Shown here: positions 1 to 64,000 of the stretch, one piece after another | How the letters are laid out: every line of letters starts with the position of its first letter | How positions within the stretch are numbered: the first letter of the stretch is position 1 | Source: Picocystis sp. L7 | Taxonomy: Eukaryota > Chlorophyta > Picocystophyceae > Picocystales > Picocystaceae | Length of the DNA stretch: 64,000 bases | NCBI GenBank assembly: GCA_020975725.1 | Contig: QXJR01000017.1 | Coordinates: 311,001 to 375,000 of the forward strand | Direction of reading: 5' to 3' | Notes under the pieces: generated by a model | Database searches by the model: none | Told to the model about the DNA's origin: nothing | What the model saw: only the letters and a program-made list of their open reading frames with translations | Program-made: the position numbers and the translations under genes

Positions 1-61
1 GAGTACACGTCACGACAACCGTCCTTCGCGTCGCAACCGCGTGCGCGTTTTGCTCGGAGCC

Positions 62-637
62 ATGGCGCTGCGCAGCACGCCGAAACGTCTGGCACCGACC
101 CTCCGAGGTGCTGCACGTCTCACGAGACGACCTGCATCCGTCTCGGCCGCCGTGTCGACCTCGTCCTTGGGCGACTTCACCGCCGTGGACATCGACGGGA
201 AGACCAGGAACCTCTCCGAGTTCGTCGGAAAGGTGTCTTTGGTGGTCAACGTCGCGTCCGAATGAGGCCTGACCGACCAGAACTACAAGGAGCTCGTCAC
301 CCTGTACAACACGTACAAGGCGAAGGGCTTCGAAGTTCTGGCCTTTCCTTGCAACCAGTTCGGGAAACAAGAACCGGGAAGCGAGGAGGACATCAAACAG
401 TTTGCAGCCAAGTACGGTGCGAATTTCACGATGTTCAGCAAGATCGATGTCAATGGACCGAACGCCCATCCCTTGTATGTGTGGCTCAAGGACAACCTTT
501 CTGGATTCATGGGTAGCAAAGACATCAAGTGGAACTTCGGAAAGTTCCTCTTGGACAAAGAGGGAAAGCCAGTGAAGCGTTATGCGCCTACGGACAACCC
601 CCTCAGCATCGTCCCAGACATCGAGAAGCTCCTCTAA
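62..637 (+). CDS. glutathione peroxidase, candidate selenoprotein (in-frame UGA at 263-265)
   Basis: This thiol/selenol peroxidase reduces hydroperoxides. It reads as a single 191-residue frame if the TGA at 263-265 is decoded as selenocysteine. The TGA follows NVASE exactly where the paralogue at 1934 has Cys (NVASEC-GFTDQNY), which is the family's catalytic position. Downstream, the conserved FPCNQFG block with its Gln, then KWNFGKFLLD with its Trp and Asn, complete the catalytic set, and the frame is clean to the TAA at 635-637. The first ATG is at 62. The roughly 45-residue Arg/Ser/Ala-rich leader resembles an organelle transit peptide. A form 2 SECIS-like hairpin lies in the 3' UTR at 682-758. 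The alternative, a pseudogene with one nonsense mutation, is less likely because everything else is intact and the hairpin is present. Confidence 0.85.
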
Positions 638-681
638 GCTTCCAACTATGCCTTCCAGGTAGGTGCACAACCAAACCAATG

Positions 682-758
682 GGCGAAACGACCCGATGAT
701 GCTGGCCCAGGAAAGCCCCTGGGCACTGGGCTCAGCTGAACTTTACATCGTTTACGCC
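682..758 (+). promoter_or_regulatory. candidate SECIS element (form 2) in the GPx 3' UTR
   Basis: Helix I pairs 682-691 with 748-758 (one bulged A at 754). The non-Watson-Crick core is ATGAT (696-700) against TGAA (737-740), giving tandem G.A/A.G pairs. Helix II is 10 bp (701-710 with 726-736, U732 bulged). The apical loop opens with unpaired AA at 712-713, and a 3-bp mini-stem (715-717 with 722-724) makes it the two-loop form 2 shape. It starts 45 nt after the stop. All core SECIS requirements are met by hand folding; no program was run. Confidence 0.75.
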
Positions 759-1933
759 GTGGAATGGTTGGGCATGTCTTCTGCGATGGCAGTAATGCAT
801 GTATTTGATTTTGCTAGGGACCCTTCCCAATGCACATCCTTATTTCTCTTCAACCGCTGTTGCCGAATGCCAAGTGGAGGCAGATTTGATGTGTGTTCTG
901 ATCCGACCTATACTACCAGAACGAATCCGTCCCCAACCAGTTGGACCTTTGTTAATCTTTGTGGGCGGTTGCTCTATGCGAAACAGCGTTCGGCAGCGCT
1001 CTTTATGGGAAAAAGTATACCGTGTTGCGGTGAATGCCAGGGGCGATGAGTACCCTTGGTTCCCATCAGCCCTTCATTAGAGCTTGCTGGCGAACAACAG
1101 TATCTTTGTCTACTTCAGCATCAGAGTCCCGAGCCCTTCAATGTTGGTATGGTGGAAGATCCTGTAAGACGTAGGGAGTTGCCATGCCTGCAGACTAGAC
1201 AAAGTCGCCAATTTGTTTGGTGGAAGGGATTACGGAGCGGTCACATTGATTCGCTTTACCTATGTGAACCCTTGCCCTTCCTACTCATGCCACGTTCGGG
1301 CATCGACGTGATGGAAAGCCTGCAAGGGTGGTGGGTGTTTGTCCTTTGCTGCAGTACGTGATTGGGCATGCCCATATTCATACGAGTTTTGCTGTTATTT
1401 CTCGTGGAGGGATGCTTCAAGAGGTCACTTGAACTAGGGTTGTTGCTGCGCGAGTGTGTATGATCTTGAGTCCTAATGTTGCATCCGCGGGGAACGTGCT
1501 TTGCTTCCTCTACAGGTTGGCGAGTCTGGCTGCAGTCTTTCACACACGAAGTTCGAGCATGATTTATCATTTGCATCTCTCCGGCGACAACATGTGCCAA
1601 ATTTCATCGTTCTTTGCACGGGACAGGACCAGTCCACGTATGCTTGCCGCGATCACACCGCACCCATCCCGCATCCATCCATGTGTCTCGATCGTGTTCG
1701 TTGCCGTTCCCCCTCCTCTTCCCTCCTCTGGTGCTGGATCTGCCTTCCACAGCACCAGCCTTGTATCCCCCATCCCCATCCGACCCACCTGCTTCCGTAC
1801 AGGAGGTCAACTCGCCCTGAACCCGTTGGATCGGGGCGGATGACGATCGTGTGGCTGAGAGCGCTCCACCTCGACAGCACTTTCGGGGGAGGTTCGTGGA
1901 GGGACTTCGAGTGCGACACAAACACGTCACACC
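759..1933. other. intergenic region between the two GPx genes
   Basis: The rest of the first GPx 3' UTR and the upstream region of the second GPx lie here. I see no conserved protein, tRNA or motif A/B copy. Open frames occur on both strands but overlap each other and resemble nothing recognisable. Confidence 0.5.
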
Positions 1934-2512
1934 ATGGCCATGCAATGCACCGCCGCCTCCAGGATCGCACCGGCATGGAAACGTGGCAAGGTTCGTGAGA
2001 GGAGAAACACGTCCGTCTGTGCTGCAAGCACCACCCTGAGCGATTTCGAGGCGGTGGACATCAACGGAAGGAAGCGCAAGCTGTCCTCGTACAGAGGGAA
2101 GGTGACGTTGGTGGTCAACGTGGCCTCGGAATGCGGATTCACGGACCAGAACTACAAGGAACTGGTCGATTTGTACAACAAGTACAAGAGGAATGGGCTA
2201 GAAGTCCTGGCCTTCCCCTGCAATCAGTTCGGCGGACAAGAGCCTGGATCCAACGGAGAAATCAAACAATTCGTAAACAAGTACGGAGTCAAGTTTCCAC
2301 TCTTCGGTCGCGTCGACGTTAATGGACCTTCGACACATCCCCTCTACAGCTGGCTCAAGGAGGAGAAGCGGGGACTTCTTGGGACCAAGGATATCAAATG
2401 GAACTTTGGAAAGTTCCTGTTGGACAAGCAAGGAAAGCCAGTCAAGCGCTATGCCCCAACGGACAACCCTTTGAAGTTGGAGGCGGACATTGAGAAGCTT
2501 CTCAATGCTTGA
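1934..2512 (+). CDS. glutathione peroxidase, Cys form
   Basis: A 192-residue thioredoxin-dependent-type glutathione peroxidase. The catalytic Cys sits in NVASECGF, followed by FPCNQFGGQEPG (Gln) and IKWNFGKFLLDK (Trp, Asn). The body is nearly collinear with the upstream Sec form, so the two are a tandem duplication. The N-terminus (about 35 residues, Arg-rich, no acidic residues until ASTTLSDFE) differs from its neighbour's and looks like a plastid or mitochondrial transit peptide. The start is the first ATG of the frame; a second ATG is two codons in. A TGTAA, the poly(A) signal of many green algae, occurs about 110 nt after the stop. Confidence 0.95.
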   Translation: MAMQCTAASRIAPAWKRGKVRERRNTSVCAASTTLSDFEAVDINGRKRKLSSYRGKVTLVVNVASECGFTDQNYKELVDLYNKYKRNGLEVLAFPCNQFGGQEPGSNGEIKQFVNKYGVKFPLFGRVDVNGPSTHPLYSWLKEEKRGLLGTKDIKWNFGKFLLDKQGKPVKRYAPTDNPLKLEADIEKLLNA

Positions 2513-3589
2513 GCAGAAGTGCCGAAGGCAGGAATGAAGTAACAATGGCTCCGGGCGAATCGATCTGCTTGCGTTGAACACCTTCAAGTGGCAGCTGCTC
2601 GACGTCAGTTGTACTGTTACCTATTGTAATCCTGACGATCCTGAATTTTTGAAGGATGAACACCACATTCCTTTTGTGAGGACAGTCCTTCAAGGGCGCT
2701 CTCTCATAGTGTTGGTCTTTCTGTGCTGAAGGGGTGCCATATCCACTGCTTCCTTGACTCCTTGATGCATGGTTTGAACACTAGGAAACTGATGACATGA
2801 CAGGGCAGTGTCAAGCAAGTGCCATAAAGTTATTCAGTCGAGCCAAACTGAACCATCGATACGCCAGGGTGTTCCACTACGAGCAACGGATACACTCGCA
2901 CATACGTTACCGTTGCAGTGGTAACACTCCCGTGTACGTGTCGTGGGCACCATTTACCCGCCACCGCACTTCAATTGCTCTCATATCTGTGCCCATGATG
3001 GAGGAAGATCGCCTTTGCTTCGTTTCCATGTTTCTCTCCGTACCACCAGCAACGCTGCACTACCAGGACCCATCCTACTGTTGCCCTACAGCTGTGCATC
3101 ATTCGGGAGGCTGCACTGGTGTGGATCCAACCGGATCATCACCCACACGTCCCATCTGCCTTGGCTGCAGTTCTCCTTGTATCTGTGGCCAACCAATCCT
3201 CTGCAACCTGTGGATGTCTGTTGGCTTGCATCTCCCACCGACCCTTCTCCCTCCCCGAAATTAACCGCCGAGTTAACTTGGGGTGGAGCCAACCGACACG
3301 TGACTTTTTGCGTGTCGGATCCACGTCGGCATCGCCGAGCAACACCGCCTTCCCGACGAGCACGAGGGACGAAAACGAGTCCTTCGCGTGGACGAGGCGA
3401 TCGAAGAGCACGTGAAGGATCCCAGGTCCGAAGGAGAGGCGAAAGCGAAAGCTGTGGAGCGGACGGTGGGTCTCGGAACCGAGCCCAACCAGTGCGGGAG
3501 AGGAAGACCTGGACACAACACCAACCGGGGCGTTGTAAAGGCGTTGTGTTGCATCGAAACGTCGTGGTGCTGGACTGAACAGGGCCGTG
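2513..3589. other. intergenic region with a motif A copy
   Basis: About 1.1 kb between the Cys-GPx stop and the RetSat fusion ATG. At 3261-3280 it holds TTAACCGCCGAGTTAACTTG, a double copy of promoter motif A, about 310 bp before the ATG. Nothing else is recognised. Confidence 0.5.
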
Positions 3590-6500
3590 ATGGCCTCGAA
3601 AGCGGCGGCGACGGGGAACTGGGGATGGAGGAGATCGCCGATGAAACGAGCAACCAAGGTCGAGATTCAACCAGTGCTTTGTACCCGACAACAGAACGTG
3701 AGGCGTAAGAGAGGAAAGGTTCCCAGGGGGCTAGCAATTCTAAGGAGTAATGCCAGAAAACACAGGCCAGCTAGGGATGTTCGCACCGGATGCTGGTCGC
3801 TGGAAGTGTCGGCAGTGACCGCCACCTTCGTGGTTGCAACCGTGGCGACCCTGCTCATACGGAGGGCCACACCAAGGGATGCAGGCAACGCTATTTTCTT
3901 GGGCGTCTTTGGCTCCATGCAGATAGTGGACCTCCTTCTTTGGATGGAGGAGAAACAACAAGGACTTGATGTGTGCAGCTTTGAAAACCGACTGGTCACA
4001 CGCATTGGACTCAGTATCATCATGCTGGAACCGATCGCAGCCTTGATTGGAACATGCGTTGCTAGTAAGCAGAAGCCTACACTTCAAGAGATCGCGTTTT
4101 ATGCGGCACTCTTTGTTGCAACACCTCTTGCTGCAACCACTGTCCCTCCAGACGCCATGCAACTTCCTTGTGCAGCAAAAATCGATGCTGGCCAACCTTG
4201 TGCTTCAGAAAGCAACATAGGAAAATGGAGCAATGTTTTGCTGGACATTGACAGCTCTTGCGCGTGCTCTACTATAACTAAGGATGGTAAGTCTGTTTGT
4301 TTCGCGTAAGAATGAAAGGAAAAGGTTGGTGCCCGAAGGGGCCGCCCACGAGAAAGGCGAACATGCCCCACCGGTTTGACGGTGCAGCATGCTCATTGAC
4401 TCATTGCTCAAAGTCCACTTGCAGTTTGCTGACGGCTTGTTGCTTTGCGCCGTATGCAGGGCACATTATGTATGGAGGTCAGGATCTCATCTATCATGGC
4501 TGGCTGCTTCCGAGGGTTGACCAAGTGCAAAGCTGGGTGATGAAAGAATTCGATGCAATCAAAGGAGGGACATGGGTTACGTTGGAACAACTGGGTGATG
4601 ACTGTATCGAGCCGCTGGGTTTTGTCAAGGGTACAAAGGAGATTCCACTCTTGATGCGGCTTGCATTCTTGCTTTCTATGGCAGTCCCTTATGCAACCAA
4701 AGTCAAGCCAGTGGCAGCTGGCTTGTCGAATGCATCCATCCTCGTTATCACTTGGCTTTTTGGGTATTTCAGTGACAGCCACGCATCCGTATGGTGTCTT
4801 GCTAATGTTGGGCAAGGTCTGCTTATGCTTGCAGATCCATACATCTGGCCCCCACATGTTTCTGCGACTGAAGGTTTGCTTCCGATGAATGCTGACGCTG
4901 CTCAAAGCCAGAGTGTACCCAGAAGAAAAGAGAAACGTAGGCTTTTCAAGGAAAAGGATGTTCCTGAGAACTTAGATGCCATTGTTATTGGAAGTGGAAT
5001 AGGAGGGCTCTCTTGTGCCGCTCTTCTGGCTAAGGCTGGAAAGAAAGTCCTGGTGCTCGAGAAGCATTACCGGCCTGGTGGCTGCACCCATGCCTTCACT
5101 GAGGTTGGAGACAACCAGTTTGACTCCGGCATCCATTATGTTGGTGCCGGGACCTTGATGAAAACTATGCTGGGTTATATTTGTGACACACCGGTGCACA
5201 TGGCAGCAATGGGAAGTAAGCAAGATGGATATCTCTATGATACCTTTGACCTGGGAGATCCAGCTAAGCTGATTGAGTACCGGAAAGGTCGTGAAGCTCT
5301 TGTTTCTGAACTACTCACAAAGTTCCCGGAAGAGAGGGAAGGTATTCTTCGTTACCTGGATCATGTGAAACGTTCGTCCTCAGCTACGGACACTTTGATG
5401 TATGCCAAATTTGTACCCAAGGGCTTTCCTTTTCGAGATGCAATTGTCTCCGCCTTGTACGGGAATACGCTGAAGTATGCACAAAACACGGCAGAGGAAG
5501 AAGTCAAGAGATTTGTAAAGGACAAGAAGCTGCAGGCTCTACTTGCTGCTGGGCAGATGATTGACTGGAATCTGCCTCCTGGAGAGGTCAGCTGGCTTGT
5601 AAGTGCAGGCATGATGAATTATTACATGAATGGTGGCTTTTACCCGGTGGGGGGCTCCAACACAATTGTAGAGAGTATCATTCCGACAATCGAAAAGGCA
5701 GGTGGAAAGATACTTTGCAACGCTTCGGTCTCTGGCATACACTTGGACGAAGGGACAGGTCGTGCCAGTGGTGTTGTACTCAAAAATGGGAAAGTTCTTA
5801 ATGCTCCTTGCATAATCAGTGCTGCGGGATATTCAAACACATTCGAGAAAATGCTAGCGCCCGAGAAGCTGCATCAAGCTGGCTATGATTTGGAAACGGC
5901 TCCATCAAAGGTTTTGCAGCCTTCCCACTCGCATGTGTGTGCATTCATATCGCTGGATGGACCATCAGAGCGCTTTGATTTGCACCCTTGGAACATCCAT
6001 TCCTTCCCTGAGCTCCCCAAGTACGAATATGACATCACAAAAATGCAGAAGGACTTCTACAGAGATCCTTTCAGTCAAAAGGAGCCACTTATTACATTGA
6101 CATGCCCCTCTGCCAAAGATCCTGCGTACAAGAAAGATTATCCCAACACGTCTAATGTTTTGTTACTTGCCGAAGGTATGCAGGATTGGTTTGCCGGTAT
6201 GCCAGATGTGGATGCAGCAGACAGAGGTGGAAGCACCCACGGAAAGAGATCTGAGGACTACAAAGCTTTCAAAAGCAAATTCGAGGACATGTTTCTTGAG
6301 AGATTATTCAAGTATTATCCGAAGACTCGAGGGCACGTCAGCCACATTGAGTTGAGCACACCCCTCACATCGGCACACTTTCTAAATTCACCGAAGGGAG
6401 CCAGTTACGGCCTCGAATGGACACCTGCACACTTTGATCCCAAATTGCAGGAAACATGGTTCCACCCCGTCACTAAGATTCCTGGACTTTATCTTTCAGG

Positions 6501-6639
6501 TGAACAAATAGGCTATGGCGGTTTTTACGGGGCTCTCGCTACAGGCTTCGCGACAGCCATGCATGTACTAGGTGCAGGCAAGTTCCTTGCATTGCTGGCA
6601 GGTTCTGATCTTATCATGCCAAAAGAAGAGAAAACGTGA
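3590..6639 (+). CDS. seven-helix membrane domain fused to a RetSat/CRTISO-family FAD oxidoreductase
   Basis: Two exons (3590-4286, 4460-6639; GTAAGT...GCAG intron, phase 1) give 958 residues. The first ~400 residues hold about seven hydrophobic helices, including a GVFGSMQIVDLLLWME segment that recalls DUF5765-type membrane proteins, although I cannot name the family firmly. A basic linker (RRKEKRRLFKEK) follows. The C-terminal ~550 residues are a complete all-trans-retinol 13,14-reductase / carotenoid isomerase-like domain: a dinucleotide fold VIGSGIGGLSCAALLAKAGK, then EKHYRPGG and FDSGIHYVG, ending in GLYLSGEQIGYGGFYGALATG. The likely substrate is a polyene or retinoid/carotenoid, with the enzyme tethered in a membrane. 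GTG at 3587 precedes the chosen ATG. The stop lies 40 bp from the convergent WDR5 stop. The intron lacks an in-frame stop near its 3' end, so retention would start a shorter protein at 4311. Confidence 0.85.
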
Positions 6640-6679
6640 ATAAGTTACAGAGTGTTTGTTTTATTTCAGCGTGACTGCG

Positions 6680-7769
6680 CTACAGTTCTTCCCACAACTT
6701 AATGGCCTTGTCACTCTCATGGGAGCACGAAGCGAACACGCTTTTGGTGGGATGGCAGTCTACGCATAGCACTGGGCTGCAGTGCCCTGCCCCTGGGGTG
6801 CTGCTATCTGGTCTGCCGTCAATCTTTTGTGCGAGATGTTTCTTTTGTAGATCCCAGATGTAAATGCCATGATCCTCCGAACCAGAAATGACCCACTTTC
6901 CCGTCTTGCTGGAGGTGCAAAACGCGGATACGATGCAGTACTTTTCATTGACATGCCCCTCGTACACCTTCAAGCAGGTCCCAGTGTCTACAGACCAGAG
7001 CCTGATCGAGTTATCTAGGGTGGCTGCAAGCACGTACTTTCCGTTGGGTGAGAACTTGGCGTAGGACACGGGCGGGTTGCCGGCATGCACAATGGTGCGT
7101 AAGCAATGCCCTGTTTCTGCATCCCACACCCTGCAAAGTCCATCGAAGCTGCTGGAGACCACTTGTTTACCATCTGCACTGAAGTCCACTGCAGTGATGG
7201 GATCTGAATGGGCAGGAAGGTCTTTGAGCAACTTCCCCGTCTTGACCTCCCAGAGCTTGACGGTTTCGTCGAAGCTTCCGCTGGCGAGCAGGTTGGACTG
7301 TGCGTTGAAGGCGCAGCAGAAAACGAAGTGTGTGTGTCCTCTCAGCACCTTGACGCATTTTCCTTCGCCTTTGGTGTCCCACAGCCGCAAGGTGCGATCG
7401 TCCGACGCGCTGCAAAGGTACCTGGAGTTGGTGGACCAGGCGACGCTCGAGATGCCCATGGTGTGTCCTTTGAGGACCATTTCGTGCGTTTTTCCCGCAC
7501 TTTCCGCCTCCTGCACGCCTCCTGCTTCCTTTGTCACGCTCTCCCAGTCCCAAACGCGCAACGTGCGATCTGCAGAAGCGCTCGCAAGCCTGTCCATCAC
7601 CAGGATCAGGACGGTCAGCCGACCGCGCCACACTTCCCTTCTCCGCCATGCGTTCCCTTTTCGCGGCCTTCCAGGCGCACCTCGTCCCGTCTGGCGAGAA
7701 CTTCACCATGGAAACCGCCCGTTCGTGCCCTTCCAAGTCGCCACGAAGCGCGAAACGCGACGTCGCCAT
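6680..7769 (-). CDS. WDR5: WD40 protein WDR5 (COMPASS/SET1 core subunit)
   Basis: Two exons (7769-7681 and 7589-6680, minus strand; a 91-nt intron starting GTGCGC and ending ACAG) give 332 residues. The protein is a seven-bladed beta-propeller: LKGHTMGISSVAWS, LRGHTHFVFCCAFN, LPAHSDPITAVDFS and YEGHVNEKYCI are successive blades, each ending in W-D or L-W. The blade order and the HVNEKYCI segment match WDR5, the histone H3 tail-binding scaffold of H3K4 methyltransferase complexes. The chosen ATG (MATSRFALRG) is the only ATG leading into the first blade; an upstream in-frame GTG is ignored. The gene is convergent with the RetSat fusion. A TGTAA lies within the reverse-strand 3' flank. Confidence 0.9.
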
Positions 7770-9546
7770 GCCTGCGGAATGCGCCACGAATGGACCGTCC
7801 ACCTTCGTCCCAAAACCCTACTCGAAAAGGGAAGGCCAAGACTGAACCTGCCTTGAACCGATCGAACAAGTGTCTCGGATGGTCTCCAGCAGAGAAACGT
7901 TGAGCAACGGACCGGAGGACGCAAGTGCACGTGGAGTTGGCGTTCTTCCTCGACAAGTGGTTGGTAGGGCCACCAAGGTTGAGAAGAAAGACAATTGGCA
8001 TGGAATGCTACACGACTCGATGTACCCGAATCATTCATCTACCTCTGACGGCATGAGAGGCCAAGAAGTGCCTCTTGCACAAATCTCGCAATAGGAATTG
8101 AAGCTTTTACCAATACGACTTCTAACCGTTGGCGTGAAACGCCTTTGTTGAGAGCGTGTCCATCTTTTCTCTCTCTTTGCCTAACCTCCAAGACCAAGCA
8201 AGATGGAGTTAGGGGAGACAAGCCCATGCTCGTTCCTCCAACAGGACGGCAAGGCATACCGGGCGTGGATTGGGATACCCCCCGTAGGAGCAAAAGGAGA
8301 CTCCGTAGGCCCCCGAGGTTGGGCACACTCCACATGCAAACGTATTGTATAAGGTTTTTACTTTCGTAAATTCAAGCAATAGTGAAAGCAAGAAAAGTAT
8401 AGAAGGTAAAGGAATGTTCAAGCCACATGGCACTATGTTCGAGAAGAATAGGTAATAGAGGATATCCAACTCCATGCCTCGATGCGGAGAATTGTGTGTG
8501 AGGGCACACCATCGGATCTTTGCCCGCCATCGTTGAAACCGCCATACAAATTTTTGAACGATAGATGTGGCATTTAGTCAAGGAGTATATTGCACATCAC
8601 TTTTTCTCGACCAAAGAATCATCTTTTCCCATTTCCCTTTATTCGTAAAGACCACTTGCACCCCTTCTCACATCTCCTCCCTCGCAAAAGTCTTGTATGA
8701 ATAGAGGACATAGGGAAGATGGTGGGGTAGAGAAAAGCTAAATTTGTACATCATCACCCCCACCATCGTGAAGGTCACTGGCACAAGGACTTGTGATGTC
8801 GAACTTACATGCTTAGCCACATCATATAGAACTCCCAACACCAAAATCGATTGCACGTCCTACTACAGTTGTTGTTCTCACAAGAGCTTCTATGTGCTTG
8901 CCCGTCCGCAACCCCTTCGACTCATTGGTGGCCATCACGCCGATAAAACTACAGACATCAAGTATGGTTTCGTTGGCAATCGACCGAGTGATTTGCATCA
9001 TTTGCGAAAGAAGATTCGAAGAGTTCCACCTCCCAAGGGATTTATAATGTGTTGTCCGATATTCTTTGGAATGGTTCGAATGGCTGCTACGTGTCTTGTG
9101 AAAATAGAGGAAAGTTGTAAATTGTGTCACGTGAGATGATTTGTGGAAGACTTGTAGCTCGTGCTCTAGAAAGGAAAAGTAACGATTACTGGTCGCATTC
9201 ACATTCATAATGCGATCCACAGTTGAGGTTGATTGAGGCTTGCGCTCCAGGACAATAGAGGGCATACATTTATTAGAGGAGATCTGTGCTCGGATCATGT
9301 TCGAATTTTCTTCGAATAAAATTGTTTGCTTGAGCTTCTATTAGAGGCAGCAGCGGTACTTGCCAACGACATGAGTGTGAGGTTAACATTTGTCCACCAG
9401 CAAACGCGTGCAAAGGCATCGAAGAAGAAACAGCAGCAAAGTTGGCAACATATCAAATGTTGCTAGAAATTGACCGAGTTAACAATCAGTAGAAGCAGTG
9501 GTTTAGACAGCATGCAAGGGCATCCATCGTATTTATTTTTCATACG
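7770..9546. other. long intergenic region between WDR5 5' end and HIRA 3' end
   Basis: About 1.8 kb. The part from about 8000 to 9500 is clearly more AT-rich than the gene bodies. No open frame on either strand resembles a protein family I know. No tRNA, motif A/B copy or terminal repeats were seen. It may be decayed mobile DNA, but nothing here proves it. Confidence 0.4.
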
Positions 9547-12291
9547 CTACCTTTGGTGTTCCGCTTCCTGGAGCAGCTCGAGCATTTCAGCAAGCAAACG
9601 CTGCGTGTTTCCCCCCTGCGCAATTGCCTTCATGACTTCATCTCTTAACAGGGCACGCTTGTCCAATCCAAGAACTGTGGGTTTCCACGGCCCTAGTCCA
9701 TCTTGGAGTTGAAGACCTGCAGATTCAGAAGCAGATTTTTCTGCAGGAGATAAAGGACGCGGAGGTCCTAACAAGCTAACGCAGAGTTCACGAAGTGTTC
9801 TTTCGTCCCCCTCTGTGGCCAAGTACTCTGCATATGCTGTCAGCCATCGCTTGTATTCTAAAGGGGAATTCAGCACTTGTGCTGCCCCAATTAGTGTCTC
9901 TAGATGGCGCCTTGTGATTTGAGACTCCTCTTTCTCCTTCTGGAGCCCATACCCACCTGACATAATGGAGCTCAGAAAGGCAGAGCCACCTGCTACTGTC
10001 GATGCACGCATTTGGAGCAGTGCTAGTTCGTTACCTTCTTCCCCTGAGGGAATGGACATGGTGGTATTGAACACTGATCCGCCAAAATCGTTATCAGCCA
10101 CACGCATCCACGATCTAAGGCTATTTTCGAACACATAGGCATGGTTGTTGTCAAGGACAAGAACCGGCAACCCACTTGAGGTAAGGGAGACCGCAAGTAC
10201 GTGTCTCTGGGAAGGACCAACTGTAAGATTTTCCACCGATGTTTCAATGGTGCACTGCAGCTTCTCCATGTCAAATACTTGAACCAACCCAGCATAACTA
10301 ACAACTAGTACATTCGAATCCCTTATTCCTAAGAAGCTAACACCTCCACGCACTGCTATGGGTGGGAGCAACCGTCTTCCCGCCTGTGTGTAAAAGAACA
10401 AAGAACCATCCTCCAGAGCTATTGATACCAGCCTTCTATTTCCTGCCATAGCAACGACAGAGGACCTAAACCTGTCCTTCCACAGAGTCTGAGAGCTCTT
10501 GGAGCAAGTTATTTCTGTGCCAGATGCGCCACTCTTCACATCTACATGCAAGGGTGCTTCCGCTGAGGGGAACAGTGAGGTTACCTTCTCCTCTCCATGA
10601 ATGACCAATGTGAGAATCGGTTGTCCAACAGGTCTTGGTAAAGCAGGCTGGTTGTCCATAGCGTGTGCTGGGCGGCCTGAATTTGCCAAAGGTAAGTTGC
10701 CATCATTCTGAGCTCGCTGTGGGCTTGCAAGGCTAGGTGCAATTTTTCTCTTCGCCGGGGAACGTGCCACTCTTTGAACATCAGCATCTCTTTCACCGGT
10801 GCTAGTAGGAGCAACGGCTGCCGAGGGAGCTACAGGAATTGATTCTTTTCTCACAGGAGCAGTAGATGGTTCACCAATTCTAGGCATCGATCCCAATACT
10901 GGAGTTTGTGCCCCGGCCGGCCCGATAGACTCCGGAATTATTCGCCTTCTGCCGTCATTCTGCACCGTCTCTTTTTGTGTCGGACGTGGCTTGGAGGAAT
11001 TTCCGTTTGCCTGAGGGTGCACCATGGGTTGAATCTGGGTGGGTGGTACGGTGATTGTTGGATGTTGCAACTGTGATGGTGCGGCTCGTTTGGCGGGTGG
11101 CTTCACAGCACCCTTCTTGTCTTGAAGCAGCAGTACAGCTGCGCTTTCAGGGAGTGCTGCACCCATTTCTGATGGAGTTTCTCCATAAATGTTCTTCATT
11201 GTTTGCTCAGCATCCTTGTCTGAAAGCTTTCCACCCAGTTCAGCATCAGTGAAGGTGAAAACTGCCAGAGTTCCGTCCTGAGAGCAAGCAAAGAGAGTAT
11301 ACCCATCTGCACTCCACGACAGGTCCACTGCAGTAGACTCAAAAAAGTGTTTCAAAACGGCAATGGGTCTAGGTAATGACAGAAGCCAAACCGTAATGAT
11401 CTTGTCCTGGCTACCAAGAGCCACCACTGGATACCCTTGAGATTCACCCGTGGATCCACGAGCGAACAGCTTGGGATTGAAGCGCACAGTCACAACTGGG
11501 GACTTGTGCCCCACTATGTTGTAACTGCAATCCCAGGACTTACTGCGATCAACGACAACTGCTGTGTGGCAAGGTTCTTCCCACGCGTTTGTCGCGATCA
11601 AATACAGACCGTGGGGGGACCAATCCAAACGCAAGTGAAAAGTGGACCCAACACATTTGACAAAAGGATCTGTAATGATTCGGACGGGCTCCCAACTCTC
11701 CACATTCCAGATAATTACTGACTTATCATCTGACTGGCTTGCCAGGTATCGCCCCACGGGGTCCCAACTCACTCCTTTAACAAAGCTACTGTGCCTTGCA
11801 AGAGAGACAATTTTCGATCCACGACTTGTGTCGTAAACGATGACAAGATTATCCAAAGAGCAAGAGGCAATCATCGAATCGCCTGGAGACCACGCCAGAT
11901 CGACAATATTGTTATGGTGGTCTCGAAAATGCATGACGGCCCTCCAGTTCTCCACATTCGGTCGATCACTGTTACCAAACGAAGCTTGTCCCTTACCTGG
12001 TTTCAATTCACACACCATCACTACATTGTCATCTGCTCCAGATGCGATGAAGTTTCCACTTTTCGAGAAGCGTACCACGTTGACGGGGCTAGCATGCTGG
12101 TCTAGTGTGGCAAGCAACCTGCTCGCCCCTTCCTTGGCCTCCGCTTGTGCATCCAGTAACGGTCCCATGCTCCACACTTTGACCTTTGAATCCGAGCCTC
12201 CTGTTACGAGTCGTGTTCCAGTGCTGTCTGCATCGATGGAGAAGATCGACAGGCTGTCGTGGGTCACCCATGGAGGTTTGTCCACGATCAT
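9547..12291 (-). CDS. HIRA: histone chaperone HIRA
   Basis: A single exon of 914 residues. The N-terminal half is a WD40 propeller typical of HIRA (VTGGSDSKVKVWSM, IASGADDNVVMV, IASCSLDNLVIVYD, LASQSDDKSVIIWN, LFACSQDGTLAVF). A low-complexity Pro/Ser linker follows, containing the B-domain-like GRRRIIPESIG that in other HIRA proteins binds ASF1. The C-terminal HIR domain runs from about residue 550 to the end. It deposits H3.3-H4 outside S phase together with CABIN1/UBN-type partners. Start: first ATG (MIVDKPPWVTHD), the conserved HIRA-like beginning. It is divergent from eL29 across a 1.1-kb region carrying motifs A and B. Confidence 0.93.
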   Translation of the reverse strand: MIVDKPPWVTHDSLSIFSIDADSTGTRLVTGGSDSKVKVWSMGPLLDAQAEAKEGASRLLATLDQHASPVNVVRFSKSGNFIASGADDNVVMVCELKPGKGQASFGNSDRPNVENWRAVMHFRDHHNNIVDLAWSPGDSMIASCSLDNLVIVYDTSRGSKIVSLARHSSFVKGVSWDPVGRYLASQSDDKSVIIWNVESWEPVRIITDPFVKCVGSTFHLRLDWSPHGLYLIATNAWEEPCHTAVVVDRSKSWDCSYNIVGHKSPVVTVRFNPKLFARGSTGESQGYPVVALGSQDKIITVWLLSLPRPIAVLKHFFESTAVDLSWSADGYTLFACSQDGTLAVFTFTDAELGGKLSDKDAEQTMKNIYGETPSEMGAALPESAAVLLLQDKKGAVKPPAKRAAPSQLQHPTITVPPTQIQPMVHPQANGNSSKPRPTQKETVQNDGRRRIIPESIGPAGAQTPVLGSMPRIGEPSTAPVRKESIPVAPSAAVAPTSTGERDADVQRVARSPAKRKIAPSLASPQRAQNDGNLPLANSGRPAHAMDNQPALPRPVGQPILTLVIHGEEKVTSLFPSAEAPLHVDVKSGASGTEITCSKSSQTLWKDRFRSSVVAMAGNRRLVSIALEDGSLFFYTQAGRRLLPPIAVRGGVSFLGIRDSNVLVVSYAGLVQVFDMEKLQCTIETSVENLTVGPSQRHVLAVSLTSSGLPVLVLDNNHAYVFENSLRSWMRVADNDFGGSVFNTTMSIPSGEEGNELALLQMRASTVAGGSAFLSSIMSGGYGLQKEKEESQITRRHLETLIGAAQVLNSPLEYKRWLTAYAEYLATEGDERTLRELCVSLLGPPRPLSPAEKSASESAGLQLQDGLGPWKPTVLGLDKRALLRDEVMKAIAQGGNTQRLLAEMLELLQEAEHQR

Positions 12292-12718
12292 GTCGTCGTC
12301 TTCGAAGCTTCTGTCTACTTCGTTCTTCGATTAGTGCTCTCCTGGATTCAGCGCGGGTCAAACACTCGATTTGGACGGGACGAAGGTCCTTCCGTTCCTT
12401 TTCAACGTATCTCCGTGCCTCTTGCTCCCTTTTCAGCACGTGTGGTTGCGTGCTACGCTCGGTCCTTCCGTTGGAGCTCGACTGGCATGCGTTTCGCGGC
12501 TCGGACGCCTCTGCGTCGCTCCACTTCGTCTTTCTTTCGCTTCGATTCGATTGCCGGCCTTTCGATGCGTCTGGATCTCCTCCTTCACCGCCCGAAAGGC
12601 GACGTTCGCGACGACGCGAGAGCGCAGCACGAAGCGCTCCTTCGTCCTCGATCCACCTCTCGAATGCGAGAGAGCTCGTCTGTGGCGGGAGACCCCCTCC
12701 CCCCTCCTCCCCCGAGAC

Positions 12719-12742
12719 CGTAAACATCCGACTTAACTCGAG
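12719..12742. promoter_or_regulatory. motif A copy upstream of HIRA
   Basis: GTAAAC and CTTAACTCGA lie 6 bp apart. The same two blocks occur in reverse order at 63194-63213 and as an inverted pair at 25920-25965. Confidence 0.4.
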
Positions 12743-12852
12743 GAAGGGGAGGAGACCCGGTCTCGTCTCCGGTTGGAGAAGGGAGACGCGTCCCGGTTCG
12801 AACCCGAACGCCGCGCCCGATACCTTCCCGGCCCGTGGATCGCGATCTCGAG

Positions 12853-12880
12853 AAGATATCGATCCAAGCGTCGAGATCTT
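12853..12880. promoter_or_regulatory. motif B dyad between HIRA and eL29
   Basis: AAGATATCGA and TCGAGATCTT are arms of an imperfect palindrome 8 bp apart. The left arm and following TCCAA are identical in the U1-C/RING divergent region at 17996-18022. Confidence 0.45.
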
Positions 12881-13370
12881 CCTCGGCCTGGGGAAGGGTG
12901 GATGCGCCGCCATGGGGGGCCTCCCCTCGTTCCCTCTCAAACGCTCTCACAGTCCACCACGAAGCTCTTCGACGTGGCATCCATCCCTTCGTGCGCGCTT
13001 ACGAGGTGCGTCGCGTGCGCGTGCGCGACGAGGGCGGCCTGGAGAGGTGCTGGAGCGAATCCAAGAAGGCTGCTGGTGGGAAGGACGCCGGGCGATCGGA
13101 GAGGCGGACGGCGGGAAGGAGGACGAACGAGACCCAGGGGAAAAAATGGGCCTGCGATACGTTCGTATCGCATCCTTTGCGCGTGCGTGCGTCCGGAAGA
13201 AGATGTGACACGTGGATCGAGGATGGAAAGAAAGCGCTTGGGGCCGGCCTCGATGCCCTGCCACCGCCGATCCGCCAACGACGTGGAAACCTAGATGCTG
13301 GCGTGGTCTCTCGACGTCGGAAACCCACAGAGGCTGACGGAAGTGAGCGCACTCGCAGTAGACCGTTGAG

Positions 13371-13744
13371 ATGGCCAAGTCCAAGAACCACACGGCGCAC
13401 AACCAAACCTACAAGGCCCACAAGAACGGGATCAAGAAGCCCAAGAACCACAGGTTGAAGTCCTTGAAAGGGGTGAGTCTCGGCCTTGCGTAGAACGGCG
13501 ACGGGAACTCCCACCGAAGACCGACAGTTCTGAATGGTTTGCTGACCTCCGCGACGAATTTTTGCTCGGCTTTGCGAACAGATGGACCCAAAGTTCCTGC
13601 GCAATCAGGTAAGTGGATGCGATGGGCTAGAACTCAACACAGCTAGAGGGAAGTTGGAACCAACGCTGACCATTGTGTTCTCACTGAATCGTATGATTAA
13701 CTTTACAGAGGTATGCAAAGAAGCATAACAACGCTAGCCAGTAA
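13371..13744 (+). CDS. RPL29: 60S ribosomal protein eL29
   Basis: Three exons (13371-13472, 13582-13608, 13709-13744) encode 54 residues: [18 protein letters not shown], then a basic middle, MDPKFLRNQ, and [11 protein letters not shown]. This is the full eL29 sequence and normal length for the short form. Introns begin GTGAGT and GTAAGT and end ACAG. The middle exon is only 27 nt (nine codons). All junctions are phase 0 and restore the conserved [16 protein letters not shown] order. It is a large-subunit surface protein. It converges on CCDC124 (129 bp between stops); TGTAA occurs about 80 nt after the stop. Confidence 0.96.
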
Positions 13745-13873
13745 TGTGCCACGGTTGGCGGGGGGTCGACATGTTATAGAGTTTTTCTATGTCTTTCCAA
13801 AACCTTGCATGCCCATGGCCCACATGCTGTAAAATCAGGGGTGAAGCTATGTGCTAGTCTTGGCTTATTTTCA

Positions 13874-14764
13874 TCAAAGCCCTTTCATGGGATTTTCTGG
13901 CGACTTCTGCCATGCCTGCCAGATTCTATCTTTGTACTGAGAAAGCTTCAGCCCGGGTTTTTCAGCTCGAATTTTGGGTAGCTCTCTCTCCTGATAGGCA
14001 AAGTATAAGGCCTTCATCCTCTTCTCTGCATTGCGATCCGGTGTGGAGGATCCATCGCCCACGCTGAGCTTGGACACTGCATCTACTGCCTGGTCGAGGC
14101 CGTGTGCACTGAAGGAATCCACTTCCCTGTTGGCGTTGGGTTGCTCGACGACCCCTGCGTATTCATCCTCCGTAACAACCCTTCGATTCTCGCGTTTCTT
14201 CTGCTCCACCAACTGCTTGTGTTTGTGGATCTCTTCCTGCTTGCCCTTGTTAATGTCGGCCAGCGTCACTTTGGCAGCCTTTCCTTTCTGCTTGTTGACC
14301 AAAGCATCTTCCTCCTCCCTGGCTGCTTTCTTGGCCTCTTGCTTCTTCATCTTAGCTTCTTGTCTCTGCATCCACAAAGGCGACGTCAATGTGGTCAGTA
14401 CTAGTGCGTGGATACCATCCTCTCGTGTCGTCTTTTCTACACGTGTCGTTGCCCTGTGCTCACCTCTGCTTCCATTGCTTCCCGCTTGGCCTGTGCCTTG
14501 CTCTTCTTCCCTTCCCCTGCTTCCCTCCACATCGCATCCTGTTCCCGTCCACCACATCCGATGCCTCCAGGTCAGCCCTCCGCTTTCGTACTTCGATTGG
14601 TCTTTCCAAGGAACGTTGTCGGTTGTCGACCTCCGCCACGTGTCGCTCGTCCGACGCACCTCCTCCTGCTTCTTCGCGCGCTGCTCCTTCACGAACTTGT
14701 CCAAGGCCTTCTTCTCCTTGGCTTCCACCGCCTTCTCGTTCACGGGGGGCGACTTGCGACCCAT
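13874..14764 (-). CDS. CCDC124: CCDC124-family ribosome-associated protein
   Basis: Three exons on the minus strand (14764-14660, 14538-14464, 14365-13874; introns start GTGCGT and GTGAGC and end ACAG and GCAG) give 223 residues, like the animal protein. The N-terminal half is a charged helix rich in Lys/Glu/Ala (KKALDKFVKEQRAKKQEE, AMWREAGEGKKSKAQAKRE, KKQEAKKAAREEEDALV). The C-terminal domain (AEKRMKALYFAYQERELP, YKDRIWQAWQKSPENP) is the conserved HMG-like part. CCDC124/Lso2 relatives bind idle 80S ribosomes and aid recovery. Reading through both introns keeps the frame open but inserts sequence unlike the family, so splicing is preferred. Motif A lies about 65 bp upstream. Confidence 0.88.
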   Translation of the reverse strand: MGRKSPPVNEKAVEAKEKKALDKFVKEQRAKKQEEVRRTSDTWRRSTTDNVPWKDQSKYESGGLTWRHRMWWTGTGCDVEGSRGREEEQGTGQAGSNGSRGEHRATTRVEKTTREDGIHALVLTTLTSPLWMQRQEAKMKKQEAKKAAREEEDALVNKQKGKAAKVTLADINKGKQEEIHKHKQLVEQKKRENRRVVTEDEYAGVVEQPNANREVDSFSAHGLDQAVDAVSKLSVGDGSSTPDRNAEKRMKALYFAYQERELPKIRAEKPGLKLSQYKDRIWQAWQKSPENPMKGL

Positions 14765-14829
14765 CTTGCGCGCTCCAAGGCGCGCTTCCGAGGTGCGTCT
14801 CGCGCCGCCAAGACCACTTCCACACTGCA

Positions 14830-14844
14830 GTTAACCTCGACGAG
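14830..14844. promoter_or_regulatory. motif A copy upstream of CCDC124
   Basis: GTTAACCTCGA, about 65 bp before the CCDC124 ATG. Confidence 0.4.
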
Positions 14845-15807
14845 TTCACTCCCAAGACCCGAGAGGTTCTGAGGGATATCGGTTCGGTGCACTCGAAGGT
14901 TCACACCGAACGGATCCACTTGGATGAGGGAGAGGCACCTAGCTTGGATGGATGGAGACAACTGCCATGGAACGTCGCCACAAACGGCATGGATGGCACG
15001 CTGCGAAGGGGAGTGCCGTGATTCGGCAATTGCACCTCCACGAGGCTGATCTCGGGGCTCATCCACACGGCAAGGCCGATCGCATCCACAACGGCACGAT
15101 GCACAAAAAAACCATGGTGTACGAAGTGATGGGGTGTTTAATGTGAGTGTCGGGAATCCTCCCGCCCATATCCCCGAATCATCCACCGAAAGAGAGGAAA
15201 GGCGATGTAGACACCACTCATGTCTTGCCTAGCGTCATCCCGTTCGAGTCCAACCTTCGCTTCGCATCGAAGGCGTGGCAGAGCAGATAGGATCCTTGAG
15301 AAAGGTATTCCTCCGCAGATTCCGAATGTGAGCAAACTTTCGCAACTTCGTACCTTCGTCCATCATCGGGAGACAATGTTGATCGCATCACTTGCTGCGC
15401 CTCCTCGGGGATAGCCTTCCCTCTCGGTGTTGGTTCCGCATCCTCGTGCAGGATTACGTAGCATGATGCCCATCCAATCGCAACCCACTCCCTTGTTTCA
15501 AAGCATCGAGCGACGTACTGTTTCCCTTCTCGTCCATCGACAAGACCCTCCATCGTCTACCCCTTGCAACGAGCCGCATCGACCGATGAAAGATGTGCGT
15601 TGGCTTGATTCGGCGCCCACGGCCATCGGTACGATGCAACCCCCGAACCGTACCGTACCGCCCCCTTCGCCTGGGTGGATTTCGAGACGGGTCCCGAACC
15701 GACGGATTGCCACCTTGCTACAAGGAGATCCATGCAGGTTCCACTCCACTCGAGGGCTGGCTCCTGCCTGTTGGTGGATGGTTCCCCTTCTCTTGGGGCG
15801 AAAATGA

Positions 15808-16932
<1,125 letters not shown>

Positions 16933-17082
16933 AGCATCGTGCTTTAACGCCCCGCAACAATGTTAGATTCCTCCTAGAAACGTGCCAGTTCGTGCACAGA
17001 AACTTCTGCCCATCCTTCAGATACACAGAAAGCCCAGAACCAAAGGGCAACGACGGTGATCTGGGCATTCGGATTCCGCGTC

Positions 17083-17757
17083 TTAGTACCAGTCTCTGGG
17101 CGGAGGCCCATGCCCGTAGCTTGGGGGGGCTCCATAGCTCGGCGGTGGAGCCCCGTGGGGTGGCGCTCCGTGTGGTGGCGCTCCGTGTGGTGGAGCACCA
17201 TGTGGTGGGTATCTCGGCTGTCCATATCCCGGTTGATGGGGTGGGGGTCCATTCCAACCAGGCGGTGGACCATGGTGTGGAGGTCCAAACTGCCCCGGCA
17301 TTCTGGGAGGTGGAAACGAATAGTTCGTTCCTTGGATTGCGTTGACTTCTTCTTGAAATGCAGCAGCCACTTGTGCTTGTAACTCAGCAGCCTCTGGGGT
17401 GATGTTCAGTTCCGGTAGGGATTCCTCGTTCTTGAACAGAGCAGATAGCCTTGTGTCAGCCCGTTTCCTGTCTTCGCTCTAGATGCATGTCGCTGCCTTC
17501 CGAGCCCGACACTCACCTGATCACGCAGAGCATTTTCGAACTGGAAGAAATACGCCCTGTAGTTGGCCTGTACGCAGCGCAAGGATCGATACACGTCAAC
17601 AAAACCGCAACTCTTCCTCCTTTCCTGAGTTGCTGGGCGTCGAAGGCGCGTCGCACTCCCGCACCTTGTGTCGAAACCCCGTGTTGTGCTGTTTGCGAAC
17701 CGCAGGAGAGTCGTGGGTGAGGTGTGCGTCGCAGTAGTAGCAGTAGAAGCGCGGCAT
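17083..17757 (-). CDS. SNRPC: U1 small nuclear ribonucleoprotein C
   Basis: Three exons on the minus strand (17757-17665, 17567-17517, 17478-17083) give 179 residues. [20 protein letters not shown]...H...H is the U1-type C2H2 zinc finger (CYYC and two His), which contacts the U1 snRNA/5' splice-site duplex. [11 protein letters not shown] matches the ANVR-YYQQFE helix of plant U1-C. The tail is Pro/Gly/His-rich, with four tandem PHGAP units and a PPRDWY end. The second intron is only 38 nt (GTGAGT...TCTAG); it is the only junction that brings the Pro-rich tail into frame. Retaining it would end the protein at 17406. An upstream in-frame GTG is ignored. Confidence 0.85.
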
Positions 17758-17903
17758 CGTCCGCGGAAGGCGAGCGGCACACGCGCTTCGCACACCAGCC
17801 GCTGCTTTGTGGACGAGCTTCGATCCACCCCTCAAACCTCCCACACGGTCTTTCTACGATTATTTTACGGTCCATGCACGATCCCCGGGTTTGTTCTCCC
17901 CAT

Positions 17904-17925
17904 GGGTTAACCCGCGTGTTAAGTC
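17904..17925. promoter_or_regulatory. motif A copy, U1-C / RING
   Basis: GGGTTAACCC followed after 4 bp by GTTAAGTCGAGG. Confidence 0.4.
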
Positions 17926-17995
17926 GAGGGGCGTGGCCCTTCCGAACCAGGAGACACGTCCTCGGTGCCAGGTGCCCCCCTCTCCCACCCGCCAA

Positions 17996-18022
17996 AAGAT
18001 ATCGATCCAATATCGAGATCTT
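17996..18022. promoter_or_regulatory. motif B dyad, U1-C / RING
   Basis: AAGATATCGA - 7 bp - TCGAGATCTT. It shares its first 15 bases with the copy at 12853. Confidence 0.45.
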
Positions 18023-18202
18023 TGGGGAAAGCGTTCGATGGGGGATCGAGATCCGTTCGTTGTGGTGGGGTGGATGGGAAGGGGATAGGAAAGAGGGGAA
18101 CGAAGCTCTTTTCGACCGACACACGTGCGTCGCAACGACAATTCGAACACCGCTCCCAATCGAAGAGGCGGAAACGGAGCGATTCAAACGGTGCCGTCCA
18201 GG

Positions 18203-19450
18203 ATGGAATGGAGAGATGCGCCCCGTGGAGCAAGCAGAAGGGTAGAGGCGGACAGAAGGGTGGAAACGAACTCGGAGGACGTGGCGAGGCAGCTGCGAGT
18301 TCAGATGCAACAAAGAGCCGAGAAGCAAAGGTTGCAGAGAGCAGCACTGGTCACAACGATGGATTCTGGGTTCTTGAAGAAGGTAGAGGTGAGAAAAAAG
18401 AAGCTCTGCGAGCTTTGCGGCCTAGAAGATAGCCCCTGAATGTCTTGGATTCAGTCCTTCCGTAGTCTGGGGCCCCGACTGACGTTTCGATTGCGTTCCA
18501 CCATGAAGGATCTCATGAACGAGCATGCGGAACAAGTAAAGCAGGTCGACTTACTGCAGGATGTGGAGCAGATGATGAAGAAGCAACGACAATGGCGTAT
18601 GCAGGAACTCGACAGCGTCCGCCGCGCCCAAGCAGTGACGAGGTATGGGCACAGAAGGAGATTGAGACACTGGATACGCATACGTCCGTTTACAGGCCCA
18701 CCCTGTGCAGTTTACGAGAAAAATCGGTCCCCTTCTTCCGTACTGGAGGAACTTCAAGCATTGAGAGAATTAGGCCAAGTCAAGGAACTTGTGCGCAAGT
18801 ACAAAGAACGGCTTGAGGCAGCCATCAACCAGGAGAGAGAGGAAAGCGCTAGATTTGCCGCTAGAAGGAGGAACTTTGCTCAGCATTCTGAACCTCAAGA
18901 AGTGCTACCGATCCCTCAGGAAGACACGCAGACCAGGGAAGAACCTGCAGTACGCTCAATTCTTCGCAGCAGCTTCAGAGATCAGTTGGAACAGCTGCTT
19001 CAGCGGATGTTGAATAGGCACCACGCCGAAGCAAGAGCAGCGACTACACCTACATGGCAACGGGAGACACAAACCCCGGCCACACAGGGTGAATTGCAGG
19101 AGGGAAGCACATTACAAGAACTCGAGAGAAAATTGGAGCGGGTCAATCGTCTGCTCTCAACTTGCATTGAAATGCAGAGCGAAACTCACCGAGCCATCCG
19201 ACAGGAAGTGTCCGCAGCAATGAAGGATACAGTATCTGGTGCAAGCACCCCACTTGAAGTGCATTCCACACCTTTTGAAGCTGGAAAGTGCACAGTGTGC
19301 TGCGACAGAAACATCGATGCTGTGATGTACAAGTGTGGTCATATGGTTGCATGCTACCACTGTGCAAGAGAAATCCGCGATCGTGGGCGGAGCTGCCCTT
19401 TGTGCCGTGCCAGTATTGTTGAAGTCATCAAAACTTACCGCGCCACCTGA
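18203..19450 (+). CDS. C3HC4 RING-finger protein with coiled coil, plant type
   Basis: Two exons (18203-18388, 18455-19450; 66-nt intron GTGAGA...TTCAG, phase 0) give 393 residues. The C-terminal ~50 residues are a RING finger: CTVCCDRNIDAVMYKCGHMV, then C--C (CYHC) and CPLCRASIVEVIKTYRA. This form is shared by plant RING proteins and Neuralized-like E3s and predicts ubiquitin ligase activity. Upstream are coiled-coil segments (ELQALRELGQVKELVRKYKE; LQELERKLERVNRLL). The stretch at 18643-18700 (RYGHRRRLRHW...) is oddly basic and is flanked by GT/AG, but removing it breaks the frame, so I kept it. The stop is 40 bp from the convergent QNG1 stop. The N-terminal exon rests on codon frame and splice signals alone. 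Confidence 0.75.
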
Positions 19451-19490
19451 GAGAGCAAGCCCAGGTTATGTACAATCGTATTTCCCTCCG

Positions 19491-20558
19491 TTAGTAAAAC
19501 AGTGTACCGGCAACTGCTGGAGGCCTGGTTGTACTGCCAGGATTGGTTGAGCGCCATTCTTGCCTGAGATAGTGATCAAAGGCAACTGCATTGCAGTTGC
19601 CTCCAGTAAGAGCAACCAGTTTCTCAACAGCATTAACTGAAGCTGCACGCAGAGAATTCTCTTCCGCACTTCCAGGCAGAAGAGCACGCCCGGCCGCTAT
19701 TTTCGCTGCGAGCTGTTCATCGTATTTGAGTATACCTTGGCCTTGCAGGGATGCAGCAAGCATACTGTCAGCAGCCGCTGTCAGTTCCTCTATGTCCTTG
19801 AAGTCAAACAATTGCGGGTGTTCCTCTCTGAATCTTAGGTGTAGGGTTGTGGCCATGATCTGTGCTTTCCTATAGAAGCACACTTCGACCTCGTTCAGAA
19901 TGCTGACGTCATTGTAGAGCTCCGGCAAATTCTCTGCGAGGCTTTTTATAAGTGCCGCTGCGGTTGGCGGATTCCCGTTGTTATTTTCATCTTCCAATGT
20001 CTTGACAATGAAGTCCCCCAGAGAACTGTACTGTCTCTCCCACAGCCAAAGCCCAACACTGTTCAACGTTTTGCACAAGCTTTTGACGAAAGAGGCCATG
20101 GGTCCCTCCTTTTCGACCGACAGGCCTGGTATCTGAGGATGCGGCGCGTCGACTCTAGCGGGAATTCTGCAGACCTCTGCGATCTTGAATTCCGTTGCGT
20201 TGTTCATGACGTCTGCGTCCAGTTTTCCCAGGCTGAGGTACAGTCCGATCAGCCCTCTCTGCACGCACTCTCTGGTGTCGGATCGCTTCATGACTTCCAT
20301 GTACCTGTCGTATCCACTCCCGAAGTCGAGCAGATTGAACATGGCGATGAAGCTCACCTCTGCTTTGACGTCTTCGAATCGGAACGGCAGCTGGACGCCA
20401 CGTGCTCCACGCAGCGACATCCGCACCCGTTCGAGCGGCACCTTCCTCGCGAACTCCCGCAGGGCTTCTTCGTCCACCTCCACGCATCCATGCAGCTTCG
20501 CCTCGGCGCACGAGTCGCGCACGAGCTGCTGTGGGCTCGGAGACGTCGCGCCTGGCAT
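19491..20558 (-). CDS. QNG1: queuosine 5'-phosphate N-glycosylase (queuosine salvage protein, DUF2419)
   Basis: A single exon of 355 residues matching the DUF2419/C9orf64 family along its length: VPLERVRMSLRG, FNLLDFGSGYDRYME, GLIGLYLSLGKLDADVM, then a helical C-terminal half (FRAREEHPQLFDF-like segment FREEHPQLFDFKDIEELTAAAD) and ending DHYLRQEWR. Family members release queuine from queuosine 5'-monophosphate so that tRNA-guanine transglycosylase can reuse it; eukaryotes cannot make queuine de novo. Start: first ATG (MPGATSPSPQQLVRD). It is convergent with the RING gene. An overlapping upstream frame is discussed in the findings. Confidence 0.9.
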   Translation of the reverse strand: MPGATSPSPQQLVRDSCAEAKLHGCVEVDEEALREFARKVPLERVRMSLRGARGVQLPFRFEDVKAEVSFIAMFNLLDFGSGYDRYMEVMKRSDTRECVQRGLIGLYLSLGKLDADVMNNATEFKIAEVCRIPARVDAPHPQIPGLSVEKEGPMASFVKSLCKTLNSVGLWLWERQYSSLGDFIVKTLEDENNNGNPPTAAALIKSLAENLPELYNDVSILNEVEVCFYRKAQIMATTLHLRFREEHPQLFDFKDIEELTAAADSMLAASLQGQGILKYDEQLAAKIAAGRALLPGSAEENSLRAASVNAVEKLVALTGGNCNAVAFDHYLRQEWRSTNPGSTTRPPAVAGTLFY

Positions 20559-21946
20559 CCTCGATCACGTCTTCCACCACCCAAATGGTGTCCACTCGTG
20601 CCACCCTCCAAGGCTTCCCTTGGCCTTGCAACCAGTGAACCTCCCCATGCACTTCCAACCCCATCCTCAGGAGAAGGCGATGAAGCCCACGGGCACAACG
20701 GCCGTCCAGGCGTCCAATCCACGTGGCCTGGATCACGATCCGCGCCCTTCTCGATGCCCTTCCAAGAGATAGGATGGACAAGTGCAAGAAAAGCGTCCTT
20801 GGCATCCGGATCGTACGGGGTCGGGGTTGCGATGATTGAATGTCCGCTCTTTCTAGCCGCTCTCATTCCCCAAATGGCAGCACCGAGGAAAACGTTTCCC
20901 ACGCATCTTGGTCCCCCCTTCTTCCTCGACTAGCTCCGTTCTTCCGCTCGTTCGTTTCGATGTTCCTTCTTCCACGAATGCACGTGATTTGGGAGATGGG
21001 CGGCCAAACAGGCGTTCCCATTGGATGTGGTGGATTGTGCAAAGGCGCATGCCGGATTTAGTCTCTCAAATCGCAAACACGCCGTTCAAAAATCCCGTGA
21101 GATGTATTGGTGGATGAATTGCGTCAACGTCTATCGAAGGAAGCACTTGTATGTCTTCCCAAGATCCAACCGTCGACCATGAATAGAGTCCACTCGCAAG
21201 TGATGTCTCGAGCGCTCTAAACCATGCAACGATTTCAGAATTCTGATGTTCTTCATTTCAACTCGTCCTCTGTCAAATTCATGGTAGTGTTTGATGTGCC
21301 CGTTTGTTGAGGGGGGGCAAGTTTTATCGCCCAATGTCACATTCTTCACCGTCATCGGCGTCGAGCGGTATGACCTTGGCAATGGAATTGAATCGCTCCT
21401 CAGACACTTCGGTCACTTGGGATTCCTTTTGCTAATACTTGTCATTCTATTCAAGGGTGGGTTCGTTCTCGAGGAATCTTTTCTATGTGTGCAAGACGGG
21501 CAAACGGATCCTTGCTTAGAGGAGAGCTGTTGCGTTGGGGGTTCCAAGACGGCAAGGCATGCGTTGAATCGTGCATGGTGATGTCTTCGGTTCTACGCTT
21601 CGTCCATCGTCTGCATCTTTCCATCGTTCGTGCATCGTCCAAACGAACCTTCCTCGTCGAAGGGACCTTCCGAAGCGGGGCGTTCCAAGCACAGACCCAT
21701 CGGACCGGGTTCAACCGGTCGGGAAGACCTGGTTCAACCCTCGGTGGACCCTGGGCTTTGTCGGGTTCCAGCCTGTTTCCATCCCCGGATGGGCGGAGGT
21801 CTCGATCCGTCGGGGTAAGATATCGATGGAAGGGGAGCAAGGTATCGAATCGGTGGCTGGTTCTCGCTGGGAGACCGGGAAAAACCAATCGAAGAAAACG
21901 AGGGAAACGGAGAGAAGCGCATCTCGTGCAAGACGCACTCGTCAAT
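20559..21946. other. divergent region QNG1 / nuclear Tudor-like gene
   Basis: About 1.4 kb. The 20560-20900 part carries open frames that run into QNG1 in another frame. The 21000-21480 part is AT-richer with nothing recognised. A motif B half (AAGATATCGAT, 21817-21827) lies 120 bp before the next gene. Confidence 0.4.
21817..21827. promoter_or_regulatory. motif B half-site
   Basis: AAGATATCGAT, 120 bp upstream of the ATG at 21947, preceded by GGTCTCGATCCGTCGGG. Confidence 0.35.
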
Positions 21947-23788
21947 ATGGCGCGTGCGGACGTGGAGATCGCACAAGAAGGTCCGGAAACGACGGAAGGA
22001 GGAGAAGAGACGATGGCCGAACCTGCGGTGGAGGAGTATGCCGTCCTGGTGGTGGCCAAGCACGGCTCGCAGGAAGCTTTTCGACGCATCCTGAACAGCT
22101 TGCAAAGCCGTGGCAGCCGTTTAGGAACCTCCACCATGCGACTGCTGTGCGCTCGAGCGCTTGAAATATGCCTCGAAGACCGGGCACCGCTTTCGGCCGA
22201 GTTCTTGAGCCTCCTCCTGGCGGTCTTCCCCAAGGAAGAATGGAACAAGATGCCGGAGAAGCTTCTCGCCTCACTCGCCGGAGTCCTGACCTGGTACGCA
22301 CTCCAGTACGTGTACGGGATCGAGGAACCGGAGTGGGAGAGCTTCCGGATAGCAGTGAAACAAGCCTTTGGTGGAATGAAAAACCTACCAGAACCGATGC
22401 AGAGACAGCTGTACTGCCTCCTAGGCTGCGAAGGCAACCTCCAGAACCTAGAAGGCTGGTTGAATTCGCGCTCCCCGTTCTGGGAGGCAAATTTCAATGT
22501 TATCAAGGCCCTTGAAGCCCTGGTTAAAGAAAGCTACGATCACGTGCTCCGTTCATGCAGAATACAAAGTGTACTTACAGCATTAGAAAAGTGTGGAAAC
22601 TTTGGAGAACAGGATGCCAAAGCGCTAGCCGCTGCACCGAAAGAACAACAACCTGACAGAGAAGTGCCGGCAAAGCCTGCTAATAAAGACAAGCCACAGC
22701 CTTTCAACCCTAGAATGATCCCAAGCGTGGAACAAATGAAGGAGATGCCCCTTTCCCTCCTCTTGGATCTATTCTTCTGTGTGTACGGGTACAGACCAGA
22801 GGTGAAAGAAAAGATGACACTAATAAAGAAGCTGCATGGATACGCACAGAGTCTGTTGGGCACAGATATGGGAGAAGAGGTCGAATCTCCTTGGAAACCA
22901 CCCGGAACAGGGGAGACACCCCGTAAGAATGGACTTGGTGTCAGTAAGACAACTCCGAAACCGAGTGTTTACATTGGCAGGTTTGTCTACAGCATGGATG
23001 GCAACACCCAGATCAGAGGCACCGTGTATAGGTATGACAACACGTTAAAAAAGTACCATGTGATGTTTGAAACAGGAGGGAAACCAGAAGAGTATACAGA
23101 GGAGGAGATCGAAGAACTTCTGGTTGACCGAAGAACAGCGAATGCCCAGGACAAGTCAGGCAAGTCAGTGGAACCATTGGAAAGTGCGCCCCTAGGACCA
23201 CCTAGGCAGTCTAAAAGCAGCAAAGAACAGGAACCACTGCCTGCTGTTGGTGGTGCAGGCACCACAAGTGTCGAAGAGATGGTTTCCACAGATGTATCAG
23301 GTAAAGGCAGGGATTTGGACGATGAAGGCAGTGATCTATATGTTCCGGTCATTGTTCCGAAGTCCAGACGCATCTTGGTGGAGAGGGCACTAAAAATGGG
23401 GGCTAAAAAGGCAACATTGGAAATTCTGAGGGGGAAAAGTACGAAGAAGGGCAGGGTTCTTCAAGGCATTCCCTTTGAGGACACATCGGGAGAGGAAGTT
23501 GTGGTCGTGGTATCGGATTCGGAGGAAGAGGGAGTTTCTGAGCAGAAGCGAGGGGACCCTCCTCCGAGGAAGAGGCGCCTTTTCACGAAGGCTCATGTCT
23601 TGCCAGAAGCATCGGGTTCGCAAGACATGTCTGTGGAGGAGCTAGCAAGTCGAAAGAGGCACCAGGGGAGGAAACGAGCCGACAGGCAGGAGTTGAGCAG
23701 CACGGCCGAAGACGACGACATCGAGCGCATGTTTCAGCGGGCACGTCACGTGGCACGAGAGGCCAACCACCGCACCAGGCGCTCGTAA
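21947..23788 (+). CDS. predicted nuclear protein with a Tudor/PTM-like domain
   Basis: A 613-residue protein with no introns. I do not recognise the N-terminal ~250 residues, which look like an all-helical repeat fold (LLCARALEICLEDRAPLS, LLASLAGVLTWYALQYV). Around residues 345-400, YIGRFVYSMDGNTQIRGTVYRYDNTLKKYHVMFE is split by eye into a V-Y-G----Y-D--K-YHV-FE-G pattern typical of Tudor-like domains in plant PTM/DDT-type chromatin readers. The last ~200 residues are charged and low in complexity, with basic clusters (PPPRKRRLF, KRHQGRKR) fit for nuclear import. Start: ATG at 21947 (MARADVEIAQEG); the frame stays open another 460 bp upstream without ATG-supported coding character. A chromatin role is inferred. 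Confidence 0.6.
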   Translation: MARADVEIAQEGPETTEGGEETMAEPAVEEYAVLVVAKHGSQEAFRRILNSLQSRGSRLGTSTMRLLCARALEICLEDRAPLSAEFLSLLLAVFPKEEWNKMPEKLLASLAGVLTWYALQYVYGIEEPEWESFRIAVKQAFGGMKNLPEPMQRQLYCLLGCEGNLQNLEGWLNSRSPFWEANFNVIKALEALVKESYDHVLRSCRIQSVLTALEKCGNFGEQDAKALAAAPKEQQPDREVPAKPANKDKPQPFNPRMIPSVEQMKEMPLSLLLDLFFCVYGYRPEVKEKMTLIKKLHGYAQSLLGTDMGEEVESPWKPPGTGETPRKNGLGVSKTTPKPSVYIGRFVYSMDGNTQIRGTVYRYDNTLKKYHVMFETGGKPEEYTEEEIEELLVDRRTANAQDKSGKSVEPLESAPLGPPRQSKSSKEQEPLPAVGGAGTTSVEEMVSTDVSGKGRDLDDEGSDLYVPVIVPKSRRILVERALKMGAKKATLEILRGKSTKKGRVLQGIPFEDTSGEEVVVVVSDSEEEGVSEQKRGDPPPRKRRLFTKAHVLPEASGSQDMSVEELASRKRHQGRKRADRQELSSTAEDDDIERMFQRARHVAREANHRTRRS

Positions 23789-23976
23789 GGTGGTCGTAAT
23801 CCTTGTTTCTGATCTTTTTCCCCTCTTCAAGCCAAGGGGCCACGTCCCTTCCGCCCCTGTGTCAATCCGGGGGGTCTTTCCCCGGATGGATGGGATCCGA
23901 GGGAAAGGGAGAAGCCAGAGATCCCTCCGACACGTAACCAAATCCCACGAAGCCGTCGAAACGCACCGTACGAACG

Positions 23977-24849
23977 ATGTATGCGGCGTACAGCCGCTCG
24001 GAAGCGGTGCCCTTGCGTCCAGACGAACGTCCAGCGGCTTTCGCGGCGCCGGAGGCGAGCGAAGGGGGACTGAGGCAGCGCGTGCACGACATGTGCGAAG
24101 GAGCCGGACAACACCACGCCTCCCACGTGGAGGTGGGAGACAGCGTGGTGGCGTTCAGCACGCAGCTGCCGCATCCCACGAGCTTCGCTCACGTCTCCCA
24201 CGGGATGCTGCAGCTCAGCGTCGTGTTCCGTGGCCAGCTGAACAACGTCGAAGAAATGCGACAGCTGTATCGAATCCCCGACACCCTCTGCGACGACGAT
24301 CCAGCTCAACTCCTCGCAGCCTTGTACTCGCTCGGATTCGAAGACAAGGATGGGGATACCTCCGATCAACCCGCCACCTGCATTAACTCGCTGGAAGGAG
24401 ACTTTGCCTTCCTGCTGTTCGACGAATCGAGGAGATACCTGCTCGTCGCGAGGGACCGGAATGGTGCACAGCCCTTGTACTGGGGTTCAGTGCCAGAAGA
24501 GGGTCCTTTGCTGTTCTCAAGTGATCTGCCTGCCCTAAAAAAAGGCATAGATTCAGGGATCGCAACCGAGTTCCCTCCTGGATGCATGTTCGAATCGTTT
24601 GAAGCGGCGTCCTCCCAGGCATCAGAGGAAGCAGAGTATGGATGGGGAAACAGCAACATATTACGTTTTACTTCGGCAACCAAGCGGCGCGTGGCCACGA
24701 TCCCACGCGTAAATTCCCACGGTCAGGTATGTGGCATGGTCTATCGTTCCCAAAGCGGAGTGGAACTAAACCAGACGCCTGCAGGAGGAAACGCCCTGAA
24801 CCAGTACGGTTCCATGCCTGTATCCATGGTCCAGGAGGACGCGGCCTAA
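23977..24849 (+). CDS. TSJT1-like / DUF3700 glutamine amidotransferase-fold protein
   Basis: A 290-residue protein. The fold of class II glutamine amidotransferases is visible: VAFSTQLPH, MLQLSVVFRGQLNNVEEMRQLY, SLEGDFAFLLFDESRRYLLVARDRNGAQPLYWG and LLFSSDLPALKKG. This is the plant stem-specific TSJT1 / aluminium-induced protein family. True amidotransferases need Cys as residue 2 after Met; here the protein begins MYAAYSRSE, so no N-terminal nucleophile exists, as usual in this family, and an enzymatic role is doubtful. The C-terminal ~60 residues, after the fold, are Gln/Ser/Gly-rich. The first ATG is used; the promoter gap to the upstream stop is only 188 bp. Confidence 0.85.
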   Translation: MYAAYSRSEAVPLRPDERPAAFAAPEASEGGLRQRVHDMCEGAGQHHASHVEVGDSVVAFSTQLPHPTSFAHVSHGMLQLSVVFRGQLNNVEEMRQLYRIPDTLCDDDPAQLLAALYSLGFEDKDGDTSDQPATCINSLEGDFAFLLFDESRRYLLVARDRNGAQPLYWGSVPEEGPLLFSSDLPALKKGIDSGIATEFPPGCMFESFEAASSQASEEAEYGWGNSNILRFTSATKRRVATIPRVNSHGQVCGMVYRSQSGVELNQTPAGGNALNQYGSMPVSMVQEDAA

Positions 24850-25258
24850 AAATCCGGACCCCTTCAACCCGTAGGTATGCACTTTCAACCTTGCTTATCC
24901 TGACCTGCTGTTACCTTTCTCTTTGCTGCCAATCCTGTCATAAAATTCAGCTTCTTAGAGGCATGACAGGAACGTACCCCTCTCGCCGAAATCCTGATGG
25001 GACAGTCACTGTCTCAGGCTCCTGACAAAGGAATATCGTACGGTCGTCCCTTTGGACGATTGGATAGGCAAAAGTCTCATCCACGTGCTGAGCGCTCGTG
25101 TACAATCCATGAAGGATTCTTCTTTTTTGCAAGCCCCAGCTTCCTGTAAGTGATTGGGAAGCATCGATGGACGTCGGAAATCCATACGCTGCGTGATTCG
25201 CGTTGCAAAAGGGCTGCTCGTTGAAAAGCCCCGGCCAACTGCGACCGCGGATGGTCGG
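24850..25258. other. convergent intergenic region
   Basis: A 409-bp region between two facing stop codons. Nothing recognised; presumably 3' UTRs. Confidence 0.4.
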
Positions 25259-25687
25259 TCAGCCCCCTCCCGCCCTTCCAATGATAGACTCCCAACCACC
25301 GTACATTTCGAAATCCTCTTCGGTGAGCTGCAGTGGATCGTCTTGCATCTGTTCCTCTGGCGAATCCGATTCTAGCTGAATGATGAACGCCCTCTGGGGG
25401 GCGTTTCCGCAGTTCCTGTCACCTCTGCAGATCGGATTGGGCACCCGGCGTGGAAAATCACGAGAGTCGTACGGCAGAGGAGCGGGTGCAGCACCAGGAC
25501 TAGGTTTGAACCAGAGCGTGGCCAGCATGACTCGGAGCTCTTCTTCCGCTTCTTCGAGCTCCTCCCGCATTTCCCGGACATCCAACAGCGCCAGTTCCTC
25601 CGTCCATTCCCTTTCTTGCAGCAACCTGGCCTGCATGGCCCCGAACAGCATCGCCAGCAGGATCAAACGCGCTCTTCTGGCCGCCAT
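25259..25687 (-). CDS. small secreted or signal-anchored protein, unknown
   Basis: A 142-residue protein I do not recognise. MAARRARLILLAMLFGAMQA is a good signal peptide or anchor. It is followed by an acidic amphipathic helix (REMREELEEAEEELRVML), a Pro/Ala-rich spacer, and a Cys-bearing NPICRGDRNCGN motif, then an acidic tail ending GRAGGG. An ATG 99 bp upstream (25786) is in frame, but the stretch between carries a CTTAACTTCC promoter motif, so the inner ATG is preferred. Confidence 0.55.
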   Translation of the reverse strand: MAARRARLILLAMLFGAMQARLLQEREWTEELALLDVREMREELEEAEEELRVMLATLWFKPSPGAAPAPLPYDSRDFPRRVPNPICRGDRNCGNAPQRAFIIQLESDSPEEQMQDDPLQLTEEDFEMYGGWESIIGRAGGG

Positions 25688-25750
25688 CGCACCTCCCTTT
25701 CGGCGACGTGAACCGTCCTCTGAAACCTTTGGATCTTCCCCACGCCAACG

Positions 25751-25760
25751 ACTTAACTTC
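25751..25760. promoter_or_regulatory. motif A copy upstream of the small secreted protein
   Basis: ACTTAACTTC, 64 bp before the ATG. A second relaxed copy (CTTAACCGACCTTAAC) lies around 25817-25832. Confidence 0.3.
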
Positions 25761-25919
25761 CGGATGGGATCGTAAATCCATCCCATCGACTGGCATCGGA
25801 GAGTCGCGAAGGTCCACTTAACCGACCTTAACTATCCGGGTGGGGTCGTCTCCCCCGAGGGGCGAGTCCAAGAAGCTCGCCAGCGAGGATGTTCTCGGAC
25901 GGATCCGAGTTCGGCTGGG

Positions 25920-25965
25920 CTTAATTCGATCGTAAACACGGGTCGAAGTTTACGACGGAGTTAAG
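25920..25965. promoter_or_regulatory. large inverted repeat of motif A at PIG-A
   Basis: CTTAATTCGATCGTAAAC (25920-25937) and GTTTACGACGGAGTTAAG (25948-25965) are 18-bp arms matching at 15 positions when inverted, with a 10-bp spacer, 44 bp before the PIG-A ATG. This is the fullest motif A copy in the window. Confidence 0.5.
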
Positions 25966-26008
25966 CCTACGTTGAGACCGGTGTGGATGGCCGAGAGAAA
26001 AGGAGGCG

Positions 26009-27391
26009 ATGGCGATGGACGTGCAAGCGCCTCTGCGCGTGCTGATGGTCTCGGATTTCTTCGCCCCGAACGTGGGAGGGGTGGAAACGCACGTGTACCA
26101 ACTGGCAGTGAGGATGGTGGAACGAGGACACGAAGTGGTGGTGCTCACCCACGCCTATAATGGTCGAGTTGGCGTCCGGTACATCACCGACTGGATCAAG
26201 GTGTACTACGTGCCGCGAAAACCAGTATGGATGCAAGCTACAGCGCCCACGTTCTTTGGAAGCGCCAGGATCGTGAGATGCGTGATCCTGAGAGAAAGAA
26301 TAACCCTCCTGCACGCCCACCAGGCCTTCTCCAGCTTGGCCCACGAAAGCATCCTCCTGGCCACCACCATGAGGCTGCCCGTGGTGTTCACGGATCATTC
26401 GCTCTTCGGATTTTCAGAGACTAGCAGCATTCTCACAAACAAGCTATTGAAGTTTTCCCTCGCTGTGGTGGGTGCTACCATATGCGTCAGCCATACCAGC
26501 AAGGAAAACACCGTGTTGAGAGCATGCCTCCCACCCAGCAGAGTCTTCGTGATTCCCAATGCAGTAGATTATTCAGCGTTTACACCTGCACAGCACAAGA
26601 TCGCATCCAAACACATCACGATTGTCCTGCTATCAAGACTGGTATACAGGAAGGGGATGGACTTGTTGGCCAAAGCCATCCCTGTCATCTGTCAAAAGCA
26701 CAGTAATGTCCGCTTCATCATCGGGGGGGACGGACCGCGGCGACCACAGCTGGAGGACATGGTAGATAGGCACAATTTGAACGAGAGAGTGAAATTTCTA
26801 GGCATGGTTCCACACATTGAAGTGCGAGATGTGTTGGTTCAAGGAGACATCTTTCTGAATGCATCCCTGACAGAGGCGTTTTGCATAGCTCTTGTCGAAG
26901 CTGCAGCGTGTGGATTGTTGGTTGTGTCCACGAAAGTTGGGGGTGTTCCAGAAGTTTTACCACCAGACATGATGCTGTTGGCTGCCCCGAACGTGTATTC
27001 CATCGTTGAAGCTGTCTCTAACGCAATCAAGAACCTCCCAACTGTAAATCGATGGGACTACCACGAGAGAGTCAAAGCGATGTACAATTGGAGGGATGTG
27101 GCGCAGCGGACAGAGGTTGTGTACGGTTCTGCAGTGAAGCAATGTGAACGTCACGCGTGCGAGTGTCCCGAGCACGACCTGTTGTACCGTCTGCAACGAT
27201 ATCACCGGTGTGGAAAAGTTGCAGGAAAGCTGTTTTGCTTTGTTGCAATATTGATGCACCTATACGTCCAGCTCTTGGAATGGATGGAGCCATCGACGGG
27301 CATCGACTCGGCAGTGTGGCATCCGCGGCAGAAGCAAACGTCTGCCTCCGCGTTCGCGCAGCTCCTGGAAGAAATAAAGGCTACCACGTGA
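26009..27391 (+). CDS. PIGA: phosphatidylinositol N-acetylglucosaminyltransferase subunit A
   Basis: A single exon of 460 residues. This is the catalytic GT4 subunit of GPI-GnT, the first step of GPI-anchor synthesis on the cytosolic face of the ER. Visible: VLMVSDFFAPNVGGVETHVYQLA, the HAHQAFSSLAHE loop, VFTDHSLFGF, FVIPNAVDYSAFTP, the second-domain LLSRLVYRKGMDLLA and GGDGPRRPQLE, and the EX7E-like NASLTEAFCIALVEAAACGL with its Glu pair. A C-terminal hydrophobic helix (LFCFVAILMHLYVQLLEWM) is the ER anchor. Start: ATG at 26009, with a second ATG two codons on; an inverted motif A pair lies just upstream. Confidence 0.96.
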   Translation: MAMDVQAPLRVLMVSDFFAPNVGGVETHVYQLAVRMVERGHEVVVLTHAYNGRVGVRYITDWIKVYYVPRKPVWMQATAPTFFGSARIVRCVILRERITLLHAHQAFSSLAHESILLATTMRLPVVFTDHSLFGFSETSSILTNKLLKFSLAVVGATICVSHTSKENTVLRACLPPSRVFVIPNAVDYSAFTPAQHKIASKHITIVLLSRLVYRKGMDLLAKAIPVICQKHSNVRFIIGGDGPRRPQLEDMVDRHNLNERVKFLGMVPHIEVRDVLVQGDIFLNASLTEAFCIALVEAAACGLLVVSTKVGGVPEVLPPDMMLLAAPNVYSIVEAVSNAIKNLPTVNRWDYHERVKAMYNWRDVAQRTEVVYGSAVKQCERHACECPEHDLLYRLQRYHRCGKVAGKLFCFVAILMHLYVQLLEWMEPSTGIDSAVWHPRQKQTSASAFAQLLEEIKATT

Positions 27392-27685
27392 CCTGGGGGT
27401 CCATCCAGTCCACGGTGTTTCCCTCTCCCCCCCCTCCTCCCCGTGGTTGGGGCAGGCTCTCCTTCAGGTGGGGGGGGACGAAGGACCCACGTGATACCGA
27501 ACCCCGTCCCCCACCTCTCCAGCTGTCGCTTCAGCTGGCCTCGAAGGACGCACCGAAAGGACGTCGCATGAAGCGACAGCAGCTGGTCGCCTTCGAAAAC
27601 GTCGCTGCGATGGACGGGCGAGGAGATGCACAGACGTGGGGACCGCGCCATGGCGGAAGAGAAGGCTGCGCGGTGAGGTGCAGCC

Positions 27686-28688
27686 ATGGAGAACACCTCG
27701 AAACGAAGGTCGTCGACGTACAAAGGGGTTTCCAAGCACCGCACGACAGGACGATACGAAGCGCACTTCTGGGACAGGTATTCCGCTTCCAAGTCCCGAG
27801 CGAGAGGGAAGCAGATATACATCGGTGGATTCTGCACCGAAGAGGAGGCGGCGAAAATGTACGATCGTGCGGCCATCGTCTTTCTCGGTCCAAGCTCGCC
27901 GGAGCTGCGCTTGAACTTCCAACTAGAGGACTACTTGGACGAGATGCCTTTCCTCGTCGAAGGGAGCGTAGAAGAACGAATCTCGCGGTTGAGAAGGAAA
28001 AGCGTGGGGTTTTCCAGGGGTGCGAGCAAGTATCGCGGCGTCACTCGGCACCATTCGCAAGGGCGCTGGGAGGCACGCTTAGGACGCATGGGCGAGTGCA
28101 AGTACAACTGGCTCGGCGTGTATGACACGGAAGAGGAAGCAGCTCGCGCGTACGATTGGGCTGTCCTTTCGCTGAGGTAATTCTCGCGGGAAGTGCAGCG
28201 GATTTTGCGTTGACTCATTCGTGGCTTTCGGCTGGTGCTGACTGACAAGCGCCTTTCGTGCGACCAGGGGGAAGAACGCACTCACCAATTTCGACATCTC
28301 GAATTACCCAGATGCCCTCCAAAAGTTTGAGCAAGCCAAAGGCAAGAAAAGATCCGTTCCCTTCCGGCAACCTAGGGAAAAGAAGACACAGGTGGAAGTG
28401 CCATCCTCACCTGCCGACACTCCCCTGCTGGATTTGGTTCAACTGTTGGATCCTCCCGCGCTTTTCTCTTGCACGCGGAATCGAGGATGGGACAAGAGCG
28501 AAGGCGAGGGGGATCAGGTCGCTACTTTTTCAACCGTTTCGCCGAGGCTTGCTTCCATGCCAGGATGTGAGCTTTCCTCCTCGTCCCTAGACTTTGATGG
28601 GAATGCATGCCTCGCTTCGAGCACGGAAACGGACATGCTTTGTGCCCTGCTCAGTCAAGACATTGCCGATCTGATCGGACACATTTGA
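27686..28688 (+). CDS. AP2/ERF transcription factor, AINTEGUMENTA-type (two AP2 domains)
   Basis: Two exons (27686-28176, 28268-28688; intron GTAATT...CCAG, phase 2) give 303 residues. AP2 repeat 1 starts at once (STYKGVSKHRTTGRYEAHFWD ... IGGFCTEEEAAKMYDRAA). A linker (RLRRKSVGFSRGAS) very like the ANT/PLT linker leads into repeat 2 (KYRGVTRHHSQGRWEARLGR ... [37 protein letters not shown]). The intron cuts repeat 2 between LSLR and GKNALTNFD. The C-terminal ~130 residues are Ser/Asp/Leu-rich, a possible activation region. In plants these proteins control meristem and growth programmes; the algal role is unknown. It follows PIG-A by 294 bp. Confidence 0.93.
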
Positions 28689-28738
28689 GGTTCCATAAAA
28701 GACAAAAGTTCTTACTGGAGAGCTCCGTTTCCTGGAGG

Positions 28739-29293
28739 TCATCTCATGCTCTTTACTTTTCTAAGCCTCTTCGACTTGAAAGACGTTTGTTTGTTGAAGT
28801 TGTTTGCAAGGTTCGTTTCCTCTGCTGCTGCCACCGTGGCCGTTTCGTTTTTCAATTGAAGATGTGCGAGTTCGAGCACCTTCCTTGCGAAATCCTCCCC
28901 TTCGCTTCTCTTGCTTTCGAGCTTCGTGATTCTGGAGCGCATGTCCTCGTTCTCTTGCTTGGTTTCCTTGATTTCTTTCACGGCCGCTTCCAGCTTGGTT
29001 CGGAGCACCTCGTTGGCTCTTTTCGCCGTTTCCAGTTCTTTTTTCGCCTGTTCCGCTTCTCGCTGCACCTTTGGCAGCTGATTGACGAGCAGCCTTGCGT
29101 TCGTCCTTTCCGGCACGTGTCTCACGGCTTTGTTTTTCCTCCTCGTCCTCGCCTGGCGTCCGTTCGCCTTTCCTTCCCCTCCACCTCCCTTGTCCTCGGG
29201 CGGCGTGTACACCGTGGACACGTAGCACTGGCTGTACGGATTGCCGTGCTTCTCGTCCAGCACGTATCCGCTGGGAATGGACCTTCGATGCAT
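28739..29293 (-). CDS. coiled-coil protein, unknown
   Basis: A 184-residue protein. The first ~45 residues are ordered-looking (GYVLDEKHGNPYSQCYVSTVYTPPED); a basic, Gly-rich linker (KANGRQARTRRKNK) follows, then a long coiled coil (about residues 68-150, heptads such as LRTKLEAAVKEIKETKQENEDM) and a basic end. I do not recognise a family. The first ATG of the frame is used. It is convergent with the AP2 gene (50 bp) and divergent from the EF-hand gene. Confidence 0.6.
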   Translation of the reverse strand: MHRRSIPSGYVLDEKHGNPYSQCYVSTVYTPPEDKGGGGEGKANGRQARTRRKNKAVRHVPERTNARLLVNQLPKVQREAEQAKKELETAKRANEVLRTKLEAAVKEIKETKQENEDMRSRITKLESKRSEGEDFARKVLELAHLQLKNETATVAAAEETNLANNFNKQTSFKSKRLRKVKSMR

Positions 29294-29394
29294 GTTTCTG
29301 GTCCGCGCTTCGCGTCTTCTTCGCCTTCAAGTTCGTCGCGCACGTGGTTTCGGGATCGTGCCTTTCCCCCCAAAGGGGGGTTCCTCCCTTGGAC

Positions 29395-29548
29395 AAAGGG
29401 AGGCTTGAAAGGGAACAGAAGGACACCGTCCTTCCGATCGAACCCGGAGGGGAAGGCCACTCCCTCCTCCCACCCTCCAGGGACGTCGTGGGAAAGGGAG
29501 GCTTGAAAGGGAACACAAGGACACCGTCCTTCCGATCGAACCCGGAGG
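29395..29548. repeat. 56-bp direct repeat, two copies
   Basis: Copies at 29395-29450 and 29493-29548 (98-bp period) differ at one base by eye. Each contains a short GGACACCGTCC palindrome-like core. A local duplication rather than a mobile element. Confidence 0.8.
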
Positions 29549-29648
29549 CCTTCCCTTTCGAACCGGCTGGAAAGGGATCCCCCCCCCCTCCCTCGAAAAC
29601 CCGAACCGTCCCACGTGGCCCTTCGGATCCCTCCGAGGATTCCCTCGC

Positions 29649-29711
29649 ATCGAGATCTTCGACCCCGAATCGAGATCTAGGGGTTCACATCGAGATCTCG
29701 TATCGAGACCT
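29649..29711. promoter_or_regulatory. tandem motif B half-sites
   Basis: ATCGAGATCT begins at 29649, 29669 and 29689, exactly 20 bp apart, with a degenerate fourth (ATCGAGACCT) at 29702. The array lies about 130-190 bp before the EF-hand gene ATG; 20 bp is close to two helical turns. Confidence 0.5.
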
Positions 29712-29837
29712 CGGAAGCACGAGGCCAAGGGAAGCGACCAACGACGCGCATTCCGGCGCGTGCTCGGCTCGCGAAGGCGCCATCCGAAGGGTTCCAGGAG
29801 CCCTGCTGCGAAGCAAAAGGACGAGAAAAAGCAAGAC

Positions 29838-31180
29838 ATGCCTGCCACGAAGAAAACCGCGCGACGTGCGTCCGCGCCGGACGCCCAGGCGCGCGTGAAG
29901 CACGTCCTCGGACCTTCCAACGACGGGAACTATCCTGGCTCGCCGTTCGGAGAGAGCGCCTCGCGCGAACTGGAGTCTGCTTCCGCAGCGAAAGCAAGGT
30001 ACTTGGACTTCGGACACCTCCCAAGGTCCGGCCGTCGCGCATCGAACAAACCTGCACACGAGCCAGGAGAGAAACTGCACGTTCGTGCTCGTCTTCCCTG
30101 TCGCTGACCACTTCCTCGAACGTGCTGGACGACGAAAGGCCTAGGATCGAGTTCATGCGCAAGGACGAGCACTTGAAAGAGGTGCGATCCCTTCAGAAGC
30201 GCATCGACAAGCTGAAGGAGAAGGCCAAGGAGAAGCTGCATCTCCACAAACAGCAGCTGGACGAGAAAGAAGAAGAGTGCAACAAGGCGATCCAGGAGGC
30301 TCGCCAGGCCAGCGAGGAAGCGATCCGCGAAGCCTATGTGGAATCGGAACGCGCACAGCGCAAGACCAAAGAGTCCGCGGAGGAATCCATGCGCGCGCAA
30401 GCGGAAGGATTCCGGAGCGACGTGGCTGCGATTCAAGAGCAGCACGACGAAGTAATGAACGTTTTGCGCAGGGAGAGGGACAGGGCGGTGAAGCAGGCGG
30501 AGAAGCGCGCGACCGAGGCAGAATCCATGGAAAAGGTGTGGAAGGACAAGTGCAACAGCATGACGAAGGAGCTGGAGATGACCCGTCGTGCCCTCCATCG
30601 AGCATATGCCGCAGTGGAAGCGGTCAAGGGCGACATCGGCAAGTTCTACGAGGGTTCGGACGGCAAGGAGGTCGAGGAAGTCGCCAAGCAACGCCTGGAG
30701 AAGGAGGAGCTGATGCGCCTCTGCACGGATCCTCGCATGCAAGGCCTGTTTCGCTTGTGGGACACGGACGGCAGCGGTTCCATCGACTTCGAGGAGCTTT
30801 GCATGGGCCTTCGCAAGTTCCAGAAGAAGGCTCGATTGGACGAATCGGCCCTCGCGGCGGCTTCTTTGATGCTCCATTACGACGTGGACACCAACCAGAC
30901 CCTGGATCGCATGGAATTCGCCCAGTTCCTGCACGACTACACCTGTGCGGTGGGGGTGAAGTTTTCCGATGTGGCGGACTTCCTCCTCCTCCACACCGCG
31001 CACATGGCGGAGGATCCTTCGGAGAGGGCCGCTTTGGAAGACCTCCAGCCCCGTGTGGAAGGTCTCCTCCGATCCATGGAACAAGCACGTGCACGTCCTC
31101 CTCCTTCCATGGACAAGGCTGCTGTCCATGAGGAAGCCCAAGCAGGTGCACCCCAGCTGCCTGTCCGAGCTTCCCCCTGA
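29838..31180 (+). CDS. coiled-coil protein with an EF-hand pair
   Basis: Two exons (29838-29998, 30067-31180; 68-nt intron GTACTT...CCAG, phase 2) give 424 residues. A disordered N-terminus leads into a ~180-residue coiled coil (KEVRSLQKRIDKLKEKAKEKL onward). An EF-hand follows, with loop D-T-D-G-S-G-S-I-D-F-E-E in LFRLWDTDGSGSIDFEEL. A second loop, D-V-D-T-N-Q-T-L-D-R-M-E, keeps most ligands but is less canonical. The C-terminal ~100 residues are helical. Ca2+ binding by the first loop is well supported; a cytoskeletal or centrin-like scaffold role is a guess. The exon 1 junction rests on splice signals and frame only. Confidence 0.7.
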
Positions 31181-31232
31181 AAGGGCCCCCCCCCACCTGG
31201 TCCCTCTCCCTCTTCCCCCCCCCCCCCCTCCA

Positions 31233-31250
31233 GTTTACGACCGAGTTAAG
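31233..31250. promoter_or_regulatory. motif A full copy
   Basis: GTTTACGACCGAGTTAAG, ending 23 bp before the ATG at 31274, downstream of a C-rich run. Confidence 0.45.
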
Positions 31251-31273
31251 TGCTCGTCGTCACGTCCGCGGCT

Positions 31274-31765
31274 ATGGCGGGCATGCCCGTGCGCTTCACG
31301 TGTTTCGGTTCGAACGAGGGAGGTTCCCGGGAGAATTTGCCGCATGCGGTGGAGAGGTTGAAGGCAGAACTGGTGCGTGCCGAAGGGCTGGGACGAGAGG
31401 TGCGCACGGCCAAGAAGCGAGCCGCAGTGGAGGTGATGGGAAGGAAGACGTTGGACGCTTGGGAAGCAGAGAAGATGATGCGCCTCTTCGAAGCAGAAGA
31501 ACGCATCGTCGCGTACGTGGAAGGGTTCCCGAAGGTGCGGTGGAAGCAAGTGCTGGAAGAAGCCTTCACGCCCGTCGAAGAAGGAGAAGAAGAAGGAAAC
31601 GAAGACGTGGACGTGCTCAGCACCACGCCTTGGCGGATGCTGCGTACCATCGACACGCTGGTCGAAAGAGAAAAAGAGGAAGAAAGGAAACACACGCTCG
31701 ACGACGTGAGAAAACACGTGGTCCCGTTCCTCGACGAAGAATTGAGGGACGTGTTCGAAAAGTAA
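31274..31765 (+). CDS. small helical protein, unknown
   Basis: A 163-residue, highly charged protein. Almost entirely predicted helix (HAVERLKAELVRAEGLGREV, LDAWEAEKMMRLFEAEERIVAYVE), with an acidic loop (EEGEEEGNEDVD) before two last helices. I do not recognise it. The ATG at 31274 immediately follows a full motif A copy, which supports a real promoter and this start. Confidence 0.6.
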   Translation: MAGMPVRFTCFGSNEGGSRENLPHAVERLKAELVRAEGLGREVRTAKKRAAVEVMGRKTLDAWEAEKMMRLFEAEERIVAYVEGFPKVRWKQVLEEAFTPVEEGEEEGNEDVDVLSTTPWRMLRTIDTLVEREKEEERKHTLDDVRKHVVPFLDEELRDVFEK

Positions 31766-31894
31766 GAGCAATCACATCGACCCGAGAATAATGGTTCCCC
31801 AATGCTCACGCGTGGAAGAACGCCGACAGGGGAAATTGAAGGCAGCCATACACTGATTCCACTGCTTCGCGAAGTTGGACCCGGATCAGGTGGT

Positions 31895-32137
31895 CTACAA
31901 AACGCTGAACTTGATGAGGACCACGTGGTTATTTTCCGCAACGAAGGCCAGGGACGTGCGACCAAGGCAAGCGTTCATGCCCATGTACAGCGAAAAAATC
32001 GGGTGAGGAACCCTCCATCTTGTCATGCAAAGTCGATTCTTGACGCGCTCCAACCTGCCACTGACATCAAAGCGAGCGCAGTCCAACAAATCGTGCACGT
32101 ATTCAATCCACTGCGCGACGCTAGTGTCGCACACCAA
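31895..32137 (-). pseudogene. possible ankyrin-repeat fragment
   Basis: On the reverse strand an 80-codon open stretch contains GRTSLAFVAENNHVVLIKF, close to the ankyrin pattern G-TPLH-AAENNH--LIKF. The similarity fades on both sides, no start or partner repeat is clear, and it lies in the gap between two convergent genes. It may be a decayed gene piece, or chance. Confidence 0.25.
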
Positions 32138-32182
32138 TCACGGGCGCAGAAGCCACCCCAGAGCTTTCCATCGCTTCGACGC

Positions 32183-33448
32183 TTATGCGGCTACAGGTGC
32201 CTTCACCCGGCCCAACTGCCCACAGGCCGCCATGGCATCATCTCCACGGCTGCGCCTCAAGGTGGCCACTAGCCCGGCATCTTTGAGGGTGTGCACGAAT
32301 TCTTCCGTCGCTTCAGGATGGCTGGCCTGAAAGATGGCCGTTGGGTAGGCATTGAACTCGATGAGGTTCACCTTGCAACGAATGTTCCTCAAGAGTTGAA
32401 CCAGACGAAGGGCGTCCCCCTTGGTATCGTTCACGCCTCTCAGCATCACGTATTCGATGCAGACATGGCGCCTGTCTTGCTTGAATCCAGCACTCTCTGA
32501 GGGAAAGCTACCGCCGCTTGCAACGAGGTTCCTTCCCGTCGCCCCTGGAGGATGTTTGGGAAATGCTGCCTCCATAAGTTCGATCAAGTCATGAAGGGGG
32601 TGCACTCGGTTGATGGGCATGATGAGGCTCCGAACGTCGTCCGTGGTAGCATGCAGTGACAGTGCGAGCTGGGCTCGATCGCACTTTTTCAGGAAGGTTT
32701 CCATTTGGGGGACGAGTCCGCATGTGGACACGGTCACTTTATTGGGCGAGATTTGCAATCCGGGGGAGGTGGTCATGATGTCCACTGCTTTCACCACAGC
32801 ATCCACGTTCTGCAGGGGTTCTCCCATTCCCATGAAAACCACATTGGACACCTGGATGTGATGAGGCATCCCACCTCTGTCCGTTTGCGAGACGGAAGTT
32901 GTCCCTTCCTCCTCGAAGGCACGATTGTGTCTGGAGAAGCAAGCCCTCCTTGCGGCCACGAGCTGCTCCACGATCTGTGCCGCGTCCAGATTCTGCTCCA
33001 GTCCCATTTGTCCCGTGCGGCAGAATTGACACTTCATCGCACATCCCACCTGCGAGCTCACGCACAGCGTTGTTCGTTTTGCCGAGGGGATCAACACGGC
33101 TTCCACCGCACTCCTTTCGTTTTCAAGCGCACCGTCCGAGTCCGCTCCCACGGCGAAGAGCAGCTTCCTCGTTCCGTCTTCGGCTGCATCTTCCACTCTG
33201 GCTTCGGCGAGTCCACCACGAAGGTCTGCGCCTGTTTCCGACAGCGCTTCCAAGGCATGTTTGGCGACGAACGGACCCGCTTCGACCACCTGTCGCACGT
33301 ACGGCGGACCGTACATCGCCTTCCAGAGCGCATCCGTGCGGTTCGGCTTCCAATGGAGCTTCTTCTGGCAGTAAAGACGCACCTCGTCCCGCGACATCCC
33401 TTTCAGGTCCCATCGGAGCGACGTCATCGTCGCTTTGGTCGCGTCCAT
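32183..33448 (-). CDS. rlmN: radical SAM rRNA/tRNA adenine-C2 methyltransferase RlmN
   Basis: A 421-residue protein. The radical SAM Cys triad is CAMKCQFC (C-x3-C-x2-C), preceded by CVSSQVG. FMGMGEPLQN is the SAM-binding GGE-like loop; VTVSTCGLVP and LSLHATTDDVRSLIMPINR are family hallmarks. The essential second Cys is present near the C-terminus (DDAMAACGQL). RlmN methylates A2503 of 23S rRNA by a methyl-Cys mechanism. In an alga the substrate is likely plastid or mitochondrial rRNA, though no strong transit peptide is visible beyond MDATKATMTSLRW. The frame extends to a GTG at 33460; the ATG at 33448 is chosen. Confidence 0.93.
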   Translation of the reverse strand: MDATKATMTSLRWDLKGMSRDEVRLYCQKKLHWKPNRTDALWKAMYGPPYVRQVVEAGPFVAKHALEALSETGADLRGGLAEARVEDAAEDGTRKLLFAVGADSDGALENERSAVEAVLIPSAKRTTLCVSSQVGCAMKCQFCRTGQMGLEQNLDAAQIVEQLVAARRACFSRHNRAFEEEGTTSVSQTDRGGMPHHIQVSNVVFMGMGEPLQNVDAVVKAVDIMTTSPGLQISPNKVTVSTCGLVPQMETFLKKCDRAQLALSLHATTDDVRSLIMPINRVHPLHDLIELMEAAFPKHPPGATGRNLVASGGSFPSESAGFKQDRRHVCIEYVMLRGVNDTKGDALRLVQLLRNIRCKVNLIEFNAYPTAIFQASHPEATEEFVHTLKDAGLVATLRRSRGDDAMAACGQLGRVKAPVAA

Positions 33449-34425
33449 CGCACTCGCCACCGACGCTTTCCCTTTCCGCTCCGGTTCCGTAGACGCCCCA
33501 CCGGTTTCGAAAGGGAGATCGATCCGGGTCTACACCCGCGCGCTAGACCGAAGGACGGTCCAACGGATCATAATGTCCGATCGAAAGGACGGACCGTCGG
33601 GTCTGTCCCCGAGGCGGGTCCCGATCGGGACGACGGACATCCCACCATGCATTGTGCGTACGGAGATGGGCTCTTCAAACGCCTGCGTTGGTCCAAGGAC
33701 CGAAGGTGCGAGCGTGTCTCTTTCCATCCATTCAAAGGCCACCAACGGTCGCCTTGACGCGTCCGGCACGGACGGCACTGTTCATGGGCCGATGCACAGC
33801 TTGCTGATAGGAATCATACGCAAGTTGTGTGATTTGATGCATTGAGGTGGAACTCGACGGAGGGCGTATGGTCCCACGTCGTGTGCTGGGCTTCTTGATC
33901 CAGCGGTGCAAGCTTAGCATCCTGTCCAGGGTCGAAGCGGACCCACAAGCGGTGATAGGGCTCTCCTTCCGTTGCCATTGGTAAGACCATGGGATGCACC
34001 AACGTTGATTCATTGGGGCGTTTCGATGCGACTATGCAAGGCATCTCGTCGAACAGCGTCTCGATTTGCTATAAAATGGGGTCCTTGGTCGAGAGGATGC
34101 ACCTTCCATTCGAAGGACACACATGCACACACGCGCTCTGGTTCGACGTATCCACAACTTCGGGAGGTTACCTTTTGGATGGCATCCTGCAACCTTGACA
34201 CCCTAGCATCGGCGCGTTCGCCTCCCTCCACGCCTGGGTTTCTCTTTCCACCTCGGCTCCACGTCTTGGATGCGTTGTGGTGGCCATCACATCGCATCTT
34301 TGCCTTCGACGTTCCCGAGGTCGGTGGGAGGCCACCCCGTCCTCCCTTCACAACCGTTTCACAACTGTGTTTCCCTGGCATCGGGGAGATGTCGGATCCA
34401 CGTGTCGAAGCATCGGCGCACGTGC
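33449..34425. other. divergent region upstream of RlmN and the small ORF
   Basis: About 1 kb. A motif B half (GAGATCGATCC, 33515-33525) sits 67 bp before RlmN. The rest has short open frames on both strands with no recognised product. Confidence 0.4.
33515..33525. promoter_or_regulatory. motif B half-site at RlmN
   Basis: GAGATCGATCC, 67 bp before the RlmN ATG; the identical 11-mer occurs before TRAP-alpha at 60042-60052. Confidence 0.35.
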
Positions 34426-34596
34426 ATGGCGCGTTGGACGGACCGCCTCAACAAGCACGCGCTGGCGAGCGCGTTCCTGATTGCCTGGGCGTCCGCACTG
34501 CAATTCCACGTGTGGCACGTGAAAAGGAGCTTCAAAAGCGAAGGAGAAGCGCTCCTGCGACGGGAAGGAGCCGACGATGGCGACACACGTCGGTGA
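34426..34596 (+). CDS. 56-residue small membrane protein or uORF overlapping the Nudix gene
   Basis: MARWTDRLNKHALASAFLIA starts a 56-residue frame with one hydrophobic helix (about residues 12-30) and a basic, then acidic tail ending in DDGDTRR. It overlaps the first 20 bases of the Nudix CDS in another frame. No in-frame splice into the Nudix protein is apparent. It could be an independent small protein on a bicistronic mRNA, a regulatory uORF, or chance. Confidence 0.35.
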   Translation: MARWTDRLNKHALASAFLIAWASALQFHVWHVKRSFKSEGEALLRREGADDGDTRR

Positions 34597-35029
34597 AGAG
34601 AAGGCCACGAAAGTGGGCGCAGGACTGCTGCTGTGGTGTCCAAACAGTCGTCAGGTGCTCCTGCTGCAGCGCAGATCGCGACACAACGACTTCAAATGGG
34701 GTCTGCCGGGAGGAAACGCCGAAGGAGAGGATGGAACGCCTCTGGAGACGGCCCAACGAGAAGCCATCGAAGAGTTGGGTCAACTCCCACCCTTTCAAGT
34801 GTCCTTCGAATTGCTGACCAAGAGAGGGAAAGATAAAGAAAAACATTACCGCGTGTTCGTGTGCAAGGTGAAACAAGAAGACAAAGAGATGTACCAACCC
34901 GACCTCAACGAAGAACATAGAGACTGGAAGTGGATCGAGCTGGCACAACTTCAAAACATGAAAGGAGAACTCCATCCCGTGGTCAAGAAGCTTGTCAAGG
35001 AGCATAACCTCCTCTTTCGGCTCTCTTGA
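34577..35029 (+). CDS. Nudix hydrolase
   Basis: A 150-residue single-domain Nudix protein. The Nudix box is GGNAEGED...TAQREAIEELGQL: the REAIEELG core is perfect, with a two-residue insertion before it relative to the G-x5-E-x7-REUxEExGU signature. The N-terminal strand VGAGLLLWCPNSRQVLLLQRR and the following KWGLPGG are typical. Closest general type is a MutT/ADP-ribose-like pyrophosphatase; the substrate cannot be deduced. No transit peptide. The C-terminus includes EHRDWKWIELAQL, the usual end strand of the fold. It is convergent with the SNF2 gene, 74 bp between stops. Confidence 0.88.
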   Translation: MATHVGEEKATKVGAGLLLWCPNSRQVLLLQRRSRHNDFKWGLPGGNAEGEDGTPLETAQREAIEELGQLPPFQVSFELLTKRGKDKEKHYRVFVCKVKQEDKEMYQPDLNEEHRDWKWIELAQLQNMKGELHPVVKKLVKEHNLLFRLS

Positions 35030-35103
35030 TCTAGCTGGGACAAGCCATGAGCATTGGACCGTCGCATTTTGCCTGGAAACGACTGAATCCACGACGTGTC
35101 TTC

Positions 35104-38100
35104 CTATGGATCGGAATGTGCGTCGTCCGCAAAGCGAATGGTCCTCCGTTGCTGTCGATCCTCTGCCACAATGTGCCATGGAACCACGTGGGAAAGAGAC
35201 TGGACAGGCATTGTGGCCTCCAATGGCTTTTCGTCTTCCTGGTCCTTGGAAGTGGGCATGCCTGGATCAACCTGATTCCCCTTCAGATCATAATCTCGAA
35301 GCATGGAAATGGTGTGAAGTTTGGTGAGCATGCCGCACACTTGCGCTCGCCCTTCCTCGTCCTTCTCGTTCTTCGACGTATGTGCCTTGTCTTCTGCTTT
35401 CATGTTTTTTTTGCTGGCTTTCAATTCAAGAATGTGCTCTTCTACTGTTCCTTTCATGACTAGTGTCTCTACATGGACTGTCTTCCTTGCACCCATACGG
35501 TGAGCCCGACTCACAATCTGCTCTTCCAGGCTCTGGTCCGCTACTGGCTCCATCAGAAAGACGTGTTCGACGAAAGAAAGATCCAAACCCACAGAACCAA
35601 CAGAGTCCATCAGTAGAATAGCTATGTTTGGATCCTTCTCAAAGCGGTTGATGTTCTGATACCGCTCCAAGAGTGGCTGGCTGTTGGCCAAAAAGCAATA
35701 CTCATACCCATGTGCAGAAAGCCTAGATTCAATCAACTGGAGATGCATCCAAAACTGGCTGAAGATAATGATTTTGCAGGGCTGCTGAACTGGCTCAGGC
35801 ATGTGGAATAGGAATGGCTGGGGGTGCACTGGCGGAGAGCCGCTGCACTCTAGGGAAATTGGCCTCTTCTGGACAGCCAGCGCTTCGAGTCGCTCTACCA
35901 AGTACGCTATTTTGCTGCTGTGAGTAGACCTCCAATTGGGCCGCCATTGTCCTCCAGACACATTGGATATCTCACCAGCACCCTGTTGTGCAAATGCGGT
36001 CTGCCACTCAATGAGCTCCACAGGCACAGGCCACTTCGGATGAGGGTTGTCCTTGAATCGACGCTTGTTGGTCTCGGACTGCATCTTGTATGCCTTCCCA
36101 CACCCAGGCATCGTGCAGTTTGTTTTAGATCCTGCAACACACTCAAGACAAAGCAGGTGGGCACAAGGAGTGACCAACAGGAGCCTTGCCCACTCTTTGC
36201 ATTTTCCACAGTGCCCTCCATGGCGCAATCCATTTTCCACCATTTTCAATGGATGGTCATCATCCAGGAACGGTGGCATCTGCACGTGCTTTTCTACCTG
36301 CTCAAAACCATTGCGATGTGCAAGCAGAATAAGTGTCTCTCTGATATCAGCCTCTGTGGCTTCAAGCTCGCAATTGCCGGCAATGCAACAAGACATGCGA
36401 ACATTCTCAAGCATTTCTCTTGCCCACTTCGAATTTTTCGGAGATAGCAGCGACTCAATGTGGTCAGGATCATTCCAATCGGCAAGAAGCAGATTACGTA
36501 AAATGACAGCAACCAGCTCGTTGTAACTCCTAGCATGACCTGTAGTGAAACTGATCTTTTTTACACTTGTCTTGAGCAGCGGAATTGTCTTGATCTCACC
36601 CTTGGTGGCTCGTATCATAATACGAGACAGCAGATTCTGCAGACGAAAGAGGCCTGCCACGCTCCTCTGCTCCAGCGGCCTAAGGATAGCCTCGTTCCAA
36701 ACCTTCATCTGAGAACCATAAGGCTCGCAGTGCAGAAAAGCAAGAAGTGGCTGCAAGTTGGCAACCCCGGAGGAGACAGAATTTGGGGTTGGTGTCCCGG
36801 TCATTATCCATCTGCGGTCTGCTCGCAGGGCACACGCCATCTGCAGTTTATTAGTGATGGACATACTAGAACCCAGCATGTGACCCTCGTCGATGATTAT
36901 GCGTAGCCAGTGTATCTGTGCCAGAACGCTGCTCTTCCGCCTCATCCACTCCAAGCTAAGCCTACTCATTGTGGTTATGACTACATCATAGTGCCAAGCT
37001 AATTCGTGCACAGGTGGAGTATCCTTAACGCTACCGAGCACATACACCTGTAAAACGCCGGTTTTCGTATGACGCTCAATCTGCTGCTCCCAGTGTGCAA
37101 TGAGTGTGGATGGCACAATGATCAGCGTTGCAGCCGACAGATAGAAACGATGATCATCCGCAGACGCATTCCTCGAATCCTTCCACACAGAGTCAATTGC
37201 CTTCTGAATTGCACGTAAGTCCAATTTCACGGACCCAAGTGTGGGAGGTTGACGCCATCTGTGTGGATTGACGTAGCCTTTTGCAGGACTATTCTCACCG
37301 GTTGAGGAAACTGATACTCTGCGACTGCTTCCGTTCAAACCTTTACCCTGCCCAGCAATCTCATTTTGGACTTTTGCAGGCACTTGCTCCAGACCAAGTT
37401 TCCTTAAAACTTTTCCATAATCATGAGGAAAACGATAGTCCTGGCTCACAATTACACCACCAGGTTGTGAGAGCTGCAAATCCAAGTCCTTGGTCTTCAA
37501 CATCCACCAGAGAATCGGTGCAAGGGATGTGTCTGAATGTTTCTTTGTGAACAATGCCTTATATTCCATCAATACTCCTTTGAAGAAGGTAACGTTCTCA
37601 TCGTGGATGTTGGCCAGCTGTTCAAGCGAGAGTTCCCCCTCCCCACTGTTGCAGTCCCTTGGAAGGAATCCATCTGCCTTGACAAACGACACATGATCGT
37701 AGGGCTCTTGCGGGGCTGAGCATGTATTTCGCTTTGCATCGGGAGACATCGTGCAGAACCAAGATTCGTTTTCTTTAATCTGCAGTGCTGCCTCTGGGAT
37801 CTTTCTCCACTTTGAACATGCATCACAACCAACCCACACATCGGGCACAGCATTGAGTCCAGATTGTGTGTCCTCTGAACCTCCTTCATGGGAACTTGCC
37901 CCGTTTTCTGTCTGCTTCAAGCAAGGCTGGCTATGCCCCTTCACATATCTTGTTACCGTTTTATGGACCCTCTTGATTGGTGAGCCCGTTCCATTGAACG
38001 TGGTTCTGACTTGGGAATCCAAGGAGGACCTAGAACGCTTGCGAGACATATTCTTAATCAGGTAATATGCCCCTTGCCTTCCTTCAGAAGTGGTGACTTC

Positions 38101-39201
38101 CGTCACTTGCGCACCTGCAGGAGGTAGAGCCATTGTCCCTAGGGTCTTGAGAACCAGGGCTATTCCGGTGATAGTTTTACCCAGCCCTGGTTCGTCACAG
38201 AAGAGCCCACCGCGAAAATCTGGAACACTGGGACTTGTATGAACTTCCATGCCTCCATTGACCGTATCAAGATACAGCGTTCCGCTTTCCGAAGATATCG
38301 CCCGCCAGTGTGGGTGTTGGATAGGCCTGGCAGGATCTCCCGTTTCTCGTTTCAGCATCCACTGCACCGCAATTCTCTGGTGGGGAAAGAGGGCAAGCTT
38401 AAGGTAAGGAACAGCTTCTTTGACTGCAGACTTGAAGTATTTGCACGTCTGTCCCAGCGCCGCAAGATCTTGTGCGTCCAGGCAGGCAATGATTGCTGCT
38501 AAAGTACTGGTAGGCAAGCAATTGATTCCCAGCTGATGTTGTGCCAGCTCCGTGTCTACAGTTTCCATGGTGAAAGTATCGTTCCTTATGTCAATCAGCT
38601 GAAATTTGGATGGTAATGTCTTAAAACATGCAGTAAGACTGAACGGATCCAGCATCTCCCCTTCCTCGGAGGATACCTTCCGTAGGTGCAGATGCCCATC
38701 GGCCATTTTCTGTTCTGCGTCCCATGGTTCCAATACTTCCTCTCCGGTTTCTTCGACGACGCTCAATTTATTGACGCCCAGCTCTTCTCTGAGATGTAAA
38801 AACAACGTGGATGCAGCTCCTGTGGCAGACCAGTGGTGTGCATTTTCCCAGCAGGAGGCAGGCAAGTATACGTCCCCGAGGAGCTGCAGGACCACCGCGT
38901 CGCTCTCCTCGTGACAGCAGGACTCGACTGTGCCTCTAATTTCCACGTTTTCTCTCTGGCACACCTTCGCGGTCGCTTGGAACAGCTCCACGTGCCTGTT
39001 TGAGCCTCGGCTGCTTCCCATCCCTGCGGCCTGCAGCCGTGCTTCGCTCGTTCCCACCTCCGCACGTGCGAACGGCGCCGTCCTGGCATCCATGAACCAC
39101 GTGGCGCCTTCCCACCGACCTTTCCATCCCGTCACGTCCCCTCCATCGCACGTTCGAGCGCGCAAACGCAGCGAACCGATGCGCGTCATGGACGCGTCCA
39201 T
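35104..39201 (-). CDS. F-box / CW zinc finger / SNF2 ATPase (plant At3g54460 type)
   Basis: A single exon of 1365 residues. In order: an N-terminal domain; an F-box (LPTSTLAAIIACLDAQDLAALGQTC); the first ATPase lobe with Walker A CDEPGLGKTITGIAL; an insertion bearing a CW zinc finger (WVGCDACSKWRKIP, later WFC and C) that in other proteins reads H3K4 methylation; motif II IIIDEGHMLGSS; SNF2 MTGTPTPNS; a degenerate RING-like Cys cluster (CGKCKEW...CAHLLCLECV...C--PGC); and the helicase C lobe (IIIFSQFW, VGSVGLDLSFVEHVFLMEP, RAHRMGARK). This architecture is known from plants. The frame opens at an ATG 153 bp further up (39354), but motif A at 39235-39256 lies between, so ATG 39201 (MDASMTRIGSL) is preferred. 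Confidence 0.9.
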   Translation of the reverse strand: MDASMTRIGSLRLRARTCDGGDVTGWKGRWEGATWFMDARTAPFARAEVGTSEARLQAAGMGSSRGSNRHVELFQATAKVCQRENVEIRGTVESCCHEESDAVVLQLLGDVYLPASCWENAHHWSATGAASTLFLHLREELGVNKLSVVEETGEEVLEPWDAEQKMADGHLHLRKVSSEEGEMLDPFSLTACFKTLPSKFQLIDIRNDTFTMETVDTELAQHQLGINCLPTSTLAAIIACLDAQDLAALGQTCKYFKSAVKEAVPYLKLALFPHQRIAVQWMLKRETGDPARPIQHPHWRAISSESGTLYLDTVNGGMEVHTSPSVPDFRGGLFCDEPGLGKTITGIALVLKTLGTMALPPAGAQVTEVTTSEGRQGAYYLIKNMSRKRSRSSLDSQVRTTFNGTGSPIKRVHKTVTRYVKGHSQPCLKQTENGASSHEGGSEDTQSGLNAVPDVWVGCDACSKWRKIPEAALQIKENESWFCTMSPDAKRNTCSAPQEPYDHVSFVKADGFLPRDCNSGEGELSLEQLANIHDENVTFFKGVLMEYKALFTKKHSDTSLAPILWWMLKTKDLDLQLSQPGGVIVSQDYRFPHDYGKVLRKLGLEQVPAKVQNEIAGQGKGLNGSSRRVSVSSTGENSPAKGYVNPHRWRQPPTLGSVKLDLRAIQKAIDSVWKDSRNASADDHRFYLSAATLIIVPSTLIAHWEQQIERHTKTGVLQVYVLGSVKDTPPVHELAWHYDVVITTMSRLSLEWMRRKSSVLAQIHWLRIIIDEGHMLGSSMSITNKLQMACALRADRRWIMTGTPTPNSVSSGVANLQPLLAFLHCEPYGSQMKVWNEAILRPLEQRSVAGLFRLQNLLSRIMIRATKGEIKTIPLLKTSVKKISFTTGHARSYNELVAVILRNLLLADWNDPDHIESLLSPKNSKWAREMLENVRMSCCIAGNCELEATEADIRETLILLAHRNGFEQVEKHVQMPPFLDDDHPLKMVENGLRHGGHCGKCKEWARLLLVTPCAHLLCLECVAGSKTNCTMPGCGKAYKMQSETNKRRFKDNPHPKWPVPVELIEWQTAFAQQGAGEISNVSGGQWRPNWRSTHSSKIAYLVERLEALAVQKRPISLECSGSPPVHPQPFLFHMPEPVQQPCKIIIFSQFWMHLQLIESRLSAHGYEYCFLANSQPLLERYQNINRFEKDPNIAILLMDSVGSVGLDLSFVEHVFLMEPVADQSLEEQIVSRAHRMGARKTVHVETLVMKGTVEEHILELKASKKNMKAEDKAHTSKNEKDEEGRAQVCGMLTKLHTISMLRDYDLKGNQVDPGMPTSKDQEDEKPLEATMPVQSLSHVVPWHIVAEDRQQRRTIRFADDAHSDP

Positions 39202-40827
39202 CGCCGCGACGCGATGGAAATGCCATCGACTGTGGTTAACTCGATCGAAGTTAATCGAAAGGGGGGAACGAACCCTACGTTCCCCTCTCCCAGCTTCTGG
39301 CCTCTCGCAGCTGTTGCCAGGACGAGGCCAAGGGAGGCCATGGGACGCTCCCATCGACGTGCGTGGTCACGTGTGCGCACAAGAGGGCGGCGAGGGAGAA
39401 GAGGGGAAGGGAAGGAGGTGCGCCCGTGGACTACCGTTGCACACCTGAAGAAAAAGGAGCCTCGACGAAACGAAAGGTGCAATCACGTACGATCCTCGTC
39501 GTTGGAGGAATGGGCACGCTAGAATGCATGGAGAGCATGGTGATGGAACTTAAGAATTTCGATGTGTCGAACTACAGGGATGGGACAATAAAAATGATCC
39601 GAACTAGGATTCGTATGGCTCGGTGCCCTCGAGCGTAAAAAGAAAAGGTAGTTCTGGCTAGATCATCCCAAGAAGATGCTATTTCATTGAATGGATGAGG
39701 GGATATCTTTTCTTGCGGATAATATACCGATGGGGATATGTTGGTGAAACTTAGCGCAGAACACGTGTCTAGATCCCTCGGCTAGGAGTCTTTGAACGGC
39801 ATGAACCCATCCACCCGTGAACCGAATAAATGGCGCTCTCATGTACTTGCTCCATCGCCTTCGTAGTTGACGTGTTCGTTCGGGACTATGCGTCCTTTGT
39901 CGTAATTCTAGAGTGCGAGTGCATGCAATAACGTTTAGCTATAAACAACGAACGTCCTTAGCCGTACAATGTCCACGTGTGCCTTCGTGCAAGTGCGAAC
40001 CCCCGGATTTGCAAGAGTGCCAATCAAGATCATTCTTCTTCCTTCAGCATGGCCTGCCCATACACGGCCTAGTTCACACGAAAAGGAGTCACGTAAGGAA
40101 GACGAGCGCCTTCGTTTGTTTTATGATTAGCACGCCCATGTTCGTTTGCTTTTGATGGGAAGGGAGTAGATATGGAATTGCTGTTTTCCACGAGAGTTTA
40201 GTTGATCCAATCGTGCCGTTTTGTTGCGCTTGCACGTACGGATGGGCAACTTCGACAGCTGCGTTTCCTATCTGCAGCGCATCGTTTTGGTTTGTTCATG
40301 ACAGTCGACGTCGCGGGTGTGGTAGTCTAGTTCACGGGCTCGTGTGTTTCGTATGTGGTTCGGCAGCATGGTTTGGTTGTGTTTCGAATCCATCCGAATT
40401 GCCACTGCGACTTGGACGGTGAGTTGAGAGGTGAGCGTCAACACGAGGAACGGCCGGAAGCACGTCCGCATGAGAACTTCGGCGCAAGCATAGCGTAACG
40501 TGTTTCCACCTTTCCATTCCAAGGCTCGCCTCATTCCTTTCGTTCGTTCAACGCTATGCACGAATGCGTGCCGACACTTGCGCGTTGCGTCCCGTCGTAT
40601 GCGACCGTTCCCTCCGCCGCCTCTCTCCCTTCGCTTGCCACGTGGCCTCGTCTTGCCTGGGCGGGTGTGGTTCCCTCCGCCATCCCCTCCCACGCCCCGG
40701 GGCGTGGTGGTCGGCGGGGCGGATCCTCCCAACGACCGATGGGCAAGGTTTGGGATCGTGTGGTCCACATTCGCCGGTGTGGAGAACGTGGATGTCGGCC
40801 ATGCGCACGTGCGTCGCACGTTCGGGA
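39202..40827. other. divergent region SNF2 / HAD
   Basis: About 1.6 kb. A motif A copy lies beside SNF2. The 39500-40480 part is AT-richer, with no recognised gene. The 40564-40827 part is open in the HAD frame but does not look coding. Confidence 0.4.
39235..39256. promoter_or_regulatory. motif A copy at SNF2
   Basis: GTTAACTCGATCGAAGTTAA, 34 bp before the chosen ATG, with TTAA blocks on both sides of TCGATCGA. Confidence 0.45.
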
Positions 40828-41664
40828 ATGGCGATGGAGAAGGCCAAGGCCAAGACCCAGGCGAAGGCCACACGTCCGAAGACGGTGTTTGCACTGGACT
40901 TCGACGGGGTGCTGTGCGACAGCGTCGGAGAAAGCTCGCTGTCGGCATGGCGGGCAGCAGAGGAGCTGTGGCCGAAACAGTTTCGCAGCAGAACGGCGGC
41001 CCGCGAGAAAGATCGAGTGATGAAAGCCATGAGAGTGGTCCGGCCTGTGGTGGAAACAGGGTACGAGAACGTCCTGCTGGTGCGGATCCTGCTGGAAGGC
41101 CTGGCCGAACCAGAACAAGTGTTGCAGGACTGGTTGCCGTTGAGGAACAAGTGGATGGAGGCTTGGGGATTGGACAGAGACATCATGGTGCACCAGTTTG
41201 CCAGCTGCAGGGATACCTGGATGGAAGAAGATTTGGAAGGCTGGCTCGCTCCCAACCGATTCTACGAAGGGACACCGGAAGCACTGGCCTGTGCACTTGA
41301 CACTGGAGAGGTGTACATTGTTACCACCAAACAGGAACGCTACACCGCTCAACTCCTGGGAGACATGGCAAAAACACCCGTTCCATACGAGCGTATACTC
41401 TCGACCACTCTGTCTGGGCTGCCCAAAACTACCGTGCTAGCAGAGCTGCAGGAAAAGCATGGAGACGGGGACACCCGCATGGTTTTTGTGGAAGACAAAA
41501 TTGCCACACTTGAAAAGGTGTGCGCAACTCCTGGATTGGAACAGTGGGAACTCTATCTGGTAAACTGGGGATACAACACCAAGGAGGAACGCACGCGTGC
41601 AGAGGAGAACCCTCGGATCAAACTCCTTGGTCCCAGGGAGTTTCAATCGCTTGTGGAGGCATGA
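40828..41664 (+). CDS. HAD-superfamily hydrolase
   Basis: A 278-residue protein. HAD motif I is FALDFDGVLCDS (nucleophile DxD); VYIVTTKQ is motif II (Thr); the Lys of motif III lies near PKTTVLAEL; MVFVEDKIATLE is motif IV with its acidic pair reduced to ED. A helical cap (about residues 45-140) lies between motifs I and II. Similar plant and algal proteins are annotated as phosphoglycolate phosphatase-like without known substrate. In-frame ATGs at 40792 and 40801 would add a short basic leader (MSAMRTCVARSG), possibly organelle targeting; the frame is open to 40564. Confidence 0.8.
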   Translation: MAMEKAKAKTQAKATRPKTVFALDFDGVLCDSVGESSLSAWRAAEELWPKQFRSRTAAREKDRVMKAMRVVRPVVETGYENVLLVRILLEGLAEPEQVLQDWLPLRNKWMEAWGLDRDIMVHQFASCRDTWMEEDLEGWLAPNRFYEGTPEALACALDTGEVYIVTTKQERYTAQLLGDMAKTPVPYERILSTTLSGLPKTTVLAELQEKHGDGDTRMVFVEDKIATLEKVCATPGLEQWELYLVNWGYNTKEERTRAEENPRIKLLGPREFQSLVEA

Positions 41665-42799
41665 GACCTCTAACTTCTTTCTCGCATCAGTCCCCACGTG
41701 AGGCAACACTTGAGAGCAGTAGTGCTGTTCCAGGCCGTGTGCAATCATCATGTTCTTGAGAGCACGTAACAGATTCACTTCTGCATGGGGCCATCCACAT
41801 ACACTTTCGAGTGCAAAGTGAGACAGCAGTTACCATCTTAGCTGCAGCGGCCATTAGCAATGCACGAATTCTATCTTTTTTCAATTGGACCTTTGATTAC
41901 TCTACATTCCGTTGTAACCAAAGACGATGTTGACCCAGTCTTGTTGTCAAGAAAGACTCCTCTTCTGTAGCACCAAACGAAAAGACTTGCAACCCAACTT
42001 TCATTCTTTACTCTTAGCCTTCTCAATTCCAATGAACTCAGCAAAATGATCTTGACAGCCTTGAGCAGTATTGTGGAAAAATACATTCGAAGGTTGTAGC
42101 CTACCTGGCTAGATGGAATTCGTTGCTTGTTTGTCTTACGATGCGGTGCTGATCCCAGGAATTGCAAGTCTAGGCACATGCGGGAATCTCTTTCGACTCT
42201 CGACAAGTCATACCTTGGATGGATTAGAGTGCATCTTTCTCTGCTGCCCGCCACAAGTAGGACATCAATCGACTAGAGACATGTGTGCACTACTAAAATA
42301 CTCCGGGTTGGCTCTTAGCTGGCTTTACGCAGTACAACTTATTCTAAATCGGGAAGTGGGCAGGTCAAGTGTCCAACAAAGCGTGCAAGAAGAATGGTTG
42401 CTTGAGTTTCGATATTCTGTTGTAACTGGATGCTCTCAAGATTGGCCTCTCTATCCTTCTTTTCAGGATCGTGGTAGTAATAGAAAGGGAGCTTCGGCAG
42501 AGCAAGTGTAGCTTCCCAGTCAAGCTTTGGCCATTGACTCTTTCATTAAGTCGGTGTACACTCGGCTAAGACAATAAAGGGACACCTTCGCCTTGACCTT
42601 TGTGTATGGAACGCCGAGGAAACGTATGCAAGTTTCCCAAAACCCGCGAGCCATGGGTTTGACATTCCAACATCGTGGACTTTGCATCGAGAGAGCCTTC
42701 TATGTTTCCATTCCCGATTCCAAGACGTCTTTTTTCTCGTTAGGGTATCAAACGTCCCATCCGTTTGTGAACCGCGTCTTTTTTCGATCGACACATCAC
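41665..42799. other. AT-rich intergenic region beside the Fanzor relict
   Basis: About 1.1 kb. No recognised gene, tRNA or motif. The distal part may belong to the same decayed transposon, but I found no terminal repeats. Confidence 0.35.
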
Positions 42800-44480
42800 G
42801 TTGGGTCGCTTTTGAAGCATGCAATTTCGGATGCCGATCGCGGCGTTGTGATCTTGATTGACGAACTTGCATTTCGTTTGGTTGGTGGAACAACGCCATT
42901 GCAAATTTCTGACTTTTCATTTCGTATCGAGTATCTCAACCCCTTCTGTGATTGCAAGCGTTTAGTGGTGGACCACCGTCGTTCAAAACTCGTCCGTGTA
43001 ATGCGTGAGAAAACGATAAGCGCACTCCTTGTAGGCATGACTCGTCGGCACGCAAACCTCCCCCTTTCCTCTGGGTGCGAACTTCACCGACTCATAGGAC
43101 ACTTTGAGCGTCTTGTCCTTTCCAATTGCCTCATGCATACAATCAAAAAATTTAGCAAATGTGCTATTTTCCCCTCTGTACAAACGCAATGCTTGATCGG
43201 CCCACAAGCATCGCGTGTAGACAGACCAAAGGCATTCGTAGGTATCTTATTGTTTGCATGTACCCAAGGAACGCAACGAGATCGACACCCTTGCTCGAGT
43301 TTTGGGATTGCGTATGCAAAGCCGCCTTGACGTCCTCTTGCGATTGCCGAGCGACGACCTTTCGGTTGGCCCGGTCGTTTCCCGACTCCACGCAGTACCC
43401 TCGTCTCTTGAGGACCATCGAGCGGTGGTCGCATCCGTCGTGCCAAACGCAATATAAGATGTTCGACCCACCCGGAACGATCTGCACGCCTACGTTGTTT
43501 GGTCCCCAACGTACGAGGGAAGAAGTTCCAACGGGTTTTGCGCGCGTTTTTTTCGGTCGTTTGAAATGAACGCACACGGACGTACCATCCGTCTTCATCG
43601 TCTGCGTGAATTTCACGTCTCTCCCACACACCCTGTCCGCGTCCAACACGGAGGAACAATGCGCTTCGCTCATCTCGACGAAGGAGGGATGATCGGCAAT
43701 CAGCCATCCCAATTCTCGAAACACGCCGTACCAGACGTTGGTGTCAAAGGTTGCGAATCGGTTTCGGACTTGACAGAGCGGTGCAAGTTCGAACGTCGGA
43801 CCTTCCGAATGCGTCTCGAGGTGGCGGTTGACGAAGACCGCGTACTTGACCGTCGAGGAGTACGCCCAACGTTTGATCCAAAGCGTCAAACCCGCCATGT
43901 AGTGGTTTTTGAGGTTGGGCGGGTACTTGATGGCACCGAACGAGTAAAGTTTGCTATTACCCATGTACCGTTCGCACGCGTCTAGCATGGCGCACATATT
44001 GGGGTGTTTGTTTCTAAACGCAACCATCTCCGCGAATGGTTTGTGCGTTTCGTTCACGCCCAACATCAAATGACGAAGAAACGTTTGATCGAAGAGTTGG
44101 GCAACGCGTACGTTGCCCAATTCGCTCGTGTCTATGTCGCGGAAGGTTTCCCGAAGCAAGAGCTTCAAAGACACACAAGCCAAAAGCAAGCGTTTGGAAT
44201 ACGCCATGACCCGATTTTGAACGGCTCATCTCACGCTTTCTTTGGACGGTCCATCTCCGCGTAGTAGACCATTCAACGCACACTTCGCCATGGCTTCTTG
44301 CACGGTCTTCTGTTCTTCGATCTTTTGAGTGCAATTGGGTCGTTTTTGCTTTACACCGATCGGCATTTCCGCACGGTCTTCGGGGTCCATGTGTTCGTTT
44401 GAGACTGCTTGAGGGCAACCATGTTGTCGGACGTCGGAACAATATTCTCCTAAAGGGATTGGACGGTTTGCCAACCAATC
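42800..44480 (-). pseudogene. decayed Fanzor (eukaryotic TnpB-like RNA-guided nuclease) gene of a DNA transposon
   Basis: Reverse strand. A 347-codon open stretch (44207-43164) contains KTDGTSVCVHFKRP (43564-43601), a hallmark of the Fanzor/TnpB fold. It also has PGGSNILYCVW (near 43448-43486) where the RuvC-I D-PG motif belongs; the catalytic Asp reads Val. Another piece has TDEF (near 42990), as in the Zn-ribbon entry, and NQDHNAAIGIRNC (42839-42862) matches the RuvC-III RDxNAAxNI motif. Upstream, 44483-44226 resembles the N-terminal helix. At least three in-frame stops and one or two frameshifts break it. No terminal repeats or intact guide-RNA end were recognised. Family assignment is by motif reading only. 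Confidence 0.65.
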
Positions 44481-44906
44481 CAACCAACGTGTCCGTGTTG
44501 TGCTCTCGCCAGCCTGTCCCCGTGGAAGGAATGGCGGTGCGGTGGGTAATAAAGAAGCCGATGCTCTGAGATAGAACTAGTGTGATTGTGAAGAGCGCTT
44601 GTTGCACCATTTCGAACCAGCGCATATGGTTTTCTCTTCGGGTTGTGATTCCACCGATGTGCGGTGGAAGAGCTCACGGACAAAAGAAGAGCCACTTTCC
44701 GTACGCTATTTACACAAGACTACACGCATTTGGCTCTTTCCCTTCTATCCATGAGATACATACTTATCGATCCTAGGATTGATATATCCAAGTGTCCCAT
44801 TGTTCAGTTGACTCGGTGTAATTTTATTTCAACAGGCATGATTTACAACAATAACTGGCTGGGGTGTTATTTACTTTGCCTTACCTCATCTATGTGACTA
44901 AGCTTG
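44481..44906. other. intergenic, between Fanzor relict and kinase 3' end
   Basis: 426 bp, AT-rich. Probably the 3' UTR of the kinase plus transposon remains. Nothing else seen. Confidence 0.35.
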
Positions 44907-46559
44907 CTAGACAGTGCTGGCAGTTTCTGGTACATGTACATCTGGGTTGCTCGACTGACTGGAAAGGACAACTTCTGCGCGCTTGCAAGGGCCAAAATCT
45001 TCAATACTCATCCGTTCCAGACACGCTGTCACCTCAGCAAAGGTAGGACGTTTTGATGGTACTGCATTCCAGCACGACAACAGCAAGGATTGCATTGGAT
45101 CAGTGAGGTGTTCTACTGGAAGCTGGCGTCCTTTGTAAGAGACCATGTAGACCACTTGGGCATCAAGAAGGTTTCGCCACGGAATTTCCTGCATCACCAG
45201 CTCCCAAACGATCACCGCAAAGCTGTACACATCTGCCTTCTCATCATGGGCTTCACAACGGAGTACCTCGGGGGCAGCGTAGCGGTACGTTCCACCCTTC
45301 CCTGAACGAGTTCTAGAGTTAAACTTCACTTTGGCCAATCCAAAATCGGATATCTTCGCAAAGCCCCTCTGATCGATGAGAACGTTATTGGATGAAAGGT
45401 CTCGATGCAAAATGGGTGGAGTGGACTCGTGCAAGTACTGCATCCCTTTGCAAATGGCATACGACCACTTTTTCTTGCGTGCAGCATCCACTTTAATTTT
45501 TTTCTCATGCAAAACAGAGTACAAGGACCCCATACACATGTACTCCATCACGATGGCCAGCTTTGGGGGTTTGATACATGCACCCATCCACAGGAGAATA
45601 CTTGGATGTCGTATCTGGGACAAGATGGAAACCTCCCTGCAAAAGTCATTGATCTCATCTTGTGATGGGTTGGTCGCAAGCAGTTCCTTCACAGCCACCG
45701 TGGTTCCTCTCCAGTTAGCTTTGAGCACCTCCCCATACCCTCCAATGCCAATCCGTTCCCTTGGATCTGCAAACGCCAGGCTAGAGTAATCGATCTCCAG
45801 ACCCGGCAAGAGCTTGACTTCAAGAATTGCATCCTTGGCCCTTGGGCTCCCCATGGATAGTTCCTCCGCCGCATGCAACAGATCTTGCAGCTCCCGACTG
45901 GAAGGTCCCCCCTCGGAAGGAGTGGTGTTAGTGGTGGGCGGAGAAGGATCTTCCTCTTCTCTGCTGTGTATTCTTTCCCGAAAGAGAGCTGTGTCCAGGG
46001 ATTTTCTTCCTACGCTTTCCCGGCTCTTTGGGATTTGCAATTCCTTCCCCCTCGAAGACATCCTCTGGTCTTGTAGCATCTGCACGAGCCTTTCCGGCGC
46101 TGGGAAGGGGACCATCAATTCCTTCTGGTTGGCGATCCAGGAGCTTCCCACGTTTTTCATGGCCATTGACGCACCTCTTCTGGGCCACAAGGTGATGGAA
46201 TGGTCCAGTTCAAATGCATCTCGTCCCAGGCGGCTTCGAAAGACCACTCGGATACGCACCTCGGTTTGTGCGTGTGCGTCTCCCAAGGTCGAGGCTTCGT
46301 ACGGCGGTTCGTGCACCTGAGCGTCTTCCCACTGCTTGCTCCTGCCGAACAGGAACTGCACCTTTCTCACCACGCGTTCCAAGTGCACGTCTTCGTCACG
46401 CGCCTGCACGAAGCAGCAGTAGAGGTAGCCGCCTCCTGCGCTTCCCGAGGCCCGTTCCGCAGGCGCCACGCGCACGGAATTGCCCACCACGAGCGCCAGT
46501 CGGCCGCTCTGCAGCTCCTCCTCCTTCGTGGACGCTCCAGGAGGCGTGGAAGACGCCAT
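44907..46559 (-). CDS. YEATS-like domain fused to a TKL (Raf-like) protein kinase
   Basis: A single exon of 550 residues. Residues ~35-130 resemble a YEATS domain: YLYCCFVQARDEDVHLERVV, RKVQFLF, EPPYEASTLGD, then EVRIRVVFRSRLG, as in the HPSF-PPFEVTETGWGEFEI--IF order of that fold. After a Ser/Pro-rich linker a full kinase domain runs from about residue 255: G-loop GIGGYGEVLKANW, VAVKE Lys, HRDLSSNNVLI catalytic loop, DFGLAKV, GGTYRYAAPEVL, and a C-lobe ending RPTFAEV. The sequence is closest to plant Raf-like MAPKKKs. The frame extends to GTG 46625, but the only ATG is 46559. Motif A lies 72 bp upstream. All catalytic residues are present. Confidence 0.8.
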   Translation of the reverse strand: MASSTPPGASTKEEELQSGRLALVVGNSVRVAPAERASGSAGGGYLYCCFVQARDEDVHLERVVRKVQFLFGRSKQWEDAQVHEPPYEASTLGDAHAQTEVRIRVVFRSRLGRDAFELDHSITLWPRRGASMAMKNVGSSWIANQKELMVPFPAPERLVQMLQDQRMSSRGKELQIPKSRESVGRKSLDTALFRERIHSREEEDPSPPTTNTTPSEGGPSSRELQDLLHAAEELSMGSPRAKDAILEVKLLPGLEIDYSSLAFADPRERIGIGGYGEVLKANWRGTTVAVKELLATNPSQDEINDFCREVSILSQIRHPSILLWMGACIKPPKLAIVMEYMCMGSLYSVLHEKKIKVDAARKKKWSYAICKGMQYLHESTPPILHRDLSSNNVLIDQRGFAKISDFGLAKVKFNSRTRSGKGGTYRYAAPEVLRCEAHDEKADVYSFAVIVWELVMQEIPWRNLLDAQVVYMVSYKGRQLPVEHLTDPMQSLLLSCWNAVPSKRPTFAEVTACLERMSIEDFGPCKRAEVVLSSQSSNPDVHVPETASTV

Positions 46560-47134
46560 CGAAGGCGCAGGAAGCGGCGCCAGTCGCGCCGCGAATCGCG
46601 AAATGGACACGAGACGCCGAGACACGTCAGCTTAACCCCACCGGGTTAACCCCAGGGGGAGGGGGCAAGGATCCCGGGTGGATTCCTCCGCGGGCGTCGC
46701 CTCGCGGGGGGGGAGGATGGGGGTGGAATGAGCAGGAGGGGACCAAGAGGAGCGATGGGCGTGGAGGAGAGGAGGGGAGAGCGCCTCCCTTCGTTCCCCT
46801 CGGGTGAAAAGGGCGTTCGTTCCGGTTCGCGAAAGGAAGGACGTTCCTTTGTAGACCGGTCCGGTTGAAAGGAAGGATTCGAACCCTCGATTCGGCGAGA
46901 CCACCCCACCCCCGAGAAGTAGGGATGGGATGGGGCAACCCCATCCACAACGAGAGGCTCAGAGCCCAACCCACACCCCAAGACAGCACAATCCGTGCAG
47001 GTGACAAGACAGTGTGCGCTACAACGGAGCTGGAACCGTGCATCGAGGTGCAGGAGGTGTTCTGCTGCGTTCCAAGTGCACATGACATTGCAATGGTGAG
47101 GCACAGGAAGGGAGGAGGTCACCCAGGCCCAGAC
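46560..47134. other. intergenic kinase / EB1
   Basis: 575 bp with motif A at 46631-46650 and a tRNA T-arm-like GGTTCGAATCC on the reverse strand near 46870 (rejected as a tRNA). No gene. Confidence 0.4.
46631..46650. promoter_or_regulatory. motif A copy at the kinase
   Basis: CTTAACCCCACCGGGTTAAC, an inverted CTTAAC/GGGTTAA pair, 72 bp before the kinase ATG. Confidence 0.4.
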
Positions 47135-48566
47135 TCACATGCGAAGAAGAGCGTCAAATCCGGACACACCTTCCGTGGAATAACGACCCTCGCCCTGCCT
47201 GGCCGTCAGTGGGGATTCCTGCAAATCAATACAAATACGTCAAAACGTCAGTGCCTGATCGCCACATTTCGATTACTCGGGAACGGTCGACTTCAAGACC
47301 CACCTCCGGAGGCTTGAATGCGACCGGTGTCTCCGCAGAGGCAGCGTTGTCCACTTCATTCTCCTTCTCCTGCAGACTCCACTCTTCCATGACAGATGCT
47401 GCCGCAAGGGCAGCATCTGCAACCGGATCTTCACAAGGGACCTCTGGAGAGGGCTCGGGCTTGACCTCCGTGACTTCTGGCACCATCGCTGCGCTCACCG
47501 GACTGGCCTGGGGTTCAGTGGCTCTGGTCTCAGGGGGCAGCACCGGAGGGGCAGGGTCGATCCCTACATCAGCAGAGGCTGCCTCTTCCGGTTTCTTTGG
47601 AGCAGCAGCTGGTTCTTGCACTTGCGCCAATGGCTCTGGCGTGCTGACCTTCTTGGCGCTCTCCAGGATGGCCTGAGCCTCCCGAAGCAGATTCTCCCCT
47701 TCATCTGCCGAAAAGAGGATCTTCTGGATGGCTTCGACAACCACAGAACCTACCAAGGACGGAGTTTCGCAAAGAATTTCAATGTCTCTGAGCTTTCCAA
47801 AGTAGAAATCTCGTTCTTTCGTCAAGGATTGGGCTTGCGACTCAAGCTCGGCTGCTTTCTTTTCCAGATCCAAAACCTGTTGTTTGGGTGCCACATCTGG
47901 GGTCGGCGGAGGTTTTGCTGGTTGTGCCTTCCTTGCAGGTTGAGGTACGGGCTGTTTGGGCGTGGAATTTTTCTTAACCGCTGGTGCACGTGACTTGGAA
48001 GTGCTCCCTCTTCTGGTGAACGTGGACCCACCTCGCGCTTCTGCTCTACGAGCCACAGGATCGTAGGAAGGATCCGGTCCGTGGCCATTGGTGACGCTGT
48101 CGCAGTAGGCCTTCATCCACTGTGCAAACTCGATATTGTCCAGCGGTTTCCCCTTGACCAGCTTGTTTACCTCGATGTACTTGGGTATCTTTAATTTATT
48201 GAAGGCATCTTGTAGGACTTTGTAGTTTTGGACGAATTCGTACTCGGACTTGGCATCGAAGTTGACCTTCTGCATGGGCACGACCTTATTGTGCACCAGG
48301 TCGATGAGTTGGCAGTGCACGGCTCCCGAAGCGAGCTTCGTTTTCGCGTCGGTCCGTCTCGGTCAGACCTCCAGTTTGAATTCCGACACCTGGTTTCGCC
48401 TCTCGTTCCGCCGTGAACTATGTATGTCGGTGCGAAGCCGCGGTTTCGCGTTGGTTCTCACCTGTTCTATCTTTTCCAGTCTCAGTTCCAGCACTTCGTT
48501 CATCCATTGCAGCAGTTCGGCTCTTCCCACGAAGTAGGCGCCTTCCATGATCCCGATCGTGGCCAT
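47135..48566 (-). CDS. EB1: EB1-family microtubule plus-end binding protein
   Basis: Three exons on the minus strand (48566-48462, 48335-47304, 47218-47135) give 406 residues. Residues 1-130 are the EB calponin-homology domain: [20 protein letters not shown], then [59 protein letters not shown] basic Pro/Ser linker follows, then the EB-homology coiled coil ([29 protein letters not shown]), then an unusually long acidic tail. The last intron (85 nt, GTGGGT...TTGCAG) is inferred: splicing adds 27 residues ending ALLRM. Retention instead ends at 47226 after [11 protein letters not shown]. It tracks growing microtubule ends. Intron 1 is 126 nt. Confidence 0.9.
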
Positions 48567-49253
48567 CGCTGACCGCCTCTGCGCGCGCCTGACGCCCCCT
48601 TCTCGCGCCTCTCGCGCTTTGGGTTCCTTCTTAACTTCTTCCACTACCCTCTGGTACCTTCTGTCGCGCGAAAAGGCCTCGAGATGGCGCTCCTAAGCGC
48701 GTGCGAAGGTCGTGCTGCGCACACGTTTCTGTCGATTTCGGTCCAAAACGAAGTGGAAACGGTCGTCCTGGCGGGCCCGATTCCTCATCACCACACGTCC
48801 TCATTCGCGCTTTTAAATCCGGAGTAAACGGCAGGTGGATCCCTCCGAGAGACGTATGCTGCAGAGGAAGAGGGTCCTCCCTCTCGCGCCCTCCCCCGTA
48901 CGGTGGGCGTGCTTTGCGTACGGGTACGTGGGACGCTCTTCCCCCCGGGGAGGGACCCACGCAGCACCTCGTTCCTTCGATGAGGGGTTCGTTTCGATCG
49001 ATCAAAGGGGGACTCGCGATCCACCTTCGTGGGGTCCAAGAAGGGGCCGGGGGGATGGGGCGAGTCGGAAGACGAATGGTTCACAGAACGCAGCACGCGC
49101 AGCAGGAGACGGTCACGTCCATCCGCGTGGTAGACGAGCTTGTCCGCTTCGATTGGCGAGGCGTGGAGCTCTCGAAAGGAGGCAGAGACTTTGGTAGATT
49201 CTCCCAGGGATGGCTGGAGGGAAGGTAGGGATCGGAATTCGAAGAAAAGCAGG
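48567..49253. other. divergent promoter region EB1 / mannanase 1
   Basis: 687 bp. TTAACTTCTTCC (48631-48642), a relaxed motif A, lies 65 bp before EB1. Nothing else recognised; a CGATCGATC run occurs near 48993. Confidence 0.4.
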
Positions 49254-50867
49254 ATGAAACGAGAGGAAGGAGCCTCTCAGGCCTGCTTTGCAGCCATCTG
49301 CATCCTGACGATGGCGGTGTGGTTCTGGGATCTCGATGGAGGAACGATGGAGGGATGGAATTCACACCTCACGCAACCAGTGGAGGTCAAACCCATGTTT
49401 AGGGTGGAAACGAGACCTCCAGAGGAGTTCGTACAGGTATCGGGAACGAAGTTCAATTGGAGAGGGAAAAACTTCCACTTCGTCGGTACCAACTGCTACT
49501 ATGCGGCCATGAAAGCAGCAGAGCCGGAAACAAAGCACCTGTCTATGCATATCTTTGATGGAATGGAAGAAATGGGACTGAATGTGCTTCGCACCTGGGC
49601 CTTCAGGGAGGGGAAACGACCGCAAACCATGCAGCCGTCGCCTGGGGTCTACTCCGAAGCATCCTTCCTAGGGCTGGATTGGGTCGTAAGAGAAGCAGGC
49701 AGACGTGGTATCAAACTCATCCTCACCCTCACTGATTATTGGGAAGAGTATGGTGGCATGCAACAGTACGTTGAATGGAGCAGAAGCGCACAAGTTGTGG
49801 AACATTTTTACACCGATGACTGGTGCAAGAGGTGGTATAAGATGTACGTGTCTGCAGTGCTTAACAGGGTAAACAAGTTCACGGGCAAGAGATACAAGGA
49901 TGATCCTACCATCATGGCCTGGGAGCTTGCCAACGAAGCCAGGAATGAGCGAGATCCCAGCGGTCTTGTTGTACAGCAGTGGACAGCAGAAATGAGCGCA
50001 TATGTGAAGAGCATTGATCCCTTTCATCTCGTCACCACTGGTTCAGAAGGCTTCTTTGGTACATCGTGCCCGAGTTGTAATCCTGCGGAGTATTATGCTA
50101 ACCTTGGCGTAGTCACTGAGCAACAACATGCGCTGGAAGACATTGACTACATTTCCGCCCACCTGTGGCCAGACATCTGGCTTGACGAAGGTCTGGAGCA
50201 TCACAACTTTGCTGAAAACTGGATGACTGCGCAAGCACACCTCGGAAACCAGCTGAACAAACCATTTGTGCTGGGTGAGTTTGGGAAGAGCCCGCACGGT
50301 TCACAGAGGGAAGAATTTTTCTATTCTGTGCTGCAGAGCTTCTTGTCGGTTGCGCAAAAAGGTCATTCTGCAGGTGGTATATTATTTTGGACGCTGGCGT
50401 CTTCTAGCTACTTGGATTATGGTATGTGCCAGCTTTTGCATTTGCTTGTGGGTGTGGTCTATCTCCAAACGCGCTGAGCTGACCTTTTCTCGCTACTCTC
50501 TTGCCTAGATGGATTCACCGTCTATCCTTTTTCTGAGGAAGAAGGGAAAGATTCCTTGACACCTACTGCCCAAAGTCCTGGCTCGGGGACGGAAGAATTC
50601 CCTTGTGGCCCAGCAGATTGCACGTTCCATGCTCCACAGGACAGGGCGTTTGCACCTCCAGGATACAAGAGGAATGAAGACATTGCTTATAGCGTTCCTT
50701 CGTCGCTGTCCGCAAGAGACCAGGTGCAACCCATGTGCAACTATCGGACGCCCCGTCTCTACGTACGACATTCCCCTGGATTTTGTGTTGATAGCCTTCA
50801 CCAGTTCTCTGGTAGCATCAAGAGTGTGGTATGGGAGGCTGCGGCAAAGATATCCCTGCTCAATTGA
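49254..50867 (+). CDS. GH5 mannan endo-1,4-beta-mannosidase 1
   Basis: Two exons (49254-50421, 50509-50867; GTATGT...CCTAG intron, phase 1) give 508 residues. The N-terminus has a hydrophobic segment (CFAAICILTMAVWFWDL), a signal peptide or type II anchor. The GH5_7 catalytic core shows FVGTNCYYAAM, MGLNVLRTWAF, DYWEEYGGMQQYVEW, IMAWELANEAR (acid/base Glu), DYISAHLWPD and VLGEFGKS (nucleophile Glu). It hydrolyses beta-1,4-mannan in the wall. The C-terminal exon begins DGFTVYPF and then diverges from the paralogues; its Cys pattern (CGPADC) only faintly recalls their CxxCC module. First of three tandem paralogues with the same intron position. Confidence 0.92.
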
Positions 50868-51589
50868 TACATGTTGGTATCCCCGGGTGGATGCTCTGGT
50901 GACACAGCGAGTCTTTGTACCGAAAGCACCCCTAATAAATGCTGATGACTCGTTCCTCTGGAGGACAGTCTTTGGCAAAGCATCAAGCACGTGTGCTTTT
51001 CATGGACACCACGACCGGATGCCTGTCGGTTCCTTGCACTCGGGGCCATGGAGAAGGTTCCCAGCGGCGGGCTTCCCGTCTTCCTTCCGGTGCTCCCCCC
51101 TCCCGCCTCCCCACACATGCGTGTCGCCTCCCATCCCCCTCTCGTCCCGCCTTGGGTCTGGACGATCCATCCATTCCTATCCCTTTTTTTCCATCTGTCA
51201 CGGACGACCGCCTTGTGCCAGCACTGTCCAGGTCGCACCCACGCCTCGCACCCCTGTCCGTCGTCCCCCAGGACGCCAGCGTGTCCCCCGAGGACGCCCC
51301 GACCCTCCGATCGAACGATCCCGGACCGCCCCGGACCGTCCGATCCCCGTCGGCATCGCCACCCTGGCCCCCTCCCCCCGGGGCGAGGCTCCCACGTGTT
51401 CGGCCAGGCTGGCGATCTCGGGGCCAGCCTGGACCCCCCCCCCCCAAGCGTCGTGGGTTTCGAGGGGAGGATGCCTGGGAGTGATCGACGACGAACATCA
51501 CAACGAAAAGGTCGCAGCAAGGCGTCCAACACGTGTCGCAGAGACGTCCAAGACACAAACGCCGGGCTGCAATTGCGAGGAGAGCAGCC
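50868..51589. other. intergenic mannanase 1 / 2
   Basis: 722 bp, C-rich toward the second gene. Overlapping open frames on both strands are high-GC artefacts. No motif A/B copy seen. Confidence 0.4.
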
Positions 51590-54283
51590 ATGCGCCACCT
51601 GAGGGTGCTGGCGGTTCACCTGCTGCTGGCCTGCACCTGGCTGGGAGCCTGGGCCAGCCCCTCGCGCAACGAATCCATGGCCTTGAAGTCCATCGCGATG
51701 GAGGGCAGAGCACCCAGAGACTTCGTGGTCGTGGCCAATTCAGACACCTTCGCCATCAACGGAAGGAGGTTCGTGCCTGTAGGAACCAACCAATACTACA
51801 TGCTCACCAGGGCTGCAAGCTCGGGGGTGAGGTACCAAGCCGTAGAAGTGCTCGATGGCATGGAAGAGCTAGGACTGAACACGCTCAGGATGTGGGCCTT
51901 CAACGACGGAGCCGATCAGTGGAAGGCTCTACAAACTTCCCCTGGCGAATATTCTGAGGAAGTCTTCCAAGGGATGGATTGGAATGTTGCTGAGGCAGGG
52001 AAGAGAGGAATCAAGCTTATCCTGGTGTTCGTCAACTACTGGCCAGAGTATGGTGGGATGCAGCAGTACGTCAACTGGAGCCCTACTGCAAGTAGGCTTG
52101 AAGACTTTTACACGGACGAGAATTGCAGAAGGTATTATCGCGATTTCGTGTCCGCGGTAGTGAACAGAGTGAACACAATTACTGGCGTACCTTACAAGGA
52201 TGATCCGGCGATCATGGCATGGCAGCTTGCCAATGAGGCTCGGAACCTTCAAGATCCTTCTGGAGACACAATGGTGGCATGGGTTGACGAAATGAGCAGC
52301 TTCATCAAGAGTATGGACCCAAACCATCTCGTCGCCACGGGATCAGAAGGCTTCTTTGGACCCGGAGAATACAGCTCCTTGAACCCTACCAGTTACTTTG
52401 AAAGGACCGGTGTAGTGACAGAGAGGCAACATGCACTACCAACGGTTGACTTCATTACGGCACATATGTGGGCAGACCAGTGGCTTCCGCAAGGTTCAAA
52501 CCTTGATCAGTTTGCAAGGCAGTGGATCAACAGCCAGGTGAGGCTTGCCAACGACCTGGAAAAGCCCTTGGTACTTGAGGAATTTGGGAGGAGTCCAGAT
52601 GGAAGTACAAGGGTCAGTTTCTACGATGCAGTGTACTCCACTTTCATTGCGGCCATTTCTGATGGGGAGCCTGCAGCTGGAGTGCTGTTTTGGCATTTGG
52701 CTGCGAACGATTATCCAGATTATGGTATGTCTGCTTCGTTTCTATTTGCTGATAGTAGTGGCGACCACCTGCCTTTTATAGATTGAATGACTGACGCATT
52801 GCTGACCCGCAAATTCGCTTCCATGAATGCTTCTCCATCACAAGATGGGTACACCGTCTATCCGGTGCTGCCAGGAAGATCCAATTCAGACCCTGACGTA
52901 CTGCCGTTCGATGATACCTGTACAGATTGCTGCAATGGCAAAAACAACTGCAGTGCATGCAACAATGGTCGGGGGGCAAGCGCTGACGCGGTCTTTATCG
53001 AGGAATTTGCAAAAGCTCGTTCAGAGATTCGATCCCTAAGGAATGTCAGGCCTAACACTGCTAGGGCTTGTGCATTGGGAAAGGCAGCGGATCCTGCGAG
53101 CTGCGCTGACATCCCTGAGTCTTTGGTCAGGGAAGCCGGAGAAATTTGCATTGGAACGCGAATCGGACCCACCGATCCAGCGGTCATTCGTCTGATTGAG
53201 GAGTCGGCTGACACCATCTCTAGCTTTCAAGGCACCCCCGTAGACCCAGCTCCGGTTCCAGAGCCGCCGCCGCCGCCACCGCCACCGCCACCGCCACCGC
53301 CACCGCCGCCACCGCCACCGCCGCCACCGCCACCGCCGCCGCCGCCATCTCCTCCTCCGCAACCACCGCCATCTCCTCCGCCGCCGCCGCCGCCATCTCC
53401 TGTGCCTGAGCCTCCACCGAGTGTAGAACCTCCGCCTCCCTCAGACCCACCACCAACCAGGTTTCCTATCTCTCTACTGCCTCTCCCTGAGTCCGGAGTT
53501 TGCGGCACCGATCAAGGTCAAATATCTTTTGTCTTCACTACTGATGGTGAGTCTAATGAGGTGATTGCGGCAGTTTTTGGCCCAAATGATAACCTTGTGC
53601 TGGATATATCTAATCTGCCAACAGGAGGCTCTACACTCGAATATTGTGCCCCGTGTGACTCCAGCTTTAGATTGTCTGCAGAAGGTGCTGGAGACAACAG
53701 GCTTGAAGTCAGACTTGATGGACGCCTGGCATCCACACTTGATCTCCTGGATACCGTACAGACTGTGTGGTTCACAACATGCTCTCATGGAAGTGGCGGA
53801 ACTTCAATGCCTGCCTGCGCAATGGTAGAGGAATTCGCTGTCATCGAAGGGGAGTCTAGCAGGTCCAATCCCAGATGGGAGCTTCCACTATTAGCTTCCT
53901 ACGAGGAAGGAGCAGTTGCATTCTCTGTCGAAGGGTGGAGTCCCAGTGCAGTTGTTTCGCCCCGGAGTGGAACGTACTTCCCAGTGATATGGGCAACCCT
54001 TGGACAGGGTCAGAGATTTCACATACTCTCATCAACAGGAAGGGGTGACTTCCTGGCCAATTTGAACCCATGCTCGGGGCTAGTACAGACTGGATTGGAT
54101 GGCAACAACTTTGGCTTCTCTCGTCGGTTAACGAATCCGAGCAGGGGCGATGTCACCGTCCTGGTTGGAGAAAGCATTGGAGATCGCTGCAGCAACAGGG
54201 TGTACCAGGTATTGCTAGTAAATGGTGACGGTACTTGTGCGGTTCTTCCGGCTGTGGAACCAGCAGATTACAGCGCACTTTAG
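51590..54283 (+). CDS. GH5 mannan endo-1,4-beta-mannosidase 2 with polyproline linker and extra C-terminal domain
   Basis: Two exons (51590-52724, 52845-54283; GTATGT...ACAAG intron, phase 1) give 857 residues. A clear signal peptide (LRVLAVHLLLACTWLGAWA) leads the GH5_7 core: FVPVGTNQYYML, LGLNTLRMWAF, NYWPEYGGMQQYVNW, IMAWQLANEARN (acid/base), VDFITAHMW, VLEEFGRS (nucleophile). After DGYTVYP comes a Cys module (CTDCCNGKNNCSACNNGRG), a ~50-residue Pro-rich linker (53260-53460) like wall-linked glycosidases, and an unrecognised ~270-residue beta-rich C-terminal domain with several Cys (CGTDQGQISFVF, YCAPCDSSFRLSA). That domain could bind polysaccharide; this is inference. Confidence 0.9.
53262..53355 (+). 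repeat. CCG/CCA triplet repeat encoding polyproline
   Basis: About 30 near-perfect CCG, CCA or CCT codons inside mannanase 2, so an uninterrupted proline run. Likely length-variable between strains. Confidence 0.9.
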
Positions 54284-55673
54284 AGACTGCACCCAGTTAA
54301 GCACTTGATTTGTAGGCCGCATCTTAGTGTTCATCCAGTCGTATGAACACCACACGATTTTATGTTTCAAACTACTTTTATGACATTTCTTGCAGACAAG
54401 CATTGTAATTGATTACCCTTCTTTACATTTGCGGCCTCAAGCTTTTAGATCGCTCCCAAGCTTCCAAGCCACTGATGACTTATGCTACCAAAGCTCCAGA
54501 TTTTGTTAAAGTGGGGAGTGCTTTATGCACAGTGTCCTTTAGTTGTTACTTTAATTTGTTCTTCGTGCCAAATTAAGCTAAGCAACAGATGTTATTGTCC
54601 TGTGCACTTGCTATGGGTTATGCGGACATGGTCACACAATAAACCTTTCTCTTATCCAAAACGTTTTTCATCAGGCTCCCTCAGGCCACGAAGAAATTTA
54701 ACGGGAATTCATGGCCTTTTCCAAAAATATCTCAAGGGAACTGGAAGGAATAGAATACAAAGATGAAAAAGGTTCAAGTTCGATCTTCGGAAAGCGGTAG
54801 CGTTGCAATGCAAAGTATCTCAAGCACTCTTGATTGCTTTCGAATCTGTTGAAGCCAATGCATGCTCGCAGCCGCTGGCTGAGCATGTTATGTTGAACCT
54901 GCGAGGGCGGGCATTGCGCCTTCCTTCAAAAGACTTTGCCTGTCAAATTTGGAAGGTCTAGGCAGACCCTGCGGACACATTGCAAAAATGCCGTCCTGCA
55001 CAGACGCTTGCAGGAGGTGTGCATCATGGTAGAATGGTCTCGAAGTGCTTCTGGGGGGCGGCCTACAATTTTTGTTTCCTCGCACAACGGTTCCTGCGGT
55101 CCATGACGAGTGGTATCCTGCTGCGTTGTCTCTCGAAATCATGCAGATCCACGTGCATCCTTCATCGCCATTCCCACTCTCTCAACCGTGGTTCTTCTTC
55201 CCTTCCTGGTCCGTCTCGAGCTGTCCTTGAATGGGTGGATCAATGATGTCCCATGTGGATTCGTTGTACATCGATCTTCACAACACCCATCCTTCCACCT
55301 TGAGCCACAGGGTTGGGGGAAGGGGACATGACCGTTGCCCTCCCCCATTCCCATCCGTAACGGTCGTGGATTTTGAAATTTTACGATCCCTGATTGGCCC
55401 GCCCGAGCCGCCCTTGGCCAGGTGGACCGGGTACGGTACGTTTCGTGGGGCACTTCGGGGCGTTCGAACGAGGTACCAGGTCGAAAGGGATCCACGATCG
55501 GGACTGAAAGGGGGCGAGTTCGGTTAAAATGGTCCACTTTGAAGGGGGAGGGATGTCGGTTCATTGGATTCGAAACGACAACCTCGAGGGTCCGACTCCA
55601 CTGGCCTCGATGGATTGGAAAGAAAGACCGACAGACCAAGACGAGGCGCCGGTAGAGGACAGAAACAGCGACG
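54284..55673. other. intergenic mannanase 2 / 3
   Basis: About 1.4 kb. TGTAA near 54403 may end the mannanase 2 mRNA. The 54500-55200 stretch is AT-rich without a recognised gene. Confidence 0.4.
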
Positions 55674-57275
55674 ATGCGATCAGAAGACACAAAACAGCGT
55701 GTCCTCCTGCTGCTGCTGTGCCTAATGGCCACATGTGCTGCCTCCGAAAGCGCCGTCGATCGGCAGAGGCCGTTGGAATTCGTGCAAGTGTCGGACAGCT
55801 ACTTCACATTGGGGAACAGGAAGTTCTACTTCACAGGAACAAACTGCTACTATGTGCTCACTTATTCGGTCGATGAAGGGACGAGGCAAGAGGTACTGGA
55901 CGTGTTCGACGGTATGGAAGAACTAGGGTTGACCGTGCTTCGTATGTGGGCATTCAACGACGGAGATCGTTGGAATGCCCTCCAACCTGAGCCAGGAGTG
56001 TACAATAGACGCGTGTTCCGAGGTTTCGATTGGGCCGTCGCGGAGGCTGGCCGAAGAGGTATCAAGTTGGTCCTGACTCTCACCAACTACTTCCCTGACT
56101 ATGGGGGAATGCTGCAGTATGTGAACTGGACCACTGGCTCTGGCAACGTCAATGATTTCTACTCAAACAGCGAATGCAAAACCTTATACAAGAGGTTTGT
56201 ACGTGCTGTACTCAATCGGAGGAACAGCCTGACCGGCGTACGTTACAAGGAAGATCCAACGATCATGGCATGGGAGCTTGCCAACGAAGCGCGATACACC
56301 TCAAGGCCTGGCGGAGGAGCCATGAGGAATTGGGTCAGAGAGATGAGCAGGCACATCAAAAACATCGATCCTAATCACCTGGTCACCACAGGTTCCGAGG
56401 GATTCTTTGGGGAAGGTGAATTGAGCTCTGCGAATCCGTCTGCCTTCTTCGATGAGGTTGGAGTTGTAACTGAACTTCAACACAGGGTCCGCAACATAGA
56501 TTATATCTCAGCTCATATTTGGCCCACTCAGTGGCTACCTGATGGCAATTTGCGGCAACATAGACGCTTTGCAGCACAGTGGATCAGGGCCCAGGCCAGG
56601 TTGGGAAGAGATCTGGAGAAACCTGTAGTTTTCGGCGAATTCGGGTATCAACCTGATGGAAACCCAAGGAGGAACGTCTATTCCACAGTGTACAACGTCA
56701 TTCACAACCTTGCTTCAAGGGGCCGGCCTGTAGCCGGGACAAATTTTTGGATGCTGGCTTCTCCCGAGTATCCTGACTTCGGTATGTCTTTTCTTCGCGC
56801 GACTTTGTTCTTAATACGTGTATGTGGCCTTGAATCTCCATGATACTGACCAGGTTCATATTCGTCCATGAAAGATGGCTACACTGTGTACCCAGACTTG
56901 GATCGTCGAGGCAGACGACCGTCTGTCAATGACACTCTTCCAGTAGATCCATGCCGGAGCTGCTGCGTGCAGGACGGGCACGACTGCAGTGCCTGCAATG
57001 ATGGACAGGGAAAAGATGCTCATGGAAAGCTCAAAGCGGCACTTTTCGATGCCAAAAGGAGATTCCCAGCACTGCAACATCTTTCTCTTAGCACTGCATT
57101 TTTTTGCGCCAAAAATCCTTTGCTGTCTAAAATGTGTGAATCGATTCCCTCCGAAATAGTTGCTGGTGCGGGTGGGCTTTGCTCTCGATCACAAAGAGGT
57201 TTCACACGCCCCGGTGTGTTGCGGCAGATCCGAGAAAACGCCGTGAACATGAACGCGCTCAATGTACAAGTGTAA
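55674..57275 (+). CDS. GH5 mannan endo-1,4-beta-mannosidase 3
   Basis: Two exons (55674-56781, 56875-57275; GTATGT...GAAAG intron, phase 1) give 502 residues. A signal peptide (QRVLLLLLCLMATCAAS) precedes the GH5_7 core: FTGTNCYYVL, LGLTVLRMWAF, NYFPDYGGMLQYVNW, IMAWELANEAR (acid/base), DYISAHIWPTQW, VVFGEFGYQ (nucleophile). The exon 2 module is DGYTVYPD then CRSCCVQDGHDCSACNDGQG, the same Cys pattern as in mannanase 2, followed by a helical end (AKRRFPALQHLSLST) and LNVQV. No polyproline linker. It is the closest paralogue of mannanase 2 in the core. The acceptor AAAG is weak but is the only one restoring DGYTVYP. Confidence 0.92.
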
Positions 57276-58034
57276 CTGGGACATTGTGTGACGTCCTATA
57301 AAAGTTTGCCTTTCAGAAAAGGTAAAAGTGTGGGTGCGAGATACCAGTCCAGTCCAGTCCTTTCTCTTGCCAAAGCGCTGGTAGTTCCGGTGCTCTAGAA
57401 TACTATTGACCTCCACTGTCCATCTTCAGCATCTTCGATTCCTAGTTCTTGGCAACAAAAAAGTGTCTGCAATTCTAAATGTGGAGTTTACCACCACTGG
57501 AGCATCGGCTATAGTACATGGCAACCCTTGGCTTTAGAGATAGAATGTGAACGACACTTGGATAAGACTTCCTTTCATCGTTCCTCATTTCACCAATATT
57601 ACTATATTATTACATGTATTGGCATGAAATACAACCAGGCGTTCATGCTCTGTCATAGGGGGAAGAGCGGGGCAACTGTTGCCTGACGAAAGACAATGGT
57701 AGAGGTACCTGGATGGTCATTGGTTCGTATACTATGCTCCACCTGTGGGTTGATCCAGACATGATTCTGCGAGCTGGAACATGGATAAACAATGCGAAGT
57801 TCAACCTATTTGCCCGCCAACGGCAAATGGACTTCCTGTAGATTCCACGAGTGCAAAATTCGGCCACACAGAACAGTGGACCATGGAAAAAGAACCGGCA
57901 AGCCCACCAAACATTCAATCATACACTTGTGTGCTTGCTCGTACCTCGTGATCCTCGTCCAAGCTTATCATAGCTACGCTTCTACACCTCGTGTCTACCT
58001 TTCCAGCTTGATTGCGCTTGTCTCCACAAATGCA
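57276..58034. other. convergent region mannanase 3 / MsrA
   Basis: 759 bp between facing stops. AT-rich; nothing recognised. Confidence 0.4.
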
Positions 58035-58730
58035 TCAGTGATTGCCACTTCCCCATACCGAGTCAAGATACTGATCTCTACCACATCTTGATCGATAGAA
58101 GCGATACAGCAGTGGATTCTTTTTGTAGTAGTCTTGATGATACTCTTCTGCATCCCAGAAGTCTGTCACTGGCACGATTTCTGTACGGATGGGACCTTGG
58201 AAAACCCCCAGCTTCTCGTACTTTTCTCTAGAGTTCAGGGCGGCTTCCTTTTGCATTTCGTCGTGGTAGAAGATGGCGCTTCTGTACTGTCTCCCTCGAT
58301 CGCAGAATTGTTGGTTCTCCTGCGTAGGATTGATCTGTCTCCAGAAAACGTCCAGCAACTCTTCGTAGCTCACTATTTTGGGGTCGTACTCCACACGCAG
58401 GCTCTCCGCGTGTCCGGTGACGCCAGCCGAGACCTGTTTGTACGTAGGGCGTGCTTCTCGTCCACCGCAGTATCCAGACACGGTGTTTTCCACACCATCC
58501 ACGTGATCGAAGGGCTTTTCCATGCACCAGAAGCATCCACCAGCGAACGTGGCGGCTTCCAGACCTGCTCCAGGCGATCCTCTCGGTCCGTACACGGTCG
58601 ATTCTTCCGCCATGGCGATGCTGGGACGTGCCAGTGTCAAGAGAGACACCGCCAGCAGCGTCCTTCGATCCGTTCCGTGCGTTTTCGTCCCGCGAGAGGC
58701 GCGCACGCGCGTGCACATCTTCGTCGCCAT
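58035..58730 (-). CDS. msrA: peptide methionine-S-sulfoxide reductase MsrA with a lumen-type leader
   Basis: A 231-residue protein. The active site is FAGGCFWCMEKPFD (catalytic Cys in GCFW, Cys rather than the Sec of some algal MsrA), with VSGYCGG, YEELLDVFWRQINPTQ, DRGRQYRSAIFYHDE and AEEYHQDYY following, all MsrA hallmarks. A Cys near the end (RCGRDQY) can be the resolving residue. The ~40-residue leader is basic, then RRTLLAVSLLTLARPSIAMA: twin Arg, a hydrophobic core and an AMA cleavage site. This is like a bipartite thylakoid-lumen (Tat) signal. Start: the only leading ATG. Upstream lies TRAP-alpha (−), in tandem. Confidence 0.93.
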   Translation of the reverse strand: MATKMCTRVRASRGTKTHGTDRRTLLAVSLLTLARPSIAMAEESTVYGPRGSPGAGLEAATFAGGCFWCMEKPFDHVDGVENTVSGYCGGREARPTYKQVSAGVTGHAESLRVEYDPKIVSYEELLDVFWRQINPTQENQQFCDRGRQYRSAIFYHDEMQKEAALNSREKYEKLGVFQGPIRTEIVPVTDFWDAEEYHQDYYKKNPLLYRFYRSRCGRDQYLDSVWGSGNH

Positions 58731-59012
58731 CGCGCTTCAGAATGGAACCGTACCAAAGCACGGACCCATCCGATACGGGTAGAATATTCTCTCCCGGTGC
58801 TCCGCCCACCTTCGATGTCGAGTGGGAAAGGAACCGGACGAGAACCGTGTGAACGGTTGTGGGCGATAACGGAAACTGGATGTGGGCGGCTTACAGGAGG
58901 CGAGGTGCAGAACGTGCATGCAGCGGAGACTGGCTCCACCAGGAACTCCCAACGGTTCGTGAACACGCCTTGGCGAAGAAAATCAAGGCAGGAGCACCAG
59001 AGAGGTGCACGT

Positions 59013-59927
59013 TCACTTCTTCTTGTCCTTCTTGGCGGCTGCAGAGGTGCCCTGAAGCCACTGGTTGGGATCCTGAGCCGCAGAGGGTGCGGTGGTCTTC
59101 TTCACCTTCTTGGCCTTCTTGGGAGCCCATGCAGCCGCGGCGGTAGCATAGGCCCAATAGAACACGCCGACACCTGCTGCACCAAACATCAGGAAGAGAG
59201 ACCAAAGCTGCCAATCGAAGTAGGGCACCTTCTCTTCGATGGTCACCGTCTGGTTGAACACCGTATCCGCAAACACGGCGTTGTCCTGCCCCGTGTAAAA
59301 GAGGGTGTGGGCCATCAAGTACTCGAACGGTATGAGTTTCTCGAAAGGAACGAATTCGTACGTGACCTCCACTTCGCTACCTGGCTCAACCACATCGCCC
59401 ATGGCCTTCCCGGTGAAGTTCATGACATGCTTGGAGAAATCGTACGGCGAGTTGAGGGATCCCATGAATCCAGCCAAGGTCACGGGTTCTTCGCCGGTAT
59501 TGATCACTTTCACCAACAGCGTGCCCTACATCGCGTCGCATAAAAGAATCGATCAGTTTCTGTTCCACCTGGTTCGCGGTCCTCGGTCTGCGATAGACGG
59601 TTTCGCTTCGGATGGCGCACCTCTTCTCCCGCACGCAGGAGCGCTCTCTCCAGCACCTGCCCTTTCATCTCAGCCTGGCACACCACATACGGCGAAGGAG
59701 GCGGGATGTCCGTGAGCGGATGAGGAGGCAGTCTCTGTGCGTCCTGAGGGACCTCCGGTTCATCCACGCTCACATCCTCCTCGGCTGATCCGTTCGCGTG
59801 GTCGTGGCTCACGTCAGCGGCCCGATCGGCCCAGGTGTCGTCCTTGGTACATCCTTTCCTCACCTGAAACGGTCGAAAATGCCACGAAGAGCGCGAAAAG
59901 TGCGGCCTTGGCGATGCGCGTCGCCAT
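59013..59927 (-). CDS. SSR1: translocon-associated protein subunit alpha
   Basis: Three exons on the minus strand (59927-59864, 59784-59621, 59525-59013) give 246 residues. MATRIAKAALFALFVAFSTVSA is a signal peptide; an acidic Pro-rich stretch (EEDVSVDEPEVPQD) follows, then the lumenal domain (RAGEE / GTLLVKVINTGEEPV, LNSPYDFSKHVMNFT, ADTVFNQTVTI). A transmembrane helix (WSLFLMFGAAGVGVFYWAYATA) and a Lys-rich cytosolic tail (KKAKKVKK) end it. TRAP aids co-translational ER import. Introns are 79 and 95 nt; each junction restores family sequence (S|A after the signal, GEE|GTLL). A motif B half lies 115 bp upstream. Confidence 0.9.
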
Positions 59928-60041
59928 CGGATCGTCCACAGATCGTTTTGAACCACACGAACCCGAGCACGTGGGGCCTCGACCCTTGCGAATAATCGCA
60001 AGATCCTCGGAAGGTGCCTTTTCGAATCGGGGGAGAAACCG

Positions 60042-60052
60042 GAGATCGATCC
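60042..60052. promoter_or_regulatory. motif B half-site at TRAP-alpha
   Basis: GAGATCGATCC, 115 bp before the TRAP-alpha ATG, identical to 33515-33525. Confidence 0.35.
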
Positions 60053-60269
60053 GATCGAACGGGAAGCAGACGGTGGGACGTGCGAATATTCGCTGCCGCG
60101 TCGATCACGTGTCGATTGCGTGTCGCGGCGTCGAGGAGATGAAGCGAGAGGCTTTCATGCGCGGTAGAAAAGCTGACAGGTTGAGAGTCAACCGCACGGT
60201 ACGCCTGTTTCGGGTGCATTCCTCACGTGGTGCAAAAAATTGTGTGCAAAAATGCTAGGTGGACGTGTA

Positions 60270-60560
60270 TCCGTTTCCACCTTTGTTCTCGACCCATCGT
60301 TATCTCGATGGCCGTGCTTTGAAAACCGTTTGATGAGAATTCGTTTGGAATCGTATGTGGCATGGTGTTTTCCGACGTCGAGGAGTGTGTTCCAATCTCA
60401 CGATCTCTTCATCACATTTCCCTTGTGTTTGTTGTGCCATTTTGTCGAGCTCATGGAACCGAAATGTGTGCACCTCTTGCATGTCAAAAACTCCGTGTGA
60501 TTCCCGATTCGCTGTGAGCTCGCTCTTCCGATGCTTCGCCCAACAATTCGATGGAATGGC
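60270..60560 (-). pseudogene. possible second Fanzor C-terminal fragment
   Basis: On the reverse strand, TEFLTCKRCTHFG (near 60460-60498) resembles the DEFxTSKxC entry of the TnpB/Fanzor zinc ribbon. About 55 codons later HRDNDGSRTK (near 60283-60312) resembles the RDxNGSxN RuvC-III motif. One stop lies between. It is short, and the match rests on two motifs only. Confidence 0.3.
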
Positions 60561-60802
60561 CTTTGGTGAAGAAACAACGCCGAGCTCAACATTTCTCTAC
60601 TTGTGGTCATCGACATGGATGTTCGAATGCAACCACCATCCGCACGATCCCGTCCTTGTCCTTGTTGGATCGTCTTTGGAGCCTTTCTTCGCAATTACGC
60701 AAGGTTGGCTTCGTTCCACGCCCTCCTACGCTACCCAAGACCACGCACCATGGCCCTTCCTACCCGGGTGGCCTCGTTGTAGGTAGGTTGTATACACCAC
60801 CG

Positions 60803-60816
60803 TTTAGGGTTTAGGG
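60803..60816 (+). promoter_or_regulatory. telo-box (TTTAGGG x2)
   Basis: Two exact TTTAGGG units followed by GAAACCC, about 80 bp before the RabGGTA ATG. In plants, AAACCCTA telo-boxes sit in promoters of growth-related genes. It also suggests an Arabidopsis-type telomere repeat. Confidence 0.5.
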
Positions 60817-60895
60817 AAACCCAGGTTCCAGGTTGGCTTCTCCAGTTGGCGCATCAGTGCTTCGATCGGTGTCGCACGGCAACAGCAAGCAAAAG

Positions 60896-61906
60896 ATGGT
60901 GCTGCACGGGATCAAGAAGGATTCCTTGAAGGACGAAGAGGCACAGAAGGCCCTGCAGAAGAAAGCGAAGCTGTACAAGGAGCTGCTGGCTACCGTCCTA
61001 GGATACAAGAAGGAACGTGACTACGGCGACGGACCCTTGAAACACTGCGCAGCGCTGTTGGAAATCAATCCGGACGTGTCCACCGCTTGGAACTACCGAA
61101 GAGAATCGTTGCAAACCAGGCTCGAAGATGCGAAAGGGGAAGAAAGGATTGTACTCGTGATGAACGAGTTCACCCTGACTGAAAAGGCGCTTCACAAGAA
61201 TCCGAAGTCCTACTGTGCTTGGCACCACCGAAAATGGCTGGTCCATCGTGGCCTGAGCTCCCCGGACACAGAGCTGTATCTGTGCAATAAAATGCTCGAC
61301 TTGGATGAGCGCAACTTTCACTGTTGGGAGTACAGACGGTTCTTGGCCGCAAGGATGGGCGTCTCGGACGAAGACGAATTGCAGTTCACCACCATGAAGA
61401 TCGAGCAGAACTTTTCCAATTACAGCGCCTGGCATCAGCGCACGCTACTGCTGAAACGAATGGAAGAGACGGTGGATACTACAGCCAAAAACAATCCGTT
61501 GCCTCAAACCGGGGTGCATAATGTGGCGCTTTCTACTGGAAAGCTCGACCAGGAGTACGATCTCGTGCACCAGGCGTTCTTTACGGAACCAGAGGATCAA
61601 AGTGGCTGGTTTTACTACTTATGGCTCTTTGGCAACACACTGCATAAGTCTCATTTGGACAATGGGTATACCATCAAGCGGGTGGAGGAAGAAGTTGAAA
61701 TGTGCAGGGAAATGCTCCAGCTTGAACCTTCCAGCAAGTGGGTTTTGCTAGCACTAGCTAGACTGTTGGCGACTCGGGGAGTGGCTGACAGCACATCGCA
61801 GTCGGAAATGCAGGAGATATACGAGAACCTTGCGCAGATTGATCCGATGAGGAGATGCTACTACTTCGAAGTAAAAGACAAGCACATTGCATTCTCTTCC
61901 ATTTGA
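60896..61906 (+). CDS. RABGGTA: Rab geranylgeranyltransferase (GGTase II) alpha subunit
   Basis: A single exon of 336 residues. Prenyltransferase alpha repeats show as W-x2-R units: TAWNYRRESL, YCAWHHRKWLV, HCWEYRRFLAA, YSAWHQRTLLL, and SGWFYYLWLFG as the last. The beginning (GIKKDSLKDEEAQKALQKKAKLY) and the C-terminal MLQLEPSSKWVLLALARLL ... IDPMRRCYYFE fit the Rab (type II) enzyme rather than farnesyltransferase alpha. With the beta subunit and REP it geranylgeranylates Rab GTPases. The animal Ig-like and LRR insertions are absent, as in fungi and plants. ATG 60896 (MVLHGIKKD) is chosen; the frame is open only to TTG upstream. TGTAA about 115 nt after the stop. Confidence 0.9.
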   Translation: MVLHGIKKDSLKDEEAQKALQKKAKLYKELLATVLGYKKERDYGDGPLKHCAALLEINPDVSTAWNYRRESLQTRLEDAKGEERIVLVMNEFTLTEKALHKNPKSYCAWHHRKWLVHRGLSSPDTELYLCNKMLDLDERNFHCWEYRRFLAARMGVSDEDELQFTTMKIEQNFSNYSAWHQRTLLLKRMEETVDTTAKNNPLPQTGVHNVALSTGKLDQEYDLVHQAFFTEPEDQSGWFYYLWLFGNTLHKSHLDNGYTIKRVEEEVEMCREMLQLEPSSKWVLLALARLLATRGVADSTSQSEMQEIYENLAQIDPMRRCYYFEVKDKHIAFSSI

Positions 61907-62407
61907 CATGTCTAGATGTGCAGAGACAAAACAGGGAGCCACTCCATGAGACTCAGACATCGAGTCTTAAAAAGCGATGGTGGTGAGTGAACAGACATCG
62001 CAGGGACCGTCCACATCGTACTTGATGTGTAATCACGATGCATGCATTCTTAGCCCAAGGTATAGAGAGTTTCAGGGAAATCCTGTCAGTGTGTTTGATA
62101 TGTCACCATGCCAGTTACCCCCCAGCTTGAAGAGGGGAGTTACTAGACCAGAGGCTTTGACAATCTACACTGCCTCCTAGCAATACTCCATGTACATCAA
62201 TAAACAAGACCCCATTCTTGGAGTCAATGATCATTCAGAGCAGGAAGGATGTAAAGGTAGGAACCTTCTTTCCTTCCGCATGCCGGCAACAGGGCTGCTA
62301 TTCTAATTCTCTTCCTCGTGTGCCATAGTCTACCGTACACGCATTCGACGGCACGAATTGTGTCAAGGCGCATCTTCCATGTTGTTAGTCGATCGTGTAA
62401 TCACCAT
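61907..62407. other. convergent region RabGGTA / DUF2062
   Basis: 501 bp between facing stops, with a TGTAA near 62029. No gene seen. Confidence 0.4.
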
Positions 62408-63094
62408 TCAGCACATCGATGTGGGTCTGGAAGTTCCCATCCTCATACTGCCCGGACCGGACGGGTCCTCCTTTTCGTGGTCAGGCAGCTTTGCCCGAAC
62501 AAATTTCAAAACAGGCGTGAGAATTTTGATGAGCACAAACGCCATGATTGGGCCAATGATCAGCCAACCTATCATCGAGTGAAAAAGGGCAACAACAATT
62601 TTTCCAGGAGAGGACCAAATCAAAGATCTGATTTTCTGAACACTCAATGGGAAGGCCGCACTCCCGGTGAGTGTTTCCCCTACTCTCATGAAGGGGACAA
62701 ACATGAACAGCGTGAAGGGTGCGGAGACCAGATTTGCGAGCACCAGGAGCGTCATGTTCAACCTCTTCTTGAAGAGCATGGCTGCAAGCACACATAGACC
62801 AGTGCTGGCACCTGTCCTCATTTCGTGGGCGAGAAGGTCAGCCGCGTCTTCTTCGTGTCCCGTTCCCTTGTCACCATTCTCTTCTCGTCTTCACGCACCA
62901 AATACGGGGAAGAGTCCGATGCAGAATCCAATGGCGAGCGAGTCGGCCACTCGATTCACATCCGCGCCTTTCTGCAACGAGCTGAGGATGGGACGCACGA
63001 GCTTGGCGTGCAAGCTGCGCTTTGCACGCCTCCACAAGGAGTCCATGGCGGATCTTACACGTCCTTCGTCTCTACCTCCACCCGTACGACTCAT
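62408..63094 (-). CDS. DUF2062 membrane protein
   Basis: Two exons on the minus strand (63094-62899, 62811-62408; 87-nt intron GTGCGT...ACAG, phase 1) give 199 residues. The core VADSLAIGFCIGLFPVFGAS ... AAMLFKKRLNMTLLVLANLVSAPF is the DUF2062 pattern A-G-A-G-F-G--P--G-----N----. Another helix (IVVALFHSMIGWLIIGPIMAFVLIKIL) follows, then a soluble tail. The family is common in bacteria and plastid-bearing organisms; its function is unknown. The unspliced frame stops at the junction, so the intron is needed. A motif A copy lies 100 bp before the ATG. Confidence 0.85.
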
Positions 63095-64000
63095 TTTCGC
63101 ACGTGGAACGTGGCCATGGCGCTCCTTTTCGCGCGTGTTCGCGTCGGCTTCGAGTCGCGCTTTCGTCTCGTTTCGAAACCCAGAGCCACGTCCGACTTAA
63201 CTCGATCGTAAACATCCATGGGGGAGGAAGGCACCCAAGAGGAATCGGAAAGAGGTCCAGCTGGAGGGAAGCGCAGACAGGCGCAGGTTGGATGTACGAA
63301 TCCCCATGTGTCCTATGGATGGAGCAACGAGCTGGAGATCTGTGCATGGAAGGAGCTTTTCCGAGGCGTGCACCGGCGCCAAGGTGCACATCAACCCTAC
63401 ATAGGAGGTCGACTGGGAAAGGAACACGCGCATGCACAACCTCGAATCTCCACCCACGCCGGACGCTTCTCGGTCGGATTCCGTGCTTGAGTGAGCAGTA
63501 TACCCATATCGTAGTCGAGATGCCCCTTCCGAGACGCTTGTGTTTGGCGTGTTTTCATCGAGCTTCATCGAACCCGTGTTCTAGTGCGGATTCTTGAACG
63601 CCTTTGGAGCCTCGTCGCATCTCGCCGTTTTGTGGCTTGACCACACCGTGATCGCGGTTGCTCTCGCTCCACTTCCTTCGTTCGCGGAACCAACAACGCA
63701 AAATCCTCCCGCGTGCTCAAGAGGACGCATAATGTTCATACTCCAGCCAAGTGCATCGATCGTTCATTCGTCTAAACCCATCCAAAAGCTTGAAGTCGAT
63801 CGCTTTTTGTCGAAGGCTTCCACACGAATCGTGGGCAAGAGAACGAGTGCATGGTTGCGACGCTGGTGAGGGTTTGCGACGCTCGAGTGCGGAGCCACCT
63901 TGGAGCGCAAATCTTGGACCCGGAAGGGCCTTGGAGTCCCGCCCACGGGCAACTTCTATTTTTTTCACACAACGACCTCCCAATGCATTCCACGCGGCCA
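63095..64000. other. region upstream of DUF2062 to the window end
   Basis: 906 bp. Full motif A at 63194-63213. No recognised gene; a short reverse-strand frame (63983-63717) has no known relatives that I can name. Confidence 0.4.
63194..63213. promoter_or_regulatory. motif A full copy at DUF2062
   Basis: GACTTAACTCGATCGTAAAC, the uninterrupted consensus, 100 bp before the DUF2062 ATG. Confidence 0.5.

Follow-up and report, generated by a model that had tools for sequence, protein, structure and literature searches.

A predicted selenocysteine glutathione peroxidase gene with tandem UGA and cysteine paralogues in a Picocystis-like alga

We find that positions 62 to 750 of a 64,000-nucleotide stretch of algal DNA (G000:C15:311001-375000, hereafter the window) very probably constitute a nuclear selenoprotein gene, encoding a GPX4-like (1-Cys type) glutathione peroxidase (GPx) with a predicted catalytic selenocysteine (Sec) at codon 68. 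The original prediction, made from the letters of this stretch, had proposed a real Sec protein here, and that proposal gains support from three sources: the Sec machinery found in the same genome, purifying selection past the in-frame UGA, and paired changes in the SECIS elements of three paralogues. The gene is one of three UGA-containing GPx copies that stand in tandem beside a Cys copy, and around the UGA these three copies are nearly identical.

The genome to which the window belongs comprises 20.5 Mb in 30 contigs, and the GC content of the window, measured in four parts, is 0.525-0.554. By protein match, the closest organism is Picocystis salinarum (P0001, 91% identity; TAXON_ID 88271), a member of the early-branching class Picocystophyceae. 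For Picocystis strain ML, a GC content of 53.6%, close to that of the window, and an assembly of 29.6 Mb in 318 contigs have been reported (PMC6346183). We additionally observed that P0121, labeled Pavlova lutheri in EukProt, is 100% identical to the Picocystis-like genome over 183 amino acids, matching L035 (G000:C6); the label is probably a mislabeling or a contamination.

The UGA glutathione peroxidase gene

The gene, which we call copy C, runs on the forward strand from ATG 62-64 through TAA 635-637 (62-637) and encodes 191 amino acids including the Sec (U). Both halves of the original description of this frame were borne out by direct reading: it is open on either side of a single TGA (263-265, codon 68) in the context NVASE-U-GLTDQN, and this TGA takes the place of the catalytic Cys codon, aligning with TGC (2132-2134) in the tandem paralogue. 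The GPx family model PF00255 matches straight across the TGA with 134.5 bits (cut-off 27). Among natural PDB chains, the best matches to copy C are mammalian GPX4 (up to 176 bits), an enzyme that has a catalytic Sec; chain 2p5q, which we take to be the plant-type GPX5 from poplar, reaches 165 bits. Thus, the gene appears GPX4-like rather than plant GPX5-like by the small margin of 11 bits only, and its predicted targeting differs from that of mammalian GPX4.

The catalytic partners in GPx enzymes are the Gln of FPCNQF and the Trp/Asn of KWNF, and the translation of copy C retains both motifs. The plant resolving Cys, which we take to lie within FACSRYKATF of P0005, is absent from copy C, where the corresponding sequence is QFAAKYGANF. 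In poplar GPX, the resolving residue is reported to be the third Cys (PMC9404953). Because copy C has the FPCNQF and KWNF motifs and lacks the plant resolving Cys, we tentatively favor a cycle that depends on glutathione. In the mechanism that we propose, UGA-68 would be decoded by Sec-tRNA-Sec delivered by EFsec, which would be recruited via SBP2 bound to a form-2 SECIS in the 3′ UTR. U68, aided by its Gln and Trp/Asn partners, would then reduce hydroperoxides, those of lipids included, and in the absence of a plant-type resolving Cys the enzyme would be returned to its active state by glutathione or a comparable thiol. Copy C also carries an N-terminal extension of ~35 residues that is absent from the tandem UGA copies A and B. 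By eye, the extension looks like an organelle-targeting peptide, and its restriction to copy C suggests a compartment different from that of A and B.

To the 123 codons that follow the UGA in the three tandem UGA copies we applied the Nei-Gojobori method, pair by pair. We obtained dN 0.135 and dS 0.805 for A-B, dN 0.121 and dS 1.404 for A-C, and dN 0.163 and dS 0.868 for B-C, which places dN/dS between 0.09 and 0.19 across the three pairs. These values indicate that the part past the UGA is translated, as sequence beyond a true stop would look different. A preserved downstream frame would also be expected if the UGA were a real stop with low-level readthrough, but readthrough does not account for a UGA placed exactly at the catalytic Cys in a genome with a SECIS and the Sec machinery. 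Genome-wide reassignment of UGA to something other than Sec is contradicted by copy B and the tandem Cys copy, each of which is closed by TGA at the end of the conserved C-terminus, and by the TCA anticodon, which among five tRNA-Sec-like hits (the scope of this comparison) belongs to tRNA-Sec only. We therefore consider a non-Sec reading of the codon, whether by readthrough or by reassignment, highly improbable. There is also very little chance that copy C is a degenerate GPx pseudogene or that TGC was misread as TGA in sequencing. The two codons are one base apart and the neighboring GPx gene is an intact Cys copy, but the same TGA is present in four GPx genes of the genome, the strong selection after it contradicts a pseudogene, the three tandem copies carry SECIS-like hairpins that have diverged from one another, and the same site is disturbed in a P. 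salinarum transcriptome protein.

This P. salinarum protein is 191 amino acids long and 91% identical to copy C over its full length. Opposite VASEUGLTDQ of copy C it reads VALNEALTDQ, with a garbled 'ALNEA'. Worked by hand, a one-base deletion plus a one-base insertion around GAATGAGGC yield exactly VALNEALTDQ, which suggests to us that the UGA is conserved there and was stepped over by a caller that tolerates frameshifts; 'ALNEA' would then be a product of frameshift correction at that codon. Copy C itself illustrates how a plain gene caller would split UGA genes.

The SECIS element and the selenocysteine machinery

The form-2 SECIS hairpin that had been predicted downstream of the gene, with an AUGA/GA core, a helix, an apical AA and a mini-stem, was located in the 3′ UTR at 689-750 (forward strand, core 696-739) by Rfam, a sequence pattern, the covariance model R1, covariation and folding. 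Its core begins 58 nt after the TAA of copy C and consists of ATGA (696-699), a 5′ helix (701-710), an apical GAAA (711-714), a mini-stem (715-717/722-724), a 3′ helix (726-736) and TGA (737-739). All of the form 2 features are present, namely the non-Watson-Crick AUGA/GA core, a helix of ~10 bp, the apical AA and the mini-stem.

A scan of the whole window with 4227 Rfam families at E ≤ 1 returned one match only, SECIS_1 at 688-751 (30.1 bits, E 0.07). The expectation of a SECIS score was thus realized in part: the SECIS_1 model does match, but its score falls below the Rfam gathering score of 35. The elements of the thioredoxin reductase (TrxR, 32.9) and SelT (25.8) genes of the same genome also score below 35, indicating that this cut-off does not separate real from false elements here. 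A genome-wide SECIS_1 search at E ≤ 10, for which 133 of 230 first-look candidates were scored, did not have the window element among the matches listed (at least four places), presumably because of that partial scoring.

We also searched with a SECIS-like pattern (ATGA, a helix of 9-12 bp, AA, TGA). Because this pattern was devised after the window element was known, Rfam and the held-out model R1 provide fairer tests. On both strands of the window the pattern occurs once, at 696 with a score of 8.5, while 30 first-order-Markov resamples of one strand gave a total of five matches (0.17 per 64 kb), of which one scored at least 8. In 3-kb loci it recovers 6 of 10 distinct UGA genes, missing L006, L026, L039 and L040, and it gave no matches on the antisense strand of 12 loci. 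The same scan found no SECIS after the Cys gene of L001 or in L004.

R1 is a covariance model whose only input was the SECIS of copies A and B, sister genes whose elements are related to the one under test. Run over both strands of the window with filters off, it placed 689-750 first of 12 matches at E ≤ 10 (25.6 bits, E 2.8e-4), with no matches at this threshold between 751 and 4703, the interval after copy C that includes the Cys copy. We reject the second match (34978-35049, 19.3 bits, E 0.015) as chance: it overlaps the end of a frame that is NUDIX-like by eye, has no UGA gene upstream and is unmarked by the pattern scan. As a general SECIS finder R1 was also rejected, being too narrow; it missed the elements of TrxR, SelT, L025, L026 and the fourth UGA GPx, L006.

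Comparing the three SECIS elements (A, B, C), we count standard pairs in 31 of 33 cells and changes on both sides in 3 of 11 pairs, and sliding the partners by 1-3 columns lowers the pairing to 15-42%. When the columns were reshuffled 500 times, the observed pairing was reached 3 times, the covariation score 14 times and the count of both-side changes 23 times, in a comparison of few sequences (three, all paralogues). The fold of 680-760 has a z of -2.6, a stability equaled or exceeded by 4 of 200 shuffles. A MAFFT alignment of five SECIS with unequal loops was misaligned, and we discarded it. For L006, a SECIS-like hairpin was picked by eye; Rfam at E ≤ 1 and the pattern found none there, and it is absent from the lone fold of that locus.

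A search of the same genome for the tRNA-Sec, EFsec, SBP2 and SPS that the original prediction had named as a check found all four. The tRNA-Sec scores 76.2 bits (gathering score 47) and is called tRNA-SeC with anticodon TCA by ARAGORN, which assigns the other four tRNA-Sec-like matches to Ser (three) and Trp (one). The best PDB match of EFsec (L012) is eEFSec (421 bits), with EF-Tu at 118 bits at most; against the SelB model it scores 184 bits, below the cut-off of 242. SBP2 (L032), one of six L7Ae-domain places, scores 80.7 bits to SECIS-binding protein 2, SecS (L020) 495 bits (cut-off 225) and SPS (L022, G000:C13) 294.6 bits (cut-off 125). For PSTK there is a weak candidate, L034, the second of two PF08433 matches, with 26.2 bits to TIGR03574 against a cut-off of 290.5. 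With this set, the Picocystis-like alga joins the organisms with near-complete Sec machinery. Of note, the SPS/SelD in L022 carries at its N-terminus a fused FAD oxidoreductase-like domain (TIGR03169, 454 bits) and is Cys-type by eye.

The tandem array and the sequence around the UGA

PF00255 identifies six GPx places in the genome (from seven first-look candidates), four with a TGA and two without. By translation, the TGA falls at the catalytic NVASE(U/C) site in 4/4 of the UGA genes. Copies A (L003), B (L005) and C, the last in the window, lie in tandem on contig 15, and the fourth UGA copy (L006) is on contig 5. One Cys copy (L001) occupies 1934-2512 of the window on the forward strand, next to copy C, with TGC at 2132-2134, a stop TGA at 2510-2512 and no SECIS found downstream; the other (L004) is on contig 1. 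Neighboring catalytic codons are spaced by 1457 bp (A-B), 2019 bp (B-C) and 1869 bp (C to the Cys copy), so that three UGA GPx genes and one Cys GPx gene fit within about 5.9 kb between the start of A and the Cys-copy stop. A UGA GPx is itself of the ordinary algal kind; three of them beside a Cys copy is the less ordinary arrangement. Packing three Sec copies, each with a SECIS of its own, and a single Cys copy into about 6 kb, the array offers a compact natural setting for studies of Sec/Cys exchange, of how SECIS elements diverge and of gene conversion near a recoded codon.

Two further features of these genes were noted. In copy B (L005 1963-2001), a UGA follows EKLL ~60 nt upstream of the SECIS core and, if read as Sec, would add 12 residues up to the next stop; it is more likely a plain stop, because A has TAG and C has TAA there. 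L006 (G000:C5, minus strand) has a twin-arginine-like N-terminus (KWRRREASALLVV...SVASG), which by eye could serve thylakoid-lumen targeting.

Copies A, B and C share a putative gene-conversion tract of 102 bp around the UGA (173-274, forward strand). From -90 to +11 relative to the UGA, A and C have no mismatches and the A-B and B-C pairs have one each (at -24), which for B-C is the sole mismatch from -107 to +97 (window 156 to 360). Between +180 and +372 the UGA copies differ by 7 to 26 mismatches per 60-72 bp, and upstream of -120 their ungapped comparison is near background. In the 30 codons leading up to the UGA, differences affect a fraction of 0 to 0.045 of the synonymous sites, compared to 0.49-0.64 past it; with ~22 synonymous sites in those 30 codons, we estimate that the identity is far from chance. 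Over the same 30 codons, the tandem Cys copy differs from copy C at 26 of 90 positions. The simplest reading would be gene conversion among the tandem Sec copies with the Cys copy left out. We tentatively extend it to a model, possible but far from secured, of concerted evolution limited to the UGA segment: conversion would hold together the pre-UGA block, the UGA and its immediate context, the remainder of the genes, the SECIS and the N-termini would diverge, and the Cys copy would be excluded. If this is true, conversion and a hairpin just past the UGA would be a means of guarding the recoding context and the UGA against drift to Cys.

That hairpin also bears on a different explanation, namely that selection on an RNA element, the recoding context, rather than gene conversion maintains the ~100-bp identity. 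Folding and recoding tests delineate a candidate hairpin of 24 pairs at 277-341 (forward strand), starting 11 nt after the UGA, that resembles a Sec redefinition-type (SRE-like) element. Over a 30-codon stretch, the post-UGA sequence was more stable than synonymous recodings in C (z -4.1), B (z -4.0) and A (z -3.0), with 0/400 recodings as stable in each case. This stability was not seen in the Sec copy L006 (z +0.9) or the Cys copy L004 (z +0.2), while the Cys copy L001 reaches z -2.8 (1/400) in the same stretch with another fold. Of the 24 pairs, 22 are retained in copy A, 19 in L001, 14 in L006 and 13 in L004; for copy A, the pairs retained correspond to P = 0.096 against random allowed changes, and its hairpin energy is reached by 6% of such changes. 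Moreover, the identical block lies mainly upstream of the UGA and its ends vary by pair (-90 to +11 overall, -107 to +97 for B-C), as conversion predicts. We consider RNA selection an unlikely source of the identity and favor gene conversion.

Copy C also shows a z of -2.4 (5/400) in another stretch further down, which suggests that the gene is structured in general. We keep the element at 277-341 as a candidate recoding-stimulating (SRE-like) element and no firmer, because of the P of 0.096 for copy A, the 19/24 pairs in L001, the identity of B and C in the hairpin region, and the span of the recoding test over five stretches in six genes. SREs have been described after the UGA-Sec codons of SELENON and other genes (PMC8704476, PMC3541580); the likeness is an RNA structure just past the UGA-Sec, the one in the window being predicted and not seen in L006. 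A literature search on gene conversion in tandem GPx selenoproteins surfaced only a Blastocystis genome paper.

Relation to other algal selenoproteins and further UGA genes

Sec GPX is listed as one of the four most widespread algal selenoproteins (PMC7539508). For Chlamydomonas reinhardtii, two Sec GPX are described, the Sec of one being verified by mass spectrometry, and a mitochondrial location has been suggested (PMC9404770). Copy C resembles these as a green-algal GPX with a predicted UGA-encoded Sec. Chlamydomonas is reported to have two Sec and three non-selenium GPX (PMC9404953), whereas the Picocystis-like alga has three tandem UGA copies beside a Cys copy. Ostreococcus tauri offers a second likeness, being a prasinophyte whose small genome has five Sec GPx genes and SECIS elements with an apical mini-stem (PMC2375036). 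Compared to the description of those elements, the mini-stem of the SECIS in the window is 3 bp long, and the usual A is present. Tandem duplicates within one selenoprotein family also have algal precedents, in clusters of two SELENOW (Chlamydomonas), two SELENOU (E. huxleyi) and three PRX (Symbiodinium) (PMC7539508). The section on clusters in that paper names no GPX cluster, and the Picocystis-like array differs in mixing Sec and Cys copies and in sharing a tract at the UGA. Our literature search found nothing joining Picocystis with selenoproteins, although transcriptome-based selenoprotein databases may hold P. salinarum entries, and a search for Picocystis with glutathione peroxidase gave a single match, which concerned another alga.

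Chlamydomonas has a Sec MsrA (PMC9404770), whereas the three MsrA matches in the present genome have no TGA in the domain (0/3), so there is no UGA MsrA among these. The window itself contains an MsrA with an ordinary Cys (GGCFWC) at 58035-58730 on the minus strand.

In total, the genome has about nine or ten UGA genes: the four GPx genes, L025, L026, TrxR, SelT and two Rdx genes. The thioredoxin reductase (L023, G000:C10; assigned by eye) ends in GCUG and has a SECIS of 32.9 bits, and SelT (L024, G000:C27), with CTSU, has one of 25.8 bits. The two SelW-like Rdx genes, L039 (G000:C15) and L040 (G000:C10), carry CxxU motifs (CVRU and CGAU, respectively), and the pattern scan found no SECIS in 1.5 kb of sequence at either. 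L026 (G000:C6, minus strand; reverse-complement frame 2-1453) is membrane-protein-like with an in-frame UGA (SGRTGL-U-NIAQAG) and a SECIS-like hairpin of 25.0 bits just past the stop, in which CGA replaces UGA in the 3′ core. It has no Pfam match at E ≤ 0.1, and database searches turned up just two relatives (99-100% and 89% identity), both of which terminate exactly at the UGA. It is a possible lineage-specific new selenoprotein. L025 (G000:C24, minus strand) encodes a membrane protein whose frame contains two UGAs (GTAUAP and VGSUCWP), and it has a SECIS-like element of 25.5 bits; a full-length homologue from Chlamydomonas eustigma has Cys at both aligned UGA sites. By description, L025 fits the two-Sec membrane selenoprotein MSP, which has been reported from Ostreococcus and Chlamydomonas (PMC2375036).
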